A stretch of DNA of 37,232 nt from assembly GCF_003862495.1 (NCBI RefSeq), contig NZ_RRCH01000039.1, forward strand, positions 1 to 37,232. Reading direction: 5' to 3'. The notes beneath the pieces were generated by a model. That model did no database searches and was not told the DNA's origin. It saw only the letters and a list, made by a program, of their open reading frames with translations. This document shows positions 1 to 37,232 of this stretch, piece after piece; the stretch's first letter is position 1; the number at the start of each line of letters is the position of its first letter. This DNA comes from Halocatena pleomorpha. GTDB lineage: Archaea; Halobacteriota; Halobacteria; Halobacteriales; Haloarculaceae. The position numbers were made by a program, and so were the translations under genes.

Positions 1-285
1 CGAGCCGACGGCGTACAGCTCAGGAAGCGAGAAATCGAATTCGGAGACGAAAAAATCGTGTGGATGTTGTACCAAGATACCAGCACCGTCTCCCGTGTTT
101 TTTTCTGCGCCTGTCGTTCCTCGGTGTTCGAGGTTAGCGAGCAGTTCAAGCCCGTCCGATACCGGCTGGTGGGTCCGTTCGCCATCGAGATCCATGACGA
201 CGCCGACCCCACAACTCGCACGGGTGTCTGTTGGGTCCGCGAGCCCGGCACCACTCGCGAACGTGGGTGTTTGTCTCTCTGTCAT
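1..285 (-). CDS. gltB: Glutamate synthase large subunit, N-terminal part (cut by window edge)
   Basis: The first 95 residues are visible and the frame is open to base 1. Glutamate synthase converts glutamine and 2-oxoglutarate into two glutamates during ammonia assimilation. The fragment reads like the class II glutamine amidotransferase domain of GltB. After a short leader of 24 residues comes Ser-Cys-Gly-Val-Gly, where Cys25 would become the catalytic N-terminal nucleophile after propeptide cleavage. It is followed by the family pattern [19 protein letters not shown] and a QHPHDFF segment. The ATG at 285 is the first Met before the propeptide, and the family normally has a propeptide of about this size. 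The remaining domains (central, FMN/TIM barrel, beta-helix) lie outside the window. A TATA-like box lies about 75 bases upstream. Identification is firm; full length cannot be judged. Confidence 0.9.
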
Positions 286-289
286 ACCG

Positions 290-367
290 CTATCTGTCCG
301 ATAGATTCTTAAGTCATTTCTCCTCAAGGGGTAAGGGTATGTTCAAGTCAAATAAGGTCATATATAC
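290..367 (-). promoter_or_regulatory. gltB promoter region with leader inverted repeat
   Basis: Read on the minus strand, a TATATA core at 361-366 would place transcription start near 335, giving a leader of about 50 bases. In that leader, immediately before the start codon, is a small inverted repeat CTATC-N5-GATAG at 290-304. It could be a weak hairpin or an operator; the arms are only 5 bp, so chance is possible. Confidence 0.4.
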
Positions 368-534
368 ACTCTCCAACTAATACATATGGCCTGAACTCAA
401 TCGAAGCCGCCGAAGTGGGAGAGCGTTGCCGTGATACGGAATTCACTGTGCTCACAAGCAGTGTGAGGGTTCATCGGCAAGGCCATCATCCGGCTTGATG
501 GAGCGATGAATGCCGCCGGGATTGAGAGCGGCGA
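368..534. other. Unassigned spacer between gltB promoter and proS end
   Basis: No gene is recognised here. The plus strand has a short open stretch (about 390-490) encoding a polar peptide that ends in a TGA. It does not match a family I know, and there is no start codon or promoter to support it. It may be decayed coding sequence. Confidence 0.3.
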
Positions 535-1983
535 TCAGTAGGATTTGGCGAAATACGCAGTCGTTTCTGCGGACTCTCCACAGACGCCACAGCTGTCGTG
601 GATCGGTTCCTCATCACCGGGAACTAACACGATTTCGGCGGCGATCTGGTCTTTGATCTCGGTTTCACACGCTTCCTCACCGCACCAGCCGGTTTTGACG
701 TAGCCACCATGTTGACCGATCGTTCCGAGGATCTCCTCGCGGGACGCGGCTTCACGGATGTTTTCGTCGCGGTGTTCTTCTGCGGCGGCGTACAGCTTCG
801 CGTACACCGTATCGAGGTGTTCGCGGGTGGTCTCGACGATGCTCTCTCGCGGTTCGGCTGTTGTTTCTCCGTCGGGCCGGTGAACGACTGACACCTGTTC
901 GTCTTCGACTTCGTTCGGACCGATCTCAAACCGGACGGGCACGCCCTTTAGCTCCCATTCGTTGAACTTGAATCCGGGGTTGCGTTCGTCCCGATCATCC
1001 AGGTGGACGCGGATTCCCGCTGCCGCCAACGCCGATCGGATCTGCTCAGCGTATCCGAGCACTTCTTCGCGGGTGTCCTCCTGCCAGATCGGGACGATCA
1101 CGACCTGCTTCGGCGCGATCGTGGGCGGGAGAACGAGCCCCTGATCATCCGAATGGGTCATGATGAGCGCACCGAGCGCGCGCCACGACAGTCCCCACGA
1201 GGTGGTGTGTGCGGTCCGCTCGTCCTCGTTTTCGTCGAGGTACGTGATGTCGAACGCCTCAGCGAAGCTCGTCCCGAGATAGTGGCTCGTCGCGGCCTGC
1301 ACGCTCTTTCCGTCGGGCATCAACACCTCAAGCGTCGTTGTCGTATCCGCACCGGGGAACTTATCGTGTTCGGGTTTTCGACCACGAAGCGGGGGTAGCG
1401 CGAGCACGTCGGTGTACAGCCGTTCGTACTGATCGAGTCGGAGCATCGTCTCCTCCCACGCGTCATCACGGTTGTGGTGAGCGGTGTGGCCCTCCTGCCA
1501 GAGGAACTCCTTGGTGCGAAAGAACGGCTTGGTTTCGGTGGCCTCCCACCGTACCACCGAACACCACTGATTCACTCGCAGCGGCAGATCCCGGTGGCTG
1601 CGCACCCATTGGGAGATGTAGGGGGTGATGATCGACTCGCTTGTGGGTCGGACTGCGAGCCGTTCTTCAAGTTCGTCGTACCCTCCCTGAGTCACCCACG
1701 CCACTTCCGGGTCGAACCCCTCCACGATGTCCTTCTCCGCTTGGAGATACGATTCGGGGATGAACATCGGGAAATACGCGTTCTGGACGCCACTGTCCTT
1801 GAACCAGCCATCGAGGTGATCCTGAATCGCCTCCCACAGCGCGTACCCACGGGGGCGCGTGACGATGAACCCGCCCATAGGGGCGTAATCCGCAAGCTCA
1901 GCCTTCTGGACGACCTGTGCGTACCAGTCCCCCGTTTCGTGCTCTTTGCTCGCCGTTATTCCGAGATCCTGCTCGTTGCTCAT
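535..1983 (-). CDS. proS: Prolyl-tRNA synthetase
   Basis: Charges tRNA-Pro with proline in the cytoplasm. The 482-residue length and architecture match the archaeal/eukaryotic-type class II ProS, which lacks the large editing insertion of the bacterial type. Visible are the class II core around RPTSESIITPYISQWV, the motif 2 region FFRTKEFLWQEGHTAH, the motif 3 region around HTTSWGLSWRALGALIMTHSD followed by DDQGLVLPP, and an anticodon-binding domain starting at APKQVVIVPIW. The C-terminal zinc-like domain has cysteines near GWCGEEACETEI and DSCGVCGES, and the chain ends in Tyr as archaeal-type ProS usually does. The ATG at 1983 begins MSNEQDLGITASKE, a typical haloarchaeal start. A TTTAAT element about 30 bases upstream (minus strand) could be its TATA box. 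Confidence 0.96.
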   Translation of the reverse strand: MSNEQDLGITASKEHETGDWYAQVVQKAELADYAPMGGFIVTRPRGYALWEAIQDHLDGWFKDSGVQNAYFPMFIPESYLQAEKDIVEGFDPEVAWVTQGGYDELEERLAVRPTSESIITPYISQWVRSHRDLPLRVNQWCSVVRWEATETKPFFRTKEFLWQEGHTAHHNRDDAWEETMLRLDQYERLYTDVLALPPLRGRKPEHDKFPGADTTTTLEVLMPDGKSVQAATSHYLGTSFAEAFDITYLDENEDERTAHTTSWGLSWRALGALIMTHSDDQGLVLPPTIAPKQVVIVPIWQEDTREEVLGYAEQIRSALAAAGIRVHLDDRDERNPGFKFNEWELKGVPVRFEIGPNEVEDEQVSVVHRPDGETTAEPRESIVETTREHLDTVYAKLYAAAEEHRDENIREAASREEILGTIGQHGGYVKTGWCGEEACETEIKDQIAAEIVLVPGDEEPIHDSCGVCGESAETTAYFAKSY

Positions 1984-2191
1984 GTAGAAACCTAACGGAC
2001 ACCCCTATTAAACCCGACGTGTCGCCATCTCTGGCGCTGGGCTTCGACAACGGAACCGAGTACGGCTCACTCCGAAAAGCGGAGCGCGTCATCAATCCAG
2101 TTCGGGCTTGAGCGCGCTGTCGCTCCCGCACACAATGGACGCCGGAGGCTGACCGGCGACCACCCCACGAATGCTTGAGCGTATCACGCCG

Positions 2192-2875
2192 TCAGTACGT
2201 CCAGAGCCGTCGGACGCGATCTGCGAGTTCGGGGTGTTCCGCTTCGATCTGGTCGGGATCGCGCGTCCCATCGACGTTGATGACGTGGACCAGCCCGCGC
2301 TCGTCGGTGTACACGTCCTGGAAGTCGTACACTACGCCGACGATGTCGGTGTCTTCGGGTACATCGTCGCTTTCGCGCAGGAACGCGACCTGTTGGTCGA
2401 CGTTGTACTCCACGAGTCGGTTGATCGCCTCGCTCTCTTCGAGACCGTCGGGCAGCGCCCCAACGCCGTCAGCGAGCCGCTGTTTCAACAGGTCGATGCA
2501 GTGGCGGATGCCGGCTGGCTCTTCGATTCCGTCCGTTATGTCCTTGTAGGTGGCCGTGACAGCGCCACAGCCGGTGTGACCGATCACAACGACCGTCTCG
2601 GTGTCGGCGTGCACTAGTGGGTACAGCACGTCACCTGAGACGGCCATTCCGTCGGCCGTTTCCTCGTACACCCGGTTGCCGATCGCGCCCACCGTGAAGA
2701 TCTCTCCCGGCGTGCGGTTGTCGAACAGCTCATCTTGCAAGACGCGCGAATCGGAACAACACACCGTGACGAAAGGCGGTGCTTGACCGTCTTGGACCTC
2801 CTCGAACCGGTCGTTCTCGAATTCGTGTGCGTGATGCTCGTTGTGTCCTAACAACTCACTTACTGAATCTGGCAT
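2192..2875 (-). CDS. Beta-class carbonic anhydrase
   Basis: Interconverts CO2 and bicarbonate in the cytoplasm. The 227-residue protein has the beta-class signature: Cys40-Ser-Asp-Ser-Arg44, in which Cys40 is a zinc ligand and Asp42/Arg44 form the catalytic dyad, and His100-Thr-Gly-Cys103, which gives the other two zinc ligands. The segment GAIGNRV after it is also typical. The length is normal for the family. It stands alone on the minus strand between proS and a divergent membrane protein gene, so no operon partner is evident. Bicarbonate supply for anaplerotic carboxylation or pH balance is a reasonable role but is inferred. Related proteins are often annotated as carbonic anhydrase without testing in haloarchaea. 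Confidence 0.93.
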   Translation of the reverse strand: MPDSVSELLGHNEHHAHEFENDRFEEVQDGQAPPFVTVCCSDSRVLQDELFDNRTPGEIFTVGAIGNRVYEETADGMAVSGDVLYPLVHADTETVVVIGHTGCGAVTATYKDITDGIEEPAGIRHCIDLLKQRLADGVGALPDGLEESEAINRLVEYNVDQQVAFLRESDDVPEDTDIVGVVYDFQDVYTDERGLVHVINVDGTRDPDQIEAEHPELADRVRRLWTY

Positions 2876-2980
2876 TGTCGAACATCACCGTCCACACGGG
2901 GAGCCGATAAACGCGTTGTGACCTGTGGTGCGTGGCGTTCAAAACAATGATATTAGCTCAAACAATTGTATACCTACACG

Positions 2981-3808
2981 ATGCCCGATGGTCCCGACGA
3001 AATATCGATGAACGAATTCGACGAACAGGCCGAAGAGCTGCTTGAACTGGAATCGGATCTCAGCTCGATGGTGGGTGCTGAAATGGACCCGAACGAACAG
3101 TACGAATCGGGGACAGTGCTGGGTGCCGAACGCGTACTGTTCGATGCGGTGCCGGACACGTATCCGACGACGATCCTCTCACCACACGCCCTCCGATTGG
3201 ATGTTCAACTGAGCCCGAATCGTAACACATCGGTGTACATCGCGTGGCCCGAACAGTTAACGGGTGACACCTCTCTCGATCAGCTGTTGTCGACTGTCGA
3301 TGTGCCTGCGCACTCGTTTGCCGACATCCTCGGGCGTGAAATCCCTGTAGAACGCGACGGCAGCCACTACGTTGTGGATCTCGAACACGAGTCACTCGAC
3401 ACGTCGGCCACGGCGGAGACCGACGTGTCGAGTGAGAACTCCGATGTGGAGTCACTCGACGATTCTGGCCTGACCTCACCACACTGGTACTACGTCGTCA
3501 TTGCGTGCTTTCTTAGCTGGACTCTCTATTTCCCGCTACATCAATACACTCCTATAGTGGATATTACGATACTCGCGTGGCTCGTCTTCCCCGTGGGGAT
3601 GTACTTCGACAACCAACACGTGCGAGAACGGAGCACGTGGACGCCGAACAAGTGGGTCTGGCCGATTCTTTCGCTGGTTTGGTTCCTCAACATCCCCGCC
3701 GTCCTCGTGTATCTGTACAAGCGCCACCAAGCAGAATTTCTACATACGGAATCGTCTGGACGAATTCAGACGGCTGTCGAATTCCTAACAGAGCGGCTCA
3801 GGCTGTGA
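2981..3808 (+). CDS. Hypothetical protein with C-terminal membrane segments
   Basis: I do not recognise the family. The protein is about 275 residues from the ATG at 2981. A TTG start 15 bases upstream is possible but less likely. Residues 1 to about 145 are soluble and very acidic, followed by a Ser/Asp/Glu-rich linker (about 145-165). The C-terminal part has roughly three hydrophobic segments: one beginning HWYYVVIACFLSWTLYF, one around VDITILAWLVFPVGMYF, and one around VWPILSLVWFLNIPAVLVY. After the last there is a short basic tail. This suggests a cytoplasmic sensing or binding domain tethered to the membrane. An A/T-rich region with TATTAGC and GTATACC elements lies just upstream, so it probably has its own promoter. 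Its neighbours are unrelated and give no clue to function. Confidence 0.75.
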   Translation: MPDGPDEISMNEFDEQAEELLELESDLSSMVGAEMDPNEQYESGTVLGAERVLFDAVPDTYPTTILSPHALRLDVQLSPNRNTSVYIAWPEQLTGDTSLDQLLSTVDVPAHSFADILGREIPVERDGSHYVVDLEHESLDTSATAETDVSSENSDVESLDDSGLTSPHWYYVVIACFLSWTLYFPLHQYTPIVDITILAWLVFPVGMYFDNQHVRERSTWTPNKWVWPILSLVWFLNIPAVLVYLYKRHQAEFLHTESSGRIQTAVEFLTERLRL

Positions 3809-3835
3809 GCAACACGGCCGCGACTGTTCACTTTT

Positions 3836-4321
3836 CTACGTTTCGCTTCTTCCGTCCACAGCAAACGGCGACTCTCCGTCAGTCCACTCCCAGCCCGGCA
3901 GTCGCGTCTGAAAGCCGGCGGCCAGAGCAGCGTCGAGATCGTCGATGCCGGCTGTCTCGCCCGAATGGTGGTGGATGTCGGCGTAGTGAAACGTGGCCGC
4001 TGCGAGCAACGACCGGGGCTGTCCGCCCGCGATGGTGGCGGCGAGTTCCTGTCCGAGCAGTTCGTCTACGACGAAGCCCGGATAATCATCCTCAACATCG
4101 AGTTCGCGGAGGATAGCGACGAGGGCGGCGACGTTGACGGCGCGGTCGCCGTCAGTGAACACGACATCGACTTCGGCGCGATACTGCTCGTCGCTCACGG
4201 GATCGACGGTCGTTCCGAACTGCTCACCCAGCGCGTCTCGGACTTCAGTGATCAACGGCGCGACCGGTCGATCGCGGACGAATTCGTACTCCGACCGGAC
4301 GCGAGACGGTGTCAGATGCAT
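3836..4321 (-). CDS. Conserved haloarchaeal hypothetical protein
   Basis: The protein is about 161 residues from the ATG at 4321, where the sequence MHLTPSRVRSEYEFVRD starts. An upstream GTG at 4354 would add 11 residues that look unrelated. It is acidic, soluble, without signal peptide or membrane segment, and without cysteines. Its composition and codon use are normal for a haloarchaeal cytoplasmic protein. I see no catalytic motif. A His-rich patch HYADIHHHSGE near the C-terminus could bind metal, but this is only a suggestion. It is divergent from the FttA gene, sharing a 282-base intergenic region, and convergent with the membrane protein gene. Real gene status rests on codon structure and on the lack of a better frame. 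Confidence 0.7.
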   Translation of the reverse strand: MHLTPSRVRSEYEFVRDRPVAPLITEVRDALGEQFGTTVDPVSDEQYRAEVDVVFTDGDRAVNVAALVAILRELDVEDDYPGFVVDELLGQELAATIAGGQPRSLLAAATFHYADIHHHSGETAGIDDLDAALAAGFQTRLPGWEWTDGESPFAVDGRSET

Positions 4322-4409
4322 GTCTGTACGTCCTCGTTTGTCCACTGATCGCACGAACGACTGAAACTAGTTACGCTCGGGGCGGTATATCCTGTGTGGT
4401 TGCGAAGGG

Positions 4410-4475
4410 TTTTATAATGACCGTACAGTAGAAATGAGTAACGCGGGTTTTCCGGACCGTCGTGAACGGTCGTGA
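4410..4475 (+). promoter_or_regulatory. Likely FttA promoter with long leader, hairpin and tiny uORF
   Basis: A TTTATAATG element at 4411-4419 is the best TATA-like box before the FttA gene and would put the transcript start near 4437-4445, about 160 bases before the ATG. Near the start of that leader is a perfect inverted repeat GACCGT-N5-ACGGTC at 4455-4471, inside a 13-codon micro-ORF (4434-4475). Most haloarchaeal mRNAs are leaderless, so a leader this long is unusual. The start site is inferred only from the TATA position. Confidence 0.4.
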
Positions 4476-4603
4476 TATCAGAGTATGACCTGTTGTTCGA
4501 TTTCAATGCTGGTTCCATGTCCGATCAGATCGATGTTAGATGATGTGTCGTGTAACGTGCAGTGGTGTCGTATGTTCCGGAACCCCGCCTATCTACGTGA
4601 CCT

Positions 4604-6514
4604 ATGAGCACGGTAGAGAAGCAACTTGACGATTTGAAAGCAGAGATTGCAGCCGAGATACCGAACGACATCTCCGTTTCTGATGTAACGTATGAGGGTC
4701 CCGAACTCGTCATCTACACCCGGGATCCGAAGAAGTTTGCACAGAACGGCGACCTGATTCGGACGCTCGCGGGAAAGCTTCGAAAACGCATCACCGTCCG
4801 ACCCGATCCCGACGTGCTCGCGCGGCCAACGGACGCGGAAGCGCAGATTCGAGCGATCATTCCCGACGAGGCGGGCGTCACAGATCTCGACTTCCACGCG
4901 GACACCGGTGAGGTCGTGATCGAAGCCCAAAAGCCAGGAATGGTGATCGGTCGTCACGGATCGACGCTGCGCGAAATTACACAGAAGATCGGATGGACGC
5001 CGGAAGTCGTTCGAACGCCACCGATCGAGTCCGCAACCGTCTCGAACGTTCGGAACTTCCTGAAACAGGAACGCGAGGACCGCCGCGAGATCTTAGAGCG
5101 CGTCGGGCGGCAGATCCACCGCGAGGAACTCTCCGATGAACAGTGGGTTCGGATCAGTACGCTCGGCTGTTGTCGTGAGGTTGGTCGCGCGAGCTTCATC
5201 CTCTCGACGGCCGAAACCCGGATCCTCATCGACTGTGGTGACAAGCCCGGCGCGGAGGACGAAGTGCCGTATCTTCAGGCTCCCGAAGCCAACCCGCTCA
5301 ACTCCATCGACGCCGTGGTGCTCACCCACGCCCACCTCGATCACTCGGCGCTCATTCCGCTCCTGTTCAAATACGGCTACGACGGACCGATCTACTGCAC
5401 GGAGCCGACCCGTGACCTGATGGGTCTGTTGACGCTGGATTACCTCGATGTCGCTGCCAAGGAAGGACGGACGCCACCGTACGAAAGCGAGATGGTCCGT
5501 GAGGCGCTCAAACACACGATTCCGCTGGAATACGGCGACGTAACCGACATCGCGCCCGACGTGAAGCTCACCCTGCACAACGCCGGGCACATTCTCGGGA
5601 GCGCAGTGTCGCATTTCCACATCGGTGATGGGCTGTACAACGTCGCCTTCTCGGGCGACATCCACTACGAGGACACTCGGCTGTTCAACGGCGCGGTCAA
5701 CGAGTTCCCGCGTGTCGAGACGCTCGTCATGGAGTCGACCTACGGCGGCCGGAACGACTACCAGACCGACCAAGCCGATTCCGAGCAGAAGCTGATGGAA
5801 GTCATTCAGGAAACGTACGATCGGGATGGGAAAATCCTCATTCCGGCGTTCGCTGTCGGTCGCTCCCAGGAGATCATGCTCGTGATCGAGGAGGCGATGC
5901 GCAAAGGGAAGATCCCTGAGATGCCCGTCCACCTCGATGGAATGATCTGGGAGGCAACGGCTATTCACACAACCTACCCCGAGTATCTCCGGGATGACCT
6001 GCGCGATCGGATCTTCCACGAAAACGAAAACCCGTTCCTTTCGTCCCAGTTCAACCACATCGACGGCGGTGAAGACGAACGCCGCGATGTCACCGACGGC
6101 GGTCCCTCCATCATCCTCTCCACGTCGGGAATGGTCACTGGTGGCCCGATCATGTCGTGGCTTGAACACCTCGGACCGGATCCGGACACCACGATGGTGT
6201 TCGTGGGCTACCAGGCCCAAGGCACGCTCGGGCGACGCATCCAGAGCGGGTGGGATGAAATCCCGATGAACGGCCGTGGCCGGTCGGACACCTTGTCGCT
6301 CGATCTGTCGGTCGAAACCGTCGATGGATTCTCCGGCCACTCCGGACGACAGGGACTCGTGGATTACGTCCGAACGATGAACCCACGCCCCGAGAAGGTG
6401 CTGTGTGTTCACGGTGATGAATCGTCGGTTCAGGACCTCTCCTCGGCGTTGTATCACAAGTTCGACATGAGGACGTTCGCTCCCAAGAACTTAGAGACGT
6501 TCCGGTTCCGGTAG
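4604..6514 (+). CDS. fttA: aCPSF1/FttA: archaeal transcription termination ribonuclease
   Basis: This beta-CASP metallo-beta-lactamase endoribonuclease (archaeal CPSF73 homolog) cuts nascent RNA and ends transcription. The 636-residue length is normal. Residues 1 to about 145 are the KH-type RNA-binding region, with the KH loop GMVIGRHG at 112-119. The metallo-beta-lactamase core carries the zinc motif HAHLDH at 242-247, then GHILGS and SGDIHYED. The beta-CASP insert has ESTYGGRNDY and PAFAVGRSQE, followed by LSTSGMVTGGP. The C-terminal motifs FSGHSGRQG and CVHGDESS complete the active site. All expected metal ligands appear present. The ATG at 4604 gives the conserved start MSTVEKQLDDLKAEI. 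It is the first of several plus-strand genes, but the next one is 300 bases away, so it is probably transcribed alone. Confidence 0.96.
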   Translation: MSTVEKQLDDLKAEIAAEIPNDISVSDVTYEGPELVIYTRDPKKFAQNGDLIRTLAGKLRKRITVRPDPDVLARPTDAEAQIRAIIPDEAGVTDLDFHADTGEVVIEAQKPGMVIGRHGSTLREITQKIGWTPEVVRTPPIESATVSNVRNFLKQEREDRREILERVGRQIHREELSDEQWVRISTLGCCREVGRASFILSTAETRILIDCGDKPGAEDEVPYLQAPEANPLNSIDAVVLTHAHLDHSALIPLLFKYGYDGPIYCTEPTRDLMGLLTLDYLDVAAKEGRTPPYESEMVREALKHTIPLEYGDVTDIAPDVKLTLHNAGHILGSAVSHFHIGDGLYNVAFSGDIHYEDTRLFNGAVNEFPRVETLVMESTYGGRNDYQTDQADSEQKLMEVIQETYDRDGKILIPAFAVGRSQEIMLVIEEAMRKGKIPEMPVHLDGMIWEATAIHTTYPEYLRDDLRDRIFHENENPFLSSQFNHIDGGEDERRDVTDGGPSIILSTSGMVTGGPIMSWLEHLGPDPDTTMVFVGYQAQGTLGRRIQSGWDEIPMNGRGRSDTLSLDLSVETVDGFSGHSGRQGLVDYVRTMNPRPEKVLCVHGDESSVQDLSSALYHKFDMRTFAPKNLETFRFR

Positions 6515-6813
6515 TTCTCTGGTCTGAGTCCCGCTGTCGGAGTATTTATCGAGTTGTAAATTCTAATACGAGTATACTCAATGACAAATGAGTACTCCCT
6601 CGTCCGAAGGGACCAGGCGAACGAGGGAGAGGAATGGCATCCCAATACCGATCGACGGACGCGTCTGCGTTGGTCCCTCATCATCACCTCGTTACCGATC
6701 CAATTATCCATGGTGGTTGGTGTCATATTTTCCGTATCTGAACGAATCAAACCACAAATGTGTGGGACCGAGAAGGCCGTAGCGTTCAGTACTCTCGACG
6801 CCGAAGGGGACGT
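6515..6813. other. 299-bp spacer between FttA and the small zinc protein
   Basis: The left part is A/T rich with TATA-like elements (AGTATTTATC near 6541 and AATACGAGTATAC near 6565). A 96-codon plus-strand frame starting at 6581 runs into the next gene in a different frame. Its composition is less acidic than that of the neighbours and I see no domain, so I do not call it a gene. The stretch may be a long leader or decayed sequence. Confidence 0.4.
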
Positions 6814-6978
6814 ATGCAGTGTCACTACTGCGAGACGGAGGCTGCCCTGTCCGTCGAGAAAGACGGTGTGAAGGTCGGACTGTGTCAACAGCATTTCCGT
6901 GACCGGTTTGCGGAGCTACAGTCAGAGGGGTGGCTCGAAGCGCTTCAGGAGGAGTTAAACACCGAGCGCGTCGAATGA
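6814..6978 (+). CDS. 54-residue zinc-binding protein (DUF6757-like)
   Basis: The ATG at 6814 starts a small protein MQCHYCETEAALSV. It has Cys3-x2-Cys6 and then Cys24-x2-His27 (within VGLCQQHF), a plausible single zinc site of the type Cys2-CysHis, followed by an acidic helical tail. I recognise this as a widespread haloarchaeal mini-protein, probably the family catalogued as DUF6757; the number is from memory. Function is unknown. The frame is open for 18 more codons upstream, but that extension is basic and unlike the protein, so the internal ATG is preferred. It sits 60 bases before the cupin gene on the same strand; the cupin gene has its own TATA-like box. Confidence 0.8.
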   Translation: MQCHYCETEAALSVEKDGVKVGLCQQHFRDRFAELQSEGWLEALQEELNTERVE

Positions 6979-7008
6979 GGCAGTCGGGTGCTGGGGGTCG
7001 GACCTGAC

Positions 7009-7017
7009 TTTTACTAT
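7009..7017 (+). promoter_or_regulatory. TATA-like box of the cupin gene
   Basis: TTTTACTAT lies 22-30 bases before the ATG at 7039, the spacing expected for a leaderless haloarchaeal transcript. This suggests that the cupin and DCC genes form their own transcription unit. Confidence 0.5.
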
Positions 7018-7038
7018 CGCAATTAACCAACTACCGGT

Positions 7039-7500
7039 ATGGAGCACGTCCACATCGAATCGGTGGAGGACTGGATGGGGCCGGCGTCAGTCAAGCGGCC
7101 GCTCGGCCGGGCGCTCGGAACCACGTCGTTGGCGATCAACTACTACGAACTCGCGCCGGGAGAGAGCTTCGCGTTCGGTTACCACCGCCACACCGAGCAA
7201 GAGGAGGTGTTTTACATCCAGTCGGGGAGGGTCACGTTCGAGACCGAGGCTGGTGACGTGACGGTCGAATCCGGTGAGACCATCCGGTTTGCGCCCGGTG
7301 AGTTCCAGCAAGGAACGAACCACGGCGAAGCGCGCGTCACGGCAATCGCGCTCGGCGGGCCGGCAGAACCGGGTGACACTGAGATCCGTCGTGACTGTCC
7401 CGACTGTGGGGAACGGACGCCACAGCGCATCGAGCCGGTCGACGACGCACTCCGGACGCTCTGTGAACACTGCGACGGAGAAACCGGGCGATTCACGTAG
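7039..7500 (+). CDS. Cupin domain protein with C-terminal zinc ribbon
   Basis: A 153-residue protein in two parts. Residues about 25-110 form a cupin beta-barrel. The metal-binding pattern is visible as YHRHTEQEEVFY (residues 49-59), with two His and a Glu, and a later His in the QQGTNHG segment; GRVTFETEAGD and GETIRFAPGE are the usual strands. Residues about 118-150 hold a zinc ribbon with Cys120-x2-Cys123 and Cys142-x2-Cys145. Cupins of this small type bind metal and act as isomerases, dioxygenases or sugar/regulatory-ligand binders, and the substrate cannot be told here. The gene is 2 bases from the start of the DCC-family gene, which points to joint translation and perhaps a shared role. 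Confidence 0.85.
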   Translation: MEHVHIESVEDWMGPASVKRPLGRALGTTSLAINYYELAPGESFAFGYHRHTEQEEVFYIQSGRVTFETEAGDVTVESGETIRFAPGEFQQGTNHGEARVTAIALGGPAEPGDTEIRRDCPDCGERTPQRIEPVDDALRTLCEHCDGETGRFT

Positions 7501-7502
7501 CC

Positions 7503-7886
7503 ATGACAGCCGATCATCCTGTGGTCGTCTACGACGACGACTGTGGCTTTTGTACGTGGTGTGCGGAGTGGATCGTCCGCCGTGGCGCGTTTGACGCCGT
7601 CGGGTTCGCCAACCTGACGCCTCAACAGCAGTCTCGACTCCCGGCCGATTTCACTGACTGCGCCCACCTGCTCACTGACACCGACGTGTACTCCTGTGGT
7701 GAGGCCGTCGAAGAGGCGCTGATCCGCGCATATCCCGGGCTACAGCGACCGTTTTGGGTGCTTGATCACGTTCCGGGATACGTGGGTCTCCGCGAACGAC
7801 TGTACGACTGGGTTGGTGACCACCGGCCGTGGTTCGGCCGGATTTGGAGCGCTGAGCCACCGGTCGAATCGGGACACCAACGGTAG
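7503..7886 (+). CDS. DCC-family (DUF393) thiol-disulfide oxidoreductase-like protein
   Basis: A 127-residue protein with the family-defining N-terminal motif VVYDDDCGFCTWCAEW. The Asp-Cys-Gly-Phe-Cys pair resembles the redox-active dithiol of thioredoxin-fold proteins. Next come the expected segments with VGFANLTPQ, an SCGEAVEEAL helix and the aromatic tail PFWVLDHVPGYVGLRERLYDWV. DCC proteins are predicted thiol-disulfide oxidoreductases, but few have been tested. It lies 2 bases after the cupin/zinc-ribbon gene, so the two are very probably co-translated. No signal peptide is seen, which argues for a cytoplasmic location. The gene ends shortly before the 3' end of the convergent acyl-CoA dehydrogenase gene. 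Confidence 0.88.
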   Translation: MTADHPVVVYDDDCGFCTWCAEWIVRRGAFDAVGFANLTPQQQSRLPADFTDCAHLLTDTDVYSCGEAVEEALIRAYPGLQRPFWVLDHVPGYVGLRERLYDWVGDHRPWFGRIWSAEPPVESGHQR

Positions 7887-7900
7887 ACGACACCAAGCCC

Positions 7901-9073
7901 CTATTCGAACGCCGCAACGCCGGTCAGATCCTGCCCGAGGATGAGTGAGTGGATGTCGTGGGTTCCCTCGTAGGTGTAAACAGTTTCCATGTTCGTGAGA
8001 TGGCGCATGGGTGAGTAATCAGCGGTAATGCCGTTGCCCCCGAGGATTTCCCGAGCGATTCGGGACTGATTCCGGGCTACACGGACGTTGTTGCGTTTCG
8101 CCATCGACACCTGTTGTGGCCGGAGTTCACCGCGCTCTTTGAGATCGGCCAGTCGGTGAGCGAGCAGTTGAGCGAGCGTGATCTGGGTTGCCATCTCCGC
8201 AAGCTTCTCCTGTTGGAGTTGGAACCGCGCGATCGGTCCCCCGAACTGGTCTCGATCGAGTGCGTACTGCCGGGCGGTTTCGAAACAGTCCCGCGCCGCG
8301 CCAACCGTGCCCCACGCGATACCGTAGCGTGCTTGTGTCAGACACGAAAGCGGTCCTTTCATCCCCGCAACGCCCGGCAGAACGCTTTCTTCAGGCACAT
8401 GCACGTCGTTTAGTCCGATCTCACCAGTGATAGACGCCCGCAGCGAGAGCTTCTCTTTGATTTCGTTGGTGGTGACGCCCGCACGATCAGTTTCGACCAG
8501 AAAGCCTCGAATGGAGCCGTCGCTGTCTTCATCTCCACCAGTCACGCGTGCCCAGACGAGCGCGATGTCAGCGATCGGCGCGTTGGTGATCCACGTTTTC
8601 GAGCCGTTCAGAACGTACCCATCGTCCACACGCTCGGCTGTGGTTTCCATCCCCGAGGGATTCGAACCGTGCTGTGGTTCTGTCAGCCCGAAACAGCCGA
8701 CCGCCTCGCCCGCGCCGAGTGGCTCCAGCCATTCGTCTTTCTGGGCTTCAGAGCCGTAGGCGTGGATCGGATACATCACGAGCGCGCCTTGAACGCTGGC
8801 CATCGACCGCAGCCCCGAATCACAGGCTTCGAGTTCGGCCATCAACAGCCCGTAAGCTGTCTCGCTCACGCCCGGCAGTCCGTACCCCTCAAGATTGGGC
8901 GCGTAAAATCCCAGATCGCCCATCTCCGGGATGAGTTCGGTCGGAAACGTCCCCTCGATCCAATACTCGCCAATCTCAGATTCGAGTTTGTCAGCAATGA
9001 ATTCCTGCGCAGTGTCCCGAATCAGTCGCTCCTCAGCCGAGAGATCTGCCTGTAAATCTACGTAATCGAGCAT
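7901..9073 (-). CDS. Acyl-CoA dehydrogenase, glutaryl-CoA dehydrogenase-like
   Basis: A 390-residue flavoenzyme of the acyl-CoA dehydrogenase superfamily, which oxidises an acyl-CoA to its enoyl-CoA with FAD. The domain order is N-terminal helices (about 1-125), a central beta domain with CFGLTEPQHGSNPSG and GSKTWITNAPIADIALVWA, and C-terminal helices ending YTYEGTHDIHSLILGQDLTG. The Glu in YEGTH (about residue 369) is at the catalytic base position of glutaryl-CoA dehydrogenases, and the GTHDIH-LILG ending is most typical of that subgroup. The exact substrate is uncertain: many haloarchaeal members are only known as acyl-CoA dehydrogenases. No electron-transfer flavoprotein or CoA ligase gene is nearby, so the pathway is not shown by context. 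Confidence 0.92.
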   Translation of the reverse strand: MLDYVDLQADLSAEERLIRDTAQEFIADKLESEIGEYWIEGTFPTELIPEMGDLGFYAPNLEGYGLPGVSETAYGLLMAELEACDSGLRSMASVQGALVMYPIHAYGSEAQKDEWLEPLGAGEAVGCFGLTEPQHGSNPSGMETTAERVDDGYVLNGSKTWITNAPIADIALVWARVTGGDEDSDGSIRGFLVETDRAGVTTNEIKEKLSLRASITGEIGLNDVHVPEESVLPGVAGMKGPLSCLTQARYGIAWGTVGAARDCFETARQYALDRDQFGGPIARFQLQQEKLAEMATQITLAQLLAHRLADLKERGELRPQQVSMAKRNNVRVARNQSRIAREILGGNGITADYSPMRHLTNMETVYTYEGTHDIHSLILGQDLTGVAAFE

Positions 9074-9131
9074 GGAGGTTCTCCGGGACCACTCGGTAAA
9101 AACACTCGCCCATTCGGCCTGGAGTCAGCAC

Positions 9132-9830
9132 TCACGCCGGTGCGTGGTGGACCTGCGCGGCGTAGTCAGTGAAGTTGTTGAATAGCTGCTTCGCTTCACA
9201 GGCTGCGGCGTACCGCTCGTCGGTGATGTCTGCGAGCACCGATTCGATGCGGTCCGCACCGAGGAACTCCTTGCGCTGCGTGACGGCCGCAGCGGTTTCC
9301 ATGTCGTATTCGGGGTGGAACTGCACCCCGAACGCGTGGCCGACACGGAAGCCGTGAACGCCGTATTCGTTTTCAGCGATCCGTGCCGCGCCATCGGGAA
9401 GCTCGATTACGCGGTCTCCGTGCGTGGTAAAGACAGTGAACTGGTCACCGATCCCTGCGAACAGCGGAGAGCCCTCGTGTGAAACCTCCCGATAACCGAT
9501 CTCGAATTCATCCATCTCCGCGACGGTCCCGCCCAGCGCGGTCGCCAACAGTTGGTGTCCGAAACAGACGCCCAAAATCGGCAGCCCTCGCTCATGTGCA
9601 CCCTGTACCCACTCGCGGGTGTCATCAATCCACTGTTCGTCCCAGTACGCCGACGCGGCTGATCCTGTGACGATCACCCCATCGAAGTCGAACGAATCCG
9701 GGAGCTGTCCGCGAGAAACGAGAAACTCCGTGAGATCGGCGTCCACCTCCCGCCGGAAATTCCGGTTGGTCGAAGGGATGGCTGCATCCGTCGTGGACGC
9801 GTTTAACAACGCAAAACGCAACTGTGCCAT
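9132..9830 (-). CDS. Class I glutamine amidotransferase-like protein
   Basis: A 232-residue stand-alone protein of the GMP-synthase glutaminase type. The nucleophile elbow GVCFGHQLLA carries the catalytic Cys and the QFHPEYD motif carries the His-Glu pair. GVIVTGSAASAYWDEQWID before it matches the family pattern. Such proteins hydrolyse glutamine or gamma-glutamyl bonds, and stand-alone copies in haloarchaea are usually of unknown substrate. The ATG at 9830 (MAQLRFALLN) is preferred over the one at 9836, since it fits the family N-terminus. The C-terminal about 45 residues continue past the domain. The gene is divergent from dph6 and faces the acyl-CoA dehydrogenase gene in the same direction, 58 bases apart. 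Confidence 0.88.
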   Translation of the reverse strand: MAQLRFALLNASTTDAAIPSTNRNFRREVDADLTEFLVSRGQLPDSFDFDGVIVTGSAASAYWDEQWIDDTREWVQGAHERGLPILGVCFGHQLLATALGGTVAEMDEFEIGYREVSHEGSPLFAGIGDQFTVFTTHGDRVIELPDGAARIAENEYGVHGFRVGHAFGVQFHPEYDMETAAAVTQRKEFLGADRIESVLADITDERYAAACEAKQLFNNFTDYAAQVHHAPA

Positions 9831-9984
9831 TTGCACATTCTACCGGTCCCAGCCGTTTTGAAATTTCGGAACCATCCCGTTGTCAGACAGCTTTCTCAGT
9901 ACGGTGACCCAGCCACTACGTCCTTGCGGGACCGTTCGGACGACGATCGCAGTTCGTTTCCCCATCCACGGCGTACCCCATCCA

Positions 9985-10707
9985 ATGACCGAAACGCCGT
10001 GGGTGAGCCTCTTTTCGGGCGGCAAGGACTCCTCGTGGGCGCTCTACCGAGCGCTTGCGGCGGGCCATCCGGTCGAGCGGCTCGTCACCGTGCATCCGGA
10101 AGGCGATTCGTACATGTATCACGTTCCGGCGACGGAGCTAGCGGCGCTCGCTGCCGAAAGCATCGGGATCCCACTGTTGAACGTCCGTCCCGAGGCGTTC
10201 GACACCGACGCCACGACTAACGCGAGCGAACAGGGCGACCGAGAGATCGAACCGCTCGAACAGGCACTCCAGTCATTCGCGGCGGACCACGGGCTTGGAG
10301 GGATCGCGGCCGGCGCGGTCGAGAGCGAGTATCAGAATTCCCGCGTCGCGGCGATGTGCGACCGTCTCGGAGCGGAACTGTTCGCGCCGCTGTGGCACGA
10401 AAACCCCACGGCGCTCGCCCATTCAATGCTCGACGCTGGCTTCGAAATCACGATCGTGCAGGTCGCCGCTGCTGGACTGGACGAGTCGTGGCTCGGACGG
10501 ACGCTCGACGAACAGGCGCTCCGGGACCTCCGTGATCTTAACGACCGGTACGGCGTGCACGTACTCGGAGAGGGCGGCGAATTCGAAACCATCGTCACTG
10601 ACGGGCCACACATGGCGTCTCCGATCGAACTCGAATACGACACCGAATGGGACGGCCAGCGTGGTCGGCTGCTCGTCACCGACGCACGACTCGGCGGGAC
10701 TCGCTGA
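9985..10707 (+). CDS. dph6: Diphthine--ammonia ligase (Dph6)
   Basis: The last enzyme of diphthamide synthesis, amidating diphthine on the conserved histidine of elongation factor 2 with ATP and ammonia. The 240-residue protein starts MTETPWVSLFSGGKDSSWAL, with the PP-loop SGGKDS near residue 10 that binds ATP. ESEYQNSRV and LWHENP in the middle and the late GEGGEFETIVTDGP motif are characteristic of the Dph6/ATPBD4 family. The frame is open further upstream, but homology starts at the ATG at 9985, so that start is used. The dph2 gene lies 13 kb away on the opposite strand, so the pathway genes are not one operon. Confidence 0.93.
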   Translation: MTETPWVSLFSGGKDSSWALYRALAAGHPVERLVTVHPEGDSYMYHVPATELAALAAESIGIPLLNVRPEAFDTDATTNASEQGDREIEPLEQALQSFAADHGLGGIAAGAVESEYQNSRVAAMCDRLGAELFAPLWHENPTALAHSMLDAGFEITIVQVAAAGLDESWLGRTLDEQALRDLRDLNDRYGVHVLGEGGEFETIVTDGPHMASPIELEYDTEWDGQRGRLLVTDARLGGTR

Positions 10708-10711
10708 AACC

Positions 10712-11668
10712 TCACGACACCCGTGAGTACGGTCCAATGAGCGCGTCCGACAGCACGGCGTCGTCGATGGTGACGTGTTCGTCGACGACTGTGTCCGTGA
10801 GTTCCGCGTTCGATAGCTCCGAATGCGGGAACACAACGGTGTTCGAGAGTGTGACATCCGTCAGCTCGGTATCAGCCATGATCTGGACGTTCTCCCCGAT
10901 CTCGCAGTTCGTGATGTCGGCGGTTTCGTGAACGAGTGACGCCCCATCGAGTGCCCAGCCGAGCGCTTCGAGGTAGCTTTTGGGCGTGCCGATGTCGAAC
11001 CACGCTTCGTCGAAGCTGTATGCGTACACGTCTTCGCGGGCTTGGAGCCACTCGATGAACCATCCCGGTTCGTCGGGATTGTTGTCCCCCGAAAGATACT
11101 CCTCGAACCGAATCGACTCCGCAGGGAACGCATAGCAAGCAATCGAGACAAGGGTGCTTTTTGGATTGTCGGGCTTTTCTTGTACATCTACCACCTGTTC
11201 GCCGTCGAGTGCGAGCAGCCCGTACGATTTCGCTTTTTCACGGGACCCAACGTCGTACGCCGCGAGCGTCGGGGCTTGGCGCTCCTCGAAGTAATCGATG
11301 AACGCCGACATCTCGAATCCCATGAGATTGTCCCCAGCAACGACGAGCAACCGGTCATCGATCCCTTCGCGCTCGACGAGTTGGGCCAGCGCGCCCATGA
11401 CGCCGAACTTCTCGCTCTCTTCGGTCGTATCCTCGATCGAGAGCGTCGTTTTCTCGTATTCCTCGTCCGCAATATGCGATTTGAACTCCGCAGCGAAGTT
11501 TTCGTTCGTACTCAAATACACGTTCTCGATGCGGTCATCCCCCTCAAGCTCCGTGAGAATCCGGTCGATAACAGTCGTTTCACCGACTGGAAGGAGCATC
11601 TTGGGGCGGTGACGGGTGATCGGCCATAATCGAGTAGCGTAACCACCAGCCAGGACGACTGCGTGCAT
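10712..11668 (-). CDS. Sugar nucleotidyltransferase (glucose-1-phosphate thymidylyltransferase-like)
   Basis: An NDP-sugar pyrophosphorylase of about 318 residues that couples a sugar-1-phosphate to a nucleotide. The N-terminal signature VVLAGGYATRLWPITRHRPK (nucleotide-binding loop) and LLPVGETTVID are clear. VVAGDNLMGFEMSAFID holds the metal-binding Asp region and EKPDNPKS the sugar-contact loop. Residues after about 240 contain hexapeptide-like repeats (DITNCEIGENVQIMAD and the following strands), a short left-handed beta-helix. The ATG at 11668 (MHAVVLAGG) fits the family start better than the one 12 bases earlier. Products usually feed surface polysaccharide or glycoprotein glycans. The exact sugar and nucleotide cannot be told, and no glycosyltransferase is nearby. 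Confidence 0.9.
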   Translation of the reverse strand: MHAVVLAGGYATRLWPITRHRPKMLLPVGETTVIDRILTELEGDDRIENVYLSTNENFAAEFKSHIADEEYEKTTLSIEDTTEESEKFGVMGALAQLVEREGIDDRLLVVAGDNLMGFEMSAFIDYFEERQAPTLAAYDVGSREKAKSYGLLALDGEQVVDVQEKPDNPKSTLVSIACYAFPAESIRFEEYLSGDNNPDEPGWFIEWLQAREDVYAYSFDEAWFDIGTPKSYLEALGWALDGASLVHETADITNCEIGENVQIMADTELTDVTLSNTVVFPHSELSNAELTDTVVDEHVTIDDAVLSDALIGPYSRVS

Positions 11669-11754
11669 AGTCGCTGCCACTCAGCGTGGATGTATAGCCA
11701 TTGCGACTCAGAACCCTCCGATAATCGTTTGTGGCATGAGTGGGTACGAGACGT

Positions 11755-12045
11755 ATGCAGGGTGAGCGCGAAACGACGCGCCAGCAGATCGCAGCCCGCA
11801 TTCGAAACGACCCGTCTCCGCCCGGTGTGCTTGCGAGCGAGTTCGCTATTCCGTGCAGTGTGGTGCTCTCGCACGTCGAACATCTCGCTCAATCTCTTCG
11901 CTCCACCGACGAACAGTTGCTCGCCGCACCGCCTGAATGTCGGGAGTGTGGCTTCTCGGAGTTCGACGACATCATCAACCGACCGTCGCGCTGTCCGAAC
12001 TGCAAGAGCGAAAACGTCGACGAACCCGTGTTCACGATCGACTGA
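11755..12045 (+). CDS. Small HTH/zinc-ribbon transcriptional regulator (COG3357-like)
   Basis: A 96-residue protein. Residues 1 to about 55 form a helix-turn-helix-like region (RQQIAARI, then GVLASEFAIPCSVVLSHVEHLAQSL). Residues 60-90 form a zinc ribbon with Cys62-x2-Cys65 and Cys80-x2-Cys83. This HTH plus zinc-ribbon combination matches the archaeal group of predicted transcription regulators known as COG3357. The start at 11755 (MQGERET) fits better than the one 15 bases earlier. It is the first gene upstream of the siderophore operon on the same strand, 234 bases before it, but it is not a DtxR-type iron sensor, so direct control of that operon is only a possibility. A T-rich stretch GACGTTTTTCG near 12100 may end its transcript. 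Confidence 0.82.
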   Translation: MQGERETTRQQIAARIRNDPSPPGVLASEFAIPCSVVLSHVEHLAQSLRSTDEQLLAAPPECRECGFSEFDDIINRPSRCPNCKSENVDEPVFTID

Positions 12046-12154
12046 GGATCCCAGCGCGGGTGCCTCGCTGACGAATAACGCTCCAACTGCCGAAACGACG
12101 TTTTTCGACGGTCACACCAGTTGCGTTTCAGAGAGGCGGCTGCCGCTTCTCTTA

Positions 12155-12170
12155 TTTAGGATGGCCTAAA
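12155..12170. promoter_or_regulatory. Iron-box-like operator 1
   Basis: Perfect inverted repeat TTTAGG-ATGG-CCTAAA. It resembles the DtxR/IdeR consensus core (TTAGG-N4-CCTAA), which binds Fe(II)-loaded DtxR-family repressors. It lies just upstream of the likely TATA box of the siderophore operon, near the position where TFB would bind. Confidence 0.75.
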
Positions 12171-12178
12171 AATCGGTG

Positions 12179-12187
12179 GCTTTATGT
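12179..12187 (+). promoter_or_regulatory. TATA-like box of the siderophore operon
   Basis: GCTTTATGTG sits between the two iron-box palindromes. A start 25-28 bases downstream would fall around 12210, next to the ATG at 12213 and before the dat ATG at 12280. Another A/T-rich element (CTTATTTAGG at 12151) overlaps operator 1 and is the alternative. Confidence 0.45.
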
Positions 12188-12189
12188 GT

Positions 12190-12205
12190 TTTAGGTTCGC
12201 CTAAA
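12190..12205. promoter_or_regulatory. Iron-box-like operator 2
   Basis: Perfect inverted repeat TTTAGG-TTCG-CCTAAA with exactly the same arms as operator 1 and a different spacer. The centres are 35 bp apart. It lies between the TATA-like box and the presumed transcription start, where a bound repressor would block RNA polymerase recruitment. Confidence 0.75.
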
Positions 12206-12212
12206 TCCATAC

Positions 12213-12293
12213 ATGCACGAACTGATATCTCCGATGTGGAGTACCGTCGACGGTTCCAAGGGTTTAGGGGGGTGTAGCGATGCCGGACGCTGA
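12213..12293 (+). CDS. Possible 26-residue leader ORF of the siderophore operon
   Basis: An ATG right at the predicted transcript start opens a 26-codon frame (MHELISPMWSTVDGSKGLGG, then six more residues) that stops with TGA at 12291-12293. It overlaps the dat start codon by 14 bases in another frame. If the transcript is leaderless, ribosomes would meet this frame first and terminate just past the dat ATG, which has its own GGGGGGTG ribosome-binding-like sequence. This could couple dat translation to the leader. There is no known homolog and the coding signal is too short to test by eye, so it may be chance. Confidence 0.25.
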   Translation: MHELISPMWSTVDGSKGLGGCSDAGR

Positions 12294-13668
12294 TGAGCTG
12301 TTGTCTCAACAGGCTGCCCGGGAATCGAACGCTCGGACGTACCCTCGTCACCTTCCGATCACCATCGAGACCGCCACGGGACTAGTCGTCGAGGACGTGG
12401 ATGGGAACAGTTATCTCGACTGTCTCGCCGGTGCCGGGAGCCTCGCGTTGGGACACAACCACCCGGTTGTGGTCGACGCGATCGATCAGGCGTTACAAAA
12501 CGAACGGCCCCATCACACGCTCGACCTCACGACGCCGCTCAAAGAACGGTTTGTCGATACGCTGTTCGAGAGCCTTCCCGATCGATTCGTCTCCTCAGCG
12601 AAGATCCAATTCTGTAGCCCGGCGGGAACTGACGCCGTGGAGGCGGCATTGAAGCTGGTGAAAACCGCGACCGGCAACCGTGACGTGCTGGCGTTTCAGG
12701 GTGGCTACCACGGGATGACCACCGGTGCGTTGAGCCTGATGGGCGACGTTGCTGTCAAATCCGACGTTTCCGGTTTGATGCCCGGTGTTCACCACCTGCC
12801 GTATCCCTACGACTACCGGAGTCCGTTCGGGTCGGCGGCCGGCCACGAGACCGCCAGCCGATACGTCGAGCACGTGTTAGACGATCCTAACGGCGGCATC
12901 GGGGAGCCGGCGGGGTTGATCACCGAACTTGTTCAGGGCGAGGGGGGCGTGATCCCCGCGCCCGACGCGTGGACACAGGAGATCCGACGGATCACCCGCG
13001 AGCGTGATATTCCCCTCATCGTAGACGAGATCCAAACCGGACTCGGACGGACAGGTGAGCTGTACGCGTTCGAGCACGCCGACATCACGCCCGATGTTGT
13101 GACGCTCTCGAAGGCGATCGGCGGAGGGCTTCCGCTGTCGGTGATCGTGTACGATGAGCGTCTCGATGTTTGGGAGCCGGGTGCTCATGCGGGGACGTTC
13201 CGGGGGCACCAGCTGGCGATGGCGGCGGGTCAGGCGACGATCGAATACGTGCTTGACAACGACTTAGACGAGCACGCGGCACAGATGGGTGCGCGCCTCG
13301 AATCCCGACTCGAACGCACCGACGAGCAGTTCGATGTGATCGGTGATGTTCGGGGCCGTGGGCTGATGCTCGGCGTCGAAATCGTCGATCCGGCAGCCGC
13401 CGGTGGCGAAACCGTCGACCCGGACGGGACTGATCCGAGCGAAACGCCGGACGAGCACGCCCCTCCGCATCCAGAGCATCCCGACCTCGCAAAACGGATT
13501 CAAGCGTCGTGTCTCGATCGCGGGTTGATCATCGAGCGGGGGGGTCGTGCGGGCGCGACGGTGCGATTCCTTCCGCCGTTGACCGTTTCGAAGGCACAGA
13601 TCGACGAGATCGCGGCGATCTTCCACGAAGCCGTGGTAGCCGAAGCAGCCACGGAGGGGCGTCGATGA
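12280..13668 (+). CDS. dat: 2,4-Diaminobutyrate aminotransferase (siderophore)
   Basis: First enzyme of the operon. This class III PLP aminotransferase converts aspartate semialdehyde plus glutamate into L-2,4-diaminobutyrate, the role of RhbA in rhizobactin synthesis. Visible are the N-terminal DVDGNSYLDCLAGAGSLALGHNHP, CSPAGTDAVEAALKL (cofactor phosphate region), AFQGGYHGMTTGALSLMG, VDEIQTGLGRTG with the cofactor-contacting Asp, and the Schiff-base Lys278 in TLSKAIGGGLP. The 462-residue length is normal. An acidic insertion near 385-405 (DPDGTDPSETPDEHAPP) looks like a halophilic loop. A strong GGGGGGTG lies about 5 bases before the ATG. Its stop overlaps the next start by 4 bases (ATGA). 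The ectoine enzyme EctB is a close relative, but the neighbours argue for siderophore use. Confidence 0.93.
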   Translation: MPDADELLSQQAARESNARTYPRHLPITIETATGLVVEDVDGNSYLDCLAGAGSLALGHNHPVVVDAIDQALQNERPHHTLDLTTPLKERFVDTLFESLPDRFVSSAKIQFCSPAGTDAVEAALKLVKTATGNRDVLAFQGGYHGMTTGALSLMGDVAVKSDVSGLMPGVHHLPYPYDYRSPFGSAAGHETASRYVEHVLDDPNGGIGEPAGLITELVQGEGGVIPAPDAWTQEIRRITRERDIPLIVDEIQTGLGRTGELYAFEHADITPDVVTLSKAIGGGLPLSVIVYDERLDVWEPGAHAGTFRGHQLAMAAGQATIEYVLDNDLDEHAAQMGARLESRLERTDEQFDVIGDVRGRGLMLGVEIVDPAAAGGETVDPDGTDPSETPDEHAPPHPEHPDLAKRIQASCLDRGLIIERGGRAGATVRFLPPLTVSKAQIDEIAAIFHEAVVAEAATEGRR

Positions 13669-15170
13669 GCCGTACTGACGCGCCCGAGCGGGAGCGTACT
13701 GCCGGTCTCTTCTTGGGATCGGACACCACACCCGCCTACCGAACTGCGATGGAACAGGCGTACCGGGCCGTGACCGACGTGTATCTCGAACGAGCGACGC
13801 CGTACACCGGCCGCTCACCCGAGCAACTCGCCGCGCAGTTCGAGGACCACGACGTACTTCCCGAGAACGGACAGGGAGTGACGGAGACGATCGAAACGGT
13901 TGCCCAGACGGTGGTCGCCAACTCCGTCGGAACGTCCGACCCCGCGTGTGTGGCACACCTCCAGTGTCCACCAATGATCCCGGCGTTGGCGGCAGAGGTG
14001 CTTATCTCTGCCACCAACCAGTCGTTGGATTCGTGGGATCAGGCACCGGCGGCGACGGAACTGGAAACTCGTCTGATCGAGGCGCTGGCGGGCGTGTTCG
14101 GCTACGGAGACGACGCTGACGGCGTGTTCACGTCCGGCGGCACCCAGTCGAATTTCATGGGGCTGTTGCTCGCGCGCAACTGGGTGCTCGATGAACGGTT
14201 CGACCACGACGCACAGGCGGACGGTCTCCCACCGGCTGCGGATTCGCTGCGAATCCTCTGTTCGGCGGACGCCCATTTCACGGCGCGCCAAGCCGCGGCA
14301 CAGCTCGGACTCGGTGAGCGCGCCATCGTTTCGATCCCCACCGACGAGCACCATCGCCTCTCGATCGACGCCCTCGATTCGACACTCGCGGAGTTGGCCG
14401 CCGATGACTGCGAGCCGTTCGCGTTGATCGGAACGGCTGGGACGACCGATTTCGGTAGCATCGATCCGTTGGCCAAACTCGGTGCTCACGCGCGCGAACA
14501 CGATCTGTGGTTCCACGTCGACGCGGCGTACGGCGGCGCACTCGCGCTCAGCGATCGTCACCGAGAGAAACTACGCGGCATCGAGATGGCCGATTCGATC
14601 GCCGTGGACTTTCACAAGCTGTTTTACCAGCCGCTCAGCTGTGGAGCGTTCCTCCTCGGGGACGGCACACACTACCAGTACATCGACCGCAACGCCGAGT
14701 ATCTCAACCCAGAATCCGATGACGCCGCGCATCTCGTCTCCAAGTCGGTTCAAACCTCCCGGCGGTTCGACGCGCTGAAACCGTACATCGCGTTTCGAAC
14801 GCTCGGCCGGGACGGCTTCGAGGAGCTGATCGATTACACCCTCGATCTCACAACCGCAGTCGCCCAACGGATCAAGGACGATCCCGCGTTCGAGCTGAAA
14901 CACGAACCGACGTTGAACGCCGTAGTGTTCCGGTATCGTCCGCCGACGAACGCAGAGACAGCGATCAACGACCGGATCCGAGATCGGTTACGCGCTGCGG
15001 GCACCGCCATGATCGCCAGAACGACCGTCGACGGCGAGCCGTGTCTCAAATTCACGCTGTTGAACCCACGGACGACGGTTGAGACCATCGAGGACGTCCT
15101 CACGGCGATCAAACGACACGGGTCGGCGCTTTCGACCGGTGAGCGAACGACACGGGGGGTGGAACAATGA
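13665..15170 (+). CDS. bdb: L-2,4-diaminobutyrate decarboxylase (siderophore)
   Basis: PLP-dependent group II decarboxylase that turns 2,4-diaminobutyrate into 1,3-diaminopropane, the diamine backbone of schizokinen-type siderophores (RhbB role). The 501-residue protein contains SDPACVAHLQCPPMIPALAAE (substrate region), GVFTSGGTQSNFMGLLLARN (cofactor phosphate binding), the His of CSADAHFTARQAA that stacks on PLP, LIGTAGTTDFGSIDPL, WFHVDAAYGG with the Asp, and Lys318 in VDFHKLFYQP as the Schiff-base residue. The start is the ATG at 13665, which overlaps the aminotransferase stop as ATGA; the frame is open upstream but that part has no homology. The related glutamate and DOPA decarboxylases share this fold, so the context decides the substrate. 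Confidence 0.93.
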   Translation: MSRTDAPERERTAGLFLGSDTTPAYRTAMEQAYRAVTDVYLERATPYTGRSPEQLAAQFEDHDVLPENGQGVTETIETVAQTVVANSVGTSDPACVAHLQCPPMIPALAAEVLISATNQSLDSWDQAPAATELETRLIEALAGVFGYGDDADGVFTSGGTQSNFMGLLLARNWVLDERFDHDAQADGLPPAADSLRILCSADAHFTARQAAAQLGLGERAIVSIPTDEHHRLSIDALDSTLAELAADDCEPFALIGTAGTTDFGSIDPLAKLGAHAREHDLWFHVDAAYGGALALSDRHREKLRGIEMADSIAVDFHKLFYQPLSCGAFLLGDGTHYQYIDRNAEYLNPESDDAAHLVSKSVQTSRRFDALKPYIAFRTLGRDGFEELIDYTLDLTTAVAQRIKDDPAFELKHEPTLNAVVFRYRPPTNAETAINDRIRDRLRAAGTAMIARTTVDGEPCLKFTLLNPRTTVETIEDVLTAIKRHGSALSTGERTTRGVEQ

Positions 15171-16975
15171 CGGCACAATCGCCCGACGCGGAGTCAATCG
15201 CCCGAGCAGCGACGACACACGGACTGTTGAACTGCTATTTCAGGGAAACCGGGCGGTTCGACCGTCGAGAGCCGGCGGCGATCGCCCACTCTGACTGTTC
15301 GGTGGTGTTCCACAGCGAGCTGCCGAACATGGGCATGGAGTTAGCGGTGCCCGTCCGACACGATTCACCGACCGGTCGGCACCTGTTCGCGTTGCCGGTG
15401 TACTGTCGCTCCGGGTCAGACGGCTGGACCGAGTTGGACTACGCCACGCTCGCCAGCGTGATCGTTCGGGATCTCGCGCTGTCGCACTCGGATCCTGACA
15501 GCGCGGACGAACTCCTGCTGGGGATCATTCGCAGCTGTCAGAACACGGCGCGGTACGTGGCGGCTCGGGACGATGTTGACCGGCTGTACGGCGACGATCC
15601 GACGTTCCGAGACGCCGAGCAGTCGCTTGTGTTCGGTCACCTCCTTCATCCCACACCGAAACACAGAGAGGGAATTGCCACGCGCGACGAACCGACGTAC
15701 GCGCCCGAGTTGCGCGGACAGTTCCAGCTCCACTACTTCCGCGCCGCGCCCGAACTCGTGCACCATGGCTCGGCGCGAGAGGCGTCGGCCATCGAGTGGG
15801 TAAAAACGGAGCTGCGTGATTCGGGCGTGCCTGACAGTCGCCTTGATGGCGACGACGCGGTGATTCCGGTCCATCCGTGGCAGGCGGCGTATCTGCTTGA
15901 TCAGCCACACGTCGAGGCGGCGATCGAGGCAGGGACGCTCGAACACCTCGGCGCGCTCGGACCGACGTTTTATCCTACGTCATCGGTACGGACCCTCTAC
16001 AGCCCGAGTACGTCGTTCATGGTGAAAGGATCGTTGAACGTGCGGATCACGAACTCGGTTCGGACGAACAAGCAACCTGAGCTACGGCGAGGCGTCGCAG
16101 TATCGGAGCTGCTCGAAACTGATCTCGGGACGCAGCTTCACGAGCGATATCCGGCCTTCGACATCGTTCGGGATCCGGCGTATCTCACGCTCGATCTGGG
16201 GACCGAACCAGAATCCGGGTTCGAAGTCGTGTTGCGAGAGAACCCGTTTTGTGATGGGCACGAAACCGGTGTCACGCCGGTCGTCGCGCTCTGTCAGGAC
16301 CACGTCCACAGCACCCACCTCACTGGCGATGGCGACGGAACTCGCTCCCGGCTCAGCACCATCGTTCACGCGATAGCGGAGCGTGAGGGGCGGGATACGG
16401 CGGCTGTGAGCGAGGAGTGGTTCCGGCGGTATCTGTCGATCTCCGTTCGACCGGTGTTGTGGCTGTATCTCACCTACGGGGTCGGACTCGAAGCTCACCA
16501 GCAAAACAGCGTGCTCGCCATGACGGACGGATATCCGGATCGGTTCTACTACCGCGACAACCAGGGGTATTACTTCGCTGAATCGACCTACGAGACCGTC
16601 GATGCGTTGGTACCGGGTGTCGGTGAGCGCGCCGATACGATCTGTCGTGACGACGTTACAGACGAGCGGATCCGGTACTACGTGATCCTCAACAACGCCT
16701 TCGGACTCATCAACGCCTTCGGTTCCGCTGGACTCATTGCGGAACGCCGGCTGCTTGAGCTGCTTCGAGAGGTGTTGCAGGAACTGCGCCAGTTCGATCG
16801 TGACTCCTCAACGCTGCTCGAAGAGCTGCTCACCGCCGAGACGCTTCCGTGTAAGGCGAACTTACTGACACGGCTTCACGGGATGGATGAACTCGAAGGA
16901 TCGATCGAAAACCAGTCGGTGTACACGGAGATCGACAATCCCCTCGTGACCGAGCTGGAGGTGTCCCAGCAATGA
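15167..16975 (+). CDS. iucA: IucA/IucC-family siderophore synthetase, first copy
   Basis: NRPS-independent siderophore (NIS) synthetase of 602 residues that activates a carboxylate of citrate as an adenylate and condenses it with the acyl-hydroxamate amine. NIS landmarks are PVHPWQAAYLL near residue 234-244 (the HPWQ motif) and PTSSVRTLYSPSTSFMVKGS with the Ser-x-Arg-Thr nucleotide contact near 275. KGSLNVRITNSVRTNK follows. Later come EAHQQNSVLAM, with the conserved His-Gln-Gln-Asn region of the active site, and a C-terminal FhuF-like helical part. It sits at the RhbC position, so it most likely carries out the first condensation with free citrate; the type (A or C) is inferred from order, not proven. 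The ATG overlaps the decarboxylase stop by 4 bases after a GGGGGGTGG ribosome-binding-like run. Confidence 0.93.
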   Translation: MTAQSPDAESIARAATTHGLLNCYFRETGRFDRREPAAIAHSDCSVVFHSELPNMGMELAVPVRHDSPTGRHLFALPVYCRSGSDGWTELDYATLASVIVRDLALSHSDPDSADELLLGIIRSCQNTARYVAARDDVDRLYGDDPTFRDAEQSLVFGHLLHPTPKHREGIATRDEPTYAPELRGQFQLHYFRAAPELVHHGSAREASAIEWVKTELRDSGVPDSRLDGDDAVIPVHPWQAAYLLDQPHVEAAIEAGTLEHLGALGPTFYPTSSVRTLYSPSTSFMVKGSLNVRITNSVRTNKQPELRRGVAVSELLETDLGTQLHERYPAFDIVRDPAYLTLDLGTEPESGFEVVLRENPFCDGHETGVTPVVALCQDHVHSTHLTGDGDGTRSRLSTIVHAIAEREGRDTAAVSEEWFRRYLSISVRPVLWLYLTYGVGLEAHQQNSVLAMTDGYPDRFYYRDNQGYYFAESTYETVDALVPGVGERADTICRDDVTDERIRYYVILNNAFGLINAFGSAGLIAERRLLELLREVLQELRQFDRDSSTLLEELLTAETLPCKANLLTRLHGMDELEGSIENQSVYTEIDNPLVTELEVSQQ

Positions 16976-17577
16976 GCACCGGCATCAACACGGCTGCCTA
17001 CGACTACCGAACGTACGATCCGACACTGGAACGGACGATCGCGTTCCGGAAGGCGACGATGGACCGTGATTTAGAGCGGCTTCACGCGTGGTTCAATGCC
17101 GAGCACGTGCTGCCGTACTGGCAGCTGAACGATCCCCTCCCGGCGGTTCGGGCGGCTGTCGCAGAGAAACTCGACGACGCGCATCTAACGCCGTACATCG
17201 GCTATCTCGACCACGTACCGATGAGCTACTGGGAGTGTTACTGGGCAGGAAGCGACGAACTGGCCGACTACTGTGAGACCGAACCGGCCGATCAGGGGAT
17301 TCATCTGCTCATCGGGCCTGAAGAGTATCTCGGACGCGGATACGCGATCCCGTTGGTGCGAGCAGTCACGGAACTGCAGTTTTCCCACCCCGAAACCGAC
17401 CGCATCCTCACAGAACCCGATATCAGAAACGACGCCGTTATCCACGTGTTCGAACGGTGTGGGTTCGAGCCACGACGGGAGATCGAACTCCCTGAAAAAG
17501 ACGCCCTGTTGATGGTGTGTGAGCGCGATCGGTTTCAGGCGCTCCACAGCGACCGAGAGGTGCCCACCGATGACTGA
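16972..17577 (+). CDS. iucB: N-hydroxy-diamine acetyltransferase (siderophore)
   Basis: GNAT-fold acetyltransferase of 201 residues at the RhbD position. It transfers an acetyl group from acetyl-CoA to the N-hydroxylated diaminopropane, forming the hydroxamate that binds iron. It belongs to the AlcB/IucB-type siderophore acetyltransferases: the segment LHAWFNAEHVLPYWQLNDP near residues 35-55 and SYWECYWAGSDELADYC near 85-100 are typical. The acetyl-CoA loop is HLLIGPEEYLGRGYAIPLVRA, and EPDIRNDAVIHVFERCGFEP marks the GNAT C-terminus. It overlaps the IucA stop by 4 bases and the next gene by 8 bases. Acyl chain choice cannot be read from sequence; acetyl is assumed from the family. Confidence 0.92.
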   Translation: MSTGINTAAYDYRTYDPTLERTIAFRKATMDRDLERLHAWFNAEHVLPYWQLNDPLPAVRAAVAEKLDDAHLTPYIGYLDHVPMSYWECYWAGSDELADYCETEPADQGIHLLIGPEEYLGRGYAIPLVRAVTELQFSHPETDRILTEPDIRNDAVIHVFERCGFEPRREIELPEKDALLMVCERDRFQALHSDREVPTDD

Positions 17578-18970
17578 GGTGTATGATGTCGTCGGGATCG
17601 GTCTCGGGCCGTTCAATCTCGGATTAGCGGCCCTGCTCGACGACACCGAGGCGACGGGGCTGTTTCTCGAACAGCGCTCGGAATTCGTCTGGCACGAGGG
17701 CATGCTCATCGAGGGGACGACGCTCGAAGTGCCGTTTCTGGCGGATCTCGTCACGCTTGCCGATCCAACCAACCCCTACAGCTACCTCAACTATCTGCGC
17801 GAAACGGGACGGATCTACGAATTTTATTTCTATGAGACGTTCCAGATCCCTCGGCGGGAGTACGACGACTACCTCCGGTGGGTGTCCGAACGGCTCAACA
17901 GCTGTGTGTTCGACCGTCGGGTCGATTCCGTCCGCTGGGACGAACACACAGAACGGTTCGTCCTCACGGCCGTCGACCCAGAGACCGGTGACACCCACGA
18001 ATACCACGCCGAGAACGTCGCGCTCGGGATCGGGAGTCAGCCCCACGTTCCGGATGAACTGGGTGATCACCCCGCTCAGGACGTGTTCCACACCGCCTCG
18101 TATCTCCATCGCAGAGAGCGGTGTCTCGACGCCGATTCGATCACGGTCGTCGGATCTGGCCAGAGCGCCGCGGAAGTCTTTCTCGATCTCCTTGACCACC
18201 AACCCGACGGCGGCTACCGCCTCGATTGGCTGACGCGCTCGGATGGCTTTTTCCCGATGGAGTATTCGAAACTCGGACTCCAGCATTTCACCCCAGAGTA
18301 CACTCAATACGTGTACGACCTTCCACAGGAAACCAAAGACGAACTTATTCCGGACCAAGACCTGCTGTACAAAGGAATCGACGTGACTACGAGCGCGGAG
18401 ATTTACGACCTGCTCTACCGGCGTTCGATCGGGAACCGTGACCCGAACGTCGGTCTCTTTGCGATGACCGCGGTGTCCGGGATCGAATCAACGGACGAAG
18501 GCTATCGGTTGGCGTGTGAGCAAACCCAGACCGAACAGGCGTTTTCCCACGAGAGCGACGTGGTGGTCCTCGGAACTGGCTACGAGCGTCCCGTTCCGGA
18601 CTGTCTCGATCCGCTGTCCGAACGGATCACGGTCGACGATCACGGCCGATTCGAGATCACCGAGGATTATCGGCTCGAACTCCCCGACATCGGTGGTCAG
18701 GTGTTCGTTCAGAACGCCGAATTACACACCCACGGCGTCGGAACGCCGGATCTCGGTCTTGGCTGCTACCGGAACACACGCATCGTGAACCAACTCCTCG
18801 GCCGTGAGCGGTACCCGTTGGATACCGACACCGTTTACCAGGATTTCGCTCTCGATCAGTTCATCGAGCACGCCCCCGGCGCTACGGTGCCAAACGAATC
18901 GACTGACGACCAGCAGTCCGACCCGTCCACACGGCCGGCGTCGGAGACACACACCGACTACCAACAATGA
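17570..18970 (+). CDS. iucD: Diamine N-monooxygenase (siderophore)
   Basis: FAD- and NADPH-dependent N-hydroxylating monooxygenase of 466 residues (RhbE role), adding a hydroxyl to the terminal amine of 1,3-diaminopropane. The N-terminal FAD motif is VVGIGLGPFNLGLAALLDD. LADPTNPYSYLNYLRETGRIYEFY matches the substrate region of lysine/ornithine N-monooxygenases. The NADPH motif VVGSGQSAAEVFLDLL is near residue 192, and LGTGYERPVP near 334 is the family ATGY element. The true start is the ATG at 17570 (MTEVYDVVGIG), which overlaps the acetyltransferase stop by 8 bases; an upstream in-frame extension lies inside that gene and is ignored. An Asp/Ser/Thr-rich tail of about 30 residues ends the protein. 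Confidence 0.93.
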   Translation: MTEVYDVVGIGLGPFNLGLAALLDDTEATGLFLEQRSEFVWHEGMLIEGTTLEVPFLADLVTLADPTNPYSYLNYLRETGRIYEFYFYETFQIPRREYDDYLRWVSERLNSCVFDRRVDSVRWDEHTERFVLTAVDPETGDTHEYHAENVALGIGSQPHVPDELGDHPAQDVFHTASYLHRRERCLDADSITVVGSGQSAAEVFLDLLDHQPDGGYRLDWLTRSDGFFPMEYSKLGLQHFTPEYTQYVYDLPQETKDELIPDQDLLYKGIDVTTSAEIYDLLYRRSIGNRDPNVGLFAMTAVSGIESTDEGYRLACEQTQTEQAFSHESDVVVLGTGYERPVPDCLDPLSERITVDDHGRFEITEDYRLELPDIGGQVFVQNAELHTHGVGTPDLGLGCYRNTRIVNQLLGRERYPLDTDTVYQDFALDQFIEHAPGATVPNESTDDQQSDPSTRPASETHTDYQQ

Positions 18971-20811
18971 CGCTTGGATATCAGAACTCCCAGACGGAGG
19001 AATCGATAGCCGACACCATCCCGCTCGAAACGGCGTTGACGCCTGATGTGTGGGAAACCGTCAGCCGCCGGTTGCTGAGCAAGATGCTCTCGATGTTCAT
19101 GTACGAGGAGATCATCACGCCCGTTCCGGAGGACGACACCGAGACCGGTGATCGAATCCGGTATCGGTTGCCGATGGACACCGACAGCAACTATCGGTTC
19201 GAAGCGACCGAGCGGTTGCTGGACAGCTATCACGTGCACGAAGCGACGATCGAGCGTCAGACGGATGGAGCGTGGCAACCGGCAACCGATCCGATCCGGT
19301 TTCTGCGGGATCTCCAGCCGACGATTGGTATCGATCCGCTCACGGCCGGCAACCTCATCCGCGAGTACAACAACACGTTGCTCGCGGACGCTCACATCGA
19401 AGCCCGGAGCCGAACGCGCGAAACGACCGATCTCACCGAACTCGACTACGCCCAACTGGAGGGTGAAATGGAGGGCCATCCGTGGATCACGTACAATAAG
19501 GGCCGGCTCGGGTGGGGGTACACCGACTACCGATCGTACGCACCCGAACAACAGCGACCAATCACGCTATCGTGGGTGGCTGTGTCCCGCGAGAACGCGA
19601 CGTTCTCCGCCGTAAACGGCGTCTCACACGACTCGCTCGTGCAGAGTGAGCTTGGCGATCACTACCACCAGTTCTGTAGCCAACTCCGGTCGGACGGTCT
19701 CGATCCTGATTCGTACTACTTCCTGCCGATCCACGACTGGCAGTGGGACAACTCGATCGTGCAGTTGTTCCCTCGGGATATCGCCACCGACGACATCGTT
19801 CCGCTCGGGGATGGCCCGGATCGGTATCTGCCCCAACAGTCCGTCCGGACGTTCGTGAACATCGATTCGGTGGATCGCCACCACGTGAAACTCCCGATGC
19901 GGATGCTCAACACGCTCGTGTGGCGCGGGCTGCCGGGCAGCCGAACGGAGCTAGCACCGACGATCACGGAGTACATCAAAGGGATCTATGAGACCGACGA
20001 GTTCCTCTCTTCGGAGTGTGACCTCATCTTGCCGGGGGAGATCGCCGGAATCAACTACGATCACGAGGATTTCACCGCCATCGATGGCGTCCCATATCAG
20101 TACACGGAACTACTGGGGACGATCTGGCGCGAGAGCATCTACACGTTCGTCGATGAGGACGAACAGCCGATCACGTTGGCGGCGTTGGCTCACGTCGAGA
20201 ACGGGACGCCGTATCTCTCACAGCTTGTCGAGCGTTCGGGGCTTACGCTGGATGAGTGGCTCGAACAGCTTTTCGATGTGGTGTTGCCGCCGCTGTTGCA
20301 TTTCCTCTATCGGTACGGCACCGTCTTCTCTCCCCACGGTCAGAACACGATTCTCATACTGGAGGACGGCATTCCAACCCGGCTCGCGGTCAAGGATTTC
20401 GTGGATGACGTGAACGTCAGCGACCAGCCACTGCCGGAACTGGAAGCGCTGCCCGACGAACTGCGCAGCGTGCTCCGGACCGAACCACCAGAAGGGCTGT
20501 GTCAGTTCATCTTCAGCGGGCTGTTCGTCGGCGTGCTCCGGTACGTCGCTGATATTCTCGAAACCCACCACGGTTACGACGAACGACGCCTATGGACCCA
20601 CGCACGCGAAACGATCCTCCGGTACCAAGACCGGTTCCCGGAGCTTCAAGACCGCTTCGAGCTGTTCGATCTGCTCCGACCGGAGTTCACGAAACTCTGT
20701 CTCAACCGCAACCGGCTGTTGGAGTATGGCTACGGCGACGCACCCGGCCGACCGCACGCCGCCGAACACGGCACCGTCCGCAACGCGCTCGACGTGGTCG
20801 GAGAGGACTGA
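18967..20811 (+). CDS. iucC: IucA/IucC-family siderophore synthetase, second copy
   Basis: The second NIS synthetase of the operon, 614 residues, at the RhbF position, expected to join the second hydroxamate arm to the citryl monoamide and finish the siderophore. The family motifs are FLPIHDWQWDNSIVQLF near residue 255 (His-x-Trp-Gln), LPQQSVRTFVNIDSVDRHHV with Ser-x-Arg-Thr, LPMRMLNTLVWRGLPGSR, and FSPHGQNTILIL (catalytic-site Gln-Asn). It diverges clearly from the first copy, as expected if the two act on different acceptors. Its ATG overlaps the monooxygenase stop by 4 bases. No further gene follows in tight order: a gap of about 110 bases containing a short T-rich stretch (GATTTTCTGTCTTG) separates it from the HEPN/MNT pair. 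Confidence 0.93.
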   Translation: MTLGYQNSQTEESIADTIPLETALTPDVWETVSRRLLSKMLSMFMYEEIITPVPEDDTETGDRIRYRLPMDTDSNYRFEATERLLDSYHVHEATIERQTDGAWQPATDPIRFLRDLQPTIGIDPLTAGNLIREYNNTLLADAHIEARSRTRETTDLTELDYAQLEGEMEGHPWITYNKGRLGWGYTDYRSYAPEQQRPITLSWVAVSRENATFSAVNGVSHDSLVQSELGDHYHQFCSQLRSDGLDPDSYYFLPIHDWQWDNSIVQLFPRDIATDDIVPLGDGPDRYLPQQSVRTFVNIDSVDRHHVKLPMRMLNTLVWRGLPGSRTELAPTITEYIKGIYETDEFLSSECDLILPGEIAGINYDHEDFTAIDGVPYQYTELLGTIWRESIYTFVDEDEQPITLAALAHVENGTPYLSQLVERSGLTLDEWLEQLFDVVLPPLLHFLYRYGTVFSPHGQNTILILEDGIPTRLAVKDFVDDVNVSDQPLPELEALPDELRSVLRTEPPEGLCQFIFSGLFVGVLRYVADILETHHGYDERRLWTHARETILRYQDRFPELQDRFELFDLLRPEFTKLCLNRNRLLEYGYGDAPGRPHAAEHGTVRNALDVVGED

Positions 20812-20919
20812 GCCGATTGCTGAGCGTGCTGATCGAACGGTGATGATCGCTTCGACCTGATTTTCTGTCTTGTTACGGTCTCATACGAGCGCAATGGCTA
20901 ATTGGGGCGCGTGCGTAGG

Positions 20920-21480
20920 ATGCGTATGCCCAAGAGCCGTGGTCCCGATGGTACGTATGTTGAAAACACCACCACTGGTGACGTATTACAGGTGCTCAAA
21001 ACTGCACACGAACCACTGACGGCGACAGAGATAGCAGAGAGACTCGATATCTCGAATCGAACTGCCCTCGATAAGTTAAACGAATTGAACGAGAGCGACC
21101 CAACAGTCATCCGTAAACAGGTCGGTGCGCGCGCCGTCATCTGGTTCATTCGACACGGCGCGATCCACGAGCAGGCGTTCGAGTCGTTTGCTGACCGCCT
21201 CACAGAAGAGTGCAATGACGCCGTTGAACGGGTCATCCTCTATGGAAGTGTCGCACGCGGTGAGGCACGCGAGGACTCGGATGTGGATGTGCTGGTCGTC
21301 ATCGAGAACGAGTCGGTACGCGAGCGTGTCCGCGACCGTGCCTCAAGCATCGGGTTCGATGTCATGATCGAGTATGATGTGGTGATTTCGAAACAGATAA
21401 TGACAGAAGACGAGTACGACGCCCAGAAGGATAGCTCCTATCTCACCGCAATGCGTCAGGATGGACGTGTGTATGCCTGA
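20920..21480 (+). CDS. MNT-type nucleotidyltransferase with N-terminal winged helix (antitoxin)
   Basis: About 186 residues. Residues 1 to about 75 look like a winged helix-turn-helix DNA-binding region (GDVLQVLKTAHEPLTATEIAERL, with RTALDKLNELNESDP following). The rest is a minimal nucleotidyltransferase with the signature Gly-Ser-x10-Asp-x-Asp in ILYGSVARGEAREDSDVDVL. In MntA/HepT systems the MNT partner acts as antitoxin by adding AMP groups to the HEPN toxin. The fused DNA-binding domain suggests that it also autoregulates the operon. The start is uncertain: ATG at 20920 or 20926 are both possible. The 3' end overlaps the HEPN gene start by 8 bases, so the two are co-translated. It follows the siderophore operon on the same strand but appears to be an independent accessory module. 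Confidence 0.88.
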   Translation: MRMPKSRGPDGTYVENTTTGDVLQVLKTAHEPLTATEIAERLDISNRTALDKLNELNESDPTVIRKQVGARAVIWFIRHGAIHEQAFESFADRLTEECNDAVERVILYGSVARGEAREDSDVDVLVVIENESVRERVRDRASSIGFDVMIEYDVVISKQIMTEDEYDAQKDSSYLTAMRQDGRVYA

Positions 21481-21877
21481 TTCGCCGTCACCGCCCGATC
21501 CAGTGATCGAATTGGAGTTGGCATACGACGCCCTCAACGAAGCTGATGTGTTGCGAAAGCAGGGCGGAGATCGAGGAGCGATCAGCCGTCTCTACTACGC
21601 CTGTTTCCACGCGGCACAAGCCGTCTTGTACGATCGTGGCTTCGACCCGCAAACACACGGGACTGCGATCCGGTGGTTCGGCCAGGAAGTTGTGGTTCCT
21701 GGCGATGCGAGTGAGGCTGCTGGTTCGTTTTTCAACGAAATGTACGATCTCCGGACAGAGGCAGATTACAAACCACCCCCCACGGCGAATGTCGAAGCAC
21801 TCTACGTCCGCACAGAGGTGTTCATCGACGACATGGCCGCGTTGCTCGGTGCTGATGCGGACACTGGTGAAGAATGA
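21473..21877 (+). CDS. HEPN-domain protein (toxin partner)
   Basis: A 134-residue helical HEPN-domain protein (PF05168 type), the likely RNase toxin of the pair. The core ELELAYDALNEADVLRK leads into ISRLYYACFHAAQAVLYDRG. Here the Arg-x6-His spacing fits the HEPN RX4-6H pattern, though I cannot prove it is the catalytic pair. TGTAIRW-like and FFNEMYDLRTEADYKPP segments follow, as is usual for this family. The ATG at 21473 lies inside the 3' end of the MNT gene; an upstream ATG at 21461 is also in frame. The intact pair and overlap suggest an active toxin-antitoxin module. Other HEPN/MNT pairs act in phage defence, but that role is inferred here. Confidence 0.87.
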   Translation: MPDSPSPPDPVIELELAYDALNEADVLRKQGGDRGAISRLYYACFHAAQAVLYDRGFDPQTHGTAIRWFGQEVVVPGDASEAAGSFFNEMYDLRTEADYKPPPTANVEALYVRTEVFIDDMAALLGADADTGEE

Positions 21878-21978
21878 CAATTCAATCGTCTTCGGTGAAC
21901 TGTGTGATATGACAATAGAGGTCAGAGTCATCGATTGCTGCACCGGAAATTATCAACATAAAGAAAATTTTTTCATAC

Positions 21979-22352
21979 ATGGTACACCCCAACCGGACCG
22001 ATCCCGAAACGTACTACGACGAGTACGGTGAACAGGAGTGGGAGCGCCTCGACCGGGACTTTTTCCACCGGCTGGAGTGGGAGCGCCTCGACCGGGACTT
22101 TTTCCACCGGCTGGAGTGGGAGGGCACCGTCGACCAACTCGACACCCATCTCCCGCCCAGCGATCCCCACCACTCGCCGCACGTCCTCGATGTTGGTGGG
22201 GGCGCTGGCCGGTACAGCATCTGGCTCGCCCGGAGAGGATACACGGTCACCCTCGTGGATCTGAGCGAGACCTAGCGCCAACTTGCACGCGAGAAGATCG
22301 AGATCGGCACCCGCTATCGCTTCGTTGAAGACGGTTCGGAGCAATCATTCCC
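21979..22352 (+). pseudogene. Broken SAM-dependent methyltransferase gene
   Basis: A plus-strand frame starts at the ATG at 21979 and encodes the N-terminus of a class I methyltransferase: FFHRLEWEGTVDQLD, then the SAM-binding motif HVLDVGGGAGRYSIWLARRG and LVDLSET. An in-frame TAG at 22273-22275 interrupts it. After the stop the same frame continues with family-like sequence (RQLAREK, then RYRFVEDGSEQSF), but the middle of the protein is missing and the frame becomes unrelated after about 22350. It also carries a 39-base tandem duplication, listed separately. The gene is therefore nonsense-mutated and internally deleted. An A/T-rich stretch (AAAGAAAATTTTTTC) lies just upstream. A normal copy would be about 240-260 residues. 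Confidence 0.8.
22036..22122 (+). repeat. 39-bp tandem duplication inside the broken methyltransferase
   Basis: Two perfect 39-base copies (22036-22074 and 22075-22113), each encoding EWERLDRDFFHRL, are followed by a 9-base partial third copy. The duplication keeps the frame. Identical copies suggest a recent event. Confidence 0.95.
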
Positions 22353-22439
22353 CTCACCCCAGAGGAATTCGTCCGCCGTTCACGGTCCACAACGGATATC
22401 GTCCATACAGCCGCTGAAAATGGTGTTATAGCCGAGTAA
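22329..22439 (+). pseudogene. Possible C-terminal remnant of an MNT nucleotidyltransferase
   Basis: In a frame different from the broken methyltransferase, about 36 codons are open up to a TAA at 22437-22439. The peptide ends IPLTPEEFVRRSRSTTDIVH, then TAAENGVIAE. This resembles the C-terminal end of MNT proteins, compare MTEDEYDAQKDSSYLTAMRQ at the end of the intact MNT protein 1 kb upstream. It may be what remains of a second, deleted module fused to the methyltransferase debris. The similarity is short and judged by eye. Confidence 0.35.
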
Positions 22440-22452
22440 GGTCGGTTCGTTC

Positions 22453-23064
22453 TCACCACTCAACTCGGTAGGCTTCGGCGTCGATCGTCCGGCGCTGGTC
22501 GGTGTGAAAGTCGAACTGGCGTGGCAGTTCCAGATCGACGGCGAAGGCGTGGGTGACCGTTCCGCCGTGGTCGTCTGCGAACGCCTCGACGAACGAGCGG
22601 CTGCCCGCGTTGTGAAGCGAATAGGAGACCGCCGCGATGTCAGCCGTCGTTTCGAGGAATGCCCGGTCTGCGTGTTCGTTCCCGCGCTGTGCGCCAAAGG
22701 GTGGATTCATCACCACGGTCGCGTGCTCGACGGTGAGGGGGAGGGTTGTCGCGTCCGCACACACCCATTCGGGGTGCGTCGATGGGGTCACGCGTCGTGT
22801 GTTCTCGCGGGCACGTGTGAGCGCGCACCGATCGCGGTCGATCCCAATCACTCGGGGCGCGCCACACAGCGCTGCGCCGAGTGCGAGCATCCCCGTTCCG
22901 GTGCCGAGATCCACGATGGTCCGGTCGAGATCACCCTGCACGCCGGCGAGATGGATAAGGTGGGCTGCGATGTCGGCCGGTGTCGGGTACTGTTCGAGTT
23001 GGACGGACGGCTCCGTGAAGTCAGCGACCACCGATAACGCGCGTTCAAGCGCCCCCCGGCGCAT
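22453..23064 (-). CDS. METTL5-like adenine-N6 RNA/DNA methylase
   Basis: A 203-residue class I SAM methyltransferase of the METTL5 type. VQLEQYPTPADIAAHLIH (residues about 21-38) matches the family LEQY-T motif. TIVDLGTGTGMLALGAAL is the SAM-binding loop (49-66), GIDRD the acidic end of strand 2, and MNPPFGAQ (119-126) the catalytic Asn-Pro-Pro-Phe motif of N6-adenine methylases. Eukaryotic METTL5 modifies an adenosine of 18S rRNA, and the archaeal homologs probably target 16S rRNA, though that is inferred here. Its start is 3 bases after the dph2 stop, so the two are very likely one transcript. No accessory TRMT112-like partner is visible. Confidence 0.87.
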   Translation of the reverse strand: MRRGALERALSVVADFTEPSVQLEQYPTPADIAAHLIHLAGVQGDLDRTIVDLGTGTGMLALGAALCGAPRVIGIDRDRCALTRARENTRRVTPSTHPEWVCADATTLPLTVEHATVVMNPPFGAQRGNEHADRAFLETTADIAAVSYSLHNAGSRSFVEAFADDHGGTVTHAFAVDLELPRQFDFHTDQRRTIDAEAYRVEW

Positions 23065-23067
23065 GGA

Positions 23068-24114
23068 TCACCACGTGCCGTGGAACGTATCGAAGGACAG
23101 CGATTCGAGCGGCTCGTTCCCAACAGCGATTTCGTACTCGCCGGGCGTGAGCATCGGTTTGTGGAACTGTGGGCCGTCGTCGGTCGTGATGCGCGGACAG
23201 CCCGTGTTCACGAACGCGTCGAAATCGAAGTTTCGCAACCGGTCGGGCGTTACCTCGTCCATCGTGATGAGATACGCGTCGTCGTTGTTCTCGACGATGT
23301 CGGTGGCGACTTCCCACCGACCTTGACCGATCTTCGTACAGAAGACCACGCCCCACCTGTCAGCGTCCATCGCGCGGTGGACCGCGCCATAGCGCTGTTT
23401 CATGAACTTCTCGGTGTCAGCGACGGTGACTACGTTGTTCACCGGATCAGCGATCACGACCCGCTTGTCGGGATGCTCCATCGCCAGCCCGAGCGGATGG
23501 AATTTTCCGCCGCCGACGTAGAGGATCTGGTCCGCGTCGATGTCGGCGCTCGCGTAGTTACAACCGAGCACCTGCCCCTCGTGGGTGAGCCGTTCGTCAC
23601 CACGACGGGTGTGTACCGTGTAGTCGCGTTCTTCGAGCCACGACCGCATCTCTTCGAATCGGTTCATGTGTTGCGCGGTCGTGACCAGCCCTACGTCTTC
23701 TTCGGGCAGTTCGTCGATTGTTTCTTCCATGATGGGCGTGACATCGACGTTCGAGAACAACGGCACGTAGATGATCTTCTCCGACTCTTTCATCGGTGAG
23801 TGACCGAAGTGGACGAACACATCCGTCCGACGCATGAGGTACGTATCCAGATCGCACGCACCGTAACAGGGCTGGCCCGAGATCATCACGTGAACGTCGT
23901 CACCGAGAAGGGAGCGCAAATCGTCAGCAACCGCTGGGCCGCGCCGTTTCAGCCCTTCCGGAAACTGTAATCCGACCGTCGAAGCGTCTCGCTCGTTGAC
24001 TGCCGAAACGATCCGATCGAGTTCGTAATCCCACTCACGGTCGTGTTTGAGCGCTAACCCCGTTTTTCGGAGATCACCCTCGGAGGGTTCCGATCCTGTC
24101 GATCCGTGGCTCAT
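23068..24114 (-). CDS. dph2: Diphthamide biosynthesis enzyme Dph2
   Basis: Radical-SAM-like iron-sulfur enzyme that starts diphthamide synthesis by transferring the 3-amino-3-carboxypropyl group of SAM to the histidine of elongation factor 2. The 348-residue protein has one cysteine in each of three repeated domains: Cys87 in QPCYGACDLD, Cys185 in LGCNYAS and Cys306 in VNTGCPRI. This is the pattern that binds the [4Fe-4S] cluster in archaeal Dph2; Cys83 is an extra. The ATG at 24114 (MSHGSTGSEPSEGDL) is preferred; an in-frame extension of 30 codons upstream runs into the end of the previous gene. It lies 49 bases after the stop of the rifampicin-phosphotransferase-like gene and 3 bases before the METTL5-like gene. 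Confidence 0.93.
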   Translation of the reverse strand: MSHGSTGSEPSEGDLRKTGLALKHDREWDYELDRIVSAVNERDASTVGLQFPEGLKRRGPAVADDLRSLLGDDVHVMISGQPCYGACDLDTYLMRRTDVFVHFGHSPMKESEKIIYVPLFSNVDVTPIMEETIDELPEEDVGLVTTAQHMNRFEEMRSWLEERDYTVHTRRGDERLTHEGQVLGCNYASADIDADQILYVGGGKFHPLGLAMEHPDKRVVIADPVNNVVTVADTEKFMKQRYGAVHRAMDADRWGVVFCTKIGQGRWEVATDIVENNDDAYLITMDEVTPDRLRNFDFDAFVNTGCPRITTDDGPQFHKPMLTPGEYEIAVGNEPLESLSFDTFHGTW

Positions 24115-24163
24115 TATCCATTTCAGTGGATCGGAGCGGATAACCCGTGTGGTTGCGACCGGT

Positions 24164-26848
24164 TCAGTCGAGTATCTCGACAGTTCCGTCTGCGCCGTCG
24201 ACACGAACCCGTTGGCCGGTTTCGATCCGGTGTGTGGCGTTCGGGACCGACACGACCGCTGGAAGCCCGTATTCGCGGGCGACGAGCGCGCCGTGGCTCA
24301 TCCGTCCTCCCACTTCGACAACCATACCGGCAGCGTTCAAAAACAGCGGCGTCCAACCGGGATCCGCAGAGGGAGCGATGAGGATCTCACCGGATTTGAC
24401 CGTTTCCGTCGTGGGATCGTGAACCACGCGAGCGATCCCGTCTACGCTGCCCGCAGAGACGCCGGTGCCGACCAGTGCGTCGTCGGGAACAGCCGTCCGA
24501 TCGATCCGTGCGCTGGGAGCGTCGCCCTCGCTCGTCAGTACCGGCGGCGCGTCCATCTCGGCGTGGCGCTTGAACTCTGCTCGGCGGGCGTCGATATCCA
24601 CGTCGATCGAATCACCGTCCAGCGCAGCGAACAGTTCGCCTTTGCGAAGAAACCACACGTCCGTAGCACGGTCTAACTGCCCGTCGGCTGCGAGCGCCTC
24701 ACCAGTATCACGGAATATCTCGTGCCACGCAGCGAACATGCGAGCGACGCCGTGTTTTGGATACTCTCGCGTCCGGATGTAGCCCCGATACGTCCGGAGG
24801 AGTTGGTGGACAACGCGCTTCCGAACTGGACCGAACACGCCGTGGTTGGCGTGTGCTTCGAGCCGCCGCACTGCCGTGTGAGCCGCCCGTTCCATCTGAT
24901 GGACGTGTTCGCGGTGGCTGCCCGGCTCACTGTGTTCGAGGTTTGCACGAACTGCTGCGAGTAGCCCAGATGGGTCGTCACGCCACCGTGGTCGGCTGAC
25001 ATCCATCTCTCCGGTCGCCCGGTGGCCGAACACGGCGAGATACTCCTCTAGCGCGTCTACGAACGCTTTGCCGCCTGCAGACGACTCGATCTCACTGAGT
25101 GATTCATCCGCCCTGAGCGCCGCAGCGACTTCTGGATGGTCACGGGCCACGTCTGCGAGATCGCCCAATCCGAGGTTGATGCGAGTCACGAGCTCTTCCG
25201 GGAACCCTCGTCCGACAGCGGTTACGTCGTCCGCAACGCTCGGCTCGTTGTCTGCCCACCGCCGCAACCAGACGTCCACCGCAAACGCGGCGTACAACGG
25301 CCCGACTGGCGGGAAGTCGGTGATCGACTCCCAGACGTTGAACGCAGCGCGGGCACGCCCTGCGGGTGTATCGGGGTCGCGCATTCGCGCGGCAATCTGT
25401 TTGCCCCACGCGTTCCATTTCGCCGCTTCCTCGTCAGGCGGAACCGGCGCACCGACGAACGCCCCAACGAAGCCGTCGGTCATCATTCGAAGTAGCGGGA
25501 ATCCCGCTCTCGCACCCGTCAAGACCGCGTTCACGATCTGTGGTACTGATGCGAGCACTGAGCGCACTGTCTGGTCGTCGCGGAACGCCCCGCTACGGCG
25601 AGCCAGCAGCTCATCGAGCGCAGCTCCCACCGAGCCGCTCACACTGCTCATTATCGCCGGAAGCCGTCGCCGGAGCGGACCGATGGTCAACGGTTTCGTG
25701 ATGTCCACGTAGATACGGCCGCCAGCCTCGGCTACCCACTGGGTTGTGGGACTGAGACCGAACAGTGACATCGATCTCTGAGTGTACGCTTTCCAGAGAT
25801 CACACACGAGCGGCGGCATCGTTTCGGCGAACGCCTGCCCGTGGCCCACGCTGATGTAGGCGTGCAGTCGGTCGTCAGCAGGCTCCGGCTCGGGAACAGG
25901 AAAGAGCGACGTGATCGGGCGGGACTGGACGATGGACACGTCACCGTCTGCGAGACACCATTCGATGTCCTGTGGCCGACCGAACAGCCCCTCGATCTCC
26001 GTTCCCAATTCAGTGAGCGTGTGGGCCTGTCGTTCCGTGAGCGCGCGGGCGGTGTGTTCTGTGGCGGGGCGTTCGACCGCCTCGGTGCCGCTGTCCGGCT
26101 GTGATCGCGTTTCACGCCGTTGCTCGTTGATATCGTATTCATGGATTTCTCCGGTTCGCTTGTCGACGCAAACGGTATCCCCTGTCACATCCCCCGACAC
26201 CAACCCCGCTCCGAGACCGAAGCTTGCTTCGATCGACGCGGTGTGGCGGTTGCCCGTGATCGGATCAGCGGTGAACAGGACGCCCGACACGTTGGCGTTG
26301 ATCATTCGCTGGACGACGACCGCGATCGACGCCTGCGCGTGAGACACGTCGTTAGTCGCCCGGTAAACGATCGCGCGATCGGTGAACAAACTCGCCATGC
26401 AGTCACGCACGCGATCGATAACAGCGTCGCTAGGGACGTTGAGAAACGTTTCGTGCTGGCCCGCAAACGATGTCGTCGGATGGTCTTCGGCCGTCGCGCT
26501 CGAACGGACGGCGTACCGTTCGCCGCTCACGTCGGAAAGTGCGTCCGTAATCGCGTCCCGAGTGGAGACCCGAAACGCCCGATTTCGGAGCCGGGCGCGG
26601 AGGCCAGCCCCCGCCGTCTCGATCGCCTCGGTGTCCGTCGGATCGATCGCTGAAAGCTCTCGGATCATCGTCCGCGTTTCCTCATCGAGCAACTCGCGGT
26701 AGGCGACGGTTGTCACACAGAACCCCGCCGGAACCGACAGCCCGGCGTCCACGAGACGAGTCAATGCAGCGCCCTTTCCACCGAGGAGCGCCCGGTCGGC
26801 TGTCCCGTCGTCGGCAGCCGACAACGAAACGACGTGCGGTTTTTTCAC
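24164..26848 (-). CDS. PEP-synthase-like enzyme, rifampicin phosphotransferase architecture
   Basis: An 894-residue protein with the three-part layout of rifampicin phosphotransferase and phosphoenolpyruvate synthase. Residues 1 to about 320 are an ATP-grasp-like PPDK N-terminal domain (GGKGAALTRLVDAGLSVPAG, YAVRSSATAEDHPTTSFAGQ, DIEWCLADGDVSIVQSRP). The middle (about 330-770) is a large helical domain that in RPH binds the drug. The C-terminal swivelling domain ends in GGRMSHGALVAREYGLPAVV, where His852 is the phospho-accepting residue. The GTG at 26848 is chosen because the promoter lies just upstream; a GTG at 26959 would run through the promoter and adds an odd basic stretch. No PEP-binding TIM barrel is present, so it is not a true PEP synthase. 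The real archaeal substrate is unknown. Confidence 0.85.
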   Translation of the reverse strand: MKKPHVVSLSAADDGTADRALLGGKGAALTRLVDAGLSVPAGFCVTTVAYRELLDEETRTMIRELSAIDPTDTEAIETAGAGLRARLRNRAFRVSTRDAITDALSDVSGERYAVRSSATAEDHPTTSFAGQHETFLNVPSDAVIDRVRDCMASLFTDRAIVYRATNDVSHAQASIAVVVQRMINANVSGVLFTADPITGNRHTASIEASFGLGAGLVSGDVTGDTVCVDKRTGEIHEYDINEQRRETRSQPDSGTEAVERPATEHTARALTERQAHTLTELGTEIEGLFGRPQDIEWCLADGDVSIVQSRPITSLFPVPEPEPADDRLHAYISVGHGQAFAETMPPLVCDLWKAYTQRSMSLFGLSPTTQWVAEAGGRIYVDITKPLTIGPLRRRLPAIMSSVSGSVGAALDELLARRSGAFRDDQTVRSVLASVPQIVNAVLTGARAGFPLLRMMTDGFVGAFVGAPVPPDEEAAKWNAWGKQIAARMRDPDTPAGRARAAFNVWESITDFPPVGPLYAAFAVDVWLRRWADNEPSVADDVTAVGRGFPEELVTRINLGLGDLADVARDHPEVAAALRADESLSEIESSAGGKAFVDALEEYLAVFGHRATGEMDVSRPRWRDDPSGLLAAVRANLEHSEPGSHREHVHQMERAAHTAVRRLEAHANHGVFGPVRKRVVHQLLRTYRGYIRTREYPKHGVARMFAAWHEIFRDTGEALAADGQLDRATDVWFLRKGELFAALDGDSIDVDIDARRAEFKRHAEMDAPPVLTSEGDAPSARIDRTAVPDDALVGTGVSAGSVDGIARVVHDPTTETVKSGEILIAPSADPGWTPLFLNAAGMVVEVGGRMSHGALVAREYGLPAVVSVPNATHRIETGQRVRVDGADGTVEILD

Positions 26849-26880
26849 ATAGTGTGTACGACAAACATACAATTGAATAT

Positions 26881-26899
26881 TTCGTATAAATAATACGAA
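26881..26899. promoter_or_regulatory. Palindrome over the TATA box of the divergent promoter
   Basis: Perfect inverted repeat TTCGTAT-AAATA-ATACGAA. The centre contains the TATA box (TATTTATAC on the minus strand), about 40 bases before the GTG of the phosphotransferase-like gene. A dimeric repressor bound here would block TBP. The repeat also reads as a TATA box on the plus strand. Confidence 0.6.
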
Positions 26900-26938
26900 T
26901 CTCGGCTTCGGTGCGTGTCGTCCAGTCTTGTCGGTCAG

Positions 26939-26944
26939 TATAAA
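26939..26944 (+). promoter_or_regulatory. TATA-like box of the YlbF-family gene
   Basis: TATAAA sits 24-29 bases before the ATG at 26968, the spacing of a leaderless haloarchaeal transcript. It is separate from the palindrome at 26881-26899. Confidence 0.55.
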
Positions 26945-26967
26945 CCGCTCGATCACCAATTGCGGGT

Positions 26968-27366
26968 ATGAGCACCGAGACGACAGCTGACGCCGAGATA
27001 CCGCAGGCGACGGTAACCGAGTTGGCGAGCGACCTCGGGGAAGCGATCACGCAGCTTCCGACGTACCAGGAATTCCTTGAGGCCAAGGAGCGCGTCGAAG
27101 CGAGCGAGGAGGCCCAACAGAAGGTCCAACGGTTCGAACAGTTGCGCGAGGAGTTCATGCTCGCACGTCAAACTGGCAACGCCACCAACGAGGATCTCCG
27201 GGAGCTACAGGCCGCCCAAGAGGAACTCCATGACGTGCCGGTGATGAGCGACTTCCTTGAACTGCAGTCGGAGTTAGAACTCGAACTGCAGGAACTCAAC
27301 GAGATGATTTCTGCGCCGCTGTCGGTCGATTTCGGTGAGAAAGCCGGCGGCTGCTGTCAGGACTGA
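26968..27366 (+). CDS. YlbF-family regulator
   Basis: A 132-residue mostly helical, acidic protein of the YlbF/YmcA (Com_YlbF) family. In Bacillus these small proteins form a complex that promotes RNase Y function and affects competence and biofilms. Haloarchaeal members are common, but their role is not established. Two long helices are predicted around SDLGEAITQLPTYQEFLEAK and EEAQQKVQRFEQLREEFMLA, and DLRELQAAQEELHDVPVMSD continues the coiled-coil-like region. It ends with a Gly-Gly-Cys-Cys motif (AGGCCQD), which could bind metal, for example an iron-sulfur cluster as reported for the Bacillus complex. It is divergent from the phosphotransferase-like gene across 119 bases. Confidence 0.85.
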   Translation: MSTETTADAEIPQATVTELASDLGEAITQLPTYQEFLEAKERVEASEEAQQKVQRFEQLREEFMLARQTGNATNEDLRELQAAQEELHDVPVMSDFLELQSELELELQELNEMISAPLSVDFGEKAGGCCQD

Positions 27367-27367
27367 T

Positions 27368-27553
27368 TCACACCGACGGCACGGCGAACGCGTACAGCGG
27401 GTCGTCGGTCTGACGAGCGGCGTCGAGGACCCGTCTGATGAACCGCGTCTTTCCACGGGAGTACGCCGTCAGATCGTCGTGTTGCTCCGTGAGTTCTCGT
27501 TTTAACCGTTCGTACTCTTCGCGGAGTTCCGGGTGCGTTCGGAGCACATCACG
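27368..27553 (-). pseudogene. GrpB-family (UPF0157) C-terminal remnant
   Basis: The minus strand encodes RDVLRTHPELREEYERLKRE, followed by about 40 more residues (LTEQHDDLTAYSRGKTRFIR and then RVLDAARQ), to a TGA at 27368. This is the C-terminal third of the GrpB/UPF0157 family, which normally is about 170-180 residues; the expected N-terminal two thirds are missing. The homology begins exactly at the stop codon of the upstream helicase gene (27549-27551), sharing bases in a different frame. This looks like a deletion that fused a grpB 3' end to the helicase 3' end. It has no credible start codon of its own, so it is treated as a remnant. Confidence 0.65.
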
Positions 27554-30305
27554 ATTGCGCCCATTCCAACATTCGTTCGTAGAACGGATCGCTCCGGAGG
27601 GCGCGCTCATCACCCACGAGGCAGAGGGCCTTTTTCGCCCGCGTGAGCGCCACGTTCACGCGCCTGCGGTCCTCGAAGATGGGGCTGTCGAGCGTTCCGG
27701 TGGCGACGAAGGAGACGATGATCACTGACCGATCGGAGCCCTGGAATCGGTCAACCGTGTCGACAGTGATATCAGGTGACACGCGTCGCGTGATTTCCGC
27801 CACTTGTGCGCGGAACGGGGCGATGACACCGATATCGTCCGCAGGGACGCCCGCCGATCGGTAGGCGTCGACGATCTCAGCGACGCGCTCGGCCTCCGTC
27901 CGGTTGACGTTTCCTGTCGCCGTGCCGTCGGGATCGACGAACGCCACCGCATCCTGTAGCGCGGATGGAAGCGCCTCGTGGGAGACGGTGGGCAGTTCGC
28001 TGAGCTGTTGGCCCGCAACTGCCGGCGACGCTGGACGGAGTTGGCCGTCATAAAACGTCTGTGAGGAGAAATATTGGATGCGCTGGGCCATCCGGTACTG
28101 CTTGTCGAGCGTCACCGCTGCGTCGGGGTACCGGTCGATGAGCCGCTCGAACAACGACGTTTGTAGCGCCGAGTCGTCGTCTCTGACGACCGGCGGGAGC
28201 TGTTCGTGGTCACCGACGAGCACGAACCGATCCGCGAGGTTGATGGCCGCAAGCGTGTCCGGTTCGGTGAGCTGACCGGCCTCATCGACGATCGCCACAT
28301 CGAACGCACATTCTTTCAGTACCGGCGACCCACACGTGGCAGCGGTCCCGGCCACGACGGGCGCGTTCCGGAGCGTCGCGGCTCGTTCCTCGGGATCGCC
28401 CCGGTAGTCGAGCCGAGCGTCCTGCATCGAGTCGCTGACGCCGTGCTCGGTGCCGATCCGGACGAAGTCCGTAAAACCCTGTTCGCGGAGCTGTTCGAGC
28501 GCGTTGTCGACGGCCCGGTTCGTGAACGCCGACAGCAACACTCGTTCGCCGCGCTCACACAGCGCGCGTACCGTTTGTGCCAACGTGTAGGTCTTTCCCG
28601 TTCCGGGCGGTCCATGGATGAGTGCGCAGTCCTCAGCGGTCACCGCAAGCTCGACGGCACGATTCTGCGCGGCGTTGTTATCGATGAACGTGGCGTCTGT
28701 CTCTCCGAAGGTCGGATCGCGCCGACCGAACAGGAGATCACGACGGCGTTGTGCGCCTTTCAGCACGCTGTCGTGCACCGCCGTCAGCAGCCCATTGATG
28801 CCGTAATCGGAGGGATACACGTCGAGCCGACGGAGTTCGATCGGTTCGTCGGCGTGAACGACGATTTCCGTCGTTCCGTCCGTGCTTGTTCGGAGTCGAA
28901 CAACCCGCGCGAGTTCGGTGTCCCCCCGTGTCGGATGGCCGTCGCTAGCGAGCACCGTCTCCCCCTCGCGGATCTTCGACACCGCGGTCGTGTCGTCGTT
29001 CTCTGCTCGGAGTTCCCACGTTCCATTGGCTCTCTGGCTCCGTTCCTGTGGCTGGAGATCGAGAAGCGCCTTATCATCGGCCGCGCGCTCGGCCGCGGAT
29101 TGGGTCCACAGCTTCGCGTACTCGCGGTGAATCTCCCGGCGCTCGGCTTCAGCCGCGCGGTAGAGCCGGTCGAAATACTCACGTTCTGCTGCTGGGAGCG
29201 CCGTACCGACCGCACCCGCTTTCGACTCCTGATCGAGTCGCCCGGAGACGACCATACACGTGTCCTGCTCGAAGCAGTACTCACAGATCGCATTGCTCTC
29301 ATATCCCGTCGGGACCGAGCTGTCGAACTCCATGGCGACGAGTTCATTCCGCGCGCGGACGACGAACTGCAACAGCCCCGAACTGATCGAGAACTCCTTG
29401 GCCGGGGAGAGATCACCGGTCTCCTCGGTTCGATCGAGCACGGCGTTTTTCGTGTACAGCAGTGTTCCTGTTTCCGGTGTCTGCCCGTGCTCACCGAGCA
29501 ACAGCGCATAACAAGTCGCCTGCACTTTGTCCTTGAACCGAGGTTCGGCGTCGGTGTTCTTTCCGGTCTTGAGCTCGACGGGACCGCCACGTCTGACAGC
29601 GTCTGCTCGACCTTTGATCCCGAACGTCTCGCTGATCAGCGTCAGCTCCGAGCGCCACTCGTCGTCTTCGGTGAGCGTTCCCTGTTGGAGCCATCTCTCG
29701 ATGGCCTGTGCGTTCGATCGAACGTCTTCAACGACTGCTGTCCGATCCCGATCGAGCAGCCCCAGCTTCAATCCGGCGTCTGCGACCCGCTCCTCGACCG
29801 ATGTTTCGAGATCGCGGCCTCTGAGCAGATCACCGAACACCTCGTGTACCAGTGATCCCTTCACCAACGGGTAGGACAGGGACGCGCCCGTGAACTTGCT
29901 TAGATAATACTGCCGGGAACACTGCACCCACTCGCGGATATCGGTCACGTTGACCATGAATTCCGGCTCAATAACGACGTACGATTCTGCTGTGGTCGCG
30001 TATCGGGTTTCACCCCGAAACTCCTCTTGGCTCGGCTCGGTCACGAGGACCGTCATTCCTGTTACCAGCGACTCGGCCGTTTCGGCCCAAGATCCCCACA
30101 AAGACACCGTTACTGGCGGCTCCTCGCCCCGTCCCGGACGCATCGTGACCTCCGCAACGTCCCGAGAGCCGTTGCGTGTGCTCACCGTTCTTGGCTCCTC
30201 AACAGCCACGACAGGACCCCGAAGTTCCACATCCCACACGGAACGGCCGCACGAAATGAGAGTGTCGGTCTCCGAATCGATCCCCTTGGTAATGGTTCCC
30301 TTCAT
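27549..30305 (-). CDS. Dna2-like nuclease-helicase with iron-sulfur cluster
   Basis: A 918-residue protein with the Dna2 layout. Residues about 20-115 may be an OB-like fold. Next is a RecB/Cas4-type nuclease, with active-site candidates His154, Asp235, Glu244 and Lys246 (in VELKTGK). Four cysteines frame it, Cys129 (WVQCSR) and Cys341, Cys344, Cys350 (ICEYCFEQDTC), the standard [4Fe-4S] arrangement of Dna2, AddB and Cas4. The C-terminal superfamily 1B helicase has Walker A GPPGTGKT (565-572), IVDEAGQLTEP, VGDHEQLPP, DKQYRM, and VDRFQGSDRSVIIVS near the end. It probably trims DNA flaps or resects ends. The ATG at 30305 (MKGTITKGID) is chosen; a longer frame upstream has an unusual Cys/Arg-rich composition. 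It stands alone, with the grpB remnant at its 3' end. Confidence 0.9.
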   Translation of the reverse strand: MKGTITKGIDSETDTLISCGRSVWDVELRGPVVAVEEPRTVSTRNGSRDVAEVTMRPGRGEEPPVTVSLWGSWAETAESLVTGMTVLVTEPSQEEFRGETRYATTAESYVVIEPEFMVNVTDIREWVQCSRQYYLSKFTGASLSYPLVKGSLVHEVFGDLLRGRDLETSVEERVADAGLKLGLLDRDRTAVVEDVRSNAQAIERWLQQGTLTEDDEWRSELTLISETFGIKGRADAVRRGGPVELKTGKNTDAEPRFKDKVQATCYALLLGEHGQTPETGTLLYTKNAVLDRTEETGDLSPAKEFSISSGLLQFVVRARNELVAMEFDSSVPTGYESNAICEYCFEQDTCMVVSGRLDQESKAGAVGTALPAAEREYFDRLYRAAEAERREIHREYAKLWTQSAAERAADDKALLDLQPQERSQRANGTWELRAENDDTTAVSKIREGETVLASDGHPTRGDTELARVVRLRTSTDGTTEIVVHADEPIELRRLDVYPSDYGINGLLTAVHDSVLKGAQRRRDLLFGRRDPTFGETDATFIDNNAAQNRAVELAVTAEDCALIHGPPGTGKTYTLAQTVRALCERGERVLLSAFTNRAVDNALEQLREQGFTDFVRIGTEHGVSDSMQDARLDYRGDPEERAATLRNAPVVAGTAATCGSPVLKECAFDVAIVDEAGQLTEPDTLAAINLADRFVLVGDHEQLPPVVRDDDSALQTSLFERLIDRYPDAAVTLDKQYRMAQRIQYFSSQTFYDGQLRPASPAVAGQQLSELPTVSHEALPSALQDAVAFVDPDGTATGNVNRTEAERVAEIVDAYRSAGVPADDIGVIAPFRAQVAEITRRVSPDITVDTVDRFQGSDRSVIIVSFVATGTLDSPIFEDRRRVNVALTRAKKALCLVGDERALRSDPFYERMLEWAQS

Positions 30306-30743
30306 CGATGGACTGCGGAGGAACACGAACAAGCTTCCCCTCACCGACTCCCGACAACTGTTCCGGCGGGATCCCTTCGGCCGACACCAATCAAAAGAAG
30401 TCTGACATAACGTAAACATGAATTTCTATTGCTTTCTATTACCAGATGTATCTGGCGAGACTGAACTCTCGTGTTACTCACAATCTATCATCAAGATAGT
30501 TCGAACGATAGGTTCTCTGCTGGCCGTCAGCACACCCTAGAACCACCAGAAGTAGTCCGGATCTCATTTACCACCGGTACTACATCATGATTATCCACAA
30601 ACTATGTTCGTGATATGACATCACAACCCCAGTTGACAACGAAGGATAACATTTACTACGGTCCGAGTTCCTATGTTGGAACAAGCCCGTTCAGGGCACC
30701 CTTCACTTCGAAGCCATCGGCGCTTTCACCCTTAATTAAAACC
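30306..30743. other. 438-bp spacer between helicase and small membrane protein genes
   Basis: Divergent intergenic region. The middle (about 30400-30500) is A/T rich and probably holds the helicase promoter (TTTACGTTATG on the minus strand near 30405), which implies a leader near 80 bases. A palindrome CCAGAT-GT-ATCTGG lies at 30442-30455. The frame that extends the next gene upstream to 30615 is not convincing. Nothing else is recognised. Confidence 0.45.
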
Positions 30744-31058
30744 ATGTGGCAAGACATCGTCATCCTCGCCGGGAGCATCGTTGCGATCGCCAGCCTCATT
30801 CCCACGCTGATCGATGAGAACGCGCTCGTTCCACACACGACGAGTGTTCCCACGTTGGTTGTCCTCTCGGGACAAGGCTTTGCGTACTACACGCTCGATC
30901 TGGTGGGTTCAGCGGTCGGTGCGGCCGCCGGACTTTGTGTGTGGAGTCTCATCGCCTATTACAAGGCACCAGACGACGCGATGTTGGTGTCGTATGAGCG
31001 ATCGCTCTCACATAAAATCAACCGGTTCCGGACGACAGTGTTCCGTAATAAAAAGTAG
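30744..31058 (+). CDS. Small membrane protein
   Basis: Taken from the ATG at 30744, the protein is about 104 residues: MWQDIVILAGSIVAIASLIP, then a short loop, then a second hydrophobic stretch around LVGSAVGAAAGLCVWSLIAY, and a basic tail rich in Lys and Arg. There are two clear membrane segments. MWQD followed by two membrane helices with a polar loop is a pattern I associate with small proteins carried by haloarchaeal plasmids and proviruses, but this is memory, not a search. A longer frame starting at 30615 adds 43 residues of different composition and is not supported. It is convergent with the polymerase gene, which ends at the next base. Function unknown. Confidence 0.65.
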   Translation: MWQDIVILAGSIVAIASLIPTLIDENALVPHTTSVPTLVVLSGQGFAYYTLDLVGSAVGAAAGLCVWSLIAYYKAPDDAMLVSYERSLSHKINRFRTTVFRNKK

Positions 31059-32300
31059 TCAGGTGAACTCGAACACCGACGTTTGACGGGTACACTCGTT
31101 TTCGGTGGCGGAGCCGCCGTCCGGCTTCACGGGGGCACCGTCGGTGCCGTTCGATTCGGTGGTCGGCCGCTCCCAATCGTTGAGGCTGGCTTGATCGGTT
31201 TCAACGAACGAGAGGTTCGAGACGCGGACGCCGAGTTTCCGGACCGATCGTCCGTCGAACTCCTCGATCAGATCGAGTACGATGCGTTCGACGAGCGCCG
31301 GATCGTTGACCGGGCCGGACAGGGTGTGTGACCGCGTGTGCACATCGAACGGTGGCGTCACGACTTTGATGCCGATCGTTTTGTACAGTGCGTTGCGCCG
31401 GGCCGTGCGGGTCGTCACTTGTTCGACCAGCCTGCGGAGTCGGTCACGGACGCGATCGGAGTCCTCGGTCGGTTCGGTGAACGCCGACTCGTTCGAGAGG
31501 CTCTTTGGATCCCCGACCGGTTCGACGTCGCGGTCGTCATGCCCGCGTGCGTAATCGTAAATTTCCCCGCCACGGGCACCGAATCGATCAACGAGGCGGC
31601 TCCGATCGGTTTGAGCCAGCTCTCCCACCGTTTCGATCCCCATCGACCGCAACTCACGAGCAGTGACGGGACCGACGCCGTGCAGTCGCTTGGTGTCCAG
31701 TGGTGCCAGAAACGACCGAATTTCGTCAGGCGTCACAACGACCAATCCGTCGGGTTTGTCGTGGTCGCTTGCTATTTTCGCAGTGCTCATGTTCGGCGCG
31801 ACGCCGATACTCGCTGGCACGCCGGCCGTCTCGTGAATCCGCGCTTTGAGGTTTCGGGCGAACACTGGCGCACCCTCCCACCCCAACCGATCGCTCACGT
31901 CCACGTACGCCTCGTCGATGCTGACCTCCCGCACGGTGTCAGCGACTTCGTGTAACACCGCCTTCACCTCCTCACTCACTGATTCGTAGTAGGCCATGTC
32001 TACCGGGCGGTAGTGGCCGACAGCCTCCTCCTGCTCATCGGCGTCTACAGCACGAGGGAGGCGTGTTAGTGCTTGGGAAATGGCCTGTGCGCTCTCAACG
32101 CCGTGCTCGCGCGCCTCGTAGCTCGCCGTCGCTACCGCGCCGTGGGTTTCGCCAGCCTCGTACCCCATCCCGACTACCACCGGTTTCTCTTCGAGTGCTG
32201 ACTCGCGGCGACGTTCACAGGACGCATAGAAACAGTCCATGTCGACGTGTAGAACGATCCGCTCTTCCGAGGTCACTCCCGGAAGGCTTCTATCGTTCAT
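31059..32300 (-). CDS. dinB: DNA polymerase IV (Y family)
   Basis: Translesion DNA polymerase of 413 residues. The catalytic carboxylates lie in VLHVDMDCFYASCE (first Asp pair) and VSIDEAYVD (Asp-Glu pair). The steric-gate region, GAVATASYEAREHGV, fits the Y family. The thumb helix-hairpin-helix GVGPVTARELRSMGI follows, and the little-finger domain ends near SNLSFVE. The extreme C-terminus QTSVFEF resembles a PCNA-binding PIP box (Gln-x2-Val-x2-Phe). The ATG at 32300 starts MNDRSLPGVTSEERIVLHVD; an upstream in-frame extension is basic and unlikely. It is 71 bases from the SDR gene on the same strand, so they may share a transcript. Haloarchaeal PolY proteins are DinB-like. Confidence 0.94.
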   Translation of the reverse strand: MNDRSLPGVTSEERIVLHVDMDCFYASCERRRESALEEKPVVVGMGYEAGETHGAVATASYEAREHGVESAQAISQALTRLPRAVDADEQEEAVGHYRPVDMAYYESVSEEVKAVLHEVADTVREVSIDEAYVDVSDRLGWEGAPVFARNLKARIHETAGVPASIGVAPNMSTAKIASDHDKPDGLVVVTPDEIRSFLAPLDTKRLHGVGPVTARELRSMGIETVGELAQTDRSRLVDRFGARGGEIYDYARGHDDRDVEPVGDPKSLSNESAFTEPTEDSDRVRDRLRRLVEQVTTRTARRNALYKTIGIKVVTPPFDVHTRSHTLSGPVNDPALVERIVLDLIEEFDGRSVRKLGVRVSNLSFVETDQASLNDWERPTTESNGTDGAPVKPDGGSATENECTRQTSVFEFT

Positions 32301-32371
32301 ACGACGGTTACGGATGGGAGCGATTTGTAGCTGTTTATGGCGGGATTGCTCGCTCCGAACGCTCCGAGCCG

Positions 32372-33310
32372 TTAGAGATCGTAGGTCACGCCGGTCAGTT
32401 CCTCTGACACCGACCACAGCCGCTCAGCGGTCGCCTCATCGTACGATCGATCGCTGGAGCGTTGTGGCTCTGGGTAGCCACGCATGTTTCCAACGCCGCC
32501 GGGACCGACGTACGTGCCTCCCGGTACGGCTGCCTCCGTCGCGGCGTACAACATCGGCAGCGCGCCCTGTTCTGGATCCTGAGCGATGAGGGCGTTCGCC
32601 GCCTTCATCAGCCACAGTCGCAGCGTCGATCCGGACTGCTCAGGCCCGCGTTTCTGAAGGTTCGTTGCCGCGTAGCCCGGATGACAGGCGACGCTCACGA
32701 GATCTCCGATATCGGCATGATCGAGGCGTCGCTGTAACTCGTAGGCGAACAGGAGATTTGCCAGTTTGCTCTGGCCGTAGGCCGCCCATCTGTCGTAGTC
32801 CTTCTCGTGGTGAAGATCCTCGAAATCGATCCGCCCCTGTTCGTGAACCGCGCTGCTCTGGGTCACGATGCGCGTCTCGCCCTCCGTTTCAAGCAGCGTT
32901 TCGAGCAACTGTCCTGTGAGTGCGAAGTGCCCGAGATGGTTCACCCCGAACTGCGTTTCGAAGCCGTCTGCCGTCTCGCTCCGGGGGATCGCCATCACGC
33001 CCGCGTTGTTACACAGGATATCGAGCTCGTCGTGGTCCGTCGTGAACGATCGCACGAATTCCTGAATCGAGTCGAGGTCCGCTAGATCCAATGCCATCAC
33101 CGTCGCAGAGCCGTCGACCCCGCTCTCGCGGATCCGGGTCGCTGCCGCTTCTCCCCGTTCGACGCTCCGACACGCCAGCACCACGTCGGCACCGTGAGCG
33201 ACGAACGCCTTCGTGGCTTCGTACCCCAGCCCGCTGTTGGCTCCCGTGACGATGATCGTTTTCCCGTCCAACGATTCCATCTCTGTTGCCGTCCATCCCG
33301 AAGGTGTCAC
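32372..33310 (-). CDS. Short-chain dehydrogenase/reductase, retinol dehydrogenase-like
   Basis: NAD(P)-dependent oxidoreductase of 312 residues with a Rossmann fold. The nucleotide motif TIIVTGANSGLGYEATKAFV, the NNAG motif in ILCNNAGVMA, the catalytic Ser in IVTQSSAVHEQG and the YxxxK pair in WAAYGQSKLANLLFAYEL are all present. CHPGYAATNLQKRG after it is typical of the extended SDR group of retinol dehydrogenase, WW-domain oxidoreductase and protochlorophyllide reductase-like enzymes. The GTG at 33310 gives the start VTPSGWTATEMESLDGKT, whose Trp-Thr-x3-Met spacing fits haloarchaeal members; the ATG at 33280 is the alternative. The substrate is unknown and the neighbours give no hint. Confidence 0.9.
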   Translation of the reverse strand: MTPSGWTATEMESLDGKTIIVTGANSGLGYEATKAFVAHGADVVLACRSVERGEAAATRIRESGVDGSATVMALDLADLDSIQEFVRSFTTDHDELDILCNNAGVMAIPRSETADGFETQFGVNHLGHFALTGQLLETLLETEGETRIVTQSSAVHEQGRIDFEDLHHEKDYDRWAAYGQSKLANLLFAYELQRRLDHADIGDLVSVACHPGYAATNLQKRGPEQSGSTLRLWLMKAANALIAQDPEQGALPMLYAATEAAVPGGTYVGPGGVGNMRGYPEPQRSSDRSYDEATAERLWSVSEELTGVTYDL

Positions 33311-33413
33311 GTGTGTTGATAGCGGGTTTCTGCTACAGAAGTGTACCGACAGATTGGTGGTATCACGTCGATCTGTGCCGCTTCGGCGGTTCCCTCTGTG
33401 AGTATGATTTTCC

Positions 33414-34703
33414 TTACGCCTCCGCTCTGCTGACGAGATCCTCGGCCCGTTCCGTGACTTCCTCGCGGACTCTCGCCTCGTCGATGGTGAGTAGCTCGCG
33501 CTCGCGCATCAGGATCTGTCCGTCACAGACGGTGTGGCGCACGTCCGAACCGGTGGCGGCGTACGCGAGGTGGCTCACGAGATCGTGTGCCGGCGTGAGA
33601 TGGGGCGCATCGAGCGAGAGCACGGCGAGGTCAGCGGGCGCGCCGGACTCGATGCGACCGCTTTCGAAGCCGACGCAGTCGGCGCTTCCCTGCGTCGCCA
33701 TCCGAACGACGTCCGGTGCAGCCAAGGCGCTGGCGTCGTCGGCAGCGAGCTTCCCGATCATGGCGGCGTCGCGCATCTCGTCGAACATGTCGAGATCGTT
33801 GTTCGAGGCCACGCCATCGGTGCCGAGTCCGACCGTGACGCCCGCGTCGAGCATCGCCTGCACCGGGGCCATCCCGCTTGCCAACTTCATGTTCGAGGCC
33901 GGGCAGTGCACGACGCCCGTGCCGGTGTCTGCGAGTCGGGCTATCTCCGCCGAATCGACGTGGACCGCGTGGGCGATGAAATCCTCTGATTGGAGCAAGC
34001 CACACGAGCGCGCATACTCGACCGGACGCACGCCGCGTTCCTCACGGATCGGTGTGACTTCCGCTGTGGTTTCGCTCACGTGGCTGTGAACCGGGACAGC
34101 CATCTCTCGGGCGCGCTCGGCCACGCTGGTGAGAACGTCCTCTGTAACGGTGGTAAGGCTGTGTGGCATGACCGCTGTCGAGACCCGTTCACTACCGAGC
34201 TCGCGCGCGATTCGGAGTCCTTCCTCGACCTCGCTCTCGATCTCCGCGTCGGTTTTTCCGGCGGTGACGATTCCGTGACCGAGCCGAGCGCGAAGCCCTG
34301 CTGATTCGACGGCGTCACCGATGGCAGGCACGTGAAAGTACATATCCGCGAATCCGGTCGTCCCTGATCGGATCATCTCCGCCATGCCAAGCCGTGCGCC
34401 CGCCCGGGCGTCTTCTGGTGTGAGTTCGGCTTCGGCCGGCCAGATGTCCTCCCGGAGCCACGTTTCGAGCGGCTTGTCGTCCGCGTACCCCCGGAGCAGC
34501 GTCATCGCAACGTGCGTGTGAGCGTTGATCAGACCGGGAATGATGAGCGAATCGGTCGCGTCTAACTGTTGCTCGCCGCTCATGCCGATCTCCGGGTCGA
34601 CATCGATGATTTCACCCGAGGACTGATCGACGAGCACGTCCGATTTCGAGATGGAGAGATCCGGCTGTAGAACGGAACCGTTCGTGATACCCAGCGTCGT
34701 CAT
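33414..34703 (-). CDS. mtaD: Methylthioadenosine/S-adenosylhomocysteine deaminase-like amidohydrolase
   Basis: A 429-residue amidohydrolase-superfamily enzyme of the MtaD/guanine deaminase-like (cytosine deaminase) group. It would deaminate 5'-methylthioadenosine or S-adenosylhomocysteine, part of nucleoside and methionine salvage. Zinc-site motifs are INAHTHVAMTLLRGYAD (His-x-His), VPVHSHVSETTAEV and the late GLGTDGVASNNDLDMF (Asp). FIAHAVHVDS and GVVHCPASNMKLASG match the family. The ATG at 34703 (MTTLGITNGSVLQPD) is preferred to one 30 bases upstream. Alternative: related 5'-deoxyadenosine deaminase or a different nucleoside deaminase. It is divergent from hisG. Confidence 0.88.
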   Translation of the reverse strand: MTTLGITNGSVLQPDLSISKSDVLVDQSSGEIIDVDPEIGMSGEQQLDATDSLIIPGLINAHTHVAMTLLRGYADDKPLETWLREDIWPAEAELTPEDARAGARLGMAEMIRSGTTGFADMYFHVPAIGDAVESAGLRARLGHGIVTAGKTDAEIESEVEEGLRIARELGSERVSTAVMPHSLTTVTEDVLTSVAERAREMAVPVHSHVSETTAEVTPIREERGVRPVEYARSCGLLQSEDFIAHAVHVDSAEIARLADTGTGVVHCPASNMKLASGMAPVQAMLDAGVTVGLGTDGVASNNDLDMFDEMRDAAMIGKLAADDASALAAPDVVRMATQGSADCVGFESGRIESGAPADLAVLSLDAPHLTPAHDLVSHLAYAATGSDVRHTVCDGQILMRERELLTIDEARVREEVTERAEDLVSRAEA

Positions 34704-34827
34704 TACTGTCAATTCCTCCCGAAACGGTGTCAATCCATCGAGTTCGTTCGATTCGGAAGCGGACTCTGCCTGTGTGTCTCACAACCGCAGGTGTCGGCAT
34801 CGCCGTGTGACATGTCTGGTTATTTTC

Positions 34828-34835
34828 TATAATAC
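34828..34835 (+). promoter_or_regulatory. TATA-like box of hisG
   Basis: CTATAATA about 70 bases before the hisG ATG at 34904. It would give a leader of about 45 bases. On the other strand the same element could serve the amidohydrolase gene. Confidence 0.4.
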
Positions 34836-34903
34836 CGTTGGGAACTGATAGATCGTCACCGCAATGCGAAAGCAATTGTTTCGTGGGGCGTGAACGGTCG
34901 ATA

Positions 34904-35749
34904 ATGCGTATTGCCGTGCCCAACAAGGGACGCTTGCACCAGCCGACGACTGATCTGTTAGAGCGGGCTGGGCTCCATCTCCTCGACGGCGCGGACCGGA
35001 AGCTGTACGCGAACACCGTCGATCCCGATGTGACTGTCTTGTTCGCGCGTGCGGCCGACATCCCTGCGTACGTCGCTGACGGTGCGGCCGAGATCGGCGT
35101 TACCGGATACGATCAGGCAAAAGAGTCCGAGACGGAACTCGTAGACCTGCTCGATCTGGAGTTTGGCCAGTGTCAATTGGTGTTGGCGGCTCCCGAAGAC
35201 GGTCCGGTCGAACAGGTGTCGGATCTCGCCGGCGGCACGGTCGCCACCGAGTTCCCAGCGATCGCACGGGAGTTTTTCGCGGATGAAGACGTGTCTCCGT
35301 CCGTCGCGGAAGTCTCCGGGGCGACGGAGCTGACTCCACACGTTGACATCGCGGACGCGATCATCGATATCACGAGCACCGGAACGACGCTGCGCATGAA
35401 CCGCCTCGCAGTCGTTGAGGAAGTCCTCGACAGCTCAGTGCGACTGTTCGCCCGTCCAGAGACGGCCGACGACCCGAAAGTCAAACAGATCAAAACGGCG
35501 CTTCAATCGGTGCTCACGGCCGCTGACAAGCGCTATCTGATGATGAACGTTCACCGGGAGCAACTCGAAGACGTTCGGAGCGTCATTCCCGGCATGGGTG
35601 GCCCAACGGTGATGGATATCGCTGGTGAGGACGCGCTCGCGGTTCATGCTGTCGTCGATGAAACCGAAGTGTTCGAAACCATCGCTCAACTGCGCGATCA
35701 CGGCGCGTACGACATTCTCGTGACCGAAATCGAGCGGCTCGTGGAGTGA
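34904..35749 (+). CDS. hisG: ATP phosphoribosyltransferase
   Basis: First step of histidine synthesis, joining ATP and PRPP into phosphoribosyl-ATP. The 281-residue length is the long HisG form, with a C-terminal ACT-like domain that allows feedback inhibition by histidine. [20 protein letters not shown] is the typical N-terminus; [17 protein letters not shown] and IVDIT-type motifs ([18 protein letters not shown]) carry the PRPP-binding loop. The regulatory domain begins near [19 protein letters not shown] and includes [15 protein letters not shown]. The ATG at 34904 is chosen because the upstream in-frame extension has no homology. The other his genes are not in the window, consistent with scattered his genes in haloarchaea. 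Confidence 0.96.
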
Positions 35750-35765
35750 CTTCGATGGTTGACAC

Positions 35766-36119
35766 TCACGCCGAAAGCAGGGTGATAATGTTGAACAGCG
35801 CGACGCCGAAAATGATGGCGACGGTGTAGTGAGCGAGCGCGAGCAGTGCTGTTCCTCGTTTACGGAGTTTGTACACCACGTAGATCGCGGCCGCGTCGCT
35901 GGCAAGCGCGAGCACGACGGCCGCGAGCGGACTGAACGGTTGGATCGATAACGAAACGACTGCTGGGGCTACTCCAGCGAGGGCGGCGCGTTGGTGGGGC
36001 GTGTCGCCAACGACGTACAGCGCCGCGAGGTGTAACGTGACCGCATAGAACACCCACGCGGCCAGAAACGTCACGACGTACGCGAACAGTCCGCTGCTGA
36101 TTGGATCGATCTGTAACAC
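35766..36119 (-). CDS. Small integral membrane protein
   Basis: A 117-residue hydrophobic protein with about four membrane segments: LFAYVVTFLAAWVFYAVTLH, then AALAGVAPAVVSLSI, FSPLAAVVLALASDAAAIYV, and ALLALAHYTVAIIFGVALFN. Between them is a loop DTPHQR that I recall in a conserved haloarchaeal family of unknown function. The start is a GTG at 36119, preceded by AGGTGG as a ribosome-binding-like sequence. It is convergent with hisG and 16 bases away. No enzymatic residues can be recognised. Confidence 0.75.
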   Translation of the reverse strand: MLQIDPISSGLFAYVVTFLAAWVFYAVTLHLAALYVVGDTPHQRAALAGVAPAVVSLSIQPFSPLAAVVLALASDAAAIYVVYKLRKRGTALLALAHYTVAIIFGVALFNIITLLSA

Positions 36120-36352
36120 TGAACCACCTTTTTACGTTCTGGCGAGCGACGCTCACCGCTCTGGCACCAAATCCGCCGCGCGAGAACAAAGGTCTTGCTG
36201 GCTCGCCTTCGCGTCGTTCGTGCGAAGTAACCTCACATTACTGCACCACTCGAAATGATGGGTGAGAAATAATTCTGTAATACTATCAGTACTGCTGCCG
36301 AACAGAGTCACCGTCGACAGCACTGTGTCGAGTACGGAGCAGTTACGAGTTG
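36120..36352. other. 233-bp spacer with inverted repeat
   Basis: No gene seen. It holds an inverted repeat CTTCGC-N9-GCGAAG at 36207-36227 and A/T-rich stretches near 36270. It marks the boundary to the accessory-looking segment. Confidence 0.35.
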
Positions 36353-36502
36353 TTAGTATGACACGACATTACTCATTACATCAGTACCTTTATATGTGAT
36401 GGCGAAGGCAACGATAAACGAGAACGCCAGCATGGCGACAACGCATGCGCGTTCATGTTGAGCGCGCCGGGTGCTAGCACCACCCGACGCTGGGGTTCTC
36501 AT
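36353..36502 (-). CDS. 49-residue small membrane protein (candidate)
   Basis: Taken from the ATG at 36502, the frame encodes MRTPASGGASTRRAQHERAC, a hydrophobic segment VVAMLAFSFIVAFAITY and a short polar tail. It has one membrane helix and looks like a tail-anchored or small toxin-like peptide. The longer frame starting at 36643 would overlap the zinc micro-ORF on the opposite strand and adds unlike sequence. I have no family for it. It is divergent from the micro-ORF at 36517, with 14 bases between the two start codons. Confidence 0.45.
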   Translation of the reverse strand: MRTPASGGASTRRAQHERACVVAMLAFSFIVAFAITYKGTDVMSNVVSY

Positions 36503-36516
36503 GATCGCTAGAACCC

Positions 36517-36663
36517 ATGATTGGGAACGCAACAGAGACATGTAACGGTGTCGAATCGTATCAGAAATGTGAGCAGCGTGCGCGCTGTCGGAAATGCGGC
36601 CGTCCGATTCGGTCGCAGTACGCGCATCGGGTGGGATGTCCATTACTGGAGGGCCGCCGATGA
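36517..36663 (+). CDS. 48-residue zinc-finger micro-protein
   Basis: The ATG at 36517 opens a 48-codon frame, MIGNATETCNGVESYQKCEQ, continuing RARCRKCGRPIRSQYAHRVG and CPLLEGRR. Cys24-x2-Cys27 with His37-x3-Cys41 makes a likely single zinc site; Cys9 and Cys18 are extra. Small Cys-x2-Cys proteins of this kind are common on haloarchaeal plasmids and viruses. Its TGA overlaps the next ATG by 4 bases (ATGA at 36660), which strongly suggests that both are translated from one transcript. The coding evidence is the overlap and the zinc pattern; it is too short for confident codon statistics. Confidence 0.6.
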   Translation: MIGNATETCNGVESYQKCEQRARCRKCGRPIRSQYAHRVGCPLLEGRR

Positions 36664-36792
36664 CATTGCCAGTGTTTCAGTTCTGGGATCGGCTGGGTGA
36701 GTCGGTGAACATCTCGACCCTCGACGATCGATCGACGATCTCGAAGGCTGAGCTGTACTACGTGATGGACGTGGGGACAGGAACGTGGTGTC

Positions 36793-36815
36793 GCCAGAAG
36801 CCTTCGGCTTCTGGC
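36793..36815. repeat. Perfect hairpin 1
   Basis: GCCAGAAGCC-TTC-GGCTTCTGGC, a 10-bp perfect stem with a TTC loop. It shares the CCAGAA...TTCTGG core and TTC loop with hairpin 2. Confidence 0.9.
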
Positions 36816-36820
36816 TGCTA

Positions 36821-36841
36821 ACCAGAATCTTCGATTCTGGT
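36821..36841. repeat. Perfect hairpin 2
   Basis: ACCAGAATC-TTC-GATTCTGGT, a 9-bp perfect stem with a TTC loop, 5 bases after hairpin 1. The pair resembles the subterminal palindromes of IS200/IS605-type or palindrome-associated elements, but no transposase is present. Confidence 0.9.
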
Positions 36842-37232
36842 GATGCAAGCCGTGCCGGAGTACAGGCTGCGCCCACGCCACGCAGATCGAGGAGATCTTA
36901 GCAACCGCTGGGCTTGGCCGGTCACAACTGAACTACGACGACTTGCCCGGCATTGCGAACATCACGCGGTATGCAGCGACGGGCGAAATGGTCGTTACGG
37001 GCTGGTTCGAGAACGGCGGCCGGGTGCGATACCACGAACAGCGCGACGGCACCGTCGTCCAGTCAGTGTACGCCCCCGAGGATGATCAGGATCCAGCGGA
37101 GGTGACCGAACAGCCCGAGGCGATGAGTGCCCCAGCTGCACTGGTCGCCACGCTGGCGGAGTACTGCCACTATCGCCAGCGCGGTGATCTTGATGGACTG
37201 CGGGCCTGTTACCCCGACGTGGCTCGTGTCGT

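Follow-up and report, generated by a model that had tools for sequence, protein, structure and literature searches.

Twin iron boxes in front of a siderophore operon

The analysed stretch of Halocatena pleomorpha DNA, hereafter the window, spans 37,232 nucleotides and carries, from 12280 to 20811, six co-directed genes that lie behind two copies of a palindrome and form a siderophore operon. Its gene set and order are those of the Haloferax volcanii dat-bdb-iucABDC siderophore operon, which is expressed as a single transcript that is on average ∼44-fold more abundant without iron (PMC7407949). The promoter and the genes are laid out as follows:

12155..12170, no strand: distal iron box TTTAGGATGGCCTAAA, 34-36 bp from the proximal box in 32/43 orthologous promoters
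12173..12179, + strand: BRE-like element TCGGTGG, with position-specific CCG conservation after the distal box; putative function
12180..12186, + strand: TATA-like box CTTTATG, with T-T at -9/-8 of the proximal box in 42/43 promoters
12190..12205, no strand: proximal iron box TTTAGGTTCGCCTAAA, found in 43/43 orthologous promoters having any box
12206..12213, + strand: predicted leaderless transcription start region, from the TATA distance and the start-codon position in 27/27 twin loci
12213..12293, + strand: short, predicted leaderless ORF of 26 aa, MHELISPMWSTVDGSKGLGGCSDAGR, overlapping dat by 14 nt, with equivalent ORFs in orthologous loci
12267..12274, + strand: Shine-Dalgarno-like GGGGGGTG before dat
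12280..13668, + strand: class III aminotransferase (dat), first annotated operon gene (PF00202)
13509..15170, + strand: PLP-dependent decarboxylase (PF00282; coordinates of the longest ORF, with a probable true start near 13665)
15167..16975, + strand: IucA/IucC-family siderophore synthetase (PF04183)
16972..17577, + strand: GNAT acetyltransferase, IucB-like (PF13523)
17519..18970, + strand: N-monooxygenase, IucD-like (longest ORF; PF13434)
18967..20811, + strand: second IucA/IucC-family synthetase, IucC-like (PF04183)

The palindrome TTTAGG-N4-CCTAAA is present twice with identical arms, different spacers (ATGG and TTCG) and centres 35 bp apart, exactly as the initial annotation had described. 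The window has no further match even when 2 mismatches are allowed; chance would give 0.15 matches and 0/100 shuffles reached 2, which puts the pair far above chance.

The motif is rare and its pairing is conserved among haloarchaea

Throughout the 3.65 Mb genome the full TTTAGGN4CCTAAA occurs at 4 sites, two of which are this pair, and the shorter TTAGGN4CCTAA at 8, versus 1 for the pattern read backwards. Two other sites in the genome lie directly upstream of Fe-siderophore binding proteins and one upstream of a FecCD permease; a box on C4 has no clear target gene. The frequency of the motif, which the initial annotation had left to a genome scan, is thus low, and across the class its sites are concentrated before siderophore and DtxR-family genes.

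Two further sites were noted. At C23 (L142 ∼6381; G000:C23:373380) a box, accompanied by a degenerate second box ∼26 bp off, lies upstream of a minus-strand 47-aa ORF beginning MATSEPAVESAEAIVTAHA. At C14 (L144 2392; G000:C14:99391) a perfect box is found 64 nt upstream of a 427-aa protein that has no Pfam or NCBIfam match and is a candidate novel iron-regulated protein.

Across 97 genomes of the class, single boxes yield 1142 hits versus 116 for the reversed control, a 9.8-fold excess, with 1 to 28 boxes per genome. When two boxes with a gap of 8-38 bp are required, 256/391 genomes of the class have a match, and the reversed control has none in any listed genome. Among the 75 pairs listed, some of them from related genomes and so not all independent, the centre spacing is 33-37 bp in 70 and exactly 36 in 42. 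Wider gaps of 39-69 bp give a pair in just 8/145 genomes. The twin boxes can be taken as real and conserved because the same rigid spacing recurs in most of the haloarchaeal genomes examined. A common and randomly placed motif is excluded by its rarity in the genome, its class-wide excess and the near-absence of wider gaps.

The 28 genes adjoining twin boxes comprise 10 Peripla_BP_2 siderophore-binding proteins, 6 DtxR-family regulators and 5 dat genes; the boxes precede iron-uptake and siderophore genes, as is expected of a haloarchaeal DtxR-family iron regulon. In a related genus (L029, L030, L035, L038, L039, L043, L046), twin boxes are found ∼230-390 nt upstream of a short DtxR-family gene, and the ORF in between, which opens 4-5 nt past the box, has a conserved start resembling MA(D/G)DGTECGAQTG. 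This arrangement likely reflects auto- or cross-regulation of the short DtxR-family gene with its own leader ORF.

Palindromes predicted to be single-dimer operators

The regulator IdeR normally binds as two dimers on a 19-bp site, and it also binds the 14-bp sequence TTAGGNNNNCCTAA as one dimer (PMC8464063). Both boxes match this single-dimer DtxR/IdeR operator with 0 mismatches, so the resemblance to the bacterial consensus that had been proposed for the core is a letter-for-letter fit. The 19-bp two-dimer operator TTAGGTTAGSCTAACCTAA was rejected: in 80 haloarchaeal boxes the outer repeats fit no better than random bases, and an A follows CCTAA in 78/80 where a C is required. As there is no sign of a second interleaved site, the promoter appears to hold two separate single-dimer sites that flank the BRE-TATA core.

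That the twin palindromes are DtxR-family operators, as first proposed, is a prediction strongly supported by the class-wide excess, the placement of the boxes, the match to the IdeR site and a conserved metal-binding DtxR-family protein (below). They share with bacterial DtxR/IdeR operators the TTAGG-N4-CCTAA half-site, which there receives an iron-activated dimer (PMC8464063), and the metal sites are intact in the candidate repressor here. The layout differs: a bacterial operator is typically a single 19-bp site to which two dimers bind interleaved, from opposite faces of the DNA (PMC8464063), whereas the haloarchaeal sites are separate, ∼36 bp apart, and bracket BRE-TATA. It is very improbable that the palindromes instead serve a regulator outside the DtxR family or are core promoter elements rather than operators. 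The constant position of the proximal box relative to TATA is what one would expect of a core element, but a motif so sparse (1 to 28 per genome), found mostly at iron-uptake and DtxR genes and identical to the IdeR/DtxR half-site is hard to reconcile with either role.

A conserved promoter layout with a probable leaderless start

Fetching the loci that encode relatives of the first operon gene, together with their promoters, yielded 43 box-bearing haloarchaeal promoters, counting that of the window. The order of elements is box, BRE, TATA, box, 2-8 nt and ATG, with a CCG-type BRE directly after the distal box. The TATA-like box suggested by the initial annotation does lie between the palindromes, and its T-T is kept in all but one of these promoters. 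Both T-T and the CCG-type BRE agree with the haloarchaeal promoter elements TTWT and CGAAA (PMC4983044). In 32 of the 43 promoters the boxes are paired at 34-36 bp, and in the other 11 there is a single box, which is always the proximal one. The proximal box is rigid relative to TATA, while the spacing of the distal box varies by 1-2 bp.

In all 27 twin loci found by pattern alone, whose orientation was chosen partly by the start-codon feature itself, a start codon follows 3-7 nt after the proximal box. This position suggests that transcription probably starts at or just before that codon, giving a leaderless transcript, which would put the proximal box at about -20 to -5.

Three or four iron boxes are found at some siderophore promoters (L062, L069, L071). 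A Halogranum siderophore promoter has a third box 27 bp further on, and that of Haloarcula pellucida has four boxes at 33-36 bp steps.

A candidate repressor present in all genomes tested

The genome has two clear DtxR-family genes, L009 and L010. The first is the better candidate for the mechanism proposed below:

C18:20503-21177: three-domain DtxR-family repressor of the TroR/SirR type (L009), assigned from sequence

The DtxR fold of L009 is clear from its sequence, which comprises three domains (DNA-binding, metal-binding/dimerisation and FeoA) and is similar to the structurally characterised IdeR and DtxR. Residues D10, H80, E84, H99, D103, E106 and H107, at IdeR ligand positions, are invariant in 30 orthologs, and the genome thus encodes a DtxR-family protein with both metal ligands and a DNA-binding helix, as an iron regulon of this kind calls for. 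L009 has Asp where IdeR has Met10 and Cys102, and Asp at those positions leans towards TroR/MntR-like proteins answering to Mn(II) or Fe(II). Because of these replacements, Mn(II) is a possible effector of L009 besides Fe(II).

An ortholog of L009 is found in 97/97 genomes tested, so its presence does not set it apart from other DtxR-family proteins, and co-occurrence of repressor and motif across these 97 genomes is uninformative. Genomes without a box excess (G014, G029, G093) display no consistent change in the ortholog; the G093 copy is the most divergent, at 39% identity. In the loci around the two DtxR genes of H. pleomorpha itself, no iron box was found at up to 3 mismatches.

The true binder could also be the shorter, Idr-like L010, alone or with the three-domain protein, which we judge unlikely. 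Idr1 and Idr2 act in Halobacterium iron homeostasis, according to PMC11349517, and the presence of the short DtxR-family gene itself behind twin boxes in several related genomes implies that it belongs to the circuit. However, L010 is without the FeoA domain and without most primary-site metal ligands, which makes metal-dependent binding by L010 alone doubtful.

A proposed mechanism for iron repression

We propose, with a probability of about 0.78, that a metal-dependent three-domain repressor of the TroR/SirR type acts on two single-dimer operators to shut the siderophore operon when iron is sufficient. Metal-loaded repressor dimers would then bind both boxes. The proximal dimer would lie over about -20 to -5, the stretch in which TFB makes contact, the promoter melts and polymerase is loaded, and the distal dimer would cover the DNA just upstream of BRE. 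Together the two dimers would clamp the BRE-TATA core, prevent TFB or polymerase function and shut off the operon, and iron depletion would release them and turn the operon on. The proximal box would be the essential one, with the distal box strengthening repression or playing a separate role. The motif and its rarity, the rigid spacing, the order of promoter elements, the target genes and a conserved repressor with intact metal ligands are observed directly; we infer repressor binding, the identity of the metal, the simultaneous or cooperative occupancy of the boxes and the transcription step that would be blocked. On balance, the interpretation given in the initial annotation is partly supported. 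Dual occupancy is not obligatory, given the 11 orthologous promoters with one box, and the spacing of 35-36 bp corresponds to ∼3.4 helical turns, which offers no simple same-face argument for cooperativity.

There is a minor but real chance that only the proximal box represses and that the distal one, at about -55 to -40, is a separate element through which the same or another regulator activates or tunes the promoter at low or high iron. Archaeal activators usually bind upstream of BRE, where the distal box lies. The proximal box is never missing and is rigid to TATA, while the distal box is absent from 11/43 promoters and shifts by 1-2 bp, and in H. pleomorpha itself siderophore-binding and permease genes have single-box promoters. 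Against this division of labour, both boxes have the same sequence and a near-constant spacing in most genomes, which fits their joint use. Since the spacing is fixed, helical-phase and single-box mutants would be directly informative.

A mini-ORF that may couple translation to the first gene

In 33 of the 43 orthologous loci, the ATG after the proximal box opens an ORF of 16-24 codons that ends in a 4-nt overlap (ATGA or GTGA) with dat, and in one further locus the ORF ends in TGATG, a 1-nt overlap; at loci with more than one ATG, these counts use the best-fitting one. Considering every ATG just after the box, the mini-ORF frame has 34, and the two remaining frames have 7 and 4. Five of the 43 loci have the ATG in frame with dat. 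Overlaps of the kind associated with translational coupling (4 or 1 nt) are thus found in 34/43 orthologous loci and also at the FecCD permease of H. pleomorpha, where a 34-aa ORF after the box (L143 2587-2691) ends in ATGA. The overlap is 14 nt in the window and 7 nt in a sister genome.

The peptides have little similarity between genera; a conserved leader peptide was rejected on this ground, and it is apparently the frame, not the peptide sequence, that is preserved. Work on Haloferax volcanii shows that genes overlapping by 4 nt are strictly coupled and that de novo initiation at 5'-UTRs gets no support from Shine-Dalgarno motifs (PMC6728339). Translation of the operon may therefore depend on the mini-ORF, which may drive it by termination-reinitiation. 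If translated, it would explain how a gene with an apparent leader of 50-80 nt is translated where Shine-Dalgarno motifs fail at 5'-UTRs. No mention of the mini-ORF arrangement was found in PMC7407949.

Discussion

DtxR-family control of iron genes in haloarchaea is already published, as cited in PMC11349517 and PMC11218638, and the relation between regulator and operator is therefore not new. The Haloferax volcanii TroR and Halobacterium Idr1-Idr2 regulons likewise place iron-uptake and siderophore genes under DtxR-family proteins.

What may be unreported so far is the rigid bracketing layout together with the mini-ORF. We tentatively suggest, at clearly less than even odds, that haloarchaea have a distinct split operator, with two single-dimer DtxR sites ∼36 bp apart trapping BRE-TATA between two dimers. 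At the siderophore operon it would be joined to a leaderless mini-ORF that feeds ribosomes into the first gene, giving transcription and translation a common iron-controlled start. The conserved layout amounts to an exact set of promoter rules for archaeal iron control that holds across the class. It also offers a clean case for asking how a repressor of bacterial type works on a promoter served by eukaryote-like TBP and TFB: it might exclude TBP/TFB, block polymerase or trap a bound complex.

Other DtxR-family systems offer partial parallels. The Haloferax volcanii TroR study of Martinez Pastor, from 2024, reportedly has TroR binding a motif ∼100 nt upstream of start codons, a distance that fits the box position here. 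Schmid in 2011 and Leyn and Rodionov in 2015 are also cited on these haloarchaeal iron regulons in PMC11349517 and PMC11218638. Archaeoglobus fulgidus MDR1, reportedly described by Bell et al. in 1999, is said to be a DtxR-family repressor with several operators at one promoter that blocks polymerase recruitment from operators over the start region. It would thus resemble the twin boxes in being an archaeal DtxR-family repressor with multiple operators, and would differ in that its operators reportedly cover the start rather than bracket BRE-TATA.
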